Shown here in pieces: positions 1 through 64,000 of a DNA stretch of 64,000 bases; positions within the stretch are counted from its first letter, which is position 1; each line of letters starts with the position of its first letter. The notes beneath the pieces are model-generated. The model saw only the letters and a list, made by a program, of their open reading frames with translations, was not told the DNA's origin and searched no databases. Location of the stretch: the NCBI GenBank assembly GCA_037200385.1, contig JBBCGL010000001.1, positions 558,001-622,000 of the forward strand, in the 5' to 3' direction. The translations under genes and the position numbers were made by a program. Source of the stretch: Rhizomicrobium sp. Its GTDB lineage: Bacteria > Pseudomonadota > Alphaproteobacteria > Micropepsales > Micropepsaceae.

Positions 1-35
1 CCGTCTCGAATTCCAACAGGCGGCGGAATGAATGT

Positions 36-94
36 CCTCTCCTGCGAAGCGGGGGAGGTGTCGCGCAAGCGAAGCGCGCGTGACGGAGGGGGAA
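36..94. repeat. Palindromic intergenic repeat at left edge
   Basis: Two adjacent imperfect inverted repeats, one around a GCGAAGC centre and one CGCGC-AAGCGAA-GCGCG, flanked by purine-rich GGGGGAGGTG and GGAGGGGG. This resembles the short GC-rich palindromic units common between genes in alphaproteobacteria. It lies just past the end of the leftward gene unit that stops at 121, so it may also help transcript ending. Family assignment is from memory. Confidence 0.4.
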
Positions 95-120
95 ATCCAC
101 TGCAGGAAGAGGCGTTCGCG

Positions 121-909
121 TCAATCCTGTGTCCACAGCGAAATCTGCACGCCCCGTTCCGTCAACGCATTCTGTCCCGCCGGCGAATAAAACGTCCCGA
201 CCTGGATCGACCAGTGCCGCGACAATTTCTGGGTGACCGAGAGCTCCAGCTTGTGGCTACGGTAATAGGTGTAGGGCGCGCCCGCATCGCCGTCGCTGAC
301 GATGTTGAAGCTCTGTGCCATCAGCATCACGCTCTTCGTGATCCACAGGCCGGCAGTCAGGTCGATCGGCGTCTCGTCGGGGCGGGGCCGCTGGATCCAG
401 CGCTGCGCGACCTGGATGTCCGCGAAGCCGTCGCGGCCGAACAATCGGAAGCCGGTGCCATAGAGCAGCCGCAGCTCGGCCTGCGACCCCGAATTGCGGC
501 CGGTGGAGACCGACAAGTCGAAGGCGCCGGCCGTCTTGTAGGAGGCCTGGAGCGAGAGCTTTCCCGCGCGTCCGAGCAGCAACAGCCGCGCGCCCGCTTC
601 AAGCGACGTGTCGGTGATCTTGGCCGCGACGCCGCTGGCCGGCGTCACCCGTGCATCGACGAAGGCGGGAATCGCAAACAGCGTCACGCGATCGGTGAGG
701 CCGTACTCCAGGCAGTTCTGGATCAGCAGCTTGTTGAAACTGGTGTGCAGGTCGGCATGTCCTGCCGCGTCGAAGCTCACGCTCGCTTCGCTCTGCGTCA
801 CGGTCGAGAATACTTGCCAATGACCGCGCCGCAACGTCCACGCACCTGCCTTGGCAGCTGCGAGCGACACGGCAAAGGCGAGCAACAAAGGGACGATCCG
901 CGCGATCAT
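121..909 (-). CDS. Secreted or outer-membrane hypothetical protein
   Basis: 262 residues. The N-terminus MIARIVPLLLAFAVSLAAAKAGA is a clear Sec signal peptide. The mature part alternates short polar and hydrophobic stretches with many aromatics, ends in strand-like segments, and looks like a small outer-membrane beta-barrel or transporter-like protein, but no named family is recognised. The ATG at 909 overlaps the stop of the upstream glycosyltransferase (ATGA), so the two are translationally coupled and probably act together, perhaps in export of a surface polysaccharide. That role is inference from position only. Confidence 0.7.
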   Translation of the reverse strand: MIARIVPLLLAFAVSLAAAKAGAWTLRRGHWQVFSTVTQSEASVSFDAAGHADLHTSFNKLLIQNCLEYGLTDRVTLFAIPAFVDARVTPASGVAAKITDTSLEAGARLLLLGRAGKLSLQASYKTAGAFDLSVSTGRNSGSQAELRLLYGTGFRLFGRDGFADIQVAQRWIQRPRPDETPIDLTAGLWITKSVMLMAQSFNIVSDGDAGAPYTYYRSHKLELSVTQKLSRHWSIQVGTFYSPAGQNALTERGVQISLWTQD

Positions 910-2369
910 CGGCCAGGGCGGGCGAGGCCGTGCGCCGTCTTCTCCCAATAGAACGGATCGCGCATGAGCTGGAAAAGCCCGCGCCACGCCGCGAACGCGA
1001 TCAGGCACCAATAGACGGTCACGGTGAGGCCGTAAGGCGCGATGCCGCGCCAGCCGCGGCGGAACGGACTTGCCACGGCGAGCAGCGTGAGCAGCAGGTT
1101 GCCGCCCGCGAGGCCCGAAGCGGTCAGTGCCGCGGCGCGGCCGTCCAGAAGGAGAGAAAGCACCAGCGCGGCCCACAACAGCGGCGTCGCCAGCGACGCG
1201 GCGACCGCGCCGCCGATGAAGAGATGAAACGCGAAGAAGCCGTTCGCACCGGCGCGGCGCAGCAGCGACAGCGGCCGGCGCGTGTGCACCAGCCAGGTCT
1301 GCATGTAGCCCTTCATCCAGCGCGAGCGCTGTTTCACCCAGACGGGGAGCCGCGTCGGCGCCTCCTCGAACGTCGTCGAGTCGAGCATGGCGACGCGCTT
1401 GCCGAGCTGCGCGATGCGGATGCCCAGATCGGCGTCCTCGGTGACGTTGAACGGATCCCAGCCGCCGAGCTCGCGCAGGACGCCGGTCCGGAAATGGTTG
1501 GAGGTCCCGCCCAGCGGCATCGGTACGCCGAGCCGGTCGAGTCCGGGCAACAGCACGTCGAACCACAACGCGTAGTCGAGCGCGAACGACTTGGTAAGCC
1601 AATTGTCCGGCGCATTGTAGAAATTCAGTCGCGCCTGGAGGCAGGCGAGATCCGTATCGGCCGCGCGGAATTCGCCAACCGCCTTGTGCAGCTGGTCGCG
1701 TTCCGGCCGGTCCTCGGCGTCGTATATGACGGTGAATTCGCCGCGCGCGAAGTTGAGCGCATAATTGCAAGCCCGCGGTTTGGTCTGCGGCTTGCCGCGC
1801 GGCACGCACACCACCTCGAAGGGCCCGCGACGGCTCAACTCGGCCGCGACGACAGCCGTTTCGGCGTCGTCTTCCTCTACGATCAGTTTGATGTCGAGCT
1901 TGTCGTGCGGATAATCGAGCAGCAGCAGCGCCCGCGCCAGTCGCGGCAGCACATTGGCCTCGCGCAGCAAGGGCACCAGAATTGTGTAGACGGGCAGGGA
2001 TGCCGCGCAGCCCGGAGACGGTCTTGCGGCCTTCGGCAATCCTCCGATCAAAGCCAATGTGGCGCGAAACACGGTTCCGGCCAGGAAGCTGAAGACGAGG
2101 AGGACATTCAACGCGAACCACATCGTCTGCGGCCTGGCGATCGCGAGCGCGACAGTGAAGGCCAGGAGCCCCAGCAGCGCGGCCCGTTGTGCGCGCGTGA
2201 TCACGATATGCGCAGACAATTCCGGCATGCTCCGTGCCAGGCCATGAGCTGCAATATCGGCCAGATGTGCCGCCCCTGGCGCGGCGCAGTCTTCTGCACG
2301 CATAACCTGTGCAGAGGTATCGAGACCCTGCGCAGGTTGTGATGATCGATATGCGTCTTTCTGCGCCAT
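906..2369 (-). CDS. Family 2 membrane glycosyltransferase (cellulose-synthase-like)
   Basis: 487 residues from ATG at 2369, which has AAGGA six bases upstream; a GTG at 2459 would add 30 poorly convincing residues. The GT2 (GT-A fold) signatures appear in order: YTILVPLLREANVL at the start of the catalytic domain, the DxD-like YDAEDRPE, TEDADLGIRIAQ as the acceptor-site acid, and QRSRWMKGYMQT, the Q-x-x-R-W motif of processive enzymes. Hydrophobic segments lie before the domain (LLGLLAFTVALAIA, FALNVLLVFSFLAG) and several follow it, so it is an inner-membrane enzyme. It probably transfers a nucleotide sugar to a surface polysaccharide or lipid; the product is unknown. It is coupled to the secreted protein downstream. 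Confidence 0.88.
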   Translation of the reverse strand: MAQKDAYRSSQPAQGLDTSAQVMRAEDCAAPGAAHLADIAAHGLARSMPELSAHIVITRAQRAALLGLLAFTVALAIARPQTMWFALNVLLVFSFLAGTVFRATLALIGGLPKAARPSPGCAASLPVYTILVPLLREANVLPRLARALLLLDYPHDKLDIKLIVEEDDAETAVVAAELSRRGPFEVVCVPRGKPQTKPRACNYALNFARGEFTVIYDAEDRPERDQLHKAVGEFRAADTDLACLQARLNFYNAPDNWLTKSFALDYALWFDVLLPGLDRLGVPMPLGGTSNHFRTGVLRELGGWDPFNVTEDADLGIRIAQLGKRVAMLDSTTFEEAPTRLPVWVKQRSRWMKGYMQTWLVHTRRPLSLLRRAGANGFFAFHLFIGGAVAASLATPLLWAALVLSLLLDGRAAALTASGLAGGNLLLTLLAVASPFRRGWRGIAPYGLTVTVYWCLIAFAAWRGLFQLMRDPFYWEKTAHGLARPGR

Positions 2370-2602
2370 GGAAGTCCTTGAGATCCAAGAACGGAACGGA
2401 CGCCGCGAGCGGTGAAATGCCGCTGCGAAAACACGGAGAGGGGACGGGCGCAGGAACACGCGCGAATCGATTTTTCGATTTAAGTTGTTGGTTGAGCAAC
2501 GAAATTTTATGCAACCATAAGTAGTTACGAGCCGCGGCGTTGCATCGCTTGTACTTGCGACTGAGTTGCGATTACGGTGGATAGTCTTTGGTTGGATTGC
2601 CC

Positions 2603-2926
2603 ATGTATCGATCGACGATCATTGCTGCCGGATTGTTGTTGCTTGCCGTGCCCGCATTCGCCGGCACGCCGATTTCCGTGGTGCTGAAAAACCATCGCTT
2701 CACGCCTTCGACAATCCACGTCAAAGCCGGCGAGCCGAACGTGCTCGTGCTGAGCAACAATGACGACACGGCGGACGAGTTCGACTCGACCGCGCTCAAG
2801 GTCGAAAAGGTGGTGGCCGGTCACGGCACGGGCAATATCCGGCTGCGGCCGCTCGCGCCGGGCAAATACCCCTTCATGGGCGAATACCATTCCGACACGG
2901 CGCAGGGCGTCGTGATCGCGGAGTAG
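2603..2926 (+). CDS. Periplasmic cupredoxin-domain protein (EfeO-cupredoxin type)
   Basis: 107 residues from ATG at 2603. A signal peptide (MYRSTIIAAGLLLLAVPAFA) is followed by one cupredoxin_1 domain resembling the N-terminal domain of EfeO: KNHRFTPSTIHVKAGEPNVL near the start and a GKYPFMGEYHSDTAQG end. The EfeO M75 peptidase-like domain is absent. It lies 3 bases before an FTR1 permease gene, so it most likely hands Fe(II)/Fe(III) (or copper needed for ferroxidation) to the permease in the periplasm. Two-gene cupredoxin-FTR1 systems are known variants of EfeUOB. Confidence 0.85.
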   Translation: MYRSTIIAAGLLLLAVPAFAGTPISVVLKNHRFTPSTIHVKAGEPNVLVLSNNDDTADEFDSTALKVEKVVAGHGTGNIRLRPLAPGKYPFMGEYHSDTAQGVVIAE

Positions 2927-2929
2927 GCC

Positions 2930-3784
2930 ATGCTCCAGAGCCTGATCATCGTCTTTCGCGAAGCCATCGAAGCCGGTCTGATCGTGGGCATCGTCCTCGC
3001 CGCGACCAAGGGTGTGATCGGACGCGGAACGTGGGTCGCGCTGGGCGTTGCCGCGGGCGTCGCCGGCGCTTGCTTGGTCGCCGCCTTCGCAGGCCAGCTC
3101 GGGGCGCTGTTCGAAGGCTCGGGGCAGGAATTGTTCAACGCCACCGTTCTCATTCTCGCCGTCGCGATGCTCACTTGGCATAATGTCTGGATGGCGAGCC
3201 ATGGCCGCGAGATCGCGCGCGAGATGCGGGCAGTGGGCGCCGCCGTGACCGCCGGCCAGCGCACGATGACCGCGTTGGCGGTGGTCGTCGGCGTCGCCGT
3301 GCTGCGCGAAGGCTCCGAGGTCGTGTTGTTTCTGTATGGCATCGTGGCCCAGGGCGGCACCACGACCGCCTCGCTTTTGTTGGGCGGCGCGCTGGGTTTG
3401 GCTGCCGGCGCGGTGGTGTCCGGCTTGATGTATTTCGGCCTGCTTTCGATCCCGGCGCACCGGCTGTTCGCGGTGACCGGCTGGATGATCACCCTGCTTG
3501 CCGCCGGCATGGCATCGCAAGCGGTGCTGTTCATCCAGAATGCGGGATATCTGCAAGTGCTGATGATGCCCCTATGGGACACGTCGTGGCTATTGCCCGA
3601 AGGCGGCGAGGGTGCCCTGGGCATCATTGGCCGCATGCTGCACACGCTGGTCGGCTACAGCGATCAACCGAATGGCGCGCAGCTCGTCGCCTATGTCGGG
3701 ACGATCGCCGGCATCAATGTTCTGATGCGCTTGGTCAACCGGCCAAAGCCGTTACCGATCGCTGTGCCGACGGCAGCCGAATAG
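2930..3784 (+). CDS. FTR1-family iron permease
   Basis: 284 residues, about seven membrane helices. It carries two REXXE-type iron-binding motifs: REAIEAG in the first helix and REGSE in the fourth (VLREGSEVVLFLYG). The family (EfeU/Ftr1p, OFeT) imports ferric iron after oxidation of ferrous iron. Its length is normal. It is transcribed with the cupredoxin gene 3 bases upstream. No EfeB peroxidase or EfeO M75 gene follows, so the system is minimal here. Confidence 0.9.
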   Translation: MLQSLIIVFREAIEAGLIVGIVLAATKGVIGRGTWVALGVAAGVAGACLVAAFAGQLGALFEGSGQELFNATVLILAVAMLTWHNVWMASHGREIAREMRAVGAAVTAGQRTMTALAVVVGVAVLREGSEVVLFLYGIVAQGGTTTASLLLGGALGLAAGAVVSGLMYFGLLSIPAHRLFAVTGWMITLLAAGMASQAVLFIQNAGYLQVLMMPLWDTSWLLPEGGEGALGIIGRMLHTLVGYSDQPNGAQLVAYVGTIAGINVLMRLVNRPKPLPIAVPTAAE

Positions 3785-3938
3785 CACGGCGACCTTCGCT
3801 TCTGTGCCAGATCGCGACAACCCTTATCGCGCAGTTCCGCAAGTTCCACACGAATATGGCCGATAACTAGAAAACGAAGTAACGGCTTGCACTTTTGGTA
3901 AGGCGCTCCTGCCACTCTCGACGCAGAGGTAGGGTCCA

Positions 3939-5636
3939 GTGCAAATCAGCCAGACCAGCGAAGACCGCTCCGGGGCTTCCGCCCTGCGATCCAGGCTTGT
4001 CGAAGCCGCGCGGGCGATTGCCGGTCGTGACGGCGTGGACGGCGTGACCCTGAGCAAGGCTGCGGCCGAGGCCGGTCTGGGTCGTGCCCAGGCATACGGC
4101 CTCTTTGCGCGCCGAGAGGACCTGCTGATGTCGGTTGTGTCCGAGGATTTGGCTGCATTGGCGCACCAGATGCGCGGCATCGACTGGCAATCGGCACGCG
4201 AGACCGACAGAAGCGAAAATGCTGTCGTCGTTTCACTACCGCTGGGGCGACCCGACGATGCGGCGATGGTTGATGCTGAAGAACCGGCCCTTGCCGCACC
4301 TGTCCGCCAGCGCCTGGCGCGCCGTGGCGAGCTGGCGCAGCTCCTCGACGCCAGAACAGACGAAGCCGACGCGAAGGACATCCCGCGTGCGCCCGATGCC
4401 TGGCTCGAGCGCCGCCTGCGCGTGTTCGAGCGCGGCATGGGGGCGATCGAGGCCCGCCAGGAGCAGGTGGAGAAGAACGCGCGGGCCGCTGCGGCGGCGG
4501 CCGAGGACGCCGTGAAGTCGATGCAGGCGACCGTCGCGGCGCTGCAGGCGCGCGCCGACGCGGCCGAGGCGAAAGCCAAGGCGACGGCGAATGAATTGCG
4601 CGCTGCCCTCAATGAAGCGGCGCTGCGCATTCAGACCGTCGAAAGCGTGGCACATGCGGCGTTGGCCGAGAACCATGTGCCCGAGATAGCCGGGCCCGAT
4701 GACCCGACCGCCGCCGATCCGATGATCGAACGGGCGGACATGATGGCGCCGCAGCCTGCCGAGACGCCAGAAGCTCCCATGACCGAGGCGCCGAGATCTT
4801 ACCTCTCCGAAGTGCGCAAGTCGGTGGCGGCGGCAAACGCTGCCGCCGAAGCCGTGGCCGACGCGAAGCCAACTGCGACCCGCGCCAGCACGACCCGCTA
4901 TTTGCTCGGCGCCATCGTGGTAATCGCCATCTTCGCCGCCGCCGCCGGCATGGCCTTCAGTCAAGGTGTCAGCGACGGTCGCCGCGAGGCTCTCAGCCAT
5001 ATCGTACGAGTTCCACGCCGGGACGCCGTCACGGCGGATCTGGCACATACACCGCTCGATCGTTTGACGGTCCGCGCTCAGGCGGGCGATGGGGCTGCGG
5101 AATTCCAGATCGGTTTGCGTTATCTGAGCGTCGCGCCCAGAGACCCGGTGGCGGCCTTCCACTGGATCACGTTGGCGGCGATCCAGGGCAAACCCGTTGC
5201 GCAATATCGCCTTGCCACCCTCTATGCACTTGGCACCGGCACGGCCGCCGATCCCACAAAAGCGCTGCAATGGTACGAAGCTGCGGCGCTGCAGGGCAAT
5301 CGAAAGGCGATGCACGATCTCGCCGTCGCCTATGCGCAGGGGGCGGGGACGGCGAAGAATCCATCGGAAGCGGTGCGCTGGTTCTCGCGGGCCGCGGCTC
5401 TCGGTTATGTGGATTCCGAATTCAATCTTGCCGTGTTGTACGAGCGGGGCGATGGCGTGCCGCAAAGCTTGCTGGATGCCTATAAATGGTATTCCGTCGC
5501 GGGCCGGCAGGGCGACGCGGAATCCAAGCAACGTGTCGAAGCGCTTCACAGCCAACTAGGAGCGGACGATTTGACCGCGGCCCAGCGCGCAGCCGATGCT
5601 TTCAAGCCCGCGCCCTACGATATGGCCGCCAATTAG
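3939..5636 (+). CDS. Membrane protein: TetR-like HTH, coiled coil, TM helix, Sel1 repeats
   Basis: 565 residues from GTG at 3939. Residues about 16-65 read as a TetR N-terminal helix-turn-helix (RSRLVEAARAIAGRDGVDG, then the recognition part AEAGLGRAQAYGLFARREDL). Residues about 157-240 form an Ala/Glu-rich coiled coil, followed by a Pro-rich linker. One membrane helix lies at 321-341 (YLLGAIVVIAIFAAAAGMAF). Four Sel1-like repeats fill about 377-540 (AEFQIGLRYL, AQYRLATLYALGTG, AMHDLAVAYAQGAG, SEFNLAVLYERGDG). The HTH would face the cytoplasm and the Sel1 part the periplasm, like one-component membrane regulators, though with unusual domains. A PodJ-like scaffold is an alternative, given the similar coil-TM-Sel1 tail. 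It stands alone in its transcription unit. Confidence 0.8.
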   Translation: MQISQTSEDRSGASALRSRLVEAARAIAGRDGVDGVTLSKAAAEAGLGRAQAYGLFARREDLLMSVVSEDLAALAHQMRGIDWQSARETDRSENAVVVSLPLGRPDDAAMVDAEEPALAAPVRQRLARRGELAQLLDARTDEADAKDIPRAPDAWLERRLRVFERGMGAIEARQEQVEKNARAAAAAAEDAVKSMQATVAALQARADAAEAKAKATANELRAALNEAALRIQTVESVAHAALAENHVPEIAGPDDPTAADPMIERADMMAPQPAETPEAPMTEAPRSYLSEVRKSVAAANAAAEAVADAKPTATRASTTRYLLGAIVVIAIFAAAAGMAFSQGVSDGRREALSHIVRVPRRDAVTADLAHTPLDRLTVRAQAGDGAAEFQIGLRYLSVAPRDPVAAFHWITLAAIQGKPVAQYRLATLYALGTGTAADPTKALQWYEAAALQGNRKAMHDLAVAYAQGAGTAKNPSEAVRWFSRAAALGYVDSEFNLAVLYERGDGVPQSLLDAYKWYSVAGRQGDAESKQRVEALHSQLGADDLTAAQRAADAFKPAPYDMAAN

Positions 5637-5637
5637 T

Positions 5638-6543
5638 TCAAGTCCCCGGCAATGCGAATTCCGGTGCAGGCTCCGGCGTTCGACATGCGGCAGTCTGATG
5701 GCTGCCGAAATGGCAGGCGTAGACCTTCGTAAACTCGGCTCCCAACAGGAAAACCTGCGCCAGATAATAAACCCAAAGAAGGAGGATGATGAGTCCGCCT
5801 GCGGCGCCATAAGGCGCTGCGACCGACGTGGATCCGAAATACCAGCCCAGCAGGAGCTGACCGACCTGGACCAGAACGGTGGTGCCGAATGCACCGGGAA
5901 GTACATCGCGCCATTCCAGATCGAGATTGGGCAGAACTTTGTAGATCGCCGCAAAGAGCAACGTCATCAACACGACGCCGATCGCAACGTTGGTCGCCAT
6001 AAGCGCGAACTGACTATAAGGCGTATGGACATCGATGTAGTGCGAGAGGGCAGCAAGCAGGGCCGTGAGCGTCATCGAAACGAGCAGCAGGAATCCAAGT
6101 CCGATCACGAGAGCCAGGCTGACCGCACGACCGCGCAGCAATCGCCGCAGCACGGAACCCTTACGCGGAGCGCGCCAGATGATGTTCAGCGCATCCTCCA
6201 TCTCGCCGAACACTCCAGACGTCGTAAGAATAAGAGTTGCGACGCCGACGATGCTGCCGATCACGCCGTTGGAGGTGCTGTTCACATTGCGCACCGCCAG
6301 CTGCAGAAGATCGGCGCTTTCGCGGCTCATCATATGGTGAAACTGAGAAAAGATCGCGTGGCGGGCCGCGTCCTGCCCGAAGCCGATGCTGGCGATGGTG
6401 ACCGCAACGAACAACAGGGGTGCGATGGACGTTACTGCATAGAATGCGATCGCCGCGCCGCGCGTCAGCGCCTCGTCCTCGATGAAGGCATCAATGCCTT
6501 CGCCGACCATCTGCCGAAGCGATTTCGCGCCTAATCCCCGCAT
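5638..6543 (-). CDS. YihY/virulence factor BrkB family membrane protein
   Basis: 301 residues with about six membrane helices. It shows the family pattern: LTRGAAIAFYAVTSIAPLLF near the N-terminus, GVIGSIVGVATLILTTSGVF with MEDALNIIWRAP, and GGLIILLLWVYYLAQVFLLGAEFTKVY at the C-terminus. The family (formerly thought to be RNase BN) is of uncertain function and sits in the inner membrane. It converges on the Sel1 protein with only one base between stops and starts 91 bases from the divergent AsmA-like gene. Confidence 0.88.
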   Translation of the reverse strand: MRGLGAKSLRQMVGEGIDAFIEDEALTRGAAIAFYAVTSIAPLLFVAVTIASIGFGQDAARHAIFSQFHHMMSRESADLLQLAVRNVNSTSNGVIGSIVGVATLILTTSGVFGEMEDALNIIWRAPRKGSVLRRLLRGRAVSLALVIGLGFLLLVSMTLTALLAALSHYIDVHTPYSQFALMATNVAIGVVLMTLLFAAIYKVLPNLDLEWRDVLPGAFGTTVLVQVGQLLLGWYFGSTSVAAPYGAAGGLIILLLWVYYLAQVFLLGAEFTKVYACHFGSHQTAACRTPEPAPEFALPGT

Positions 6544-6634
6544 GGAGCGACAACGCGCTTATCGCGGTGGTTGTTGCAAACTTTCTCGGACCTTCAGGGC
6601 GGCCGAGGCGTTGTACCATTGGAGGATTCTGCCG

Positions 6635-8653
6635 ATGAGCCTGGTGCCGCCGCACCCGACGCCCGAATCGCGTGCGCAACGCGCGCTCTTCCACGCGCGC
6701 GATGGGGTGAAGGCCGCCGGTCGATGGATCCAAGCCAGCGTATTTGCCGGCGCATGGACATGGATGCGCATCCTGAAATGGGTGGCCGGTGTCATTCTCG
6801 CGCTGCTCGCGGCAGCCTTGCTTTGGCTCTATTTTCTGGACTGGAATACGATGCGCGGGCCGTTGGCCCGTTATGCTTCAAGTCGCCTTGGCCGGCCGGT
6901 GTCCATCGCGGGCGATCTGCGTGTCGATCTCTTCCGCCTCGAACCGCATGTGTCGGTTTCGGGCGTGAAGGTTGCCAATCCGGCCTGGGCACAGGGTGCC
7001 CAAGCTGCGGAAATCCCGCATCTCGCATTCAGCTTTCGCCTGTTTCCGCTGCTGTTCGGCGATGCGATCCTGCCCTTGGTGCGCTTCGACCGGCCGAACA
7101 TCGTCGTTTTGCGGCGCGCCGACGGGACGACGAACTGGGACTTCGGCGGCGGAAACACGGGCTGGAATCTCCCGCCGATCCAACGCTTTCTGGTCCGCGA
7201 TGGGCGCATCCGCGTCGAAGACCGCGTTCGCAACCTGATCTTCACGGGTACCGTATCCTCCGAGGAGGATGCGGGGGCCGGCGGCAGTGCGTTTCAACTG
7301 ACCGGTGACGGAACGCTGAACGCGAACACCTTCACCGCCGCGCTTCGCGGCGGCCCTCTGATCCACGTCGACGAAAGCAAGCCTTACGCGTTTACGGCCG
7401 AAATCGGCTTCGGCACGACCCATGTCACGGTTGACGGAGCGATCGACCATCCCTTCCATCTCGGTCAATTTCACGCCGCAACGATACTCTCCGGTGCAAA
7501 TCTGTCGGATCTCTACTATCTGACGGGCTTGGCGATGCCGCACACGGCCCCCTATCGAATCCGCGGGACCTTGACGCGTGACGGCACGCTGTATCGCTAT
7601 GAAAATTTCTCAGGCCGGGTCGGCACGTCGGATTTGGCCGGAAACCTGTCTGTCGAGACGGCGGGCGCCAAACCCCTCATCACGGGAGCATTGTCGTCGA
7701 AGGTTCTGGATTTCAAGGATCTCGGCGAGCTTTTTGGCGGCAAGTCGCAGGCGGCGGCGGCGAGTGGCCGCCTTCTGCCGGACATCCCGCTTCACGTCGA
7801 GCGCCTGCGGCAGATGGATGCCGATGTCGACTACAGTGCTGCGGCCATCCATAGCCGGGATTTCCCACTGCGTGGCGTTCGCACGCACATCGCGCTGAAG
7901 AATGCGGTGCTGCTGCTGAAACCGCTGGCCTTCCAATTCGCCTATGGCCGCCTGTCGGGCCAGTTGAAGATAGACGCGAGCCGTGCCGTCGCTGCGACCG
8001 ACGTCGATGCCCGCATCTCGGATCTGCGCGCGGAGGAATTCGTCGCCGGGCGGCCTCCGCCGATCGAAGGCCTGTTCGAAGCCCGAGCCGTGTTGCACGG
8101 AAGCGGCAGCAGCGTCCGCAACGTGGCGGCGACGGCCACGGGCCGTGCCGTCTTCGTCGTGCCTCACGGAAAATTCCGCGAGGCGTTTGCCGAGCTGACC
8201 GGCATCGATCTCATCAACGGTCTCGGTCTGTTGCTGTCCAATGACAAGAGCGATGTCGGCCTGCGTTGCGCGGTCGCCGACTTCGACGCCTCCAATGGCG
8301 TTCTTCACGCCCGCAGGCTGGTGTTCGATACCGACCCGGTACGGGTCGAAGGCAAGGGCGCCATCGACCTGAACACGGAGACGCTCAGATTGGAGATCGT
8401 CGGCAAGCCGAAGGAATTCCGTATCGGCCGGTTGCACGCGCCGATTCTGGTCAGCGGCAATCTTGCTCATCCTGCGATCGGCGTGAAAGCGCAAAACGCG
8501 ATCCTGCAGGGCAGCCTTGCCGCAGCGCTCGGTTTTGTCTTCCCGCCGGCGGCGATTCTGCCGTTCATCGATCTCGGTCTCGAGAAAGACGCCAATTGCG
8601 CTGGCCTTCTGACGCAGGCACGCCGACAGGGCGCGCCGGTAAAAAAGAAATAA
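6635..8653 (+). CDS. AsmA-family envelope protein
   Basis: 672 residues from ATG at 6635, chosen because GGAGGATT lies ten bases upstream. One N-terminal membrane helix (about residues 48-68, VAGVILALLAAALLWLYFLD) is followed by a long periplasmic part typical of AsmA/TamB-like bridge proteins: YASSRLGRPVSIAGDLRVDL and the C-terminal AsmA_2-like half ending in TLRLEIVGKPKEFRIGRL and HPAIGVKAQNAIL. Family members are thought to move or organise phospholipids between the membranes. It ends in a basic VKKK tail. A ferritin-like gene follows after about 90 bases. Confidence 0.87.
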   Translation: MSLVPPHPTPESRAQRALFHARDGVKAAGRWIQASVFAGAWTWMRILKWVAGVILALLAAALLWLYFLDWNTMRGPLARYASSRLGRPVSIAGDLRVDLFRLEPHVSVSGVKVANPAWAQGAQAAEIPHLAFSFRLFPLLFGDAILPLVRFDRPNIVVLRRADGTTNWDFGGGNTGWNLPPIQRFLVRDGRIRVEDRVRNLIFTGTVSSEEDAGAGGSAFQLTGDGTLNANTFTAALRGGPLIHVDESKPYAFTAEIGFGTTHVTVDGAIDHPFHLGQFHAATILSGANLSDLYYLTGLAMPHTAPYRIRGTLTRDGTLYRYENFSGRVGTSDLAGNLSVETAGAKPLITGALSSKVLDFKDLGELFGGKSQAAAASGRLLPDIPLHVERLRQMDADVDYSAAAIHSRDFPLRGVRTHIALKNAVLLLKPLAFQFAYGRLSGQLKIDASRAVAATDVDARISDLRAEEFVAGRPPPIEGLFEARAVLHGSGSSVRNVAATATGRAVFVVPHGKFREAFAELTGIDLINGLGLLLSNDKSDVGLRCAVADFDASNGVLHARRLVFDTDPVRVEGKGAIDLNTETLRLEIVGKPKEFRIGRLHAPILVSGNLAHPAIGVKAQNAILQGSLAAALGFVFPPAAILPFIDLGLEKDANCAGLLTQARRQGAPVKKK

Positions 8654-8742
8654 TAGGCGGCGAGCGGGAACTTTGGGCACGGTTCGGGGTTTGCTTCGCG
8701 AGTAGCCGAAGCATTTCCAGTTCGATCCCTTTTCCGGAGCCC

Positions 8743-9306
8743 ATGATGGCCGATGCCAAGCCCTTTTTGACCGATGTGAAGACCCTGCGCGAACGGGCGC
8801 GTGCCCATATCGAGGACGGCGCGCTCGGCTCCAACTACATCGGCGACGTGAACAAGACGATTGAAATCCTCCAAGCGGTCCTCGCGACGGAGATTGTCTG
8901 CGTCCTCCGCTATACGTTCCACGCCATCACGGCGTCGGGGATATCCAGCGAGGCGGTGAAGGCGGAATTCGCCGAGCACGCCAAAGAAGAGCAGGAGCAT
9001 ATGACGGCCGTGGCGGAGCGCATCAATCAGCTCGGCGGAAAGCCCAACTTCAATCCCGAAGGCCTGCTCTCCCGTTCGGCCTCGCAATATGTCGAAGGCG
9101 CGAATCTCATCGAGATGATCAAAGAGAACCTGGTCGCCGAGCGGATCGCCGTCGATCACTACCGAGAGCTGATCCGCTATTTTGGAGACGACGATCCGGG
9201 CACCAAGACCATGCTCCAACATATACTGCGGGTGGAAGAAGAGCACGCGGACGACATGCACGATCTGCTGATCGCGCATCAGGGAAAGCCCATGCTCGAC
9301 AAGTGA
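8743..9306 (+). CDS. Ferritin-like/bacterioferritin-family protein
   Basis: 187 residues, all helical. Di-iron ligands are visible: the E in LQAVLATEIVCVLRY, the E-x-x-H pair in AKEEQEHM, the E in ENLVAERIAVDHY and the E-x-x-H pair in RVEEEHADDM. The spacing matches the ferritin-like four-helix bundle (bacterioferritin or Dps-like groups). An obvious haem-ligating Met of classical bacterioferritin is not identified, so a ferritin-like ferroxidase/iron store is the safer call. Start at ATG 8743, with ATG 8746 as the alternative; CGGAG precedes both. Confidence 0.85.
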   Translation: MMADAKPFLTDVKTLRERARAHIEDGALGSNYIGDVNKTIEILQAVLATEIVCVLRYTFHAITASGISSEAVKAEFAEHAKEEQEHMTAVAERINQLGGKPNFNPEGLLSRSASQYVEGANLIEMIKENLVAERIAVDHYRELIRYFGDDDPGTKTMLQHILRVEEEHADDMHDLLIAHQGKPMLDK

Positions 9307-9449
9307 GCCGGGGACGGCTGCGCGTCCGCGGCAAACGTTAACGCTCGGTATATCGACGCTTGGGGACGTAAACGCGCTGGAAAGCACGTTGCCCCTATCG
9401 TCGCTCTGAATCGGAGATCCGCTGCCGGATTCCCGACGAAGAGACGCAT

Positions 9450-10412
9450 ATGCTGCGCGAAAAACTTGTCGTGACCCTTGCCTGGGCTGCAGCGTGCATC
9501 GCTTGCGCGATGACGGCCGACTATTTCGTCAGCATCGTGTTCATGAACGATCCGGAGGGATATACGCCGCTGACGACCTTCCTCGTCGCGACGCTGGTTA
9601 CATTGCCGTCGACTTATGCGCTGGTGAGCGGCCGCCTCGATCTGCGAAAAGCACGTGACGAGCTGGCCGCAGCCAGGGACGCGGCGCTTGCGGCCGATCG
9701 GGCGAAATCGCAGTTCTTCTCGAACATGAGCCATGAACTGCGCACGCCGCTGAACGCCATATTGGGATTTTCCGAGTTGCTTGGGCTGGAGGGCTTCGCT
9801 TCCCGCCGCGCCGAATATGCGGAGCTCATCCATCGTTCGGGCCGGCATTTGCTCAGTCTTGTCGACGATCTTCTGGATCTGTCGCGTATCGAAGCCGAGC
9901 GCCTCGAACTGCGGTTCGAAGCGCTGCAGATCGAGGACTTGATCGACGAGTGCGTGCAGACGGTCGCGTTGCGGCTGCGCGACCGCCAACTCCGGCTGAC
10001 CCGGCGGGTCGATCCGGACTTGCCGTCGCTCGACGCCGATCGCCGGGCCGTCAAGCAAATCCTGCTCAATCTCCTGACCAATGCCGTGAAGTTCAGCAAC
10101 GCCGGCGGGGAGATAACCATCGCCGTGTGCGCGGTCGCGGCCGGCGGCCTGTCGATCAGCGTAAGGGACAGCGGCATCGGCATCGCCGCTGCGGACCAGG
10201 CGCGGGTCTTCGAGCGTTTCGGCCAGGCGCGACACGATGTTTCGATCCACGAGCGGGGTGCGGGGCTGGGGCTGCCCATCGTGCGCGGCCTCGTCGAAGC
10301 ACATGGCGGTCGCGTCAGCCTGGAGAGCACGCTGGGCGAGGGCACTTGCGTGTCGGTTTGGCTGCCGCCCGCGCGGTTGACGGAACGCCGACCCGTGGCA
10401 CTTGCATCCTGA
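9450..10412 (+). CDS. Membrane sensor histidine kinase (orphan)
   Basis: 320 residues. Two N-terminal membrane helices (about residues 8-32 and 42-62) flank a very short periplasmic loop. A coil, then HisKA with the H-box FFSNMSHELRTPLNAILGFS, then HATPase_c with N-box NLLTNAVKF, G1 VRDSGIGIAAAD, F-box VFERFG and G2 GAGLGLPIVRGLVEAHGG. There is no PAS or HAMP domain, so the signal is probably sensed in the membrane. No response regulator lies next to it; the partner must be encoded elsewhere. The architecture resembles PleC/DivJ-type hybrid-less kinases but the target is unknown. Confidence 0.9.
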   Translation: MLREKLVVTLAWAAACIACAMTADYFVSIVFMNDPEGYTPLTTFLVATLVTLPSTYALVSGRLDLRKARDELAAARDAALAADRAKSQFFSNMSHELRTPLNAILGFSELLGLEGFASRRAEYAELIHRSGRHLLSLVDDLLDLSRIEAERLELRFEALQIEDLIDECVQTVALRLRDRQLRLTRRVDPDLPSLDADRRAVKQILLNLLTNAVKFSNAGGEITIAVCAVAAGGLSISVRDSGIGIAAADQARVFERFGQARHDVSIHERGAGLGLPIVRGLVEAHGGRVSLESTLGEGTCVSVWLPPARLTERRPVALAS

Positions 10413-10512
10413 GAACGAGTGCATGCATTCCTCGCCAGGCTCCGGGCCTGGCCACAAGGTCCGGTCGCCACGGTTGCCTTGTCGGAAGACGCCCGGTATT
10501 TGATCGGCCGAT

Positions 10513-10588
<76 letters not shown>

Positions 10589-10652
10589 TCCATGGCCCGG
10601 CTTGCGGCGCAACGGCGGCTCCGGCGTGCGGATCGAATCGGATACCGCGAAC

Positions 10653-11327
10653 TCAGCGCGGCGCGATCGAGATGTGGTCCGGCGTGACGGCGCCGCCGGA
10701 GAGGATCATGGTCATGGCCTCGTCGCCCTGCAGCGCCGTCGGCGTCACGCTGGCGAGCGGCACGATCTGCAGATAGCCCGAGGTCGGGTTGGGGGCGGTC
10801 GGAACATAAACCGCCGCCAATTCCTCTCCCGTGCGCGCGTCGGGAAAGGTCCGCATCACGAAGCCGATGGCCTTCAATCCGGGACTGGGGAAGTCGAGCA
10901 GCACCACGCGCTGCAGGTTGGCGTCCGGCTTCTGGCGAAGGACGTCGACGAGTTTCTTGGCCGCGGAATAGATCGTCTCGACCAGCGGGATGCGCGCGAT
11001 CATGTGCTCGAACCCGCGGATCAGGCGCTGCCCGATCATGCGGCTGGCGATGGCGCCGATGGAATAGAGCACCAACAGGGCCACGACCACGCCGGCGACC
11101 CACCGCACGTTTTCGTTCTCGAGCCAGGGCCGCAGGGCCGGAACGCGCCCCTCCAAAGAGTCGGTGAATGCGGCCGCCAGCGGGTGGCCCCAGGCCGACA
11201 GGGTCGTGAGAAAGAAGTCGAACACCAGCCAGACGACGATCAGCGGCGTCACCGTCAGCAAACCGGCGATCAGGTTGGACTGGAAGTTCGCCTGGAACAG
11301 GTGGCCGCCGGGCGGTCTTCTGCGCAA
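10653..11327 (-). CDS. DUF502 membrane protein
   Basis: 224 residues with two membrane helices, at about 17-42 (NLIAGLLTVTPLIVVWLVFD) and 75-95. The hallmark region is GFEHMIARIPLVETIYSAAKK followed by VVLLDFPSPGLKAIGFVMR and AVYVPTAPNPTSGYLQIVP, which defines DUF502. Function is unknown; plant homologues (COV) affect vascular patterning. It is transcribed away from metG, with a 118-base divergent region between them. Confidence 0.9.
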   Translation of the reverse strand: MRRRPPGGHLFQANFQSNLIAGLLTVTPLIVVWLVFDFFLTTLSAWGHPLAAAFTDSLEGRVPALRPWLENENVRWVAGVVVALLVLYSIGAIASRMIGQRLIRGFEHMIARIPLVETIYSAAKKLVDVLRQKPDANLQRVVLLDFPSPGLKAIGFVMRTFPDARTGEELAAVYVPTAPNPTSGYLQIVPLASVTPTALQGDEAMTMILSGGAVTPDHISIAPR

Positions 11328-11445
11328 ATGGCCCTCCTTTCCCGCCGAAATCGGGGCTTTGCAAAGCGGCCCCGCTGCGCTTAAGGGTGGACGGATTCGC
11401 GGCAGAAGTTAATCTGCGCGCCCTTTGTCCAGGCAGTCCCGCAGC

Positions 11446-13164
11446 ATGAAACGCGTCCTCATCACCTCGGCGATCCCCAGCGTCAACGGCGTCAAGCATC
11501 TGGGCAATCTCGTCGGCTCGATGCTTCCGGCGGACGTGTTCGCCCGTTTCTGCCGCGCCCGCGGCTACGAGACGCTGGCGATCTGTGCGACCGACGAGCA
11601 CGGCGCGCCGATCGAGCTTGCCGCCGCCGAGGACGGCATCCCGGTCGCCGCCTATTGCGACAAATGGCATGCGGTCCAGGCCGATCTCGGGAGCCGCTTC
11701 GGCCTTTCCTGGGATCATTTCGGACGTTCCTCCTCCGGCCAGAACCGCGAGCTGACCTGGCACTTCGCGCGCCAGCTGTGGAAGAACGGCCATCTCGACG
11801 TGCGCACGACCAAGCAGGCCTATTCGGCGACGGATGGCCGCTTCCTGCCCGACCGCTATGTCATCGGGACCTGCCCGCATTGCGGCTATGACCGGGCGCG
11901 CGGCGACCAATGCGAGAATTGCACCCGGGTCCTCGATCCCATCGACCTGATCGAGCCGCGCTCCGCGGTGTCCGGCGCAAAGGACATCGAAATCCGCGAC
12001 AGCGTGCACCTGTTCCTCAAGCAGACCGATTTCATCGAACAGCTGCGCGACTGGATCGCCAGCCACAAGAGCGACTGGCCGGTGCTCGCCACCTCGATCG
12101 CCAACAAATGGCTGGATGAGGGGCTGCAGGATCGCGGAATCACCCGCGACCTCGAATGGGGCTTTCCGGTGCCGGACGACATCGCCGACGGCCAGCTCGC
12201 GGGCAAGGTGTTCTACGTCTGGTTCGACGCGCCGATCGAATATATCGGCGCGACCAAGGAATGGGCGGACAAGAACCAGCTGACCGAAGACGCCTGGCGC
12301 GGCTGGTGGCACGGCGAGGCCGCAAAGGACGTGACCTATGTCGAATTCATGGGCAAGGACAATGTGCCGTTCCACACCATCATCTTTCCCGCGATGATCC
12401 TGGGGACCGGCGAGCCTTGGAAGAGGGTCGACCGGCTCAAGGCCTTCAACTACATCAACTACGACGGCGGCAAGTTCTCGACCTCGGGCAAGCGCGGCAT
12501 CTTCATGGACGGCGCGCTCGACATCCTGCCCGCCGATTACTGGCGCTACTACCTGATGGCGAACGCGCCGGAGAGCTCCGACACCAATTTCACCTGGGAG
12601 CATTTCGCCGGCATCATCAACAAGGACCTCAACGACGTCCTGGGCAATTTCGTCAACCGGGTGACGAAGTTCTGCGCCGCGCGCTTCGACGGCAAGGTGC
12701 CGGCGGAAGGCGAATACGGCGCGGACGAGGCGGCGCTGTGCGCCGAGCTCGACAAGCGCATCGCACAGTACACGGAATTCCTGGAGGCCACCGAGTTCCG
12801 CAAGGCGCTGGGCGAGCTGCGGGCGATCTGGGTCGTCGCCAACGAATACATCACGCGCGCCGCGCCCTGGACGCATTTCAAGGCCGACCGCGCCAAGGCG
12901 GCCGCCGGGATCCGGATGGGCCTCAACCTCGTGCACCTGTTCGGACACCTGGCCTGGCCGGTGATGCCGGACGCGGCGCGGGCGATTCATGGCGCGATCC
13001 AGCCCGCGCCGACGGTCATTCCGTGGCCGGACGAACCGATGACGCGGTTCCTGCGGCAACTCGAACATGGCCAGACCATCCATCCCACGGACGTCCTGTT
13101 CGCCAAGATCACGGACGAGCAGATCGCCGAGTGGCGGATCCGCTTCGGCGGGACGGCCGTTTGA
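11446..13164 (+). CDS. metG: Methionyl-tRNA synthetase
   Basis: 572 residues from ATG at 11446. It charges tRNA-Met. The class I HIGH-like motif is in VNGVKHLGNLVGS and the KMSKS equivalent is KFSTSGKRG. A zinc knuckle with four Cys (CPHC then CENC) lies between them. The DEHGAPIE and WFDAPIEYIGAT blocks are characteristic. It lacks the C-terminal tRNA-binding/dimerisation domain seen in some bacteria, which is normal for the shorter type. Its stop overlaps the TTG start of the acetyltransferase gene. Confidence 0.95.
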   Translation: MKRVLITSAIPSVNGVKHLGNLVGSMLPADVFARFCRARGYETLAICATDEHGAPIELAAAEDGIPVAAYCDKWHAVQADLGSRFGLSWDHFGRSSSGQNRELTWHFARQLWKNGHLDVRTTKQAYSATDGRFLPDRYVIGTCPHCGYDRARGDQCENCTRVLDPIDLIEPRSAVSGAKDIEIRDSVHLFLKQTDFIEQLRDWIASHKSDWPVLATSIANKWLDEGLQDRGITRDLEWGFPVPDDIADGQLAGKVFYVWFDAPIEYIGATKEWADKNQLTEDAWRGWWHGEAAKDVTYVEFMGKDNVPFHTIIFPAMILGTGEPWKRVDRLKAFNYINYDGGKFSTSGKRGIFMDGALDILPADYWRYYLMANAPESSDTNFTWEHFAGIINKDLNDVLGNFVNRVTKFCAARFDGKVPAEGEYGADEAALCAELDKRIAQYTEFLEATEFRKALGELRAIWVVANEYITRAAPWTHFKADRAKAAAGIRMGLNLVHLFGHLAWPVMPDAARAIHGAIQPAPTVIPWPDEPMTRFLRQLEHGQTIHPTDVLFAKITDEQIAEWRIRFGGTAV

Positions 13165-13655
13165 GGATCGCGCGTCTCGCGCCGGAGGACGCCCAAGCCG
13201 TTCGCGCCGTGCGGCTCGAAGGTCTCAGGAACCATCCGGAGAATTTCGGCACCGATCACGACGAGGAAGCGTCGCAGCCGATCGCATGGTGGCGCGCGCG
13301 GCTAAGCCGTCCCGGCGGCGCCGGCTTCGGGGCCTGGGATGGAAGCGGCGGCCTGGCAGGCATCATCAGCTTCAGCCAGGAGGCTCAGAAGAAGCATCGT
13401 CACCTCGGCAGCATCGGCGGCTTCTATGTGTGTCCGTCGTATCGCGGCAAAGGTGTCGGCGACGCCTTGATGCGCGCGGCCCTCGACGCGGCAAAGCAGC
13501 ATGTCGAACACGTCATGCTCACCGTGACCTCGTCCAACCTGGGCGCGATCCGGCTTTATGCGCGGCATGGTTTCACGGTGGTGGGACGCATGCCGGCCTC
13601 CATCCGGGTTGACGGTGTCGATCACGACGAGCTGCAGATGTGGCGGAAGGCGTAG
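13161..13655 (+). CDS. GNAT N-acetyltransferase
   Basis: 164 residues from TTG at 13161, which overlaps the metG stop (TTGA) and so suggests coupled translation. It is a GNAT fold: motif A reads IGGFYVCPSYRGKGVGDALM (acetyl-CoA pyrophosphate loop RGKGVG), and motif B reads LTVTSSNLGAIRLYARHGF. The substrate is unknown. Being fused in transcription to metG suggests housekeeping rather than stress expression. Confidence 0.88.
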   Translation: MRIARLAPEDAQAVRAVRLEGLRNHPENFGTDHDEEASQPIAWWRARLSRPGGAGFGAWDGSGGLAGIISFSQEAQKKHRHLGSIGGFYVCPSYRGKGVGDALMRAALDAAKQHVEHVMLTVTSSNLGAIRLYARHGFTVVGRMPASIRVDGVDHDELQMWRKA

Positions 13656-13665
13656 TCGGCTCGTG

Positions 13666-15360
13666 TCAGGGGCCCTTGCCGCGGAGCGCGAGGTCCTTGA
13701 GATCCAGCTGCGCTTTGACGAATGGCTGTTCCATCGCATAAGGGCTGTTCTTGGCGCGACACGCGGACGGGTAGGCGACGGTCTGCGAGGTCCCGCGATT
13801 GAGCGCAATGATCTGCTCCTGGCAGGCCGCCGTTTCGGACGGGCGCAGCGCGCGGATCCCTTCGGCTCCATACACGACGGCAACGTTGAGATTCCCCACA
13901 ACGGCCAGTCCGATCACGGCGGCGAATGCGACCTTCGCAACCGCGCCCCAGCGCGGCGCCGTCAGACCGCGGGGATTCTCCGAGGCTGCCCATGCAAAGC
14001 CGTAGACCAACAGGATCATCGGGATCAGGGAGCCGCGCATCGCATAGTTGTGGGACACCGGAAAGGAGACGACCGCGGTGCTCAGCAAAAACAATGTCGA
14101 CGCGACGGCGACCGCACCCAGGGGCGACTTCAGGAATTTCTGCCCTGCCAGGGCGTAGGCATAGAGCGGTAGCCAGCCCACCTCCAGGATCATCTCGAAG
14201 GCGACCACGCCGATTCCGACGACGCCCCAAAAAGCGCTGCCATGATGCATGTCGCGCCAGTAGCGATAAACGATGCCGAGCGCCGGTCCTTCGCCGGAAC
14301 CGGTGTTGCGGTAGATATAGAGCAGCGGCAGCGCGAGCAGCGCGGCGACCGCCAATCCGGGCAGCAGTTGTCGCGGCCGTTCCCGCAAGACGCGAAGAAG
14401 CAGCGGCGACAGGGCGACGAAGCCGCCGAGCACGACGAAGAGCGAGGAGAACAGCGCGAAGCCAAGAAGCAGCCCCGCCGCGAGATAGGCCAGGGGAGCG
14501 TCCTTCGGCTTGAGCGTCCGCGGCTCGGTGACGAGCATCACGGCGAACAGGACCGCGACGACCGCAGCCAGGTGCTGCGGCACCCACAGGAACAGGCTGG
14601 TGACGGAAGAGAACTGATTGCCGCTCCAGAAGGCGCCCTGCCACCACTCGACATCGACCAGTGCATGATGCTTCCAGGCTGCGTAGAGCGCCGCGGCGCC
14701 GTCGGGGACCGCGCCGGCGACGAACAGCGCAATGATCGCAAATTTCCGTGCCGGCGGCGGCAGCACATGCCGCTGAAACAGGATGAAAGCGAAGGCGAAA
14801 GCGATGCCGATCAGACCGGCATCGAGCGCATAGGTCGCCTTGATCGCGGGTCCGAGGCCGATCAGCTTCAACAGGCCGGATGCCGCAGCGGCGGGAAGCC
14901 AGGCGAGATAGTAATAGTGCAAATAAGCGTCCGGCTGATAGTTCAGCCGCGGCGGGAAATGGGCCGTTGTCACGAGGCTTGCGACTTCCTGGAAGTGCCA
15001 GGGATCGTCGGTGGTGATGGCGTCGACCAGATGGCCCGTCAGATATTCGTCCGTATAGAGCATCTGTCGAAGCACCGCGATGAGTGCGGCGTAGCCGAGA
15101 AACGCCCACTCGTAGCCGGCCAGAGGCGCCGTATCGGATACGACCGCGACCCGCCGGAAAAGCCAGAAGAAGCCGGCCGCCAGCACGACCAGCACGAGCG
15201 GCAGGAGGTCGGCCCTGAGCGCGAAGGCGCATAGCAGCGAGCCCGAGCAGAACGCGGCGGCCAGAATCGCAAGGATGAGCGTAACGCTCGTCCCGGCCGC
15301 AGATGTCCGTGTGGCGGTGCCGCGATACGTCACGCCGCTCCGATCCGCCGTGTTCGCCAT
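13666..15360 (-). CDS. Large polytopic membrane protein, possibly GT-C type glycosyltransferase
   Basis: 564 residues from ATG at 15360, with roughly 12 hydrophobic segments. A first luminal/periplasmic loop carries acidic and aromatic residues (TTDDPWHFQEVASLV, then LNYQPDAYLHYYYLAWLPAA), the pattern of GT-C enzymes that use polyprenyl-phosphate sugars. A longer C-terminal loop ends the protein. No exact family is recognised, so glycosyltransferase is a tentative reading. The SD is weak (GGGATGG about 10 bases upstream). It converges on the acetyltransferase with 10 bases between stops. Confidence 0.65.
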   Translation of the reverse strand: MANTADRSGVTYRGTATRTSAAGTSVTLILAILAAAFCSGSLLCAFALRADLLPLVLVVLAAGFFWLFRRVAVVSDTAPLAGYEWAFLGYAALIAVLRQMLYTDEYLTGHLVDAITTDDPWHFQEVASLVTTAHFPPRLNYQPDAYLHYYYLAWLPAAAASGLLKLIGLGPAIKATYALDAGLIGIAFAFAFILFQRHVLPPPARKFAIIALFVAGAVPDGAAALYAAWKHHALVDVEWWQGAFWSGNQFSSVTSLFLWVPQHLAAVVAVLFAVMLVTEPRTLKPKDAPLAYLAAGLLLGFALFSSLFVVLGGFVALSPLLLRVLRERPRQLLPGLAVAALLALPLLYIYRNTGSGEGPALGIVYRYWRDMHHGSAFWGVVGIGVVAFEMILEVGWLPLYAYALAGQKFLKSPLGAVAVASTLFLLSTAVVSFPVSHNYAMRGSLIPMILLVYGFAWAASENPRGLTAPRWGAVAKVAFAAVIGLAVVGNLNVAVVYGAEGIRALRPSETAACQEQIIALNRGTSQTVAYPSACRAKNSPYAMEQPFVKAQLDLKDLALRGKGP

Positions 15361-15674
15361 GCAGGAAGACCATCCCATTCCTGGGACCTGTATAGCAGAA
15401 GCGCCGCCGCACGGAATGCGGGACGCCGCCTTGTCCGCGAACGCCGGACATTTTTGTGGGGATATGGATGAAATGGCGTTTGGACCGACTCGGTTCAAGG
15501 GGTGGCGGAAAAATAGTTCGTAGACGGAATATCCCCCACCGAGGCACGCCACGCCCGCGATACGCCTGGGGATTTCATCGCCGGCCGGGGGATAAGCAGC
15601 GGCGCTCCGGCGCGACGGCGATATTTTATTTCAGAGATATTTTGGCGAGGCTATCTTTGACAAACCGAGGGGTA
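15361..15674. other. Intergenic region, no gene seen
   Basis: About 310 bases between the start of the polytopic membrane protein and the end of the ankyrin gene. It should hold the promoter of the membrane protein gene. The right half is less GC-rich and begins the accessory patch. No convincing coding frame, RNA or clear promoter was found. Confidence 0.5.
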
Positions 15675-15974
15675 TCACTTGGCGCCGGCTTTCAGAAGTT
15701 GCAATTCGATGTCGGTATAGCGGATGTCGTCATCGCTATGCCTGAATGGGCTCGTTCGGGCCAATTTCAGCGCCGTGCTGTCGTACTTGTCCCTCGCATT
15801 TACATCTGCCCCTGCGATGAGAAGTGCCCTCACACAATCTACCCTTCCCATCCCGGCCGCATACATGAGCGCAGTTGATCCGTTGTCGGCGCGCGCATTC
15901 ACATCTTCGCCCGACTCTATTGCAGCATTTAATGCGCTCAGATCGCCATCTGTGGCAGCCTTGAAAATGGTCAT
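15675..15974 (-). CDS. Small ankyrin-repeat protein
   Basis: 99 residues from ATG at 15974 (an earlier GTG would add six). About two and a half ankyrin repeats: DLSALNAAIESGEDVNARAD, then NGSTALMYAAGMGRVDCVRA and LLIAGADVNARDKYDSTALK. There is no signal peptide or membrane helix, so it is a cytoplasmic protein-binding module. Base composition is lower in GC than the flanks. It lies next to a decayed DUF3800 gene, which suggests a horizontally acquired patch. Partner unknown. Confidence 0.78.
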   Translation of the reverse strand: MTIFKAATDGDLSALNAAIESGEDVNARADNGSTALMYAAGMGRVDCVRALLIAGADVNARDKYDSTALKLARTSPFRHSDDDIRYTDIELQLLKAGAK

Positions 15975-16023
15975 TGCAGGGTGCCCTCCCAACGTGTTTA
16001 CCGCTCGGTCGCAGCACGCGCCT

Positions 16024-16170
16024 TTAGGGCTTCGCCTTCGCGATCTTCCCCTCGAACCGAGCCTTGTCCTCGTATGCGCCTAGGCGCCTGGCGACGGATT
16101 CGAAATCTTGAGACAGAGCGCGTATATTCGCCTGCTTTTTCTTAGTCTTTGGCGATCTTACTTTGGCCAT
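16024..16170 (-). CDS. Small basic protein beside the DUF3800 remnant
   Basis: 48 residues. It begins MAKVRSPKTKKKQANIRALS and goes on with a helical, charged part ending in KIAKAKP. The start codon overlaps, on the opposite strand, the start of the DUF3800 remnant. From memory, short Lys-rich proteins of this look occur beside DUF3800 genes, which is the main reason to believe it is real. No domain is known. Expression and even coding status are uncertain. Confidence 0.5.
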   Translation of the reverse strand: MAKVRSPKTKKKQANIRALSQDFESVARRLGAYEDKARFEGKIAKAKP

Positions 16171-16482
16171 GAGCAAGCAAGCTCAAATTCCCGACTACGA
16201 ATACGTAGCATATATAGACGAGGCAGGCGATCTCGGTCTTAAGCGGTTGCGTCCCAAGCATCGCTGGGGGCGAGCGAATGGTTTGTCTTGGGGGCCGCAG
16301 TCGTTTCTAGGGCCAACGAGGAAGCGGTCAATACTTGGGTTCAGGACATTCTCGAAACCGTTCGCGGCAAGCAAATTCCAGGGCAGCGCCAGGTACTTCA
16401 TTTTCGGCAATTAAACGACATGCACACGCGCCAGCATTAGCTCTGGGTTTGTCAAAGACAATATCGCCGATATTTTTCCGTC
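16169..16482 (+). pseudogene. Frameshifted, truncated DUF3800-domain gene
   Basis: The N-terminus in one frame reads MSKQAQIPDYEYVAYIDEAG, the DUF3800 start with its IDEAGD acid motif. Near 16255-16270 the frame shifts by one base; the next frame continues GASEWFVLGAAVVSRANEEA and then VLHFRQLNDMHTRQH before a stop at 16438-16440. A third frame resumes as ALALGLSKTISPIF up to the neighbouring transferase gene. The three pieces line up in family order, so this is a decayed gene with at least two indels and a missing C-terminal half. DUF3800 proteins often travel with mobile or defence regions. Confidence 0.8.
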
Positions 16483-16502
16483 GCGCCGCCGGCGGTCCGG
16501 GC

Positions 16503-17234
16503 CTAAAGCCTTTGCCAGCCGTCCCGGCCCAAAGCTTCCATCGGCTTGAAGCGGGTCTTGTAGGCCATCTTCTCGCTGCCCTCGACCCAATAGCCGAGAT
16601 AGACATGCGGCAAGCCGCGGCTGCGCGCATCGCGGATGTGGTCGAGGATCATGTAGGTGCCGAGGCTGCGTGCATCCTCGCCGGGATGGAAGAAGCTATA
16701 GACCATCGAGACGCCGTCGCGCAGCACATCGGTCAGCGCGCAGGCGATCAGCGGCCCGGGGGTGCCGTTCGTGCTGTGGCGGCGGTATTCCACGATCTGG
16801 GTATCGACCGGGGTCTCCTCGACCATCGCGACATAATCGAACAGGCCCATGTCCGACATGCCGCCGCCGGCGTGCCGCGAGTCGAGATAGGTGCGGAGCA
16901 GGGCGAACTGCTCCCGCGTCGCCTCGGCCACGACCTCGCTGCGGACGAGATCCGCGTTGCGTCTCTCCACGCGCTTGAAGTTGCGCGAGGGCTCGAATTC
17001 GTTGACCAGGATGCGGACGGAGACACAGGCGGAGCAGCCTTCGCAGGCGGGCCGATACGCGATGGACTGGCTGCGGCGGAAGCCGGAATGGGTAAGGGCC
17101 TCGCTCAAGGGCTGGGCTAAGGCGCCGGACAGCCGGGCGAACACTTTGCGCTCGATATGGCCGGGCAGGTAAGGGCAGGGCCCGCCGGGCGTCAGGAAAA
17201 ATTGTGGAACGCGTGCATTATGCTGATCGGTCAC
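16503..17234 (-). CDS. bpt: Aminoacyl-tRNA-protein transferase (Ate/Bpt family)
   Basis: 243 residues from GTG at 17234; GGGAGG lies 12 bases upstream, and family members start just before PQFFLT. An alternative GTG is at 17255. It moves an amino acid from tRNA onto N-terminal residues of proteins (Bpt: Leu onto Asp/Glu), marking them for ClpAP degradation. Signatures: CPYLPGHIERKVF, the Cys cluster ACEGCSACVSVRI, and the acceptor-site block YLGYWVEGSEKMAYKTRFKP. Its length is normal. Confidence 0.9.
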   Translation of the reverse strand: MTDQHNARVPQFFLTPGGPCPYLPGHIERKVFARLSGALAQPLSEALTHSGFRRSQSIAYRPACEGCSACVSVRILVNEFEPSRNFKRVERRNADLVRSEVVAEATREQFALLRTYLDSRHAGGGMSDMGLFDYVAMVEETPVDTQIVEYRRHSTNGTPGPLIACALTDVLRDGVSMVYSFFHPGEDARSLGTYMILDHIRDARSRGLPHVYLGYWVEGSEKMAYKTRFKPMEALGRDGWQRL

Positions 17235-17304
17235 GTCTCGGTCCGGCCTCCCCACGGGAGGACTATGACAAAACTCCGGGGCGGGGCGCCAGCCCGCTTT
17301 CGCA

Positions 17305-18225
17305 TTACAGTTGATGGCCCGGCGGCACGGGCGGCGCCTCGCGCAACAGGACGATGCTGAGCCGGCGGTTGGCGGAGGCGTTGGGGTCCTCGGGCAGCAG
17401 CGGTTCGGACCCGGCCTTGCCGGCGACCTCGTAGATGCGGTCCTGGACCAGGCCGCCGGAGGTCAGGAGCGACCGGGCCGCATTGGCGCGTGCCGAAGAG
17501 AGTTCCCAGTTCGTCATCCCGCTCGGCCCCTCGAACGTCGTCGCTTCGGTATGGCCGCTGATCGAGACCCGGTTGGGCAGCCGGTCGATGATTCGGCCGA
17601 TCTCGGCCAGGAGGCGCTTGGTATAGGGCATGGGCTCCGACGTGCCCTGCTGGAACATCGGGCGGCCATCCTGGTCGACGAGCTGGATGCGCAGCCCTTC
17701 GGGCGTGTTGTCGATCATGACCTGCTTGGAAAGCGTGGCGATGTCGGGGTTGTCCTGGATCGCCTGATGGATCGCCTCGGCGGCATGGGCGAAATCGCCG
17801 TCCTGCGACGAGGCCGTGCCATGGCCGTCCGCGCTGTCGGTGGCGCCCTGGCTGTTGGCGCTGGCCGCGCCGCCATGGACGGTGCCCGCCTGCGACGAGT
17901 GAGTCGGGTTGGCGGGGGAGGAAGGGCTGTTCCTCTGGAAGACGGAGGCCGCGCCGCCCGCCTTGGAGCTGTCCTCGCCCATGACCTTGCCGCCCATCAC
18001 GCCGCCGGCGCCCGAGACGGTCTGGGCGATGCTCTGCGGCGCGAAATAGTCGGCGATGCCGCGCTTCTGCTCGGGCGTCGTGGTGTTGATCAGCCACATG
18101 AGCAGGAAGAAGGCCATCATCGCGGTGACGAAGTCGGCATAGGCGACCTTCCACGCGCCGCCGTGATGGCCGCCGTGACCGCCCTTCTTGATGCGCTTGA
18201 TGATGACCGCGCCGTCGCTGGCCAT
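17305..18225 (-). CDS. motB: Flagellar motor protein MotB
   Basis: 306 residues. The N-terminal stator helix reads WKVAYADFVTAMMAFFLLMW with the proton-carrying Asp at residue 31, right after a His/Gly-rich basic tail. A Gly/Ser-rich linker (about 70-165) is followed by an OmpA-like peptidoglycan-binding domain (ISGHTEATTF and SSARANAARSLL). MotB anchors MotA to the cell wall in the flagellar stator. No motA lies next to it, so it is separated from its partner. It is divergent from the flavin reductase gene. Confidence 0.9.
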   Translation of the reverse strand: MASDGAVIIKRIKKGGHGGHHGGAWKVAYADFVTAMMAFFLLMWLINTTTPEQKRGIADYFAPQSIAQTVSGAGGVMGGKVMGEDSSKAGGAASVFQRNSPSSPANPTHSSQAGTVHGGAASANSQGATDSADGHGTASSQDGDFAHAAEAIHQAIQDNPDIATLSKQVMIDNTPEGLRIQLVDQDGRPMFQQGTSEPMPYTKRLLAEIGRIIDRLPNRVSISGHTEATTFEGPSGMTNWELSSARANAARSLLTSGGLVQDRIYEVAGKAGSEPLLPEDPNASANRRLSIVLLREAPPVPPGHQL

Positions 18226-18346
18226 AGCCCGAATCCCGCTTTATTACCCTCGTTGGACGGGTGAGACGGTCTTTTCGCCGCCCCATGCCTCGCCTAACGT
18301 GCCCTGGAACCATGCCTTATGGCGCCTTAACCGAGTGTGAAACGCG

Positions 18347-18832
18347 ATGACTTTCGATACCCGGGCTTTCCGCAATGCGCTGGGCTCCTTCCCGACCGGA
18401 GTCGCCGTCGTGACCACGGCGGTGAGCGCGGAGCATCATCTCGGCATCACGGTCAATTCCTTCACCTCGGTCTCGCTGGATCCGCCGCTGGTGCTGTGGT
18501 GCATGGACAAGAAGTCGGACCGCTATCATGCGTTCAGCAAGGCGAAGTCCTACACCGTCAGCATCCTGGGCACGGCGCATCAGGAGGTGTCGTCGCGGCT
18601 TGCCAAGCAGGGCAATCACAGCCTCGACGGCATCGCGCTGCGCGCGACCAAGCTGGGACCGCCGGCACTGGCCGACGCCTTGGCATTCTTCGAATGCGAA
18701 GCGGAGAGCGTGCACGACGCCGGCGATCATGCGATCCTGATCGGACGGGTGGTCGATTTCTCGCGCCATGAGGAGGGCGCGCCGCTGGTCTTCTTCCGCG
18801 GCAAGTATGGCGCGCTGGCACAGGCGGGCTGA
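18347..18832 (+). CDS. Flavin reductase-domain protein
   Basis: 161 residues. FMN-binding split-barrel of the flavin reductase family: FRNALGSFPTGVAVVTT, GITVNSFTSVSLDPPLVLWC and VSILGTAHQEVSSRLA are typical. Such proteins reduce FMN/FAD with NAD(P)H for a partner monooxygenase. No monooxygenase gene lies near, so the partner is unknown. It is divergent from motB with 121 bases between. Confidence 0.88.
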   Translation: MTFDTRAFRNALGSFPTGVAVVTTAVSAEHHLGITVNSFTSVSLDPPLVLWCMDKKSDRYHAFSKAKSYTVSILGTAHQEVSSRLAKQGNHSLDGIALRATKLGPPALADALAFFECEAESVHDAGDHAILIGRVVDFSRHEEGAPLVFFRGKYGALAQAG

Positions 18833-19219
18833 CATCCGGACAGGCGGTCGCCGCGACACCGTTCGAGGACTGATCGAGTCGATGCCAATGCCGTGCTGCG
18901 ATCGGCACGTGGCCGGCCATTTTACCCAAGCCCGCGCATGGCGGTACTGCCAGCAGCAACTTGAGCGGAAACGCGGTGCCGAGCGGCGCCGCCGTCACTG
19001 TTTTCCATCTCCGCGCCGCCCGCGTTTCCCCGCCCGAAAACCAGGGTTTTGAAAGCGTGTGGGATGCAAAAATGACGCTCTTTGCTGGGAAAAGCGGCTG
19101 TCATCTTAGCTTCACAAAACCGTCACTGCGCCGTCGCGCGGCGCTGCGAAGACCGCGCCGGGCAGAGGGCGCGGCGTATTTTGACGTTCCTCTCCAAACC
19201 AATTTGAGAGAGGGTCTCT
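18833..19219. other. Intergenic promoter region of the porin-pstS unit
   Basis: 387 bases without a supported gene. The part from 19098 on holds a Pho-box repeat array. A possible -10-like TATTTT lies at 19177-19182. The SD AGAGAGGG (19207-19214) precedes the porin start. Confidence 0.6.
19098..19137 (+). promoter_or_regulatory. Pho box (PhoB-binding direct repeats)
   Basis: Three to four 7-base direct repeats in 11-base phase: CTGTCAT at 19098-19104, GCTTCAC at 19109-19115, CCGTCAC at 19120-19126 and a weaker CCGTCGC at 19131-19137. Each pair is separated by four bases (CTTA, AAAA, TGCG). This matches the known PhoB consensus CTGTCAT-N4-CTGTCAC. It lies about 85-120 bases upstream of a phosphate-type porin gene followed by pstS, so phosphate-starvation induction is very likely. 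Confidence 0.82.
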
Positions 19220-20836
19220 ATGAAGGGGAAGTCGTTGTTGATGGCCGGTGTTGCGGTCGTCGCCTTGGTCGCATCTGCGGATGCCGGCCTCGCCAAATCC
19301 ACTCCGTCCTATGGTGATGCGTCGGCGCCCGCGTCGGCCTCTTCGGGTCCGAGCAATGCCGAACTCGCGGCGCGCATCGACGCGCTCGAAGCCGAGCTCG
19401 CCGCCGCCGAAGAGCATCGCAGCGCGGACCATACCCGCCTCTCGACGCTCGAGCAGAATTTCAACGACGTGACGTGGTCGTTCGACAATGGCCGCCCGCA
19501 GATCAAGTCGGGCGACGGCCGCTTCACGATGGCGATCCGCGCCCGCTTCCAGGCCGACTTCGCCGGCTTCTCGCAGGACTCGACGCATCCGGCCGGCTTC
19601 GCCGGTCCGCGCGATCTGTCGACCGGCGCCGTGATGCGCCGCGCTTATATCGGCATCGAGGGCAAGGCCTATAACGACTTCGCCTACGAACTGCGCCTCA
19701 ATGCCGGCGGCACGAACGGCGGCAGCGCCGGTGCCGGTGGCGTTCCGACCGCGGGTGAGGGCGATCCGCTGCTCAACAAGGCGGTCATCTCCTACACGGG
19801 CATCGCGAACACCCACGTCAATGTGGGCGTGATCGAGCCGTCCTTCATGTTCGAAGGCACGACGTCCTCGGCCTCGCTGATCTTCCTCGAGCGTCCCGAG
19901 ATCGACAACATCGCCGCCGACTCCTTCGGCGCCGGCGACTCGCGCCGCGGTATCGAAGTCGGCTGGGCGCGCAGCGATGCGCTGTGGGCCGGCGACAACC
20001 TGACCGGCACGATCGCCTTCACCGGCGACAAGACGGGCTCGACCGCCAACCACGGCGCCGTCACCACCGACCAGCCGTCGGACGAAAAGAGCCAGCTCCT
20101 CGGGCGCGTCACGCAGCGCCTCTGGACGGACGGTCTGTCCAACGTCGTCATCGGCGCGAGCGGCGCGCATGTGTTCTATTCCGGCGACACGAGCACCGCG
20201 GGCGTCAACAACCCCAATGGCGGCTCGCAGACGATCAATCTCCAGGATCGTCCCGAGATTCGCGTCGACGGCACCCGCCTGATCAGCACGGGCGGCATCA
20301 ACGCCAAGACGGCGGACATGTGGGCCCTCGATTTCGGCGCCAACTGGGAGAACTTCTTCCTCGGCGGCGAATACACGCAGTTCACCCTGGATCGCCTGAC
20401 GGCGGCCGGCAGCAACGTCGTGAAGGACCATCCGACCTTCAGCGGCTGGTATGTCGAAGGTTCGTGGATCCTGACCGGCGAGACCAAGTCGTTCACCACC
20501 TCGGCGCTCAACAACGAGACCGGCGGCTTCCAGGCCCCGGTGGCGTCGCGGCCCTTCTCGTTCTCGGGCGACTCGTGGGGCGCCTGGGAACTCGCGGTCC
20601 GCTATAGCGACACCGACCTGAACTGGAACACCGCCGTCACGTCCGGCACGCATGCGGGTGTCGCCGGCGGCGACGAACGGGTCGTTGCCGTCGCGCTGAA
20701 CTGGTACCTGAACCGCAACGTCCGCGTGATGATCGACGACAATATCGTCAAGGTGAACAAGGGCATTCTCGGCAATCTGCATCGCGACGACCAGGATCTG
20801 AACATCGTCGGCGTCCGCCTGCAGTTCGCCAACTAA
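19220..20836 (+). CDS. Phosphate-selective porin (OprO/OprP family)
   Basis: 538 residues. A signal peptide (MKGKSLLMAGVAVVALVASA) is followed by a short coiled coil (about 50-80, ARIDALEAELAAAEEHRSAD), which forms a trimer-stabilising stalk, and then a beta-barrel with FTMAIRARFQADFAGFSQD and repeated aromatic strands ending in the C-terminal LNIVGVRLQFAN with the terminal aromatic barrel signal. OprP-type porins pass phosphate or polyphosphate through the outer membrane. The Pho box upstream and pstS downstream support a phosphate role. Confidence 0.9.
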   Translation: MKGKSLLMAGVAVVALVASADAGLAKSTPSYGDASAPASASSGPSNAELAARIDALEAELAAAEEHRSADHTRLSTLEQNFNDVTWSFDNGRPQIKSGDGRFTMAIRARFQADFAGFSQDSTHPAGFAGPRDLSTGAVMRRAYIGIEGKAYNDFAYELRLNAGGTNGGSAGAGGVPTAGEGDPLLNKAVISYTGIANTHVNVGVIEPSFMFEGTTSSASLIFLERPEIDNIAADSFGAGDSRRGIEVGWARSDALWAGDNLTGTIAFTGDKTGSTANHGAVTTDQPSDEKSQLLGRVTQRLWTDGLSNVVIGASGAHVFYSGDTSTAGVNNPNGGSQTINLQDRPEIRVDGTRLISTGGINAKTADMWALDFGANWENFFLGGEYTQFTLDRLTAAGSNVVKDHPTFSGWYVEGSWILTGETKSFTTSALNNETGGFQAPVASRPFSFSGDSWGAWELAVRYSDTDLNWNTAVTSGTHAGVAGGDERVVAVALNWYLNRNVRVMIDDNIVKVNKGILGNLHRDDQDLNIVGVRLQFAN

Positions 20837-20855
20837 GACCGTTTGGGGCAAAACC

Positions 20856-20880
20856 GGGAGAGGCCCAGAAAGCCTCTCCC
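20856..20880 (+). promoter_or_regulatory. Intercistronic hairpin between porin and pstS
   Basis: A 9-base perfect stem GGGAGAGGC/GCCTCTCCC with a 7-base loop and no U-run after it. It lies 19 bases after the porin stop and 18 bases before the pstS start. It probably protects the porin mRNA end or partly attenuates, giving different porin and PstS levels from one Pho promoter. Confidence 0.6.
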
Positions 20881-20898
20881 AGACCGAAAGAGGATCAC

Positions 20899-21930
20899 AT
20901 GAAAATCTCTAGACTCATCACGGGCGCCGTTGCGGGGCTCGCCCTCGCGGCGACCGCGGCGGTCGCGGCCGGAAGCATCTCCGGCGCGGGCGCGACCTTC
21001 CCCTATCCGATCTATGCCAAATGGGCGTCGCTCTATAAGGGCGTGAGCGGCACGGGCCTGAACTATCAGTCCATCGGTTCGGGCGGCGGCATCGCGCAGA
21101 TCAAGGCCAAGACGGTGACGTTCGGCGCGACCGACGCGCCGCTGTCGAAGGCGCAGCTCGACCAGGCCGGCCTGACCCAGTTCCCGACCGTGATCGGCGG
21201 CGTCGTGCCGGTGATCAACGTGCGCGGCGTGGGCAACGGCCAGCTCGTGCTGGACGGCAAGACCCTTGCCGACATCTATGCCGGCAAGATCGCGCGCTGG
21301 AGCGATCCGGCGATCAAGCGGCTGAACCCCGGCGCCAATCTGCCGGACCAGGCGATCGCGGTCGTCCATCGTTCGGACGCCTCGGGCACCTCGTTCATCT
21401 TCACGACCTTCCTGTCGCGCGTCAGCGGCGACTGGAAGTCCAATGTCGGCGCCGCGACTTCGGTCGACTGGCCGGTCGGCATCGGCGCGAAGGGCAATGA
21501 AGGCGTGGCCGGCAACGTCGCCCAGGCGGCGGGCGCCATCGGCTATGTCGAATACGCCTATGCCAAGCAGAACCACCTCAACGCGATCCGCATGATCAAC
21601 AAGTCGGGCAAGACGGTCTCGCCGACCGTCGATGCGTTCAAGGCCGCTGCCGCGAACGCCGACTGGGCAGGCGCCGCGAACAACGGCTTCTACATCATCC
21701 TGGTCGACCAAGGCGGCGATGCGTCGTGGCCGATCACGGCGACGACCTACATCCTCGTCTACAAGCAGCCGGTCGACCCGGCCGCGACGGCCGAGACGCT
21801 GAAGTTCTTCAAATGGGCCTACGCGAATGGCGACGAAGCGGCGCTGGGCCTCGACTATGTCCCGCTCCCGCAGAACGCCGTCCAGGCGATCGAGGCCAGC
21901 TGGAAGCAGGTCCAGGGTTCCGGCTTCTAA
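20899..21930 (+). CDS. pstS: Phosphate ABC transporter substrate-binding protein PstS
   Basis: 343 residues. A signal peptide (MKISRLITGAVAGLALAATA) is followed by a PstS-type periplasmic binding fold: SISGAGATFPYPIYAKWA, YQSIGSGGGIAQI with the phosphate-binding Ser/Gly, FGATDAPL and VHRSDASGTSFIFTTFLS. It captures inorganic phosphate for the PstCAB importer. The pstCAB and phoU genes are not in the window; here pstS is paired with a porin instead. SD AAGAGGA precedes the ATG. Confidence 0.95.
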   Translation: MKISRLITGAVAGLALAATAAVAAGSISGAGATFPYPIYAKWASLYKGVSGTGLNYQSIGSGGGIAQIKAKTVTFGATDAPLSKAQLDQAGLTQFPTVIGGVVPVINVRGVGNGQLVLDGKTLADIYAGKIARWSDPAIKRLNPGANLPDQAIAVVHRSDASGTSFIFTTFLSRVSGDWKSNVGAATSVDWPVGIGAKGNEGVAGNVAQAAGAIGYVEYAYAKQNHLNAIRMINKSGKTVSPTVDAFKAAAANADWAGAANNGFYIILVDQGGDASWPITATTYILVYKQPVDPAATAETLKFFKWAYANGDEAALGLDYVPLPQNAVQAIEASWKQVQGSGF

Positions 21931-21954
21931 GAGACCGGATTCGATGTTTGCGCC

Positions 21955-21985
21955 AGGGGCGGACGCAAGTCCGCCCCTGTTGCTT
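21955..21985 (+). terminator. Rho-independent terminator after pstS
   Basis: A perfect 10-base stem AGGGGCGGAC/GTCCGCCCCT with a GCAA tetraloop, followed by GTTGCTTTT. It lies 25 bases after the pstS stop and ends the porin-pstS transcript. Confidence 0.85.
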
Positions 21986-22235
21986 TTGGCCTGCCGGAGA
22001 CCAGCGGCGGCGCCGCATGACCTGCTGGACGGCTGCACGAGACCGCGACCGGGGGTCGCAAGGGCAGAGGAGCCAGGCCAGCCCGCTTCGGCGGCCAGGC
22101 TGTCACAAGACCGCCAAGCCACAAAAAGCGGCCGGAAAGGCTACAGAGCGCCCAGCGGCGACGTTGCGCAGGGCTCTGGCCCAGCACGCTGGATGGCACG
22201 CAAGCCGATTAAGAAGCCAGCTTAAGGTCTTGCAT

Positions 22236-22261
22236 GATAATATAACGCGCCTTATGTTATC
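22236..22261. promoter_or_regulatory. Inverted-repeat operator of the efflux operon
   Basis: GATAATATAA-CGCGCC-TTATGTTATC: 10-base arms matching at 9 of 10 positions, AT-rich in a GC-rich genome. It sits 20 bases upstream of the TTG start of a MarR regulator that heads the operon. The size and position fit an autoregulatory MarR binding site overlapping the promoter. The 350-base region 21931-22280 also holds the pstS terminator; nothing else was seen in it. Confidence 0.7.
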
Positions 22262-22280
22262 AGAACTAAGGAATTGAGCC

Positions 22281-22760
22281 TTGAGCCTGATGACGGAATC
22301 CTTCGACCGCGACCTGCTGATCGTCCTGCACGATGTCGCCCGCACCCTGCGGACGCGATTCGACCAGAAGGCGCGCGCCAGCCACGCGATGACCCGGGCG
22401 CAGTGGGTGATCCTGTCGCGTCTCGATCGCCAGCCCGGGATGTCGCAGAACGAGCTCGCGACGATCTGCGAGGTGGAGCCGATCACCGTCGCGCGCCTGG
22501 TGGACCGTCTCGAAACGCGGGGGCTCGTCGAGCGCCGCAACGATCCGTCGGACCGCCGCATCCGCCGCCTTCACCTGCTGCCTGCGGCAAAGCCGATCCT
22601 TGAAACCATCGCCGCCACGCGCGAGTTCATGAACCAGCGCATCACCGCCGGCCTCGACGAGAAAACACGCGAGTCGTTGATCGACGCGCTGTTGGTGATC
22701 AAAGAGAACCTTGCAAACGAAGCCCTCGCAGAACCCACGCTGATCGAGGCTGGAGAATAG
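22281..22760 (+). CDS. MarR-family transcriptional regulator
   Basis: 159 residues from TTG at 22281, favoured because AAGGA lies 8 bases upstream; ATG at 22290 has none at proper distance. The winged helix-turn-helix reads MTRAQWVILSRLDRQPGMSQ, ICEVEPITVARLVDRLETRG and the wing ERRNDPSDRRIRRLHL. It heads an operon with emrA/emrB-like genes 10 bases downstream and probably represses it through the palindrome at 22236, being released by efflux substrates. Confidence 0.9.
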   Translation: MSLMTESFDRDLLIVLHDVARTLRTRFDQKARASHAMTRAQWVILSRLDRQPGMSQNELATICEVEPITVARLVDRLETRGLVERRNDPSDRRIRRLHLLPAAKPILETIAATREFMNQRITAGLDEKTRESLIDALLVIKENLANEALAEPTLIEAGE

Positions 22761-22770
22761 AAAGAACGAC

Positions 22771-23904
22771 ATGTCCGTGAGATCCGATTCCGTCAATTAT
22801 GTCCCGCCCGGCACCGGGGGACGCATCCGCGATTGGCTCGGTGCCATCTGGGGCGACAGGGCGCGGCTGCGCCGCATCCTGATGTATTGGGGCGTGGGCC
22901 TTGTCGCCGCGATCGCCGCCCTCCTGTATTTCACCGGCGGGCGCTACGTCACCACGGACGACGCCTATGTCCATGCCGCCAAGCTGATGGTGTCGACCGA
23001 CGTCTCGGGCCTCGTCCAGACGGTGAACGTGCGCGAAGGTCAGCACGTGAAGACGGGCGAGGTGCTCTTCACGCTCGACCCCAAGCCGTTCCAGATCGCG
23101 CTCGACAACGCCAAGGCGGCGCTGGCGCAGACCGTGCTCGACGTCGAAGGCACGCGCGCGCAATACCGGTCCATCCTCGGCCAGATCGCCTCGCAACAGG
23201 CGCAGGTCGTGCTCGCCGGGCAGACCTACAACCGCTATGCGGCACTGCAGCGCCAGAACGCCATCGCCGGCACGCAGGTCGACCAGGCGCGCGGCACGCT
23301 GGTGAGCGCGCAGGCCACGCTGGTCTCGCTGCAGCAGCAGGCGCGGCAGACGCTGGCCCAGCTCAACGGCAATCCCGATATCTCGGCGACGCAGACGCCG
23401 GCCTACAAGCGCGCGCTGGCGACCGTCGCCGAAGCGCAGCGCCAGCTCGACCACACGGTCGTGCGCGCGCCGTTCGACGGCGTGGTCGGCGAGGTCGATT
23501 CGCTGCAGCCGGGCACGCTGGTGATCTCCGCCATGTCGGCCTTCACCACGACCAGCGCGGTCGGCCTCGTCTCGTCGAAGGATCTGTGGATCGACGCGAA
23601 CATGAAGGAGACCGACCTGACCTATGCGCGGTCCGGAAACCCGGTCGACATCACGGTCGACACCTATCCGAGCTGCTCGTGGACCGGCAAGGTCGACGCG
23701 GTCTCGGCCGCCTCGGACAGCTCGTTCTCGCCGCTGCCGGCGGAGAACGGAAGCGGCAACTGGGTGAAGGTCGTCCAGCGCATTCCGACCCGCATCAAGA
23801 TCATCGGCAGCACGTGTTCCAATGTCACGCTGAGCTCGGGCATGAGCGCGACGGTCTCGATCGATACCGGTCACCGCCGCTGGTACCGCATGTTCAACGG
23901 GTAA
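22771..23904 (+). CDS. emrA: HlyD/EmrA-type membrane fusion protein
   Basis: 377 residues. One N-terminal membrane helix (about 37-56) is followed by a biotinyl-lipoyl half (TTDDAYVHAAKLMVSTDVSG and VNVREGQHVKTGEVLF), an alpha-hairpin with Gln/Ala-rich heptads (about 110-225), then the second lipoyl half (LDHTVVRAPFDGVVGEVDSL). It links the inner-membrane EmrB pump to an outer-membrane channel in drug extrusion. The gene is 6 bases from emrB. No TolC-like gene is nearby. Confidence 0.92.
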   Translation: MSVRSDSVNYVPPGTGGRIRDWLGAIWGDRARLRRILMYWGVGLVAAIAALLYFTGGRYVTTDDAYVHAAKLMVSTDVSGLVQTVNVREGQHVKTGEVLFTLDPKPFQIALDNAKAALAQTVLDVEGTRAQYRSILGQIASQQAQVVLAGQTYNRYAALQRQNAIAGTQVDQARGTLVSAQATLVSLQQQARQTLAQLNGNPDISATQTPAYKRALATVAEAQRQLDHTVVRAPFDGVVGEVDSLQPGTLVISAMSAFTTTSAVGLVSSKDLWIDANMKETDLTYARSGNPVDITVDTYPSCSWTGKVDAVSAASDSSFSPLPAENGSGNWVKVVQRIPTRIKIIGSTCSNVTLSSGMSATVSIDTGHRRWYRMFNG

Positions 23905-23910
23905 GGGACG

Positions 23911-25476
23911 ATGTCGGCGCACGCCCCCGCCGTTCACACGGCCGAAGCCTATGACAGCAAGCTGGCGCTGTGGATCGTGCTCGCCGCGTCGATGACGGGC
24001 ACGCTCATGCAGGCGCTGGATTCGACCATCGCCAATGTCGCGCTGCCCTACATGCAGGGCGAGCTGTCGGCGTCGCGCGACCAGATCACCTGGGTCCTGA
24101 CGTCCTATATCGTCGCCGCGGCGATCATGACCGCGCCGGTGGGCTGGATCGCCTCGCGCTTCGGCAAGCGCAACTTCCTGCTGATCTCATTGACCGGCTT
24201 CACCGTCACCTCGATGATGTGCGGCCTGGCGCAGAGCCTGGAGCAGATGATCCTGTTCCGCCTGCTGCAGGGCTGTTTCGGCGCGGCGCTCTCGCCGCTC
24301 AGCCAGGCGGTGATGCTCGACCTCTACCCGCCGCACAAGCGCGGCAACATCATGGCGATCTGGGGCATGGGCGTGATGCTGGGCCCGATCCTGGGCCCGA
24401 CGCTCGGCGGCTATCTCACCGACGCGTATAGCTGGCGCTGGGTGTTCTACGTCAACGTGCCGTTCGGCATCGCGGCGGTGACCGGCATCTGGTTCTTCTT
24501 CAAGGATTCGGGGCGCACGCAAGGCCTGCGCTTCGACTGGTTCGGGTTCCTGGCCCTGGCGGTCGGCCTGGCGGCGCTGCAATTGATGCTGGATCGCGGC
24601 ACGGGGCAGGGCTGGTTCGGCTCGGGCGAGATCATCGCGGAGGCGATCGTCGCGGGAGTCGGCATCTACGTCTTCCTGGTGCACATGGTGCTGGGCAAGA
24701 ACACCTTCATCCCGATGAAGATCTTCGAGGACCGCAATTTCGTCTCCGGCCTCATCCTGATGTTCGTGATCGGCGCGGTGCTGCTGGCGAGCTCGGCGCT
24801 GCTGCCGCCCTTCCTGCAGAACCTGGCGGGGCTCAGCGTGTTCGACACCGGCATGCTGATGGCGCCGCGCGGCTTCGGCACGATGTTCGCGATGATGTTC
24901 GCGGGCCGGATGGCGCTGAAGTTCGATCCGCGCGTCCTCATGACCGTCGGTTGCTCGATGCTGCTGTGGTCGATGTGGGACATGGCGGGCTGGACGCCGG
25001 ACGTCAGCAACAACTGGCTGATCTTCGTGACCTTCATCCAGGGCGTCGGCATGGGCTTCGTGTTCGTGCCGATGAACCTGACGGCCTTCGCGACATTGCC
25101 CGGGACGTTCCGCACCGACGGAACGGCGATGACCAACCTGATGCGCAACATCGGCAGCGCCATCGGCGTCAGCGTCACCACGGCGGTGCTGGGCGGCAGC
25201 GTCCAGGTCGCGCATGCGCTGCTGACCGGCTATGCGACGCCCTTCAACCGGGCGCTGGGCGTGAACGGCCCCTCGCTGATGATGAGCACGCAGATCCCGT
25301 TCGGACTGCAAAACCTCAACAACATGATCGAATACCGCGCCCAGGTGATTGCCTTCCAGAACGACTTCCTGTTCATGTTCTACGCAAGCCTGCCGGCGCT
25401 CGCGGTGATCTGGCTGATGAAGCGGCCGCAATTCGCGCCGGGCGCGCCGAAACCCGAAGTCGAAGTAATGGAATAA
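23911..25476 (+). CDS. emrB: DHA2-family drug efflux MFS transporter (EmrB-like)
   Basis: 521 residues, about 14 membrane helices. DHA2 signatures: MQALDSTIANVALPYMQGEL in helix 1, WVLTSYIVAAAIMTAPVGWI, RFGKRNF in loop 2-3 and GPILGPTLGGYLTDAYSWRW (motif C). It exports hydrophobic compounds in exchange for protons, working with the EmrA-like protein encoded just upstream. Length is normal. Confidence 0.93.
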   Translation: MSAHAPAVHTAEAYDSKLALWIVLAASMTGTLMQALDSTIANVALPYMQGELSASRDQITWVLTSYIVAAAIMTAPVGWIASRFGKRNFLLISLTGFTVTSMMCGLAQSLEQMILFRLLQGCFGAALSPLSQAVMLDLYPPHKRGNIMAIWGMGVMLGPILGPTLGGYLTDAYSWRWVFYVNVPFGIAAVTGIWFFFKDSGRTQGLRFDWFGFLALAVGLAALQLMLDRGTGQGWFGSGEIIAEAIVAGVGIYVFLVHMVLGKNTFIPMKIFEDRNFVSGLILMFVIGAVLLASSALLPPFLQNLAGLSVFDTGMLMAPRGFGTMFAMMFAGRMALKFDPRVLMTVGCSMLLWSMWDMAGWTPDVSNNWLIFVTFIQGVGMGFVFVPMNLTAFATLPGTFRTDGTAMTNLMRNIGSAIGVSVTTAVLGGSVQVAHALLTGYATPFNRALGVNGPSLMMSTQIPFGLQNLNNMIEYRAQVIAFQNDFLFMFYASLPALAVIWLMKRPQFAPGAPKPEVEVME

Positions 25477-25480
25477 TGCC

Positions 25481-26356
25481 ATGCGCGTCGCTTTCCTGGG
25501 ACTTGGCGTCATGGGGTACCCGATGGCGGGTCACCTGCAGCGCGCCGGTCACGACCTGACGGTCTTCAATCGCACGCCCGCGAAGGCCGAGAGCTGGGTC
25601 GCCGAATATGGCGGGGTTTCGGCACCGACGCCGGCCGAGGCCGCCGCCCATGCCGACGTCGTGCTGTCCTGCGTGGGACGCGACGACGACGTCCGCGAAG
25701 TCGCCAATGGCCGCCATGGTGCCTTCATCACGATGAAGCGCGATGCCGTCTTCGTCGACCACACGACCGCCTCGGCCGGCCTGGCGCGCGAGCTGGCGGA
25801 AGAGGCGCACCGCCGCGGCATGCATTTCGTCGACGCGCCCGTCTCCGGCGGCGAGCAGGGCGCGAAGAACGGCCAGCTGACGATCATGTGCGGCGGCACC
25901 GACGCCGCCTATGCGAAGGCCGAGCCCGTCATGGCGGCCTATGCGCGGCAGTGCCGCCTGATGGGCGATGCCGGCGCCGGACAGCTCACGAAGATGGTCA
26001 ACCAGATCTGCATCGCGGGGCTGGTGCAGGCGCTGTCCGAAGGATTGAGTTTCGCGCGCGCGGCGGGCCTCGATCCCCTCGCCGTCGTCGAGGTCATTTC
26101 GAAAGGCGCGGCGCAATCGTGGCAGATGGAGAATCGCCACAAAACTATGCTCTTGGGACAGTTTCGACATGGTTTCGCCGTAGAGTGGATGCGCAAGGAC
26201 CTTGCGATCTGCCTGGACGAGGCGCGCCGGAACGGTACGACGCTTCCCGTTACCTCCTTGGTGGATCAATTCTACGCGGAGGTAGAAAAAATGGGTGGTG
26301 AGCGTTGGGATACGTCGAGTCTGTTCGCACGCCAGGAAGCGCAGCGGACGTCGTGA
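25481..26356 (+). CDS. NAD(P)-dependent beta-hydroxyacid dehydrogenase family protein
   Basis: 291 residues. Rossmann GxGxxG motif in FLGLGVMGYPMAGHLQRAGH, the substrate-binding block DAPVSGGEQGAKNGQLTIM, and the catalytic Lys in TKMVNQICIAG. The family includes 3-hydroxyisobutyrate and tartronate semialdehyde dehydrogenases and glyoxylate/succinic semialdehyde reductases; the substrate cannot be told. Its place in an efflux operon (5 bases after emrB) suggests it modifies or detoxifies a compound linked to the pump. Confidence 0.87.
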   Translation: MRVAFLGLGVMGYPMAGHLQRAGHDLTVFNRTPAKAESWVAEYGGVSAPTPAEAAAHADVVLSCVGRDDDVREVANGRHGAFITMKRDAVFVDHTTASAGLARELAEEAHRRGMHFVDAPVSGGEQGAKNGQLTIMCGGTDAAYAKAEPVMAAYARQCRLMGDAGAGQLTKMVNQICIAGLVQALSEGLSFARAAGLDPLAVVEVISKGAAQSWQMENRHKTMLLGQFRHGFAVEWMRKDLAICLDEARRNGTTLPVTSLVDQFYAEVEKMGGERWDTSSLFARQEAQRTS

Positions 26357-26961
26357 TGGACATATCCAATTCTGGTGAGGCGCCGCAGCGCGGGCGTGCC
26401 TATCATCATGGCGATTTGCGCAACGCGCTGCTGGATGCGGCGCGGAAGATCCTCGAAGAAGAGACGCTTGCCGAGCTCAGCCTGCGGGCGGTTGCGCGTC
26501 GCGCCGGCGTCAGCCATGCCGCACCCTATCGCCATTTTCCGAATCACGAAGCTCTGCTGGTCGAACTTGCGATCGAGGGATTCGTGGAGTTGCGCGACGA
26601 GCTCGCGGCAGCGAGCAATACCGGCGACGCCGAGTCCGAGCGAATCGCGAATATCGGTGCGGCCTATATGCGGTTCGTCGGGCGGCGGCCGGAGCTGGCG
26701 AGCCTGATGTTCGGGCAGCAGCTGCCCAATCGCGATGCCTTTCCGGCGCTCGGCGCGGCGGCGGACGCGATCGGCAACGAGATCGGCACGGCGCTGCACG
26801 ACACGGCATTGGGTCTGGCCGTCTGGGCCGCCGTGCACGGTCTGGCGATGCTGGTCCTTCGCAACGTGATCGATCTGGGGCAGCGGCGCTCGGGGCTGGA
26901 CGTCTTGCCGTCGCGGGCGGAGATCATCCTGCGCAGCCTGTTCTCGACCCGCCGGGACTGA
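26356..26961 (+). CDS. TetR-family transcriptional regulator (WHG-type C-terminus)
   Basis: 201 residues from ATG at 26356, overlapping the stop of the dehydrogenase (TGATG). The N-terminal HTH reads AARKILEEETLAELSLRAVA and RRAGVSHAAPYRHFPNHEAL. The C-terminal half has the LAVWAAVHGLAMLVL pattern of the WHG/TetR_C ligand domain. It ends a five-gene operon that starts with a MarR regulator, so the operon carries two regulators of different families. Confidence 0.9.
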   Translation: MDISNSGEAPQRGRAYHHGDLRNALLDAARKILEEETLAELSLRAVARRAGVSHAAPYRHFPNHEALLVELAIEGFVELRDELAAASNTGDAESERIANIGAAYMRFVGRRPELASLMFGQQLPNRDAFPALGAAADAIGNEIGTALHDTALGLAVWAAVHGLAMLVLRNVIDLGQRRSGLDVLPSRAEIILRSLFSTRRD

Positions 26962-26985
26962 CCGCCGGGCGACGACGTGGCCGCG

Positions 26986-29225
<2,240 letters not shown>

Positions 29226-29323
29226 TCCTGCGGCGCCGGAACCTTTTTTACGGCCTTTTAAGAAATGCCACCTAGGCTACGGGCATAACAACAGGTGGGC
29301 CTCGCAAAACGCGGGGAAAGACG

Positions 29324-29830
29324 ATGACAGCATTCACGAAGCCGCAGACCGCGGTGCTCGAAAGCGCCCGCGTGGAAGCAAAGTACTATCTCGAGACGCT
29401 CAATCTCGTGGAGCGTCTGCACCGACAATTGCTCGACGTCATCAAGGACGAGTTGGATCGGCGCGACGAACGCGAGATCAATTCGGTCCAGGCGCTGCTG
29501 CTGTTCAATGTCGGCGATCAGGAGCTGACGGCAGGCGAGCTGCGCACGCGGGGCCATTATCTCGGCTCCAACGTCTCCTACAATCTCAAGAAGCTCGTCG
29601 AAGCCGGCTATATCCATCATGAACGCTCGGAAGCCGATCGCCGCTCGGTGCTGGTGCGGCTGACGCGCAAGGGCGAAGCGGTGCGCGACATGCTGCGCGA
29701 GCTGTTCGAGCGCCATCTGGGCTCACTGAACGCGGTGGGCAATGTCTCGGCCTCGGATCTCGACCAGCTCAGCGTGACGCTGAAGCGCCTGGAACGCTTC
29801 TGGATCGATCAGGTGCGCTTCCGGCTATAG
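29324..29830 (+). CDS. MarR-family winged-helix regulator, LdtR-like
   Basis: 168 residues. A long N-terminal helix (VEAKYYLETLNLVERLHRQL) precedes the winged helix with EINSVQALLLFNVGDQELTA, RGHYLGSNVSYNLKKLVEAG and the wing ERSEADRRSVLVRL. The YLGSNVSYNLKKL recognition part is typical of LdtR of Rhizobiales, which controls an L,D-transpeptidase and cell-wall/osmotic functions. No transpeptidase gene is adjacent. It stands alone with a 98-base leader. Confidence 0.85.
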   Translation: MTAFTKPQTAVLESARVEAKYYLETLNLVERLHRQLLDVIKDELDRRDEREINSVQALLLFNVGDQELTAGELRTRGHYLGSNVSYNLKKLVEAGYIHHERSEADRRSVLVRLTRKGEAVRDMLRELFERHLGSLNAVGNVSASDLDQLSVTLKRLERFWIDQVRFRL

Positions 29831-30059
29831 CCACGAATACGGTTCCGCTGCCGTCTCCGATTCGCAGTCTGCCGGCCGCTTGTCTTCGCCATCGTGCTGT
29901 CGTCATGCCGTAAATCCAGCGATTTCGGGTGCGGGCTCGTGCGTGCGGGCCGCCCTCATGTGACAAAAAGCATAGGCCCTGAGGGGCGGTTTGGAGTATC
30001 TTCCGCGCCGTTGAAAACCGGCTGCGGCGGGCCCGGACGGGGGCTCGAGGGACTGACTG

Positions 30060-31277
30060 ATGGCGTTTCCCTACCTGAACCGCTTTCGCGACGCACTCGC
30101 AGGACTCCGCCGCGAGGGCCGCTATCGTGTGTTCGCCGACATCGTCCGCCAGCGCGGCGGCTATCCCAGGGCCGATTTCTACGCCGATGCCGACAAGCGG
30201 CCGATCACGGTGTGGTGCAGCAACGACTATCTCTGCATGGGCCAGCATCCCAAGGTCCTGGAAGCGATGCACGAGGCGATCGACGCGACGGGCGCCGGCG
30301 CCGGCGGCACGCGCAACATCTCGGGCACGACCCATTATCATGTCGAGCTGGAGCAGGAGATCGCGGAGCTGCACGGCAAGGACGCTGCTCTGCTCTTCAC
30401 CTCGGGCTATATCTCGAACGACGCGACGCTCGCGACGCTGGGCAAGATCCTGCCGGGGCTGATCGTGTTCTCCGACGAGCTCAACCATGCCTCGATGATC
30501 GAGGGCATCAAGCATGGCGGAATGGAGAAGCATCTCTTCCGCCACAACGACCTGCAGCACCTGGAGGCGCTGCTTGCGGCGGCCGATCCCGGCGCGCCCA
30601 AGCTGATCGCGTTCGAAAGCGTCTATTCGATGGACGGCGATTTCGGGAAGATCTCCGACTTCTGCGATCTCGCCGAGAAATACGGCGCGATCACCTATCT
30701 CGACGAGGTGCATGGCGTCGGGCTTTACGGCCCGCGCGGTGCGGGCGTCGCGGCGCGTGACGGCGTGATGGCGCGCGTCGACATCATCGAAGGCACGCTG
30801 GCGAAGGCGTTCGGCGTGATGGGCGGCTATATCGCCGCCTCGACCGAATTGGTCGATTGCATCCGCTCCTTCGCGCCGGGATTCATCTTCACCACCTCGC
30901 TGGCGCCGGCCATCGCGGCGGGCGTGCTCGCCAGCATCCGGCATCTGAAAACCAGCAATGCGGAGCGGGAGCGCCTGCACGAGCGCGCGGCGCGGCTCAA
31001 GCGGCTGTTCGCGGACGCCGGCCTGCCGGTCATGAACTCACCGAGCCATATCGTGCCGGTGTTCGTCGGCGATGCCGCCTTATGCAAGTCGGTGTCGGAC
31101 GCGCTGTTGCGCGATCACGCGATCTATGTCCAGCCGATCAACTTCCCGACCGTGCCGCGCGGCAAGGAACGCCTGCGCTTCACGCCCTCGCCGATGCACA
31201 GCGACGAGATGATGGACGCGCTGGTCAAGGCGCTCGATCAGGTGTGGACATCGCATCGCCTGGCGCGTGCCGCCTGA
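30060..31277 (+). CDS. hemA: 5-aminolevulinate synthase
   Basis: 405 residues. PLP enzyme making 5-aminolevulinate from glycine and succinyl-CoA, the first step of the alphaproteobacterial haem route. Signatures: [36 protein letters not shown], the PLP lysine at about residue 249 in [16 protein letters not shown], and [12 protein letters not shown]. It reads [20 protein letters not shown], the pattern of ALAS rather than other AOS enzymes. A small conserved gene follows after 16 bases. Confidence 0.95.
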
Positions 31278-31293
31278 TGGCCCGGGCCTGAGG

Positions 31294-31479
31294 ATGGCCG
31301 GCGACGAGGTCTATGTGGAATTCGTCGTCCAAGGCAGCGTCATGCGGGTGACCGCCATCGATCCGAAAAGCGGCACCGAAGCCGTCGTCATGGGACCGGC
31401 CGGCGCGTCGCGCACGGCATTGTCGGATGCCGCGGTCCGCAAGCTTCGCTACGTCCTGCAAAAGAAGACCGGCGGCTGA
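31294..31479 (+). CDS. Small conserved protein downstream of hemA (DUF6898-like)
   Basis: 61 residues from ATG at 31294; a GTG at 31267 inside the hemA end would add nine. It reads EVYVEFVVQGSVMRVTAIDP, then a Ser/Ala-rich turn and DAAVRKLRYVLQKK. It resembles the DUF6898 family often found near core alphaproteobacterial genes; function unknown. No signal or membrane helix. Cotranscription with hemA is likely from spacing. Confidence 0.72.
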   Translation: MAGDEVYVEFVVQGSVMRVTAIDPKSGTEAVVMGPAGASRTALSDAAVRKLRYVLQKKTGG

Positions 31480-31501
31480 CGTGGGCTTCGGCCAAGCACC
31501 A

Positions 31502-31530
31502 CCGATCCCGCGAAGGCGGGTTTCCAGCCG
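31502..31530. repeat. Copy of the CCCGCGAAGGCGGG palindromic repeat
   Basis: CCCGCGAAGGCGGG followed by TTTCCAGCC. The same core, with ATCCAGCC after it, occurs at 52358-52379. It belongs to the short palindromic repeats widespread between alphaproteobacterial genes. Confidence 0.6.
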
Positions 31531-31545
31531 AACCGGTTAAAACCT

Positions 31546-31568
31546 GCGGCGGACCATGAGTCCGCCGC
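31546..31568. terminator. Bidirectional terminator hairpin
   Basis: A perfect 9-base stem GCGGCGGAC/GTCCGCCGC with loop CATGA, placed between the convergent hemA-unit and mucR ends. T-rich stretches follow on both sides (TCTTATTT to the right; AGGTTTT on the minus strand). Confidence 0.7.
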
Positions 31569-31574
31569 TCAGTC

Positions 31575-32015
31575 TTATTTCCGCTTGCGCGATTTCGGCG
31601 AGTTGGTACGGCCCAAGCCGATCTTCTTGGCGAACTCCGAACGGCGCGCCGCGTAGTTCGACGCGACCATCGGATAGTCGGCCGGCAGGCCCCACTTCGT
31701 GCGGTACTGATCGGGCGTGAGGCTGTAGCGCGAGCGCAGATAGCGCTTGAGCATCTTCAGCTTCTTGCCGTCTTCCAGACAGATCAGAAAGTCCGGCGTG
31801 ATCGACTTCTTGATCGGCACCGCGGGCTTCTGCGACGTGGTGAACTCGATGCCGTCGATGCCGGACAGGCCGCCGAGCGTGGCGTGCACGCTCTTGATCA
31901 TCGCGGGCAGGTCGCCGACCGGAACCGGGTTGTTGCTCACATAGGCCGCTACGATATCGCTGGCCAGTTTGAGGATCTCCTCAGGACGCCCGACCGACAT
32001 GTCTTCATTACTCAT
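31575..32015 (-). CDS. mucR: MucR/Ros-family transcriptional regulator with altered zinc finger
   Basis: 146 residues from ATG at 32015 (GAGGG upstream). The N-terminal oligomerising part (KLASDIVAAYVSNNPVPVGD) and C-terminal DNA-binding part match MucR: CLEDGKKLKMLKRYLRSRYS, LTPDQYRTKWGLPADYPMVA, ARRSEFAKKIGLGR. In classical members the finger reads KRHL and THY; here these are KRYL and SRY, so both zinc-binding His positions are replaced while the Cys and Asp (CLED) remain. Zinc-independent Ros homologues are known in rhizobia. It regulates exopolysaccharide, motility and cell-cycle genes in relatives and typically represses itself. Confidence 0.9.
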   Translation of the reverse strand: MSNEDMSVGRPEEILKLASDIVAAYVSNNPVPVGDLPAMIKSVHATLGGLSGIDGIEFTTSQKPAVPIKKSITPDFLICLEDGKKLKMLKRYLRSRYSLTPDQYRTKWGLPADYPMVASNYAARRSEFAKKIGLGRTNSPKSRKRK

Positions 32016-32409
32016 GGAACACACCCTCTACTCATGGGTTGAAGTGGAACGAAGTAACGCATCCCTATTACGTGGACTGCGGCTGAAATCAATACAAACA
32101 AATCAAATTGAGCGTGCACCTTTTACGTGTAACAAATTTTTGGTTTCTATTTGTCGCGAGATGTTGTCCGGGTTGTGCTGATTCGCCTTCGCGGTGGGAG
32201 CATATTCCCAAGAGCAAAGCAGCCCGGCTCGATCGCCCGGCTTCGCATTTCCCCCTCGGTTTCGCAGCGGGTCGGTGCCGGCTAAGCGCTGCTGCGCGGC
32301 ATCGTATCTATAGGCTGCGAGGCATGGTCTGGCGCTAGATTTGGTAAAGGGATAGGGGTATCAGACGCGGCCGGGCAGGCGGCATGATCAGGGATTTGTG
32401 AGGTTCAGG
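32016..32409. other. AT-rich divergent promoter region mucR/glyA
   Basis: About 390 bases. The half near mucR (about 32040-32160) is clearly AT-richer than the surroundings, with T-rich runs (AATCAATACAAACAAATCAA, TTTTTGGTTTCTATTTG). MucR proteins bind AT-rich DNA with T-steps, so autoregulation here is likely. No gene or riboswitch was recognised in the glyA-proximal half. Confidence 0.5.
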
Positions 32410-33714
32410 ATGGGGGCTGTGGCGAACGCGGCTGGCAAGGCGATGTCGAATTTTTTCGCGGAAACGCTGGCCGAATCCGATCCAGAGGTGGCCAGCGCCA
32501 TCGCGCTCGAGCTCGGCCGGCAGCGGGAGAAAATCGAGCTTATTGCATCCGAGAACATCGTCTCCCGCGCGGTGCTCGAAGCCCAAGGTTCCGTCCTGAC
32601 CAACAAATACGCCGAGGGTTATCCGGGGCGGCGCTACTATGGCGGCTGCGAGTTTGTCGACATCGCGGAAGAGCTCGCGATCGAGCGGGCAAAGCGCCTC
32701 TTCAACTGCGATTTCGCCAATGTGCAACCCCATTCGGGTGCCCAAGCCAACCAGGCCGTGTTTTTCTCCCTAATGCAACCTGGGGACACTTTTCTAGGTT
32801 TGGATCTTGCCGCAGGCGGCCATCTGACGCACGGCTCGCCGGCCAATCAGTCCGGCAAGTGGTTCAAGCCCGTGTCCTACACGGTGCGGCGCCAAGACCA
32901 GCGAATCGACATGGATGAAGTCGAGACGCTTGCCCGGCAACACAAGCCGAAGGTGATCATTGCGGGCGGCTCGGCCTATGCTCGGATTTTCGACTTCGCA
33001 CGCTTCCGGGCCATTGCCGATTCCGTCGGTGCCTTCCTGATGGTCGACATGGCGCATTTCGCAGGCTTGGTCGCCGGCGGGGTGCATCCCAATCCGCTCG
33101 ACCACGCGCATGTCGTGACCACCACGACGCACAAGACGCTGCGCGGACCGCGCGGCGGTATGATCCTGTCGCGCGATGCCGACCTGGGAAAGAAGATCAA
33201 TTCGGCGGTGTTTCCGGGACTGCAGGGCGGCCCGCTGATGCACGTCATCGCGGCGAAGGCGGTCGCGTTCGGCGAGGCGCTGCGCCCGGAGTTCAAGCTC
33301 TATGCCAAGGCCGTGGTCGAGAACGCCAAGGTCCTGGCGGAAACCCTCCACGCCGAAGGCCTCGACATCGTTTCCGGCGGCACCGACACCCATCTGATGC
33401 TGGTCGATCTGCGGCCCAAGGGCGCCAAGGGGCGCGATACGGAAAAAGCGCTGGACCGCGCCGCGATCACCACCAACAAGAATGCGGTGCCGTTCGACAC
33501 CGAGAAGCCGGCCATCACCTCGGGCATCCGCCTCGGCTCGCCGGCCGGCACGACGCGCGGCTTCGGCCCGGCCGAATTCCGCACGATCGGCAAGATGATC
33601 GTCGAAGTGATCGATGCCGTGGCGAAGAACGGCGAAGCGGGCGATGCCGCGGTCGAGCAGAGCGTCGCCATCCGCGTGAAGGATTTGTGCGTGCGTTTTC
33701 CGATCTACCCATAG
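32410..33714 (+). CDS. glyA: Serine hydroxymethyltransferase
   Basis: 434 residues from ATG at 32410, with GAGG six bases upstream. It interconverts serine and glycine with tetrahydrofolate. Signatures: [50 protein letters not shown] and the PLP lysine at about residue 242 in [19 protein letters not shown]. It heads the conserved glyA-nrdR-rib order. It also supplies glycine, the substrate of HemA encoded nearby. Confidence 0.96.
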
Positions 33715-33732
33715 CTGAGAGCGAAGCATTCG

Positions 33733-34203
33733 ATGCGCTGCCCATTTTGCGGACATGACGACACCCAGGTGAAGGACAGCCGTCCCTCCGAGGACAATTC
33801 GGCGATCCGCCGCCGCCGCCACTGTCCCGAATGCGGCGGACGGTTCACGACGTTCGAGCGCGTGCAGCTGCGCGAACTCGTCGTGGTCAAGAAGAACGGG
33901 CGCCGCGAGCCCTTCGAGCGGGAGAAATTGGAGCGCTCGATCACCCATGCGCTGCGCAAGCGTCCGGTCGAGCGCGAGCGCATCGACCGCACGATCACCG
34001 GCATCGTCCGCCGGCTCGAGAGCATGGGCGAGAACGAGATTCCGTCGCCGGTCATCGGCGAACTGGTCATGCAGGCCCTGTCGAGCCTCGACAAGGTCGC
34101 CTATGTGCGTTTCGCCTCGGTCTACAAGAATTTCCGCGAGACCAAGGATTTCGAGATGCTGATCGGCGAGCTCGAAGGCGACGACAAGGACGACAAGGTC
34201 TAG
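33733..34203 (+). CDS. nrdR: Transcriptional repressor NrdR
   Basis: 156 residues. N-terminal zinc ribbon with C3-x2-C6 and C31-x2-C34 ([30 protein letters not shown]), then an ATP-cone ([20 protein letters not shown]). It senses ATP/dATP and represses ribonucleotide reductase genes by binding NrdR boxes. Position after glyA and before ribD is the usual one. Confidence 0.95.
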
Positions 34204-34211
34204 GCCCCACC

Positions 34212-35003
34212 ATGGCCGAGCGGCCGGCAGCACAAGGCGACGTGCCGCTCCGCGACGGCGTGATCCGCTGGTTCGATCTGTTCATCGCGTTCTTCGGCGG
34301 GATGTTCGCCGGCATCGTGCTGGGCGTGATCGGTGCGCTGCCTGCGATCCTGATCGGTTTGCACTGGAGCGGCGGCCCGCTCGATCCGCAGACGCTGGCC
34401 GATTTCGCGCGCACGGATTTCGCGGTCAACCAGGTGCTGCTGGTCGGGAGCAATCTCGGCCTGCTCGGTCTCGTCTGGCTGGTGGCGCATTGGCGCTTCG
34501 ACAAGCCCATCACCCACTATTTCGCCGTCGTGCGCTGGCCGTCCCTGGGGCTGGCGATCGTCGCGGGCGCCGGCCTCTCGCTTCTGCTCAATGGCGGCAA
34601 CGCCATGCTGGAGCGGCTGTCATGGGTCCGCTTCGAGGACAGCGACGTCGAACGAGCCATGGTGCCGCATGGACCGGCGCAACTCCTGGCCGCCATCGCG
34701 GTGATCGGCGTGCTCGCGCCTTTCGTGGAAGAGTTCTTCTTTCGCGGCTTGCTGTTTTCCTGGGCGCGCCGGCAATGGGGTACCTGGATCGCCGTCCTTG
34801 CGACGGGTGCGATCTTCGCCCTCGTACACGGGCACTTCCTGCTGCATGTCGGCGCACAGGCCTGGATCTATACCATCGAGTTGTTCGTCGCCGGCGTCGT
34901 TCTCGCGCTCCTTGTGGCGCGCACCGGATCGCTGCGCACGTCCTTCGCGATGCATGCGGCCTATAACGTCACCGCCATTGCTTTTTCGGTGCTGCTGCCG
35001 TGA
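34212..35003 (+). CDS. CPBP-family intramembrane metalloprotease
   Basis: 263 residues, about seven membrane helices. The CPBP (Abi/Rce1-like) active-site motifs are present: EEFFFRG with E173, E174 and R178, and a later ALVHGHFLLHVG His motif plus a C-terminal HAAYN. Such proteases process membrane substrates or mature lipid-modified peptides; substrate unknown. It sits 8 bases after nrdR and its stop overlaps the ribD GTG start (GTGA), so it is part of the riboflavin operon though it has no known role there. Confidence 0.88.
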   Translation: MAERPAAQGDVPLRDGVIRWFDLFIAFFGGMFAGIVLGVIGALPAILIGLHWSGGPLDPQTLADFARTDFAVNQVLLVGSNLGLLGLVWLVAHWRFDKPITHYFAVVRWPSLGLAIVAGAGLSLLLNGGNAMLERLSWVRFEDSDVERAMVPHGPAQLLAAIAVIGVLAPFVEEFFFRGLLFSWARRQWGTWIAVLATGAIFALVHGHFLLHVGAQAWIYTIELFVAGVVLALLVARTGSLRTSFAMHAAYNVTAIAFSVLLP

Positions 35004-36094
35004 GCGATCTCGCGCATATGCGGCATGCGATCGCGCTGGGCGCGCGCGGTGTGGGCCGGACCGGCCGCGTGCCGTCCGTGGGCTGTGTGCTCGTGTCGAC
35101 CGATGGGCGCGTCGTGGGGCGCGGCCGCACCGATGAAAGCGGACGGCCGCATGCGGAGGTCGTGGCCTTAGCGATGGCGGGGCAGGCGGCGCGCGGCGCG
35201 ACGGCCTATGTCACGCTCGAGCCCTGCGCGCATAGAGGGGGCACGGGCGGGCCTTGCACCGACGCCTTGATCGGCGCCGGCGTGGCGCGGGTCGTCGTCG
35301 CCGGCGTCGATCCGGATCCGCGCACCAATGGACAGGGCATCGCGAAGCTCAGGGCTGCCGGCGTCGCGGTAGAGGTGGGCGTCGGCGAAGCGGAGGCCCT
35401 TCCGACCCTGGCAGGCTTCTTCAGTCATATCCGCGCCCGGCGCCCTTTCGTGACGCTGAAGATCGCCCAGAGCCTGGATGGACGGACGGCGACGGTCTCC
35501 GGCGACAGCAAATGGATCACGGGCGAAGGCGCGCGCCGGCACGGCCATCTCCTGCGTGCGCGGAACGATGCGATCCTGGTCGGCGTGAACACGGCGCTGG
35601 CGGACGATCCGGAGCTGACCTGCCGGATCGCGGGACTGGAACGCTGTTCCCCGTTGCGGGTGGTGCTGGACACGCGGCTGCGGCTGAGCGAGTGGTCGAA
35701 GCTGGCGACCACGGCGGCGAGAACCCCGACGCTGGTCTTCACCACGGCGGCGGAAGGCGGCGCCAAGCTGGCGGCCTGCGGCGTCGAGATCGTCCGGGTC
35801 GCATGCGACGCGCGGGGCAGACCCGACTTGGGCGCTGTCCTGGGCGAGCTCGACGGACGGAATGTCGCCCGCCTGCTGGTGGAGGGCGGGGCAACGGTCC
35901 ACGCCGCGTTCCTGGACCGCGGCTTCGCCGACGCGCTGGAAATCTTCACCGCGCCGATGACCCTTGGCGGCGCAGGGCATAGCGCGATCGACGCGCTGGC
36001 GGCCCTGACGCTGGAGGAAGCGCCAAAGTTTACGCTTACGTCGCTGCGGAAAATCGGCGGCGATCTTCTGGAAAGCTATCGAGCCAAGGCCTAA
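35000..36094 (+). CDS. ribD: Riboflavin biosynthesis deaminase/reductase RibD
   Basis: 364 residues from GTG at 35000. The N-terminal deaminase has its zinc ligands in RPHAEVVAL (H51, catalytic E53) and LEPCAHRGGTGGPC (C76, C86). The C-terminal reductase (about 150-360) reads RRPFVTLKIAQSLDGRTATV, SKWITGEGARRHGHLLRARN and LLVEGGATVHAAFL. It turns the 2,5-diaminopyrimidine product of GTP cyclohydrolase II into the 5-amino-6-ribitylamino-uracil phosphate. Coupled to the CPBP gene upstream. Confidence 0.95.
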   Translation: MSDLAHMRHAIALGARGVGRTGRVPSVGCVLVSTDGRVVGRGRTDESGRPHAEVVALAMAGQAARGATAYVTLEPCAHRGGTGGPCTDALIGAGVARVVVAGVDPDPRTNGQGIAKLRAAGVAVEVGVGEAEALPTLAGFFSHIRARRPFVTLKIAQSLDGRTATVSGDSKWITGEGARRHGHLLRARNDAILVGVNTALADDPELTCRIAGLERCSPLRVVLDTRLRLSEWSKLATTAARTPTLVFTTAAEGGAKLAACGVEIVRVACDARGRPDLGAVLGELDGRNVARLLVEGGATVHAAFLDRGFADALEIFTAPMTLGGAGHSAIDALAALTLEEAPKFTLTSLRKIGGDLLESYRAKA

Positions 36095-36103
36095 AAGACA
36101 TCC

Positions 36104-36697
36104 ATGTTCACAGGAATTGTCACAGATATCGGACGCGTCCGCCACGTCGAGAAGCGCGGCGACACGCACATCGTGATCGGCACGAACTACGACGTCGCCG
36201 GCATCGAGATGGGCGCCTCCATCGCCTGCTCGGGCGTCTGCCTCACGGTGGTCGACAAGGGCACCGCAAAGGATCGCTGGTTCGCGGCGACCGCATCGGG
36301 CGAGACTCTGTCGAAGACCACGCTGGGCCGCTGGAAGGCCGGCGACAGCATCAACCTCGAGCGGCCGATGCGGGTCGGCGACGAGTTCGGCGGCCATATC
36401 GTCTCCGGCCATGTCGATGGCGTGGCCGAGGTCAAGAGCGTGACGCCCGAAGGCGAGTCGACGCGGATCGTGTTCGAGGCGCCGGCGGCGCTGGCCCGCT
36501 TCGTGGCCGCCAAGGGATCGGTGGCGCTCGACGGAGTGTCGCTGACCGTCAACGAAGTCGACGGCACCCGCTTCGGCGTGAACATCATCCCGCATACGCA
36601 GAAGGTGACGACCTTCGGCAAGCTCAAGCCCGGCATGAAGGTCAATCTCGAGATCGACCTGCTGGCGCGTTACGTAGCGAGGCTCGTGAGCCCATGA
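36104..36697 (+). CDS. ribE: Riboflavin synthase alpha chain
   Basis: 197 residues, two similar lumazine-binding halves. MFTGIVTDIGRV start, IACSGVCLTVVDKG and SETLSKTTLG-like block in half one; GHIVSGHVDGVAEV and ALDGVSLTVNEV in half two. It dismutates two 6,7-dimethyl-8-ribityllumazines to riboflavin. It overlaps ribB by four bases (ATGA). Confidence 0.95.
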   Translation: MFTGIVTDIGRVRHVEKRGDTHIVIGTNYDVAGIEMGASIACSGVCLTVVDKGTAKDRWFAATASGETLSKTTLGRWKAGDSINLERPMRVGDEFGGHIVSGHVDGVAEVKSVTPEGESTRIVFEAPAALARFVAAKGSVALDGVSLTVNEVDGTRFGVNIIPHTQKVTTFGKLKPGMKVNLEIDLLARYVARLVSP

Positions 36698-37830
36698 ATA
36701 TCGCCGTCTACCACGATTATATTTCCAAGATCGAAGACGTCATCGAGGACGCGCGCAACGGGCGCATGTTCATCCTGATGGATGCCGACGACCGCGAGAA
36801 CGAGGGCGACCTCGTGATCCCGGCGCAGATGTGCACCCCGGCGTCGGTGAATTTCATGGCGAAGAACGGCCGCGGCCTGATCTGCCTCGCGTTGACGCAA
36901 GACCGCGCCAGCGAGCTGAACATCCCGATGATGACGGCGGTGAACGGCACGCCGAACCAGACCGCCTTCACGATCTCGATCGAGGCGAAGGAGGGCATCT
37001 CCACCGGCATCTCGGCGCATGACCGCGCCCACACGATCTCCGTGGCGATCGACGCGACCAAGGGCGCGAACGACATCACCTCGCCGGGGCACGTCTTCCC
37101 GCTGGTGGCGCGCCATGGCGGCACGCTGGTGCGCGCCGGCCATACCGAGGCGGCGGTCGACATCGCGCGGCTGGCGGGCCTCAACCCGGCGGGCGTGATC
37201 TGCGAGATCATGAACGACGACGGCACGATGGCGCGGCTGCCCGATCTCGTGCCCTTCGCGCAGCTCCACGGCCTGAAGATCGGCACCATCGCCGACCTCA
37301 TCGCCTATCGCCGCAAATACGACCATTTCGTCAAGCGCAAGGTCGTGGCGCCGTTCGAGAGCCACAATGGCGGCGAATGGCAGATGCACGTCTACGTCAA
37401 CGAGCTCGAATATGCCGAGCATATCGCGCTGGTGAAGGGCGACATCTCCACGCCCGAGCCGGTGATGGTGCGGATGCATGCGGTGAACATCTTCAGCGAC
37501 ATGCTGGAATGGAAGTCCTACGAGCGCGACGTGCTGGGCGAGTCGATGCGGATCATCGCGGAGGAGGGGCGTGGCGTCGTGGTCCTGTTGCGCGCGACGC
37601 GGCCGACCTTCGTCTCCGACGTGCTGACGCGGCGCATCACGGAGGACATCGACCGGCGTCGGGTCAAGGAATACGGCGTAGGCGCGCAGATCCTGCTGGA
37701 CCTCGGCGTCCGCGACATGATCCTGCTCACCGACACGCCGGAGAAGAAGATCGTCGCGCTCGAAGGCTACGACCTCAACATCGTCGGTACGCATGCCATT
37801 CGCGGCAGCGCAAAGGATGGCATGCCATGA
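36694..37830 (+). CDS. ribB: 3,4-dihydroxy-2-butanone-4-phosphate synthase with degenerate GTP cyclohydrolase II domain
   Basis: 378 residues. The N-terminal RibB domain is intact: [20 protein letters not shown], the [18 protein letters not shown]-type block and [17 protein letters not shown]. The C-terminal half aligns in outline with RibA ([54 protein letters not shown]) but lacks the Cys zinc site (expected near GSLRCDCG) and the REGRGIGL GTP motif. It therefore cannot be a GTP cyclohydrolase II by known chemistry and fits the described RibBX group. A separate RibA must be encoded elsewhere. Confidence 0.92.
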
Positions 37831-38276
37831 CGCCGAATATCCTGATCGTGGAGGCGCGGTTCTACGCCCATATCGCGGATGCGATGCTCGACGGCGCCAC
37901 CGCGGCGCTGGAGAAGGGCGGGGCGCATTTCCAGCGGCTGGCGGTGCCCGGCGCGCTGGAGATCCCGCCGGCCATCGCCATGGCGGCGCGCGCCGGCGAG
38001 CATGGCGGCCAGAGCTTCGACGGCTATATCGCGCTGGGCTGCGTCATCCGCGGCGAGACCTATCATTTCGAGGTCGTCTCGAACGAGTCGGCGCGGGGGC
38101 TGATGGATCTGGGCATCCAGCAAGGGCTGTGCATCGGCAACGGCATCCTGACCGTCGAGAACGAGCGGCAGGCGCTGGAGCGGGCCGCGGTCGGCGACGG
38201 CGACAAGGGCGGGGACGCGGCACGCGCCTGTCTCGCCCTCGTGAACGCGCGCGCCCGGCTCGGCGTGCACCGATGA
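37827..38276 (+). CDS. ribH: 6,7-dimethyl-8-ribityllumazine synthase
   Basis: 149 residues. It joins 3,4-dihydroxybutanone phosphate with the ribitylamino-uracil. Signatures: [54 protein letters not shown] (catalytic His) and [20 protein letters not shown]. Overlaps ribB upstream and nusB downstream by four bases each (ATGA). Confidence 0.95.
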
Positions 38277-38758
38277 ACTTCGATGTGCGGCGCGCCGCCC
38301 GGCTTGCCGCGGTACAGGCGCTCTACCAGATGGAACTCGCGGGCGAGGACGCGCAGACCGTCGCGCAGGAATTCGTCGAGCATCGCCTGGGGCGCGAGCC
38401 GGAGGTCAGCGGTGCCGATGGCGAGGCAGACGCGGAGTTCTTCACCAGCATCGTGCATGGCGTGCCGCACCACCAGGTCGAGATCGACCGCGCGATCGCC
38501 AATGTCCTGGCGGCGGACTGGCGGCTCGAGCGGGTGGATTCGATCCTGCGTGCCATCCTGCGCGCCGCCTCGTTCGAGCTGATCGCGCGGCGCGACGTGC
38601 CGGCCAAGGCGGTGATCGACGAATATGTCGAGGTCAGCCATGCTTTCTTCTCGGGCGACGAGCCGAGCTTCGTGAACGCAGCGCTCGACAAGATGGCGCG
38701 CCGCAAGCGGGCGGCGGAGTTCGGCCTGGTCCCGCCGGACGACGAATTGCAGTTTTAG
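38273..38758 (+). CDS. nusB: Transcription antitermination protein NusB
   Basis: 161 residues, all helical. [20 protein letters not shown] at the N-terminus, [20 protein letters not shown], and [18 protein letters not shown] before [12 protein letters not shown] are diagnostic. It binds boxA RNA with NusE (S10) in rRNA antitermination. The start overlaps ribH. Confidence 0.95.
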
Positions 38759-38798
38759 GCGATCCGCCCTTGCCTGGCGGGGAGGACAAGGTGCGCTG

Positions 38799-39752
38799 AT
38801 GCCCCCTTCCGAATTCTCGCTGATCGCAGAGATCTTCGCGCCGCTGGCGCGCTCGAAAGCGGCGCTGGGGCTGAAAGACGATGTCGCACTGCTGGCGCCG
38901 CGTGCGGGCCACGACCTCGTTCTCACAACCGACGCGATCCTGGAAGGAGTCGATTTCTTCGCGACCGATCCGCCGGACACGGTCGCGCGCAAGGCGTTGC
39001 GCGTGAATCTTTCCGATCTCGCTGCCAAAGGCGCCGAGCCGCTCGGTTATCTTTTGACCCTGGCGCTGCCAAAGCGGATCGACACGGCATGGCTGCGCCG
39101 CTTCGCGCGCGGACTGGCGGCCGATCAGAAGGAATTCGGCATCACTTTGCTTGGCGGCGACCTATCCGGGACGCCGGGACCCTTGACGGTGTCGGTGACG
39201 GCGCTGGGATATGTGCCGAAGGGCAGGGCGATCCTGCGCGCCGGCGCCCGGCTGGGCGATCTGGTGTTCGTGACGGGGACCATCGGCGACAGCGGCGGCG
39301 GGCTCGAAGCGCTGCGCAAAAAGCGGCGCGGGCCGGAATTGATCGCGCGCTATCGCGTGCCGGAGCCGCGGGTGGCGTTCGGGCGGAAGCTGCGCGGGAT
39401 CGCGACGGCCGCGCTCGACGTGTCGGACGGGCTGATCGCCGATCTCGGGCACCTCGCGGACGTCTCGAAGGTGCATGTCGCGGTGGAGGCGGCACGCGTG
39501 CCGCTGTCGGCGGCGCTGCGGAAGGCTTGGCGCGGGGCGGATGCGGTGGCGCGTGCCGTGACGGCTGGGGACGATTACGAGATCGCGTTCACGGCGCCGC
39601 GAGCGAGGCGGGCGAAGGTGCTGGCGGCGGCGAAGGCGGCGCGGACGCACGTGACGGAGATCGGGTTCGTGATGCCGGGGCGCGGAATCGCGCTGCTCGG
39701 GGCGGATGGAAAGGCCGTGGCGCTCTCACGGAAGGGGTGGGAACACTTTTAG
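38799..39752 (+). CDS. thiL: Thiamine-monophosphate kinase
   Basis: 317 residues. It phosphorylates thiamine phosphate to the diphosphate. Signatures: FSLIAEIFAPLA, GLKDDVALL (Asp for Mg-ATP), TTDAILEGVDFF, RVNLSDLAAKGAEPLGYLL, ITLLGGDLSG and ALDVSDGLIADLGHL. Follows nusB after 40 bases, the usual order. Codon use near the 3' end is extreme in GC but the frame is intact. Confidence 0.94.
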   Translation: MPPSEFSLIAEIFAPLARSKAALGLKDDVALLAPRAGHDLVLTTDAILEGVDFFATDPPDTVARKALRVNLSDLAAKGAEPLGYLLTLALPKRIDTAWLRRFARGLAADQKEFGITLLGGDLSGTPGPLTVSVTALGYVPKGRAILRAGARLGDLVFVTGTIGDSGGGLEALRKKRRGPELIARYRVPEPRVAFGRKLRGIATAALDVSDGLIADLGHLADVSKVHVAVEAARVPLSAALRKAWRGADAVARAVTAGDDYEIAFTAPRARRAKVLAAAKAARTHVTEIGFVMPGRGIALLGADGKAVALSRKGWEHF

Positions 39753-39946
39753 CGCTGCCGCGCGCCGTTCTCAGGACGTGCTGAGCGGGCCCTCCGGGTC
39801 GGAAAATATGTTGAACTCCGTCCGGGACACCGGATGGCAGCGCCAGCGCGGCGCCGACCAGGGCGCCCGGTCCGGCGCGGCGGTCGCGGTTTCCATCCGG
39901 GGCTCGGAAGAGGACCGTGGGGTCGAGGCGGCGGACATGGCGGCTC

Positions 39947-41992
39947 CTAGATGAAATCCGAGGTGGAGAGGCTGTTGGGATGTGCCACGCCGGTGACGTC
40001 GAACACGAAGTCCTGGCCCGCCTGGTAGCCGGCGGTGCCGTTGGCGTCGACGACGAGGATGACGTGGCCGGCCAGGCCCCCGCTGAGGGGTTCGAGCAGG
40101 ACCGCGTGATGGGCGTGGAGCGAGCCGGTCACCGCGGCGAGCTGGCTGTCGAAATTCCCGTCGCTATCGAGCGGTGCGCCACTCACGATGATGGGGTCGA
40201 TGCCGGTCACCGAAACGGGAAGATCGAACTTGTCCGTGCTGGCGTCGAAGTCGGTGATCGTGTCATGCGCGTTGCTCGTCGAATCCGACACGGCCGTATA
40301 GACGAAACGGTCGGTGCCCGCGCCGCCGGTCAGCGTGTCGGCGCCGCCCAGGCCGTAGAGCCAGTCGTCGCCCGACCCCGTCTTGAGCGTGTCGTCGCCG
40401 GCGCCGCCCATCACCTTGAAATTGCCGGCGGTCTCGTTCGAACCGTCGAAGTCCAGCCAGTTGGCGGACGCCAGATGCGACGCCTGGACGATGAAGGTCT
40501 GGCCCGGCGACAGCAGGTTCGCGGTGTCGATCGCATAGTTGTAGCCCGCCAGCAGGACGAGGCCCTCGATATTGGTGACGTTCGCGCCGTCGAGCGTGAC
40601 GCCGGACGAATAATCGCCCTGCAGCCCGATCTGGTCCTGCGCCCCACCGCCGCCGTCGACCACGTCGCCGCCGTTCAAGGCCGCGCCGAAATAGAAGCCG
40701 TCATTGCCTGTCCCGCCGGTCAGGCTGGCCGAGGTTGTCGCGCTCATGTCGAAATAGTCGTTGTGCGTGCTGGCGCTGTCGTCGACCGTGACGTCCGTGG
40801 AGCCGCCGACATAGGTCGTGGTGCCGTCATTGTTGTTATAGGTGGTCTGTTGCGTCACGCCGGCGCCGTCGACATAGACGTCGTAAGAGCTGTAGCTCGG
40901 CGGCGGCGCGGACGCGCCGGTGTTGGGCGCCGTGCCGCTCACGCCGGCGACATGCAGCTGATACGGCTCGTCGATCAGCCGCAGCGCGTCCCCGTCGGCG
41001 GTGATCTGGCTCTGCGTGACGTCGAGCGCGCCGCCGTCGGTCAGGTGGATGGCGGAGATCTCGGCGCTGTGCGCCTCCAGCGAATCCAGGAAGGCGACGA
41101 CGTTGGCTGCCGTGTCGGCGACCGTGAGGGTGGACGTGCCGACGTCGGTGTCGGCGAGCGGCACCGGATTGCCGGCAGTGTCGGCGAAGCCGCCACCCGT
41201 GACGGAGTCGACCGCCACACCCAGCGCCGGAGGGCTCGTCAGGTCGTAGGCAAAGGTCAGCACCTTGGTGCCGGAGCCCGAGACATAGCTCGCGGTGTTC
41301 CCGTCGCTCAGATGCAGCACGGTGTCCGCGACGGCGTCGATGTTCTTGCCGAACGTATAGGTGAGCGCGACGGAATGCGGCTGACTGAGATCGGCGCCCG
41401 AGGTCACCGCCGCTTCGACGCCGTCTACCTTCGGCGTCTGGTCGATGACGATCGTGAACTGCGCGTCGACCGTGTTGCCGTGCCCGTCGCTGACCTGGAA
41501 GCCGATGGTGTCGTCGATCTCCGCGTCGTTGTCGAACAGCGCGACCGTGCCGTCGCCATCGGCGGTATAGGTATAGCTGCCGTCGGCGTAGAGCGTGAAA
41601 TGGCCGAACGCGACCTGGAATTCCACGCCGACCGGATTGCCCGACACGTCGCTCACCGTCAATGTGTCGCCGTCGGGATCGCTGGCGCCTGCGAGCACGC
41701 CCTGCGCCGCATCCCTGGTGACCGTGGCGTCTTGGAACACCAGATCCGTCGGCGTGCCGACGGTCGGCGCTGCCTCCATGGTGATGATCCCGTGGTCGAG
41801 ACCCGAGGTGGACCGGCTCGCCACCAAACTGCCGCCCCCGGTCAAGCCCATTGCGAGCGCGGTCAAGCTTGCCGGCGACGATGTCGACGGATCGGACGAT
41901 GCGTCCTGCTCGGCGCTCGACAGCGGCCCAAGGATCGTGGAGTCGTCATCCCGCAGGGCCGAACCGGCAGAATGATCATGCAAGACTTTCAT
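39947..41992 (-). CDS. RTX/VCBS-type secreted protein
   Basis: 681 residues, acidic, nearly Cys-free and without a Sec signal, as in type I secretion substrates. A VCBS/cadherin-like domain lies at about 80-190 (SDPDGDTLTVSDVSGNPVG, DGSYTYTADGDGTVALFDND, IGFQVSDGHGNTVDA). A Ser/Thr-rich middle follows. RTX nonapeptides appear as GGTGNDGFYFG and GGAGDDTLKTGSGDDWLYGL, then GGADTLTGGAGTDRFVY, preceding the DTITDFDASTDKFDL block typical of serralysin-like C-termini. It should bind Ca2+ outside the cell. No ABC exporter genes are adjacent. Function (adhesin or enzyme) unknown. Confidence 0.85.
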   Translation of the reverse strand: MKVLHDHSAGSALRDDDSTILGPLSSAEQDASSDPSTSSPASLTALAMGLTGGGSLVASRSTSGLDHGIITMEAAPTVGTPTDLVFQDATVTRDAAQGVLAGASDPDGDTLTVSDVSGNPVGVEFQVAFGHFTLYADGSYTYTADGDGTVALFDNDAEIDDTIGFQVSDGHGNTVDAQFTIVIDQTPKVDGVEAAVTSGADLSQPHSVALTYTFGKNIDAVADTVLHLSDGNTASYVSGSGTKVLTFAYDLTSPPALGVAVDSVTGGGFADTAGNPVPLADTDVGTSTLTVADTAANVVAFLDSLEAHSAEISAIHLTDGGALDVTQSQITADGDALRLIDEPYQLHVAGVSGTAPNTGASAPPPSYSSYDVYVDGAGVTQQTTYNNNDGTTTYVGGSTDVTVDDSASTHNDYFDMSATTSASLTGGTGNDGFYFGAALNGGDVVDGGGGAQDQIGLQGDYSSGVTLDGANVTNIEGLVLLAGYNYAIDTANLLSPGQTFIVQASHLASANWLDFDGSNETAGNFKVMGGAGDDTLKTGSGDDWLYGLGGADTLTGGAGTDRFVYTAVSDSTSNAHDTITDFDASTDKFDLPVSVTGIDPIIVSGAPLDSDGNFDSQLAAVTGSLHAHHAVLLEPLSGGLAGHVILVVDANGTAGYQAGQDFVFDVTGVAHPNSLSTSDFI

Positions 41993-42285
41993 CGGTTAGC
42001 CCCCAATCCCCGCGACGACACAAACTCTCCATCGTTCACACTGCAATTTAACGACAGGGAGGGTTCGACACCATCTCCTTAGGATTGCCGAACGTCCGTT
42101 CCTACAGCAGAACGAGCAGAGTTTACGCTGTCATTTCAGTGCCTTAACGATATTTTCCGCTATCTTCCCAGCTTGCCGGAACAGCCGCATCGTCTTGTCA
42201 CGGAAGAACAAATCTCGACGCCGATAGGACGGCGTCTCTCAAGCACTGAAACCGCGCGTTAATTTCGGTTTGCGACGATCGGAAG

Positions 42286-42792
42286 ATGCGCCGTCTTCTT
42301 GCCCTTCCTGCCGCTTTCGCGATCGTGTTCGCACCGTCCTTCGCTGCCGAAAAAGCGGGCGATCCGGGGACCAATGTCGAGATGCCGTTCCTCATCGCGC
42401 CGATGAGCAAGGATGGGAAGCTGCTGGGCTATTCCTACATATCGTCGAAGCTGGTCGCCTCCTCGCAGGCATCGGCGCTGACGATCCGCGATAAGATCGT
42501 CTTCATCCAGGATGCCTTTGTACGGGACGTGAACGCCGCGCCGGTCGCGCCGGCGAGCGATCCGACGGCGGTCGACCGTGTCTTGCTGGCCGGCCGGCTC
42601 CTGGCGGATGCGCGGCGCATCGCGGGCGCGGCCGGCGTCAAGCGGATCATCTTCGGGGACGGCGACAAGGATCTGGGGATCCAGTTCTCTCCGCTCCACC
42701 CCACGGAGACCCCCATGCGGGCCGACCAGATGGCGGCGGCCGAGGCCCCTGCCGCCGCGGCAAGCCCTGCACCCGGCAAGGCAAAGCCGTAA
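42286..42792 (+). CDS. Secreted hypothetical protein
   Basis: 168 residues. Signal peptide MRRLLALPAAFAIVFAPSFA, a mature part with NVEMPFLIAPMSKDGKLLGY and SALTIRDKIVFIQDAFVRDV, and an Ala/Pro-rich tail ending in GKAKP. It looks like the alphaproteobacterial periplasmic proteins with a conserved MPFLIAPM start, possibly linked to flagella or the envelope, but I cannot name a family. The 293 bases before it separate it from the divergent RTX gene and hold both promoters; no site was recognised there. Confidence 0.75.
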   Translation: MRRLLALPAAFAIVFAPSFAAEKAGDPGTNVEMPFLIAPMSKDGKLLGYSYISSKLVASSQASALTIRDKIVFIQDAFVRDVNAAPVAPASDPTAVDRVLLAGRLLADARRIAGAAGVKRIIFGDGDKDLGIQFSPLHPTETPMRADQMAAAEAPAAAASPAPGKAKP

Positions 42793-42965
42793 GTTCGCGG
42801 CAGACTCGCCGATTCCGCGCCATTTTGTATCAAAAGTGCCGTTGCGCCGCCGGGCGCCTTTTGGCATATGTTCGCCGCCCTTGAAGCGGTAGGTCCTTCC
42901 GCCGGCCATGGGGACGGGCGGTTCACTCGCGCCGTCCGTGAAACCAAAACAATTAGGGATCTACC

Positions 42966-45140
<2,175 letters not shown>

Positions 45141-45160
45141 TCCGCAGATCGCCCAAAGCA

Positions 45161-45192
45161 AAACGCGCGGGACGAAAGTCCCGCGCGTTTTT
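45161..45192 (+). terminator. Rho-independent terminator of hppA
   Basis: A perfect 13-base stem AAACGCGCGGGAC/GTCCCGCGCGTTT with GAAA tetraloop and a T-run. The A-run on the other side makes it likely to serve bamE on the minus strand as well. Confidence 0.92.
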
Positions 45193-45214
45193 CGTTGTTC
45201 GGAATGCTGCCGGC

Positions 45215-45712
45215 CTACGGGCCGCCGCGGCCTCCGGGCGGGCCGCCATTGCCGCCGCCGGGGTTGGGGTTGTTCTGGCTGCCGCCGAGCGGCACGCCCG
45301 GCGTCGCGTTGAAGAGCTGCTGCAGGAAGGTCAGCTCGCGGCCCTTGGCCGGCGTTTCACGGCTTTCGAAGGCGACGATATGGCCGTCGTGGAGCGAGTA
45401 GTGCTTCATGTCCGTGACCTTGCCGTCCTTGTCGAAATAGACCGCAAGGATGGAGCGCGAGCGAACGGACGCGTTGAAAAAGGCGACCTGTTTCTCGACC
45501 GCGGTGATGTAGTACCAAGCGTCGCCGGCCTGGGAGAACGTGGCATAGGTGGAAGGGAAGCCCAGATCCTGCTGGATCGAGGTCTTGGTGTCCTTGCCGA
45601 CCGTGACCTTCTTCTCCGCGTCGGGATCGGGCAGATAGCCGCGCTGGTTCACCACCGGCGTGCAACCGCCAAGCACAGCCATGGCGGCCAGGACCAGAAG
45701 CGTTTTTCGCAT
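45215..45712 (-). CDS. bamE: Outer-membrane assembly lipoprotein BamE
   Basis: 165 residues from ATG at 45712. Lipoprotein signal MRKTLLVLAAMAVLGGC with the lipidated Cys at 17. A SmpA/OmlA (BamE) domain follows: TKTSIQQDLGFPSTYATF, DAWYYITAVEKQVAFF and ILAVYFDKDGKVTDMKHY. It belongs to the BAM complex that inserts beta-barrels. An unusual Asn/Gly/Pro tail (SQNNPNPGGGNGGPPGGRGG) ends the protein. It is divergent from the cytochrome-bc1 chaperone gene. Confidence 0.92.
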   Translation of the reverse strand: MRKTLLVLAAMAVLGGCTPVVNQRGYLPDPDAEKKVTVGKDTKTSIQQDLGFPSTYATFSQAGDAWYYITAVEKQVAFFNASVRSRSILAVYFDKDGKVTDMKHYSLHDGHIVAFESRETPAKGRELTFLQQLFNATPGVPLGGSQNNPNPGGGNGGPPGGRGGP

Positions 45713-45807
45713 GCACAGCACCCTTAAACCGGATAAATCCGCCCTTACCGGTGTGCTAGCCTCCGGCGGGCGCGCTGGCAAGACCGCCACCCCCAGGAGT
45801 TCCCGAC

Positions 45808-46335
45808 ATGCTGAACATCCTGCGCCGGACATCGCCGAAAGCCCGGCTGGTTCGGACACTTTATGAAGCGCTGAGCGCCCAGGCGCGGCAGCCGGCCTTC
45901 TTCCGCGCCTATGGCGTCGCCGACACGATCGACGGCCGCTTCGACATGGTGGCGCTGCATGCCTGGCTGGTCCTGTCGCGGCTGCGCGCGGCGGGGCAGG
46001 GCGATTTGGCGCAGGCCTTGTCCGATGCGATCTTCATCGCCTTCGACGAAGCGCTGCGCGACCTGGGCAATGGCGACATGGGCATGGGCCCGCGCATGAA
46101 GAAGCTCGGCAACGCCTTCAACGGCCGGCTCCAGGCTTACGAGACCGCGGCCGAAGACGAAGCGGCCTTGCGTGAGGCGCTTTTGCGGAATGTCTATCGC
46201 GGTGAAGCGGGGCATGAGGCGGCGGCCGGCGCGATGGCGCGATATGTCCTCGCGGCAAGTGCCAGGCTCGCGGAAGGCGATCCCTCGCAAGGTGTGCTTG
46301 ATTTTGGCGCCGTACCCACGACATTCCACGCATGA
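45808..46335 (+). CDS. Ubiquinol-cytochrome c chaperone family protein
   Basis: 175 residues. It matches the CBP3/UQCC family: RTLYEALSAQARQPAFFRAY, VADTIDGRFDMVALHAWLVL, then IFIAFDEALRDLGNGDMGMG. Homologues help assemble cytochrome b of the bc1 complex. It overlaps the DUF177 gene by four bases (ATGA) and faces bamE, the usual alphaproteobacterial arrangement. Confidence 0.9.
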   Translation: MLNILRRTSPKARLVRTLYEALSAQARQPAFFRAYGVADTIDGRFDMVALHAWLVLSRLRAAGQGDLAQALSDAIFIAFDEALRDLGNGDMGMGPRMKKLGNAFNGRLQAYETAAEDEAALREALLRNVYRGEAGHEAAAGAMARYVLAASARLAEGDPSQGVLDFGAVPTTFHA

Positions 46336-46871
46336 CAACACCCGATATGCCGCCTTTCGAATATCTCTACGAACTCGGCAGCCTGGGCCGCGCCGGCGCC
46401 GAATTGCGCATCGAAGCCGATGGCGACCAGCGCGCCCGTATCGCGGCCTGGGCCGATGTCCGGGCCGTCGAGGCCTTCGGCGCGACGGTTTCACTGCGGA
46501 AGCACTCGGCGGACCGGTTCTCGGTGCATGCTGCGCTCGTCGCCGACATCGTGCAGGACTGCGTCGTGACGCTGGAGCCCGTCCGCAGCCACCTTGAGAT
46601 CGACGTGCATCGCGAACTCCACTTGGCGCACCGGATCCGGACCAAGCCGGGCGAGAGCATTCCATTGACCGCGGCCGCGGGTGACGATGATGTGCCGGAG
46701 GAGATCGAGGACCTGACCTATGATCTGGCGGCGCCTCTGCTGGAGGAGCTGGTCCTGGCGATAGACCCTTTTCCCCGTGCGCCCGGTGTGGAATTTGCCG
46801 CACCGGCCGAGCCGGATGCCAAGCCGGAAAGCCCCTTTGCGGTGCTCAAGGCGCTGAAGGCGCGCAGCTAA
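46332..46871 (+). CDS. DUF177/YceD-family protein
   Basis: 179 residues. YceD (DUF177) pattern: a small N-terminal part, then the DCVVTLEPVRSHLEIDVHRE block with the single Cys, and an acidic C-terminal DLTYDLAAPLLEELVLAIDP. YceD precedes rpmF in most bacteria and is linked to 23S rRNA build-up. The same order is kept here. Confidence 0.9.
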   Translation: MTTPDMPPFEYLYELGSLGRAGAELRIEADGDQRARIAAWADVRAVEAFGATVSLRKHSADRFSVHAALVADIVQDCVVTLEPVRSHLEIDVHRELHLAHRIRTKPGESIPLTAAAGDDDVPEEIEDLTYDLAAPLLEELVLAIDPFPRAPGVEFAAPAEPDAKPESPFAVLKALKARS

Positions 46872-47023
46872 GGTTCCGGAATCGGGGGCGAATCCGGCTT
46901 GAAACGGGGTGGGGTTCCTGTTACTTCCGGCCCCTTGTTTTGCCCGCCCGTCGACAGGACCGCGCAGACTGTGCGCAAGGCCCGGAGATTCCGTGCGGGG
47001 ACGTTTGAAGGAGTTATTCCGCC

Positions 47024-47203
47024 ATGGCGGTGCCGAAACGAAAGACCTCGCCCTCGCGGCGCAACATGCGCCGGTCGCATCACGCGCTGGCGACGCCTGC
47101 GCACAACGAGTGCCCGAACTGCGGCGAGCAGAAGCGTCCGCATCATGTCTGCGGCGCCTGCGGCCACTATGACGGCCGCGAAGTCGCCAAGACCAAGGCC
47201 TGA
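47024..47203 (+). CDS. rpmF: 50S ribosomal protein L32
   Basis: 59 residues. [20 protein letters not shown] at the start is the L32 signature. A zinc-binding pair follows ([20 protein letters not shown]). GAAGGAG lies a few bases upstream. The gene is short and easily missed. It sits between DUF177 and plsX, the standard order. Confidence 0.96.
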
Positions 47204-47234
47204 GCAGGCGCCCGGCAGGCATAGCGAGGCACGC

Positions 47235-48278
47235 TTGGCCCGCGAACTGACCGTCTCGATCGACGCCATGGGGGGTGATGCCGGCCCCGGCGTCGTCGTG
47301 GCCGCTCTGGCGCGTTCGGTGGTGCGGCATCCCGCGGTCCGTTTCATCCTGCACGGCGACGAAGCCGAGCTGAAGCCGCTCTTCGACAAACGCGCCAAGC
47401 TGCTGGAGCGCATCACACTGCGGCACGCGCCCGACCGCGTGCGCATGGAGGAGAAGCCAAGCCTGGCGCTCCGCCGCGGCCGCAACAGCTCGATGTGGCG
47501 CGCCATCGAATCGGTCAAGGCGAAGGAAGCGGAAGTCGCGGTCTCGGCGGGCAATACCGGCGCCCTGATGGCGATGTCGATGTTCCAGCTCGGCACGCTC
47601 GAAGGCATCTCGCGCCCCGCCATCGCGGCGCTGTGGCCGACCAAGCGCGGCCAGAGCGTCGTGCTCGACGTGGGTGCCAATGTCAGCGTCAGCGACGAAC
47701 AGCTCGTCGACTTCGCGATCATGGGCGAGGCCTTCGCGCGCGCCATCCTCGGGCTCGAGCGGCCGACCGTCGGCATCCTCAATGTCGGATCCGAGGACGT
47801 GAAGGGCAATGATGCGGTGAAGGGCGCGGCGCATATCCTGCGCAGCAGCTCCAACCTGCCGATGGAATTCGCCGGCTTCGTCGAGGGCGACGACATCTCC
47901 GAGGGCACGGTCGATGTCGTCGTGACCGACGGCTTCACCGGCAACATCGCGCTCAAGACCGCCGAGGGCACGGCCAAGCTCGTCACCCACTATCTGCGCA
48001 CGGCCCTGCGCCATTCCTTCCTGGGCCGCCTGGGCGCGCTGATCGCCAGCGGCGCCCTCGGGGCGCTGCGCCGCAAGCTCGATCCGCGCGCCTCGAATGG
48101 CGGCATCTTCCTGGGACTCGACGGGGTCGTCGTCAAAAGCCATGGAGGGGCCGACGCGCTGGGCTTCGCGTCCGCGCTCGACATGGCGATCGACATGGCG
48201 AATGCGGGCGTGATCGCCCGCATCGTCGCCGACCGGGCAGGGGTTCACACGCTCACACCGGAGGCCGCCGCCTCGTGA
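47235..48278 (+). CDS. plsX: Phosphate acyltransferase PlsX
   Basis: 347 residues from TTG at 47235, with GAGG upstream; no other start fits before the conserved [16 protein letters not shown]. It makes acyl-phosphate from acyl-ACP for phospholipid synthesis. Other signatures: [38 protein letters not shown] and [19 protein letters not shown]. It overlaps fabH by four bases (GTGA). Confidence 0.95.
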
Positions 48279-49246
48279 TCCGTTCCCAGATTGCCGGTTG
48301 CGGCGCGTTCCTGCCGGCCACCGTCCTCACCAACGCCGAACTCGCAAAGCGCGTGGATACCTCCGACGAGTGGATCCGCGAGCGCACCGGCATCCGCCAG
48401 CGCCATGTCGCGGCCGAGGGCGAGAAGACCTCCGACATCGCGCTCCAGGCCTGCCGCAACGCGCTCACCATGGCCGGGATGGACGCCAACGAGCTGGACA
48501 TGATCATCTGCGCCACGACCACGCCGGATGAGACCTTCCCGGCGACCGCGACGACGCTGCAGGCGCGGCTCAACATGAACCACGGCGCCGCCTTCGACGT
48601 GCAGGCCGTATGCTCCGGCTTCGTCTACGGCATGGGCGTCGCCGACAGCCTGATCAAGACCGGAATGGCCAGGACCATCCTGCTGGTCGGGGCCGAGACC
48701 ATGAGCCGGCTGATGGACTGGACCGACCGCACGACCTGCGTTCTGTTCGGCGACGGCGCCGGCGCCGTGGTGCTGCAGGCCGCCGAAGGCACGGGGGACA
48801 ATTCGGACCGCGGCGTCCTCAACACAAAACTGTTTTCCGACGGCCGCTTGCACGATCTTCTTTATGTGGACGGCGGACCGTCTTCGACCCAGACGACGGG
48901 TCACCTGCGGATGCAGGGCAAGGAAGTCTTCCGCCATGCCGTGACGAACATCTCGGCGGCGATCGTGGCATCGGTCGAGGAGGCGGGCCTCAAACTGTCG
49001 GACATCGACTGGTTCATTCCCCACCAGGCCAACCAGCGCATCCTCGACGGCACCGCGCGCAAGCTCGGGATCGATCCGGCCAAGGTGGTCACGACCGTCG
49101 CCCAGCACGGCAACACCTCGGCCGCCTCGGTGCCCTTGGCGCTGTGCACCGCGGTGGCGGATGGCCGGATCAAGAAGGGCCAGCTGGTCCTGCTCGAGGC
49201 CATGGGCGGCGGCTTCACCTGGGGCGCCAGCCTGTTGCGCTGGTAG
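48275..49246 (+). CDS. fabH: 3-oxoacyl-ACP synthase III
   Basis: 323 residues from GTG at 48275. It starts fatty-acid synthesis by condensing acetyl-CoA and malonyl-ACP. Catalytic triad: C113 in [16 protein letters not shown]250 in [14 protein letters not shown], and Asn in [15 protein letters not shown]. Also [16 protein letters not shown] near the start. Length is normal. Confidence 0.96.
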
Positions 49247-49335
49247 GTTCCGCTTCAGCGGAATCGCCTATCCCTTTGACGTTGACGGATAATCCCCCCG
49301 CGCCTACCTTCCGTTAGGCATAGGGAGTCGCCGGC

Positions 49336-49653
49336 ATGTCCACCGATACCTTGACCCGCGCCGACCTGACCGAGGCCGTCTTCCAGGCCGTCGGCCTGTC
49401 GCGCAACGAATCCGCCCAGATGGTCGAGGACCTTTTGGAGGAAGTGTGTTCGGCGCTAACACGCGGCGAGACCGTCAAGCTTTCTTCATTCGGAACGTTT
49501 GCGGTTCGGCAGAAGAGTCAGCGCATGGGGCGCAATCCGAAGACCGGCGACGAAGTGCCGATCGCGCCGCGCCGCGTGCTGGTGTTCCGCCCGAGTCATG
49601 TATTGAAGGCGGTGATCAACGGGCAGACTCCCGACCCCGACAAGAAGGACTGA
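49336..49653 (+). CDS. ihfA: Integration host factor alpha subunit
   Basis: 105 residues of the HU/IHF fold: [40 protein letters not shown] and the beta-arm [20 protein letters not shown]. IhfA normally follows fabH in alphaproteobacteria. It works with IhfB (encoded elsewhere) to bend DNA. Confidence 0.94.
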
Positions 49654-49656
49654 CGC

Positions 49657-50175
49657 GTGCTGGCCTCTGCCGCGCTTCGCACCAAGTCACCGGAAGCGTT
49701 CCGCACCATCAGCGAGGTCGCGGCCGATCTCGACGTGCCGCAGCATGTGTTGCGCTTCTGGGAAGGACGCTTCGCACAGATCAAGCCGGTGAAGCGCGCC
49801 GGCGGACGGCGCTACTACCGGCCCGAGGACGTCGACCTGCTGCGCGGCATCCGCGCGCTGCTCTATCGCGAAGGTTTCACCATCAAAGGCGCGCAGAAAA
49901 TCCTGAAGGACAAGGGACAGCGTTACGTCTGCGCGCTTGGCCGCGGCGACGCGGCGGCGGCCCCGCCGATCCGCGCGGTCGAGGCCGCACCGGCTCCGCA
50001 TTCGAATGTGATCGCCTGGGAGCGGTTGCCCGAGCCGGAGCTTGCGTCCGCAACAGAATTGTCCGACGTCACCGCGGTGCAGCTTGCCGAGGAAGAGCGC
50101 GTTCGGCTGGAGATCCTGCTGGCCGAGCTACAGCAGATGAAGGCGCGCCTGCGCGCCGCGTTCTCCGGGCGCTGA
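49657..50175 (+). CDS. MerR-family transcriptional regulator
   Basis: 172 residues from GTG at 49657. N-terminal MerR winged helix: [20 protein letters not shown], then [20 protein letters not shown] and [20 protein letters not shown]. No effector-binding Cys cluster; the C-terminal half has an Ala/Pro linker and a short coiled coil. It sits 3 bases after ihfA, the common alphaproteobacterial pair; its targets are unknown. Confidence 0.9.
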
Positions 50176-50191
50176 GCGAGGCAAGCCGACC

Positions 50192-51229
50192 ATGAAGGCG
50201 CTCCTGTATCAGGGTCCGCGCGACATCCGTTATGGCAGCCTCGACGATCCCCGGATCGAAGAGGAACGGGACGCCATCGTGAAGATGGAGCGCTGCGGCA
50301 TCTGCGGCAGCGACCTGCATATCTATCACGGCCAGGGCTTCAGCCCCGATCTCGGTTTCTGTGTCGGGCACGAGGCGGTGGGCGAGGTCGTCGAGGTCGG
50401 GCGCGGCGTCAAGCGGCTGAAGCCCGGCGACAAGGTCATGATCTCGGCGGCCGTCGGCTGCGGCGCCTGCGTCCATTGCCTCGCCGGCGACCTCAACCGC
50501 TGTCTCAACAATGCGCTGCAATGCTATGGTCTGAGCGCCCGATTGCAGGGTTGCCAGGCCGAGGCGATCCGCGTTCCGGCGGCCGACTTCAATGCCTGGA
50601 CGATTCCCGAAGGGCTCACTGCCGACCAGGCCCTGATGCTCACCGACAACCTGCCCACCGCGTGGTTCGGCTGTCGCAACGCCGAGATCGCGCCGGGCAA
50701 GACGGTCGTGGTGGTGGGCCTCGGCCCCATCGGCCTGATGGCGGTCGAGAGCGCCTTCGTGATGGGCGCCTCGCAGGTCTTCGCCGTCGACCTCGTTGCC
50801 GAGCGGCGGGAGCGCGCGGCTGCGCTGGGCGCCACGGCGCTTCATCCCGATACCGCGCCCGCGGCGATCCTGGAGGCCACGAAGGGCCGCATGGCCGATT
50901 GTGCCGTCGAGTGCGTCGGTGCCGATGCGACGATCAACATCGCGATGAACCTGGTCGGCCGCTCCGGCACCGTGTCGGTGATCGGCGTGAACCAGACGCG
51001 CAAGTTCGATTTCCCGATGGCGCTCGCGTTTTTCAAGGGCCTGACCTTCCGGATCGGGACCTGCTCGGTTCCCGAGCACTGGCCGGCGCTGATCCCATTG
51101 ATCCGCCAGGGCCGGCTGCACCCGGAGAAATTCATCAGCCATACGATGCCGCTGGCCGAAGGCGCGGAAGCCTATCGCCTGTTCGATGCGCGCCTCGCGG
51201 GCGCCTTGAAAATGGTGATGACCGGATAG
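50192..51229 (+). CDS. Zinc-dependent medium-chain alcohol dehydrogenase
   Basis: 345 residues. Catalytic zinc site CGICGSDLHIYHG and GHEAVGEVVEV; structural zinc site with four Cys (CGACVHCLAGDLNRC). NAD-binding VVVVGLGPIGLMAVESAFVM. It belongs to the threonine/sorbitol-dehydrogenase-like group; substrate unknown. The 16-base gap to the MerR gene suggests cotranscription. Confidence 0.9.
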   Translation: MKALLYQGPRDIRYGSLDDPRIEEERDAIVKMERCGICGSDLHIYHGQGFSPDLGFCVGHEAVGEVVEVGRGVKRLKPGDKVMISAAVGCGACVHCLAGDLNRCLNNALQCYGLSARLQGCQAEAIRVPAADFNAWTIPEGLTADQALMLTDNLPTAWFGCRNAEIAPGKTVVVVGLGPIGLMAVESAFVMGASQVFAVDLVAERRERAAALGATALHPDTAPAAILEATKGRMADCAVECVGADATINIAMNLVGRSGTVSVIGVNQTRKFDFPMALAFFKGLTFRIGTCSVPEHWPALIPLIRQGRLHPEKFISHTMPLAEGAEAYRLFDARLAGALKMVMTG

Positions 51230-51327
51230 TGCGGGCCAATTTGCGTTTGGCGTCCGGCTGACTATAGTCCGCGCCCTTCGCCGACCCGGCCCCGCGCCGG
51301 CCCCCAAAATGGCGAACTTTTTGGATA

Positions 51328-51405
51328 CGGAGCGTGGCGCAGCCTGGTTAGCGCACTTGTCTGGGGGACAAGGGGTCGTGGGTTCAAATCCCGCCGCTCC
51401 GACCA
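51328..51405 (+). tRNA. tRNA-Pro (anticodon GGG)
   Basis: 78 bases including CCA. The acceptor stem CGGAGCG pairs with CGCTCCG; the C-G first pair is typical of tRNA-Pro. Anticodon stem CTTGT/ACAAG holds loop CTGGGGG, giving GGG (reads CCC). T-loop GTTCAAATC is canonical. Confidence 0.96.
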
Positions 51406-51433
51406 TCCTACGCTGCTTGGCAGCGGAGGATGG
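51403..51433 (+). terminator. Hairpin right after tRNA-Pro
   Basis: CCATCCTACGCTGC-TTG-GCAGCGGAGGATGG: 14-base arms with one mismatch. It starts with the CCA end of the tRNA. No T-run follows, so it is either a processing or pausing hairpin for the tRNA or a leader structure of the next gene, whose possible TTG start is the loop. Confidence 0.55.
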
Positions 51434-52232
51434 TCGCTCGCCGAAGCTTTCGCGAAGGCGGGCTGTCGGCGGCTGCATCCGCGCCCGGCGCGGCCGCCTG
51501 ACGCCGGAGTGCGTCGGCCTTCCGCGCCGCCGGCATCGGCGCACGCCAGGTCTGCGCCGCGAGGAGGTGGCCGAGCTCGCCGGCATCGGCGTCGACTGGT
51601 ACATCCGTCTCGAACAGGGCCGGAAGGTGACGCCGTCGGCCGGCACCGTCGATGCGCTGGCCCGCGCGCTGCGACTCACGGAGCTGGAGCATCTGCATCT
51701 GCGCGCGCTGGCAGGCGGCGGTGGCCACAGGCCGTTCGAACCCGAAGTTGCGCCGCCCGGCCTGCTTCACCTGCTGGAGAGCCTGACCCTGCCGGCCTAC
51801 GTCACCGGCCGGCGCCGGGACCTCGTAGCTTGGAATGCAGCGGCCAACGACATCTTCGGCTTCGACCAGCTTGTGCCGGACGACCGCAACATCCTCGTCG
51901 CAGTGCTGACCAATCCGCGCAGCCGCGCGCTGTTCGGCTTGGGCTGGGCCGACGAGGGACAGCGGATGGTCGCCCAATTTCGCGCCACTCACGATCTCTG
52001 GGCCGACGACCCGGCATTCGTAACGCTGCTGCGGCGCTTGCGCGACGGCTGTCCTGAGTTCGAAGCCTGGTGGGAGCGTCACGACGTCCGACGCCCTGTC
52101 TCCGGCCGCAAGACGTTGCACCACCCGGCAAAGGGGGTGATCGCCTTCGATCACGCGAGCTTCCAGGCCAACGACGATCCGGGCCTGAAGCTTGTGATCT
52201 ACACGCCGGTACCGGCGGACGGAGCCCGTTGA
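51417..52232 (+). CDS. XRE/MmyB-like transcriptional regulator
   Basis: About 271 residues if the TTG at 51417 is used. Family similarity starts at GGCIRARRGRLTPECVGLP and runs through TPGLRREEVAELAGIGVDWY and IRLEQGRKVTPSAGTVDAL (helix-turn-helix), then the MmyB-like ligand domain: LTLPAYVTGRRRDLVAWNAA, VLTNPRSRALFG, and HHPAKGVIAFDHASFQ. The usual ATG with LGxFLRxRR is not found; the region before the HTH is repeat-like and adjoins the tRNA hairpin. The 5' end may have been rearranged. Targets unknown. Confidence 0.78.
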   Translation: MAAEDGRSPKLSRRRAVGGCIRARRGRLTPECVGLPRRRHRRTPGLRREEVAELAGIGVDWYIRLEQGRKVTPSAGTVDALARALRLTELEHLHLRALAGGGGHRPFEPEVAPPGLLHLLESLTLPAYVTGRRRDLVAWNAAANDIFGFDQLVPDDRNILVAVLTNPRSRALFGLGWADEGQRMVAQFRATHDLWADDPAFVTLLRRLRDGCPEFEAWWERHDVRRPVSGRKTLHHPAKGVIAFDHASFQANDDPGLKLVIYTPVPADGAR

Positions 52233-52350
52233 GATCTGTCGAGAAGCGAACGGGCGCCGGCCCGTCCGTCGGCGCAATCCGGGCCGCCGATGCATCCCTC
52301 CGTCCGGACCTCGAGTCGGTTGTTTTCGAGTTCACGCACCAATTCGGTTG

Positions 52351-52425
52351 TCAGGCCCGCGAAGGCGGGCATCCAGCCAGCGTGGAGACTCTGGATTCCC
52401 GCTTTGGCGGGAATGACAGCGTAGA
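52351..52425. repeat. Pair of palindromic intergenic repeats
   Basis: Two units side by side: GCCCGCGAAGGCGGGC with ATCCAGCC after it, and GGATTCCCGCTTTGGCGGGAATGAC. Both are short GC-stem palindromes of the kind scattered in alphaproteobacterial genomes; the first shares its core with 31507-31520. They lie between two converging genes. Confidence 0.7.
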
Positions 52426-52456
52426 AAGATGCGATTCAACTCGAACGCGCTTTGCT

Positions 52457-53317
52457 CTAATGCATCATCAGCAGCGGGAGTGAACTCTCCTCCAGCAAGT
52501 CGCGCGTTGCACCGCCGAGGATGAATTCGCGCGCCCGGCTGTGGCCGTAACCGCCCAGGACAAGCAGATCCGCGCCGGCCGCTCCGGCGCCGTCCACGAG
52601 GGCTTCGCCGACCTTCCCGGGGCGAGGGTTCACGCAGCGCACACTCACCTCGGCCGGAAGCCGGCGCAACTGTTCCGCCAGCAGGGCGGCTTCCGCCTCG
52701 GCGTCCTCCAATCCGGCTTCGATGGCGGCCAGCACGACGATCCGCTCGGCGCGCGCGATCAGCGGCATCGCGGCGGTGACGGCGCGTGCCGCTTCCGCGG
52801 TGCTCTTCCAGGCGATCGCGATCGTGCGGCCGGTGGCCGGCGGCAGCTTCCCCGGCGCGAGCAGCACGGGACGTCCGCAACCGACGATGATCCCAGCCAG
52901 ATCGGCCGTCGAAATGCCGAAAGGCTCGGCGTCCCGTCCAACGACAATCAGGTCGTGACGCCGTCCGGCGATGATGATTTCGTCCTTGTTGCGGCCGATC
53001 CGGTCGACCCAACTGGCACCCACGCCCGGGGAGGAGCCCGAAGGCGCCTTAGCGGAAATCCCGTTCTCGCTGCAGAGTGCGTCCAGCGCGGTCTTCGCGG
53101 CGGCGGCGCGACCGCGAATTTCGCCCTCTAGCGTATCGCATACCGGCTGGGTGAGGACGCCTTCGCCCATCGTGAGTTCGGCGATCTCTTCGGTCAGGTT
53201 GCGGCGGACATGAAGGCCATCGATATGGCCGCCGAAAACGGCGGCAATGCGATGTGCGAGATCGAGGGGCAGGCGGTCTCCGCCCAAGCCGAGCAGCGGC
53301 ACGAGGATGTTCTTCAT
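52457..53317 (-). CDS. Tandem-domain universal stress protein
   Basis: 286 residues from ATG at 53317 (AAGGAAG six bases upstream). Two USP domains, about 1-140 and 155-286. The second has the ATP-binding end motif GGYGHSRAREFILGGAT; the first starts MKNILVPLLGLGGDRLPLDL and has DLIVVGRDAEPFG in place of the full motif. Such proteins accumulate under low oxygen or energy stress. A FixK-type box (53376-53389) lies 66 bases upstream of the start, so it is a likely member of the FixLJ-K regulon. Confidence 0.9.
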   Translation of the reverse strand: MKNILVPLLGLGGDRLPLDLAHRIAAVFGGHIDGLHVRRNLTEEIAELTMGEGVLTQPVCDTLEGEIRGRAAAAKTALDALCSENGISAKAPSGSSPGVGASWVDRIGRNKDEIIIAGRRHDLIVVGRDAEPFGISTADLAGIIVGCGRPVLLAPGKLPPATGRTIAIAWKSTAEAARAVTAAMPLIARAERIVVLAAIEAGLEDAEAEAALLAEQLRRLPAEVSVRCVNPRPGKVGEALVDGAGAAGADLLVLGGYGHSRAREFILGGATRDLLEESSLPLLMMH

Positions 53318-53375
53318 CGCATTCTTCCTTTGACGATCACACGACCCGACAATCGCAGACGCAGGACGCCACGCC

Positions 53376-53389
53376 TTGATCTGGGTCAG
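53376..53389 (-). promoter_or_regulatory. FixK/FNR-type box for the universal stress protein
   Basis: TTGATCTGGGTCAG, two mismatches from TTGATC-N2-GATCAA. Its centre is about 65 bases upstream of the stress-protein ATG, which puts a start site at -41.5 spacing about 24 bases before the ATG. Confidence 0.6.
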
Positions 53390-53410
53390 CCACCGCAAGC
53401 CGGTTGCGGA

Positions 53411-53424
53411 TTGATCCAGCGCAA
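53411..53424 (+). promoter_or_regulatory. FixK/FNR-type box for the 72-residue protein
   Basis: TTGATCCAGCGCAA, two mismatches from TTGATC-N2-GATCAA. Its centre is about 61 bases upstream of the ATG at 53479. With the box at 53376 it makes a divergent pair. Confidence 0.6.
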
Positions 53425-53478
53425 GGATAGCCCGCCGCGCGGCGTGCAGGGTCCTGTGTGTAAACATGGGGTTCACGC

Positions 53479-53697
53479 ATGACGAGCGCGGCAGCGATAG
53501 CGAAACGGCATTTCGAAGAGGCTCTGAAAGAGGCACAGGCCGCCGGTTACGATGCCGACAGCACGGCGCGATACATGCTGGATTGCGTTGTCGCGGACTA
53601 TCTGGCGCGCCGGCCGGCGGCGGACGTCCGCGCCGAGCTCCTGTTCGTCGCGGAGAATTGCGATCCTTCCGCCGATTTCATGTTCATGCGCCCCTAG
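53479..53697 (+). CDS. Small hypothetical protein (FixK-box gene)
   Basis: 72 residues. Helical and acidic at the end: AIAKRHFEEALKEAQAAGYD, TARYMLDCVVADYLARRPA, DVRAELLFVAENCDPSADFM. No signal or membrane helix; two Cys. Not recognised as a named family, but it has the look of small cytoplasmic proteins found next to universal stress genes. GGGG lies upstream. The FixK-type box 61 bases before the start supports a real, oxygen-controlled gene. Confidence 0.72.
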   Translation: MTSAAAIAKRHFEEALKEAQAAGYDADSTARYMLDCVVADYLARRPAADVRAELLFVAENCDPSADFMFMRP

Positions 53698-53709
53698 AAG
53701 GCAGCCGGC

Positions 53710-53735
53710 GTCAGCGCTGCGTCCGCAGCGCTGAC
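53710..53735. terminator. Hairpin between converging small genes
   Basis: A perfect 11-base stem GTCAGCGCTGC/GCAGCGCTGAC with loop GTCC, placed between the stop of the 72-residue gene (53697) and the stop of the 35-residue gene (53752). No strong T-run, but its position fits a two-way terminator. Confidence 0.65.
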
Positions 53736-53751
53736 CGCCTTCGTTGCTGCG

Positions 53752-53859
53752 CTATTTCGAGTCGCTGCCGGCGACGGCCGATGCATAGGCGATCGCCGCC
53801 GCGAGAATCCCGAACGCACTCACGACAAGTCCGAGGAAAAGCTGGTCGGCCAGTGGCAT
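53752..53859 (-). CDS. 35-residue single-helix membrane protein (FixK-box gene)
   Basis: Not listed among longer frames because of its size. From ATG at 53859 it reads MPLADQLFLGLVVSAFGILA, then AAAIAYASAVAGSDSK and a stop. One membrane helix fills about residues 6-29. A strong SD (AAAGGAG, six bases before the ATG) precedes it, and a perfect FixK/FNR box, TTGATCCGGATCAA, is centred 59 bases upstream. Size and design resemble small helper subunits of respiratory enzymes such as oxidases, but no such enzyme is adjacent. Confidence 0.72.
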   Translation of the reverse strand: MPLADQLFLGLVVSAFGILAAAIAYASAVAGSDSK

Positions 53860-53911
53860 GCTCCGCTCCTTTCAAAGATGGGCAAGTCTGGGGCCGGGCC
53901 GGCGGGACGTA

Positions 53912-53925
53912 TTGATCCGGATCAA
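53912..53925 (-). promoter_or_regulatory. Perfect FixK/FNR box
   Basis: TTGATCCGGATCAA, an exact TTGATC-N2-GATCAA palindrome. A site centred at -41.5 would start transcription near 53877, about 18 bases before the 35-residue gene, which is the only gene it can serve in this geometry. Confidence 0.8.
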
Positions 53926-53935
53926 TCGGCGTCGA

Positions 53936-54517
53936 TCAGAGCCCGGCCGCGGCCAGCCGCCGGACTTTGGAAACAGATCGTTCGCGATGCCGTTCGGACA
54001 GCTCGACGCCGCCAATATAGGTTTTGCGCACCGGTTTCACGCCGGCCAGGCGCAGGATGCCGCGTTCGAAGCTGCGCACGCCGAACCCGCCAAAGAGGAG
54101 GCGGAAGGCGAGGGCCGGCATCCCCATGGTAACGATCAGCCGGGCCGATTTGCCCTTCAGGCCGCGCTTCGGATCGCCTGCCGTGCCGCTGTCGAAGCCG
54201 AAGCCCCCGCAGGCGACGCGCTCGAGGAAGCCTTTCAGCATGGCCGGCATGGTGCCGAGCCACAGCGGGTGAACGAAGACGAGATGTTCGGCCCAGGCGA
54301 TTTGGCGTTGCGCGTCGCGAATGCCGGCGTCGTCCGGTTGCGCCCGGAAATCCTCGAAACGGCTCAGCCACCGGAACGACAGGTTGCCAACGGCGATCCG
54401 CCGGATCTCATGTCCGGCGCCGGCCGCAGCTTCGGCATAGGCATCCGAGAGCGCCGCACAAAACCGTTCCGGGCGAATGTCCGGATGCCCGTTGATGACC
54501 AGAATGCGTTTGACCAT
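53936..54517 (-). CDS. Flavodoxin-fold NAD(P)H-dependent oxidoreductase
   Basis: 193 residues. Flavodoxin_2/NQO1-like fold: ILVINGHPDIRPERFCAALS (FMN phosphate loop), HLVFVHPLWLGTMPAMLKGF and LERVACGGFGF, then LIVTMGMPALAFRLLFGGF. It probably reduces quinones or other small oxidants. A degenerate FixK-type box (54567) is centred about 56 bases upstream. A second protein of the same fold is encoded at 57460. Confidence 0.87.
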   Translation of the reverse strand: MVKRILVINGHPDIRPERFCAALSDAYAEAAAGAGHEIRRIAVGNLSFRWLSRFEDFRAQPDDAGIRDAQRQIAWAEHLVFVHPLWLGTMPAMLKGFLERVACGGFGFDSGTAGDPKRGLKGKSARLIVTMGMPALAFRLLFGGFGVRSFERGILRLAGVKPVRKTYIGGVELSERHRERSVSKVRRLAAAGL

Positions 54518-54566
54518 CTCGCTCTTTCCCTTTTCTGTTATAGGCCATGGCGAGGTCGCCGCTGGT

Positions 54567-54580
54567 TTGATCGATGTCAG
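54567..54580. promoter_or_regulatory. FixK/FNR-type box shared by oxidoreductase and fixL
   Basis: TTGATCGATGTCAG, a good left half and weaker right half. Its centre is 56 bases from the oxidoreductase start (minus strand) and 66 bases from the fixL start (plus strand), so it could serve either or both, giving FixK feedback on fixLJ. This is the weakest of the four boxes. Confidence 0.45.
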
Positions 54581-54639
54581 GCCGGCGGCGCAGGACGAGC
54601 GGATCGGGTTCGCGATCCGGCTAATCGGGAGACACGGCG

Positions 54640-55776
54640 ATGGCGGTCGAACGCCGCGGACAAGGCGAGCGACCCGACGATTCCCTGTTCGACGCGCTGA
54701 TCGCGACCGCGGTCGACGGGATCATGGTAATCGACGAGAAAGGCATTGTCCGCATCTACAACAAGGCCTGCGAGCGGCTTTTCGGCTATGAGGCCGCCGA
54801 GGTGATCGGGCGCAACGTCAAGATGCTCATGCCGTCTCCTTATCACGACGAGCATGACGGCTATCTGTCGCACTATGTCGGGACGGGAGAAAAGCACATC
54901 ATCGGTATCGGCCGCGAGGTCTCGGGTCGCCGCAAGGACGGCTCGACCTTTCCGATGAACCTCTCGGTCGGCGAAGGCATCGTGCGTGGCGAACGGATCT
55001 TCCTGGGCATCATCGCCGACATATCGGAGCGTCAGGCACGCGAGCGGCAGATACTGCAATTGCAGATGGAGATGCAGCATGTCGGCCGCCTGATCGACAT
55101 GGGGCAGGTCGCTGCCGGCCTGGCGCATGAACTCAACCAGCCCCTGACGGCGATCCTGAACTATACCAATGCCTGCATCGACATGGCCGCCGAAGCGGGC
55201 GACGCGGACCTGGCTTCGGTGCTGGGAAAAGTGGCGGAGCAGGCGTCGCGCGCCGGCAACATCATTCGCCGGCTGCGTGCCTTCACGGAAAAGCGCGGCC
55301 CGAACCGGGCGCCGGAAGACATCGCCAGGACGGTCGACGAGGCGATCCGGCTTGGTCAGATCCATCCCGCCGAGCGCGGGATAACCCTGCGCGTTCGGCT
55401 CGAGAACGACCTGCCGCCGGTCCTGATCGATCGCGTGCAAATCCAGCAAGTCCTGATCAACCTCATAAAGAACGCCGCGGAAGCGATGGACCTGGCGCCG
55501 CGCCGCGAATTGACCGTCACGATCGGACATCCGATGCCGGATCGCGTCGAGGTCGCGGTGGCCGATAGCGGGCCGGGGATTTCCGGCGAACTGGCGGCAA
55601 AACTCTTCCACCCCTTCGTGACCACCAAGGACAACGGCATGGGCATGGGCCTCAGCATCTGCCGGGGAATTGTCGAATCGCATGGCGGACGGCTATGGCT
55701 GGAAGACAATCCGGACGGCGGCGCGGTTTTCCGCTTCACGCTTCCGGTGGCGGCGGATGACGATCATGGCGCGTGA
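54640..55776 (+). CDS. fixL: Oxygen-sensing PAS histidine kinase FixL
   Basis: 378 residues. The PAS domain (about 13-130) has the FixL haem features: MPSPYHDEHDGYLSHYVGTG with the proximal His at 72, and HIIGIGREVSGRRKDGSTFP with Arg92 matching the O2-contacting Arg. Kinase part: GQVAAGLAHELNQPLTAILN with phospho-His 163, N-box NLIKNAAEAM, G1 ADSGPGISGEL and G2 NGMGMGLSICRGIVESHGG. No membrane helices, so it is soluble like the B. japonicum type. Deoxy-FixL phosphorylates FixJ. It overlaps fixJ. Confidence 0.93.
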   Translation: MAVERRGQGERPDDSLFDALIATAVDGIMVIDEKGIVRIYNKACERLFGYEAAEVIGRNVKMLMPSPYHDEHDGYLSHYVGTGEKHIIGIGREVSGRRKDGSTFPMNLSVGEGIVRGERIFLGIIADISERQARERQILQLQMEMQHVGRLIDMGQVAAGLAHELNQPLTAILNYTNACIDMAAEAGDADLASVLGKVAEQASRAGNIIRRLRAFTEKRGPNRAPEDIARTVDEAIRLGQIHPAERGITLRVRLENDLPPVLIDRVQIQQVLINLIKNAAEAMDLAPRRELTVTIGHPMPDRVEVAVADSGPGISGELAAKLFHPFVTTKDNGMGMGLSICRGIVESHGGRLWLEDNPDGGAVFRFTLPVAADDDHGA

Positions 55777-56362
55777 AAAGACGGTCTGTATCGTCGACGA
55801 CGATGCCGATGTGCGCGACTCGCTGGAAATCCTCCTGCGTCGTTCGGGATATCGCATCCTGTCTTTCGGCTCCGCCCGGGCGTTTCTCGAGACCGGTCTC
55901 AAGGCCGGCAATCTCTGCGTGCTGGCAGACATAAGGATGCCAGAGATGGACGGGCTGGCCCTGCAGCGCGAGATAAACCGGACCATGCCGGGCCTGCCGG
56001 TGATCATCATGACAGGCCATGGCGACGTCCCCATGGCGGTGCAGGCGATGAAGGAGGGCGCGGTCGATTTCCTTGAAAAGCCCTTTGAAAAAGCGATCCT
56101 TACCGGTGCGATCGAAAGCGCCTTGTCACGCAACGCGGCGCCGCAGCCAGATCCGCCGGCGCCGCCGCGCAAAGCGCTGACCGACCGCGAAAAGGACGTC
56201 TTCGACCTGCTGGTCGAGGGACACCAGAACAAGGTCATCGCCTACAAGCTCGGCATTTCGACGCGCACGGTGGAAGTGCATCGCGGCCGCGTGATGGACA
56301 AGCTCGGGGCGAGAAACCTGGCCGATCTCATCAAATACGGGCTGCGGCAGAAGCCCGGCTAG
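55766..56362 (+). CDS. fixJ: Response regulator FixJ
   Basis: 198 residues from ATG at 55766 (ATG at 55757 would add three). Receiver domain: VCIVDDDADVRDSLEILLRR, phospho-Asp 55 in VLADIRMPEMDGLALQ, MTGHGDVPMAVQAMKEGAVD and FLEKPF. A Pro-rich linker (about 130-145) leads to the LuxR-type helix-turn-helix: LTDREKDVFDLLVEGHQNK, GISTRTVEVHRGRVMDKLG. It overlaps the end of fixL and probably activates fixK through the palindrome at 56371. Confidence 0.92.
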   Translation: MAREKTVCIVDDDADVRDSLEILLRRSGYRILSFGSARAFLETGLKAGNLCVLADIRMPEMDGLALQREINRTMPGLPVIIMTGHGDVPMAVQAMKEGAVDFLEKPFEKAILTGAIESALSRNAAPQPDPPAPPRKALTDREKDVFDLLVEGHQNKVIAYKLGISTRTVEVHRGRVMDKLGARNLADLIKYGLRQKPG

Positions 56363-56370
56363 CGCGCGAA

Positions 56371-56393
56371 CTACGTACGTAGTCCGTCCGTAG
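56371..56393 (+). promoter_or_regulatory. Putative FixJ-binding site in front of fixK
   Basis: CTACGTACGTAG, a perfect 12-base palindrome containing GTACGTAG, which fits the published FixJ consensus GTAMGTAG as remembered. A second related element, GTCCGTAG, follows at 56386-56393. It lies 101-123 bases upstream of the fixK start. Confidence 0.65.
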
Positions 56394-56493
56394 GGAGCAG
56401 GCGAAACCGCCGCTCGCGCGTACGAGAAGCACCCAATATGTCGTGCCGCCGCCTTTTGTCAGTGTCGCTCCATCGAACACCGAGGACATAGCG

Positions 56494-57177
56494 ATGACGG
56501 CCCTGCAGACCCAGCAAGTATCCGGATACAATCCGATCGTCGTGGGCCGCCTGGAGCCGCGCTCTTCGCTCGCCTCCATGGGCACCGTCGCCCATTTCGC
56601 CCGCAACACGACGATCTTCAACGAGGGCGACGACGCCGATTATTCCTACAAGGTCGCGAGCGGCGCGGTCCGGCTTTCGAAGATGATGTCCGACGGTCGC
56701 CGCCAGGTCGCCGAATTCGCGCTGCCGGGGGACTTCATCGGCCTCAACTGGCTCGACGAGCACGCCATGACCGCCGAAGCGATCAACGACGTCAGCTTGA
56801 TCTGCTACGCACGCGGGCGGCTGGAGCGCCTCGGCGACGAGAACCGCGAAGTGCGCGCGGAGCTCTTTTCGACGCTTCGCCACGATCTATGGGCGGCGCA
56901 AAACCATCTCGTCATCCTTGGACGGCAGAGCGCGCAGGAGCGGGTCGCCTCCTTTCTGGTGCAGATGCTCGCGCGCGGCAAGCGGTCGGACCATGCCGCC
57001 CTCGACATTCCGATGTCCCGCCGCGATATCGCCGACTATCTCGGACTCACGATCGAGACGGTTTGCCGGATGCTCACCCGGCTGAAGCTGGCCGGGATCA
57101 TCGGCATTCCCAATCGTCACACGATCACCATCCGCAATGCCGCGGCACTCAAGAGAGCGGCGCAACCGGGCGAATAG
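56494..57177 (+). CDS. fixK: Crp/Fnr-family regulator, FixK-type
   Basis: 227 residues from ATG at 56494. A cyclic-nucleotide-like beta-roll (FARNTTIFNEGDDADYSYKV, VRLSKMMSDGRRQVAEFALP) and a Crp-type HTH (SRRDIADYLGLTIETVCRML). It lacks the N-terminal Cys cluster of Fnr, so it does not sense O2 itself, as in FixK. The recognition helix reads ETVCR where FixK/Fnr usually has ETVSR; the E and R that read TTGAT are kept. It should bind the TTGATC boxes around 53.4-54.6 kb. Confidence 0.9.
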   Translation: MTALQTQQVSGYNPIVVGRLEPRSSLASMGTVAHFARNTTIFNEGDDADYSYKVASGAVRLSKMMSDGRRQVAEFALPGDFIGLNWLDEHAMTAEAINDVSLICYARGRLERLGDENREVRAELFSTLRHDLWAAQNHLVILGRQSAQERVASFLVQMLARGKRSDHAALDIPMSRRDIADYLGLTIETVCRMLTRLKLAGIIGIPNRHTITIRNAAALKRAAQPGE

Positions 57178-57202
57178 CGGTTCACGGGTCGAGGAGGACG
57201 CC

Positions 57203-57412
57203 ATGCCGTATACCGTTCAAGGCTACGAAACGCGTGCGCAGGAATGCGTCGAACTCGCCTCGCAGGCGAAGGACGCCCTGGTGCGGATGGAGTTGCTCAA
57301 GATCCGCCAGACCTACCTCAACATCGCCGAACGCCTGCGACGGCAGGGATTTGAGGTGATCGCCCCGGACTATCGCAGTCCGAGAGGCTTGCAGGAAATG
57401 GATCGCAAGTGA
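57203..57412 (+). CDS. Small conserved hypothetical protein
   Basis: 69 residues from ATG at 57203 (GAGGAGG upstream). Helical: YTVQGYETRAQECVELASQA, MELLKIRQTYLNIAERLRRQ, with a short C-terminal FEVIAPDYRSPRG. It resembles small alphaproteobacterial proteins with repeated ALVRMELL-type motifs; function unknown. It lies 25 bases after fixK and is probably cotranscribed. Confidence 0.75.
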   Translation: MPYTVQGYETRAQECVELASQAKDALVRMELLKIRQTYLNIAERLRRQGFEVIAPDYRSPRGLQEMDRK

Positions 57413-57459
57413 CGGCCGCAGCGGGTCGCATCGGCCCGTCCGGCACATAGCGAGGGCCT

Positions 57460-58059
57460 ATGAAGCATGCCATCATCGTCGCGCATCCGAAGGGCGCGAG
57501 CTTCACCGGCACCCTTGCTTCGGCCTATAGCGAAGCCGTCCAGGGACAAGGACATGGGGCCGTCATCCGCGATCTGTACCGCATGCGGTTCGATCCCTGC
57601 CTCGCCGAAAGCGAATGGCCGTGGTCGGAAGATGCCGCGCCCCGCCAAGACGTCGTCGCCGAGCGGGAGATGCTTCGCGACGTCGACGTGTTCGCGCTGT
57701 TTTATCCCATATGGCTGAACGCCCCGCCGGCGATCCTCAAAGGCTATCTCGAACGCGTTTTCGGTCTCGGCTTCGCCTACCGCCGCGAAGGGGCAGGCAA
57801 TGCACCCTTGCTGAAGGGCCGCAAGCTCGTGAGCTTCACCGCGTCGGGGGCGCCGACGGAGTGGGTGATCCAGAGCGGCGCCTGGCAGGCGATGCGATTG
57901 CTGTTCGACAGTCATTTCGCCGCGGTCTGCGGGCTTGAGGTCGTGGATCATATACATTTCGGCGGTATCGTACCGGGTATTCGCGCCGACTCGGTGGAGA
58001 CCGACGCCGAGACGGTGCGCGAAAACGTCAAAAAACATTTCGGCCGCGCCAAGAGCTGA
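57460..58059 (+). CDS. Flavodoxin-fold NAD(P)H-dependent oxidoreductase (second copy)
   Basis: 199 residues. KHAIIVAHPKGASFTGTLAS gives the FMN loop; VFALFYPIWLNAPPAILKGY and LERVFGLGFAYRREG are the NQO1/KefF-type core; LLKGRKLVSFTASGAPTEWV follows. It shares fold and layout with the protein at 53936, so a local pair of quinone reductase-like enzymes flanks fixLJK. The acyl-CoA synthetase gene follows after 9 bases. Confidence 0.87.
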   Translation: MKHAIIVAHPKGASFTGTLASAYSEAVQGQGHGAVIRDLYRMRFDPCLAESEWPWSEDAAPRQDVVAEREMLRDVDVFALFYPIWLNAPPAILKGYLERVFGLGFAYRREGAGNAPLLKGRKLVSFTASGAPTEWVIQSGAWQAMRLLFDSHFAAVCGLEVVDHIHFGGIVPGIRADSVETDAETVRENVKKHFGRAKS

Positions 58060-58068
58060 GCATCCGCC

Positions 58069-60747
58069 ATGAGCGTCCGCAATCTCGGTTCGATTTTTCG
58101 GCCGGCGAGCATCGCGTTGATCGGTGCCAGCACGCGGCCGCATTCCGTCGGTGCCGTCATCGCGGACAATTTGCGGGCGGCGGGTTTCGACGGACCGGTC
58201 CTGCCGGTCAATCCCAAGCACCGGGCGGTGGCCGGGGCATTGGCCTATCCGGATGTGGCCGCCCTGCCGCTGGCGCCCGAACTCGCGATCATCTGCACGC
58301 CGGCTGAAACGGTACCCGGCCTGATCGCCGAATTGGGTGCGCGCGGGACCAAGGCCGCCATCGTGATCTCCGCCGGTTTCGGCGAGGCCGCCGAAGCGCA
58401 CGGACATGCCCTGCAGCAGGCAATGCTCGATGCGGCCAAGCCCTATCTCATGCGCATCGTCGGACCCAATTGCCTCGGCGTCCTGTCGACGCCGAGGCGA
58501 CTCAACGCCTCTTTCGCGCAGGCCGCGCCGCTGCCTGGCCAAGTTGCGTTCGTGGCGCAATCGGGCGCGATGGTGACGACCGTGCTCGACTGGGCCAACG
58601 GCCGCGGTATCGGCTTCTCGCATCTCGTTTCTCTGGGCGACATGAGCGATGTCGATTTCGGGGATATGCTGGATTATCTGGCGACCGACGATTCGACCTC
58701 TGCGATCCTGCTCTATGTCGAAGCGGTGACGCAGGCGCGCAAGTTCATGTCGGCGGCGCGCGCCGCCGCGCGCCTGAAGCCGGTGATTGCGATCAAGGCG
58801 GGGCGTCAGCCGGCGGCAGCGAAGGCGGCGTCCTCGCACACCGGCGCACTGGCCGGGATCGATGCGGTCTACGATGCCGCGTTCGCGCGCGCCGGCATCG
58901 TCCGCGCCTATGATCTCGATGAGGTATTCGATGCGGTGGAGACGCTGGCGATCCGGCCGCGCGTGGACGGCGGTCGCCTGACCATCTTGACCAATGGCGG
59001 CGGGGTCGGCGTGCTCGCGACGGACGCATTGATCGGGCAGGGCGGCACGCTGGCAACGCTATCGGCCGCCACCATCGCCGAACTCGACAAGGTGCTCCCG
59101 GCGTCCTGGTCGCACGGCAATCCCGTGGACATCATCGGCGATGCCAGCGCGAAGCGCTATGCCGACGCGCTGGCGGTTCTGGCCGGGACGGCCGAGCAGG
59201 ACGCCATATTGGTCCTGAACTGCCCGACCGCCGTCGGCGCCGGTGTGGAAGCGGCGGATGCGGTCGTCGCGGCGGCTGCCGCCACAAAGACGCCCATCCT
59301 GACCAATTGGCTGGGCGCACGCTCGGCGGAAGCGGCGCGTGCAAAATTCGCCGCGGCAAAACTGCCGAGCTACGATACGCCGGAGAAGGCGACGCGCGGC
59401 TTCATGCATCTCGTCCGCTATCGCCAGGGCCAGAACATGCTGATGGAGGTACCGCCGTCGATCCCGGACGGCGAAGCGCCGGACCGGATCGCGGCGCGGC
59501 AGATCGTTGCGCAAGCGCAACCGGGTTGGCTGGACAGTCTGGCGGCGCAGCGCCTTCTCGAGTGCTATCGGGTGCCGTTCGTCCGCACCTTCCGGACCGC
59601 GACCGCGGAAGAAGCCGGCGCGGCGGCGGGCGGGATCGGGGCGCCGGTCGCGCTGAAAATCCTGTCGCCCGACATCACGCACAAGTCCGATGTCGGCGGC
59701 GTCGTCCTGAACCTGACCGGCGCCGATGCCGTACGCGCCGCGGCGGCGGGCATGCAGGCCCGTATCGCCAAGCTCCTGCCGGCGGCCCGCCTCGACGGAT
59801 TCCTCGTGCAGGAGATGATCCACAGGCCGCTGGCGCACGAGCTCATCGCCGGCATGGCCGTCGATCGCACCTTCGGACCGTTCCTCCTCTTCGGTCAGGG
59901 CGGCACCGCCGTCGAGGTGATCGACGACAAAGCGCTGGGTTTGCCGCCGCTCAACATGAAACTCGCACACGACATGATCGCGCGCACGAGGGTCTATAAG
60001 TTGCTGCGCGGCTATCGCGACCGGCCCGCCGCACAGCTTGATGCCATTGCCCTGACGCTTGTGCGTCTTTCGCAGCTCGCAAGCGACTTCCCCGAGATCG
60101 CGGAGCTCGACATCAATCCGCTTCTCGCCGACGAGCAGGGCGTGATCGCGCTCGATGCGCGGGTGAAGATCCAGCCTATCGAGGGTGCGGCGCGCGACCG
60201 GCTGGCGATCCGGCCCTATCCGGAGGACCTGGTCCGGCGCGAGAGCGTCGCCGGCATGGGGGAGTACCTGCTGCGTCCGGTGCGGCCGGAAGATGCGCCG
60301 GCCTTCGAGCGGCTGTTCAGCCGGCTGACGCCGGAGGATGTCCATATGCGGTTCTTCACCCCGATGCACACGCTCTCCGGCCCGCTGCTCGCGCGCCTGA
60401 CGCAGATCGACTACGATCGCGAGATGGCCTTCGTCCTGGCCGATGGCGACGGGGAGATCGCCGGCGTCGGGCGTCTTGCCGCCGATCCCGACAACCGGAG
60501 CGCGGAGTTCGCGGTTCTGGTTCGCAGCGACCTGAAGAACCACCGTCTGGGGACGCTGCTGATGCAGAGCATCGTCGCCTATGCCGATGCGCGCGGGATC
60601 GCCGAGCTTTGGGGCGATATGCTGGTCGAGAACACGCCCATGCTTGCCCTTTGCCGGGACCTGGGCTGTACGATCGGTGCCTCGCCGCACGACGCCGCGA
60701 TGGCGCGTGCCATCCTGCGGCGCAAGGCGCCAGCGGTGGCCGGCTGA
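58069..60747 (+). CDS. ADP-forming acyl/acetyl-CoA synthetase fused to GNAT acetyltransferase
   Basis: 892 residues. The N-terminal CoA-binding domain starts SIFRPASIALIGASTRPHSV. A ligase-CoA part with the catalytic-type His in SSHTGALAGIDAVYDAAFAR follows; then an ATP-grasp domain (about 480-700, VALKILSPDITHKSDVGGVV, GPFLLFGQGGTAVEV) and a GNAT domain (about 730-890: VRPEDAPAFERLFSRLTPED, RMPFF-like MRFFTPMH, LKNHRLGTLLMQSIVAYADA). The same order occurs in protein acetyltransferases Pat/Pka-type and ADP-forming acetate-CoA ligases; here the ligase half looks complete. It could gain ATP from acyl-CoA under low oxygen; substrate unknown. Confidence 0.87.
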   Translation: MSVRNLGSIFRPASIALIGASTRPHSVGAVIADNLRAAGFDGPVLPVNPKHRAVAGALAYPDVAALPLAPELAIICTPAETVPGLIAELGARGTKAAIVISAGFGEAAEAHGHALQQAMLDAAKPYLMRIVGPNCLGVLSTPRRLNASFAQAAPLPGQVAFVAQSGAMVTTVLDWANGRGIGFSHLVSLGDMSDVDFGDMLDYLATDDSTSAILLYVEAVTQARKFMSAARAAARLKPVIAIKAGRQPAAAKAASSHTGALAGIDAVYDAAFARAGIVRAYDLDEVFDAVETLAIRPRVDGGRLTILTNGGGVGVLATDALIGQGGTLATLSAATIAELDKVLPASWSHGNPVDIIGDASAKRYADALAVLAGTAEQDAILVLNCPTAVGAGVEAADAVVAAAAATKTPILTNWLGARSAEAARAKFAAAKLPSYDTPEKATRGFMHLVRYRQGQNMLMEVPPSIPDGEAPDRIAARQIVAQAQPGWLDSLAAQRLLECYRVPFVRTFRTATAEEAGAAAGGIGAPVALKILSPDITHKSDVGGVVLNLTGADAVRAAAAGMQARIAKLLPAARLDGFLVQEMIHRPLAHELIAGMAVDRTFGPFLLFGQGGTAVEVIDDKALGLPPLNMKLAHDMIARTRVYKLLRGYRDRPAAQLDAIALTLVRLSQLASDFPEIAELDINPLLADEQGVIALDARVKIQPIEGAARDRLAIRPYPEDLVRRESVAGMGEYLLRPVRPEDAPAFERLFSRLTPEDVHMRFFTPMHTLSGPLLARLTQIDYDREMAFVLADGDGEIAGVGRLAADPDNRSAEFAVLVRSDLKNHRLGTLLMQSIVAYADARGIAELWGDMLVENTPMLALCRDLGCTIGASPHDAAMARAILRRKAPAVAG

Positions 60748-60896
60748 AGAATTTGCGCCATCGGGTAGAAATACAACCCAAGTATATGTAGTATAGAGAA
60801 AGTATTGTTTGGGCTGCCGGCTTAATTCTTTTTGCGTAGTCATTCTTGCGCAGTCCGTGATGCGTATCCCTCAACTTGCAAGACGGGAGACGAGAT

Positions 60897-61325
60897 ATGA
60901 ACATCACCGGGAAATGGACTTATCGCAGCTACAACAACGATCCGGCCCTGGTCGGCGGCGATGCCAACAAGGCACTGGCGCTGATCTTCGGCGAAGGGAT
61001 CATGACCCTGACCGTCGGCTATGGCGGCGCGATCCATGGCACGTTCGACATGGGCGGCGGCTATCTCATGGACCTCATGGGACTGGTCAAGCCGAACACG
61101 TCGCCGGTCACCGTCACCATGGAAGGCAAGGGCCGCGCCAACACGCCGACGGCGGGATGGATCTACGACTATTTGGGCTATGCCGTTCCGGCCTGGCCGC
61201 ATGGCGTGCATCAGCGCGATGCCATCGTGGGCAGCGTCATCCGCGCCGTGCCGCACAACGGCCAGCCGGCCGGCGTGACGGCGTCGACGATCATGGTCCG
61301 CGACGACGTGGGACGGGCGCGCTAG
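60897..61325 (+). CDS. Hypothetical beta-rich protein
   Basis: 142 residues from ATG at 60897 (GGGAG upstream). It begins MNITGKWTYRSYNNDPALVG, then GEGIMTLTVGYGGAIHGTFD, a central Gly-rich part and GWIYDYLGYAVPAWPHGVHQ, ending with a basic tail. No signal peptide. It looks like a family of small proteins of soil bacteria with lipocalin- or avidin-like beta strands, but I cannot name it. The region just before (60748-60896) is AT-rich and could hold its promoter; no FixK box was seen. Confidence 0.68.
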   Translation: MNITGKWTYRSYNNDPALVGGDANKALALIFGEGIMTLTVGYGGAIHGTFDMGGGYLMDLMGLVKPNTSPVTVTMEGKGRANTPTAGWIYDYLGYAVPAWPHGVHQRDAIVGSVIRAVPHNGQPAGVTASTIMVRDDVGRAR

Positions 61326-61378
61326 AGATTCGGCGCGCCCGCCGCCATACTGGGCTCCTGAACTCATAGGGGATGCCC

Positions 61379-63211
61379 ATGAAGGCGAGATTCCTGTCCG
61401 CCACCGCGCTCGCCGCGGTGCTGGCGGCCGCCGTCGCGATCGGCGTGGCGAAGACGTCTTACGCCGACACCGTCCAGCCGACAGCGGCCGAAGCCGTGGC
61501 ATTCGTCGCCAAGGCCGAAGCCGATCTGGCGAAGGAGGCCGAATACCAGAGCCGCGCGGCATGGGTGCAGGCGACCGACATCACGGACGACACCAATTGG
61601 CTGGTCGCCAAGGCCAACGCCGAGAACACCGACATGCAGGTGCGCTATGCCAAGGCGGCGGCGCGCTTCGATCACGTCGCGGTCGACGGCGTCACGCGCC
61701 GCAAGCTCTACCTGCTCGAGCAGGCGCTGGTGCTGCCCGCGTCGTCCCGGCCCGGCGCGTCGCAGGAGCTCGCCGACATCGCCGCCCGGCTCGACAGCGA
61801 TTATTCGACCGCAAAGTTCGTCTACCAGGGCAAGACCCTGACGCTCGACGACATGGAGGACATCCTCCGCACCTCGCGCGATCCGAACGAGACCAAGACG
61901 CTGTACGAAGGCTGGCGCGCGGTGTCCTCGCCGCAGATGAAGGCCGACTACACCCGGCTGGTCGCGCTGGCCAATGAAGGTTCGCGCGAGCTCGGCTATC
62001 CCGACACCGGTGCGCTCTGGCGCTCCTGGTACGATATGCCGCCCGACAAATTCGCGGCCAAGACCGATGCGCTGTGGGATCAGGTGCAGCCGCTCTACAA
62101 CAAGCTCCACTGCTATGTCCGGGCCAGGCTGAACCGGAAATACGGGGACGCGGTGCAGCCCAAGACCGGTCCCATCCGCGCCGACCTCACCGGCAATATG
62201 TGGAGCCAGGATTGGGGCAACATCTATGACGTCGTCGCGCCGGCCGGCGGGCCCGGCCTCGGCTACGACCTGACGAAGCAGCTCGTCGATCGCGGCTATG
62301 ACGCCGCGAAGATCGTCCATACCGCCGACAATTGGTACCAGTCGATCGGGCTGCCGCCGGAACCGCCGACCTTCTGGGTGCGCTCGATGATCACGCGGCC
62401 GCGCGATCGCGAGGTCGTGTGCCATGCGAGCGCCTGGGATATCGATGCGAAGGACGATCTGCGGGTGAAGGCGTGCTTCACCGTGACGGCGGACGATTTC
62501 TATACCGCGCATCACGAGCTGGGCCACAACATGTACCAGCGCGCCTACGACACCCAGCCCTTCCTGTTCCAGAACGGCGCCAATGATGGATTCCACGAGG
62601 CGATCGGCGATTTCGCCGGCCTGAACGCGCTGACGCCGGATTACCTCAAGACGGTGGGCCTGATCGACAAGGTGCCGGGGCCGCAGGCCGACATCCCCTA
62701 CCTGCTGCGCATGGCGCTGGACAAGATTCCGATCCTCGCCTTCGCGATCATCGTCGACAAATGGCGCTGGGGGGTGTTCTCCGGCCGAATCACGCCCGAG
62801 CATTACAACGATGCGTGGTGGGCGCTGGTGGACAAGTACCAGTACCTCATGCCGCCGGGGCCGCGGCCGGCGAACGCGTTCGATCCGGGGGCAAAATTCC
62901 ACATCGCCGACAACACGCCCTATGCCCGCTATTTCCTCGCGGACATCTACGAGTTCCAGTTCTATCGCGCGGCCTGCCGCCTGGCGCATTGGAAGGGGCC
63001 GCTCAACCGCTGCAGCATCTATGGGCGCAAGGATGTAGGGGCCAAGTTCGCGGCGATGCTGAAGCTGGGCCAGTCCAAGCCCTGGCCGGACGCGCTGTCG
63101 GCGTTCGGCGGCGAGCACGACATCGACGCCTCCGCGATCGCGGACTACTTCGCGCCCTTGTCGAAATGGCTCGACCAGGAGAATGCCGGCCGGGTCTGCA
63201 CGCGGTCCTGA
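61379..63211 (+). CDS. M2-family peptidyl-dipeptidase (ACE-like zinc peptidase)
   Basis: 610 residues from ATG at 61379 (GGGG six bases upstream). A signal peptide (about 1-29, AVAIGVAKTSYA end) places it in the periplasm. The zinc site is HHELGH (H379-E380-H383), with E407 in FHEAIGDFAG 24 residues on, as in the M2 family (angiotensin-converting enzyme). Also SWYDMPPDKFAAKTDALWDQ, ADLTGNMWSQDWGNIYDVV and YARYFLADIYEFQFYRAAC. It removes C-terminal dipeptides. Length is typical for bacterial members. Confidence 0.94.
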   Translation: MKARFLSATALAAVLAAAVAIGVAKTSYADTVQPTAAEAVAFVAKAEADLAKEAEYQSRAAWVQATDITDDTNWLVAKANAENTDMQVRYAKAAARFDHVAVDGVTRRKLYLLEQALVLPASSRPGASQELADIAARLDSDYSTAKFVYQGKTLTLDDMEDILRTSRDPNETKTLYEGWRAVSSPQMKADYTRLVALANEGSRELGYPDTGALWRSWYDMPPDKFAAKTDALWDQVQPLYNKLHCYVRARLNRKYGDAVQPKTGPIRADLTGNMWSQDWGNIYDVVAPAGGPGLGYDLTKQLVDRGYDAAKIVHTADNWYQSIGLPPEPPTFWVRSMITRPRDREVVCHASAWDIDAKDDLRVKACFTVTADDFYTAHHELGHNMYQRAYDTQPFLFQNGANDGFHEAIGDFAGLNALTPDYLKTVGLIDKVPGPQADIPYLLRMALDKIPILAFAIIVDKWRWGVFSGRITPEHYNDAWWALVDKYQYLMPPGPRPANAFDPGAKFHIADNTPYARYFLADIYEFQFYRAACRLAHWKGPLNRCSIYGRKDVGAKFAAMLKLGQSKPWPDALSAFGGEHDIDASAIADYFAPLSKWLDQENAGRVCTRS

Positions 63212-63686
63212 GCGGGACGGGCACACCGGCCCGGAGGTGCAGCGCGAACACACAGGTAGAGATTCTGGGACCGATTTCTCCTGTCCCATTTTGACAATCG
63301 GCAATGCGGTGCGAATCTGTGGATGCTTTCATGTGATTCGCGGGAATCAGAAGACTCCCGCGAATCGCGAAGGACCCGCAGAATGCGTGATCTCCAGCAC
63401 CCGACATCTCCCGCGCCGCGCTGTCGGCGCGCCGCGGCGGCGTCGCGCGGGACGGACACGGCGGCGAAGGCAAAGGACGGCGGCGCGCCGCGTGCGCGCC
63501 GCGGCAGCTTGACGGCGCCACGCGCCGTCTGGCGGCGCTGCGAAATGGGAACGAACCATATCGCCTGTTTCGGTGTCTGGCGGTGCGGCACGCGCCGGCA
63601 GGCCGAACGCCTCAATTGCTCCGGGCTTACGCGATGGCACATGCCGCATCCCAGCGGCCTGCGGATCGTCTTGCCGGGAGAGCAGT
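63212..63686. other. Intergenic region with a long hairpin
   Basis: About 475 bases with no convincing gene. A perfect 11-base inverted repeat, GATTCGCGGGA at 63335-63345 and TCCCGCGAATC at 63356-63366 with a 10-base loop, may end the peptidase transcript or be a repeat. The part 63410-63520 is extremely GC-rich with CGGCG runs. A frame running 63383-63709 is open but has unlikely composition (many Arg and Ala) and is not called. Confidence 0.5.
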
Positions 63687-63854
63687 ATGAAGCCGTCAGC
63701 CAGGATTGACGTCCTCAGTCGTCAGTCCACGATTTCCCTGCCGTTCCGGCTGCATCCGATCTATGTCCCGCATATCGTGCTGGCGAGCCTGATCGTGCTG
63801 GCCTGGTCGGTCGACGGCGTGCTCGCGCTGCTGGGCTGGATCGGCGCCCTGTAA
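63687..63854 (+). CDS. 55-residue single-helix membrane protein
   Basis: From ATG at 63687 with GGGAG seven bases upstream. A polar N-terminus (MKPSARIDVLSRQSTISLPF) is followed by one membrane helix (about 30-53, HIVLASLIVLAWSVDGVLAL). No known family. Its codon use and SD suggest a real gene. It converges on a partial gene at the right edge. Confidence 0.65.
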   Translation: MKPSARIDVLSRQSTISLPFRLHPIYVPHIVLASLIVLAWSVDGVLALLGWIGAL

Positions 63855-63909
63855 AAAAAGCGGGTCTCGCGCGCGGCGGCGTTTGCCGTCCGCCCGGCGA
63901 TGACCCGCC
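63853..63909 (-). terminator. Terminator of the right-edge minus-strand gene
   Basis: On the minus strand GCGGGTC and GACCCGC close a long GC-rich hairpin (arms at 63903-63909 and 63860-63866) with inner pairing, followed by seven T. It lies 13 bases after the stop at 63922. Confidence 0.7.
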
Positions 63910-63921
63910 TGGTCTTGTCGC

Positions 63922-64000
63922 TACGCGGCAGGCCAGCGGCGCGCCGCATCCGGCGGGCCGACAAGCACCTTCGCTTCAACCGCCACGGTCCCTTGCGGCC
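63922..64000 (-). CDS. Partial gene, C-terminal end only
   Basis: The visible last residues read PQGTVAVEAKVLVGPPDAAR, then RWPAA and a stop at 63922-63924. The rest lies beyond the window. A terminator follows on the same strand, which supports a real gene end. Product cannot be told. Confidence 0.5.

Follow-up and report, generated by a model that had tools for sequence, protein, structure and literature searches.

The window (the whole 64-kb stretch of DNA analysed) very probably carries a low-oxygen cascade of FixL, FixJ and FixK surrounded by some of its own target genes, the regulation being predicted from sequence. Circuits of this kind are known, and the interest of this one lies in two unannotated small-protein families that are marked by the boxes. 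Four FixK/FNR-type boxes were located beside the fixLJK genes. The box at 53376..53389 (reverse strand) faces the gene of a universal stress protein (USP) of 286 residues (52457..53317, reverse strand; Pfam Usp, 4.5e-9), and that at 53411..53424 (forward strand) the gene of a 72-residue protein (53479..53697, forward strand), the founder of the first family. A perfect box at 53912..53925 (reverse strand) serves the gene of a 35-residue protein (53752..53859, reverse strand), which belongs to the second. The fourth, at 54567..54580 and assigned to neither strand, lies in the divergent interval between fixL and the gene of a flavodoxin-fold (Flavodoxin_2) oxidoreductase (53936..54517, reverse strand; Pfam, 1e-34). 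The positions and letters of all four boxes, at 53376, 53411, 53912 and 54567, were exactly those of the original prediction.

Under low oxygen, the heme-PAS kinase FixL would phosphorylate FixJ, which would switch on fixK through the palindrome CTACGTACGTAG. FixK would then bind TTGAT-N4-ATCAA boxes centred at about -41.5 and activate the genes of the universal stress protein, the 72- and 35-residue proteins and the flavodoxin-fold oxidoreductase, and probably also fixLJ as a feedback. Where a bacterium has no FixK, an FNR-type protein (FnrL or Anr, for example) may recognise the box instead. The genes, boxes, spacing and conservation are read directly from the DNA, and it is from them that we infer the binding, the regulator responsible, the response to oxygen and the direction of regulation.

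The fixLJK genes and the regulators of the boxes

The assignment of the genes at 54640-57177 as fixLJK was borne out by domains, NCBIfam matches and PDB comparisons. FixL (54640..55776, forward strand) is a heme-PAS histidine kinase with PAS, HisKA and HATPase domains, and its PAS domain aligns with solved FixL PAS chains (1dp6) over the EHDGY and GIGR stretches, which we take to hold the heme-ligand His and the switch-region Arg. It matches the NCBIfam FixL model, of 485 positions, from position 125 onwards (1.2e-123; 413 bits, under the 850-bit cut-off). FixJ (55769..56362, forward strand) is a response regulator with a receiver and a LuxR-type HTH domain by Pfam and has FixJ as its best NCBIfam match (216 bits, cut-off 255), and FixK (56494..57177, forward strand) is a CRP/FNR-family regulator that scored 179 bits for a cut-off of 300, so that none of the three reaches the curated NCBIfam cut-off. 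The nearest PDB entry to FixK is the FixK2 chain 4i2o (2.8e-40). It has no N-terminal cysteine cluster, the Fe-S cysteines of FNR being absent, and retains the E-x-x-S/C-R recognition helix as ETVCR; FNR-type recognition helices usually have Ser where this FixK has Cys.

Before fixK lies the palindrome CTACGTACGTAG (56371..56382, assigned to neither strand), a FixJ-type site which had no part in the original prediction. It holds the only occurrence in the window of GTAMGTAG, which is given as the FixJ consensus in the accessible text of PMC4999443. A FixJ-type site was also present before fixK in four relatives (L037, L038, L041 and L095) and was not found there in L039, L045 and L084. Directly behind fixK follow a 69-residue protein with no family match (57203..57412, forward strand; kept in G028, G029 and G022), a second Flavodoxin_2 oxidoreductase (57460..58059, forward strand) and a fusion of an acyl-CoA synthetase (CoA-binding, ATP-grasp) with GNAT (58069..60747, forward strand), the last two being linked in relatives as well. 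At the other end of the neighbourhood, a short intergenic inverted repeat at 52396-52413 (TTCCCGCTTTGGCGGGAA) resembles a dispersed palindromic element.

The cluster had been described as a self-contained regulon of mostly uncharacterised small genes, and neither part of that description was supported. Only two of the five genes that the boxes face are both small and uncharacterised. In the 5.0-Mb genome, TTGATNNNNNTCAA gave 11 forward and 10 reverse matches at 15 places, where a mirrored control gave 1 and 2 matches, and the facing gene was set by family match at five of these places (the window, L001, L007, L008 and L014). Outside the window, an ompW-type gene has a box 62.5 bases ahead of it, and a hemN-type gene on the other side of that box starts 151.5 bases away (L007; the hemN match is a 130-residue piece and so falls below the cut-off). 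A box also lies about 210 bases upstream of ccoN (L008), and a PNPOx-family gene (L001) and a nitroreductase gene (L014) have one at 60.5 and 52.5 bases, respectively. As these genes have boxes elsewhere in the genome, the cluster in the window is one part of a larger regulon. The accessible text of PMC4999443 gives cco and hemN among FixK/FNR targets, and the predicted alphaproteobacterial FNR/FixK/DNR regulons of Dufour et al. 2010 list FixL, FixJ, USP, OmpW, HemN and cbb3 oxidase genes in the part available (PMC2908626). The presence of boxes at ccoN, hemN and ompW, low-oxygen targets listed there, in the same genome supports the cascade as the explanation.

Seven Crp-type HTH proteins in the genome exceed the Pfam cut-off and two of them have a FixK-type helix. 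The second of these, L146 (G000:C1:2828264-2828482), has the same recognition helix, LGLTIETVCR, as the local FixK, and the boxes may be real and yet be read mainly by L146, or by both proteins, so that the fixLJK neighbourhood would not be the whole circuit. The 72-residue gene of a P. veronii plasmid fits with this, as it has a box and the genes listed over 8 kb to its left and right include no fixLJK; it adjoins yacG/coaE. Such a reading is nevertheless rather unlikely, as several members of the genus have the 72-residue gene linked to fixL/J/K, family f63 has it linked to fixL/J, and the FixJ-type site stands before the local fixK in relatives too.

Box spacing and the promoter of the 72-residue family

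The distances from box centre to ATG, claimed to be nearly equal, were recomputed as 65.5 (USP), 61.5 (72-residue protein), 59.5 (35-residue protein), 56.5 (oxidoreductase) and 66.5 (fixL), i.e. a range of 56.5-66.5 over the five facing genes, and all five agreed with the claim. To see how far this spacing extends, boxes were scored over the 10 positions of TTGAT-N4-ATCAA and a site was counted at 8 or more matching positions. Within 120 bp upstream, such a box was found in 29 of 51 alphaproteobacterial genes of the 72-residue family, while shuffles gave a mean of 2.38 (maximum 8, 200 shuffles) and the mirrored motif gave 0. In 63-base windows from -1000 to +600, there was a single clear peak at -100 to -37 (25/51), with at most 6 elsewhere. 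The 51 genes omit L040, which is truncated where its contig stops, L093 and L094, which match at E about 1e-4 and lack the FMRP tail, and G141 (E 4.7e-4). By family, the box was present in all examined genes of f39 (3/3), f41 (3/3), f111 (3/3) and f75 (4/4), in 4/5 of both f9 and f86 and in 8/11 of f1. The 22 genes that have no box at this threshold include all those examined in f63 (5), f64 (3), f116 (3), f4 (2), f73 (2), f88 (1) and f113 (1). The f113 gene has a 7-match site at 60.5, the box-less gene in G013 lies close behind fixK, and those in G022 and G100 lie behind an oxidoreductase gene with a box of its own.

A box preceded 42 of the 44 Pseudomonas-family genes, always 57.5-64.5 from the ATG, and the mirrored motif again gave 0. 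The two counted as misses are L131, whose start is misplaced and which does have the box CTGACCTGGATCAA, and L178, which has a 7-match site; two of the 32 matches in the Pseudomonas genus have no locus and were left out of the promoter reading, and L126, a class relative, stands outside this set. When 47 promoters were aligned on their boxes, YANNNT began at +29.5 in 13 of them and at +28.5 in a further 11 (24/47), for a background mean of 1.46 per offset; the alphaproteobacterial and later groups in this test share L121-L123, and L131 was omitted. In the Pseudomonas-family promoters, a set overlapping with the former, the offsets were +29.5 in 30 and +28.5 in 8 (38/42). With a box centred at -41.5, the -10 element would begin at +28.5/+29.5, and these offsets therefore support class II activation for the 72-residue family.

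Within the window, and counted from the box centre, YANNNT stood between +28.5 and +30.5 in the promoters of the 72-residue gene (CAGGGT at +29.5) and the 35-residue gene (CAGACT at +28.5), and was absent over this range from those of USP, the oxidoreductase and fixL. The oxidoreductase promoter has TATAAC at +31.5, 2 bp beyond the expected place, and the -10-like elements of the window promoters are weak. The part of the original prediction that proposed activation from -41.5 thus found support, with start sites inferred, across the 72-residue family; of the window promoters, those of the 72- and 35-residue genes fit it and the other three do not clearly do so. The missing YANNNT of fixL and the displaced TATAAC of the oxidoreductase would also suit a FixK that represses some of the genes, above all fixL, instead of activating them. 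We consider this unlikely, as the centre-to-ATG distances match those of the 72-residue family, whose -10-like element fits activation.

Two families of small proteins

The 72-residue family, defined from the protein encoded at 53479..53697, found no family match in Pfam, NCBIfam or PDB, and one of 54 members touches UPF0738 (E = 0.007). The family was present in 14 of 100 relatives, 45 of 387 genomes of the class Alphaproteobacteria and 19 of 397 genomes of the phylum, each count including the own genome. One genus (f183), called Pseudomonas because the P. veronii plasmid protein is identical to the members L127-L129, has it in 32 of 59 genomes, and four of 72,556 plasmid records carry it, three from Bradyrhizobium and one from P. 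veronii. The founder ends in FMRP, and the C-terminal residues of 100 members were FMRP in 94, FIRP in 5 and FMPP in 1. Its structure was modelled, with modest confidence, as three helices and a loose tail, and our best guess is that it is a soluble three-helix protein that would bind a partner through the FMRP tail. In seven loci of f9 and f111 (L048, L081, L096, L100, L111, L114 and L120), a DUF1491 gene lies on the opposite strand, 215-318 bp from the start of the 72-residue gene.

FixT is described as a receiver domain that binds Fe-S in the title of PMC7078487, and the small size of the 72-residue protein, its FixK-type box and its position next to fixL in the genus and in f63 could indicate a FixT-like feedback inhibitor lying beside its target FixL. 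This is very unlikely, as the family has neither a receiver match nor an invariant cysteine, its model (of modest confidence) has three helices and the P. veronii copy adjoins yacG/coaE. Better candidates for FixT are the single receiver proteins with an upstream box between fixJ and fixK in L039, L041 and L084. Single receiver-domain genes with a FixK-type box upstream, likewise candidates for FixT-like proteins, occur in the fixJ-fixK interval of L083 and L095 also, the Pfam comparison covering the L039 gene, and that interval in the window has no room for such a gene.

The 35-residue protein shows one hydrophobic stretch as read from its sequence. Its homologues have about 31-39 residues, two of them with longer tails. 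Five genomes within the genus, the own genome included, have one near fixL, and others come from other families. The family had no meaningful match in PDB, Pfam or NCBIfam (best PDB E = 3; best NCBIfam E = 0.004, below the cut-off). A box was present upstream of 11 of 14 family genes, against 0.55 in shuffles of non-overlapping dinucleotides (maximum 3, 500 shuffles); the boxes of L037, L038 and L031 were known before this count, and the fresh part, L184-L192, accounts for 6 of 9. The 14 genes omit L193 (a transporter-like protein), L194-L196, L033 and L034. Between two relatives, the gene differs by 8 synonymous and 4 nonsynonymous codons. In L189 and L192, it lies in front of a kinase gene whose two PAS domains show, by eye, the FixL-type motif, and in L192 an ATP-grasp_5 gene of acyl-CoA synthetase type stands beside it. 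No oxidase gene was recognised by eye near the relatives of the 35-residue gene in seven 3-kb loci.

Respiratory membrane subunits of the CydX/CcoM type have about 30-40 residues, one hydrophobic stretch and a low-oxygen-type promoter. The 35-residue protein resembles them in size, hydrophobic stretch and promoter, although it has no meaningful library match, and our best guess is that it is a small membrane subunit or a regulator of a respiratory complex. It is quite possible, if short of probable, that the two proteins are undescribed core components of the low-oxygen response in proteobacteria under FNR/Anr/FixK control, the 72-residue one across two classes, and that its strictly C-terminal FMRP tail docks on a conserved target and adjusts it during oxygen limitation.

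Conservation of the boxes and comparison with known systems

In close relatives, the boxes are kept before the 72- and 35-residue genes and in the oxidoreductase/fixL interval, the conservation called for in related genomes by the original prediction. The proteins of the relatives keeping boxes at these three places are 37-77% identical. Two boxes lie 26 bp apart before the 72-residue gene in L037 and L038, and 35 bp apart in the window. A box occurs in the divergent oxidoreductase/fixL interval of L038, L041 and L095, and L037 has one upstream of fixL; these boxes of the genus relatives score 9 or 10 against 8 in the window. Within 220 bp upstream of fixL, none was found in the more distant loci, L039 and four of f63. 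Boxes precede the USP relatives of four f63 loci and the distant USP of L045, and a pattern search returned none upstream of the USP of L037. Box-like matches at 56734 (inside fixK) and 58783 (inside the acyl-CoA synthetase gene) stand at the same place in some relatives, a recurrence that is probably imposed by the coding sequence.

Three of the four boxes match only 8 of the 10 consensus positions, and the window holds 17 box-like sites (at least 8/10) against 10.6 +/- 3.4 in shuffles (200 shuffles, maximum 20), so the total alone is unremarkable; the mirrored motif gave 4 sites in the real window. A search for TTGATNNNNNNCAA with one mismatch allowed gave 34 matches where 22.3 were expected, a number reached in 3 of 100 shuffles. 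Four sites within 1205 bp were seen in one of 200 shuffles, and an intact TTGAT half with at least 3/5 in the other half occurs at 5 sites in the 64 kb, 4 of them in this cluster. That the boxes are chance matches in DNA of this composition, as a total so far from extreme might suggest, is extremely improbable in view of this clustering, of the conservation at fixed positions, which speaks for the 72- and 35-residue boxes in particular and leaves the box at 53376 (USP) the weakest case and the least supported of the four, and of the mirrored motif at 0 in the 72-residue family tests. The boxes are real and conserved, and they are most likely functional.

Decades of work have gone into the FixLJ-FixK and Anr regulons, and yet two small families with a regular promoter of this type have neither an entry in Pfam, NCBIfam or PDB nor a name in the papers retrieved. 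No paper naming either family was found in a literature largely without subscription journals, and the accessible text of Dufour et al. 2010 (PMC2908626) describes neither. Its regulons contain rows of unnamed "hypothetical proteins", and the 72-residue gene may be among them, so part of the finding may stand there nameless. The boxes of the Pseudomonas 72-residue genes are like the Anr boxes of the core Anr regulon of Pseudomonas, in whose available text neither yacG nor coaE, both found next to the P. veronii copy, is mentioned (PMC6588701). As the 72-residue family reaches Pseudomonas, where genetics is easy, a role in oxygen limitation is directly testable. Promoter conservation can thus hint at the function of genes that are too small for annotation.

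The FixLJ-FixK2 cascade of Bradyrhizobium and the FixLJ-FixK cascade of Caulobacter have in common with the window the heme-PAS kinase, FixJ, FixK and a FixJ-type site before fixK. A FixK box precedes fixLJ in these cascades as in the window, fixLJ being among the FixK targets in the accessible texts of PMC2908626 and PMC4999443. The window differs from both in that its boxes face a universal stress protein, a flavodoxin-fold oxidoreductase and the two small proteins whose families lack annotation.
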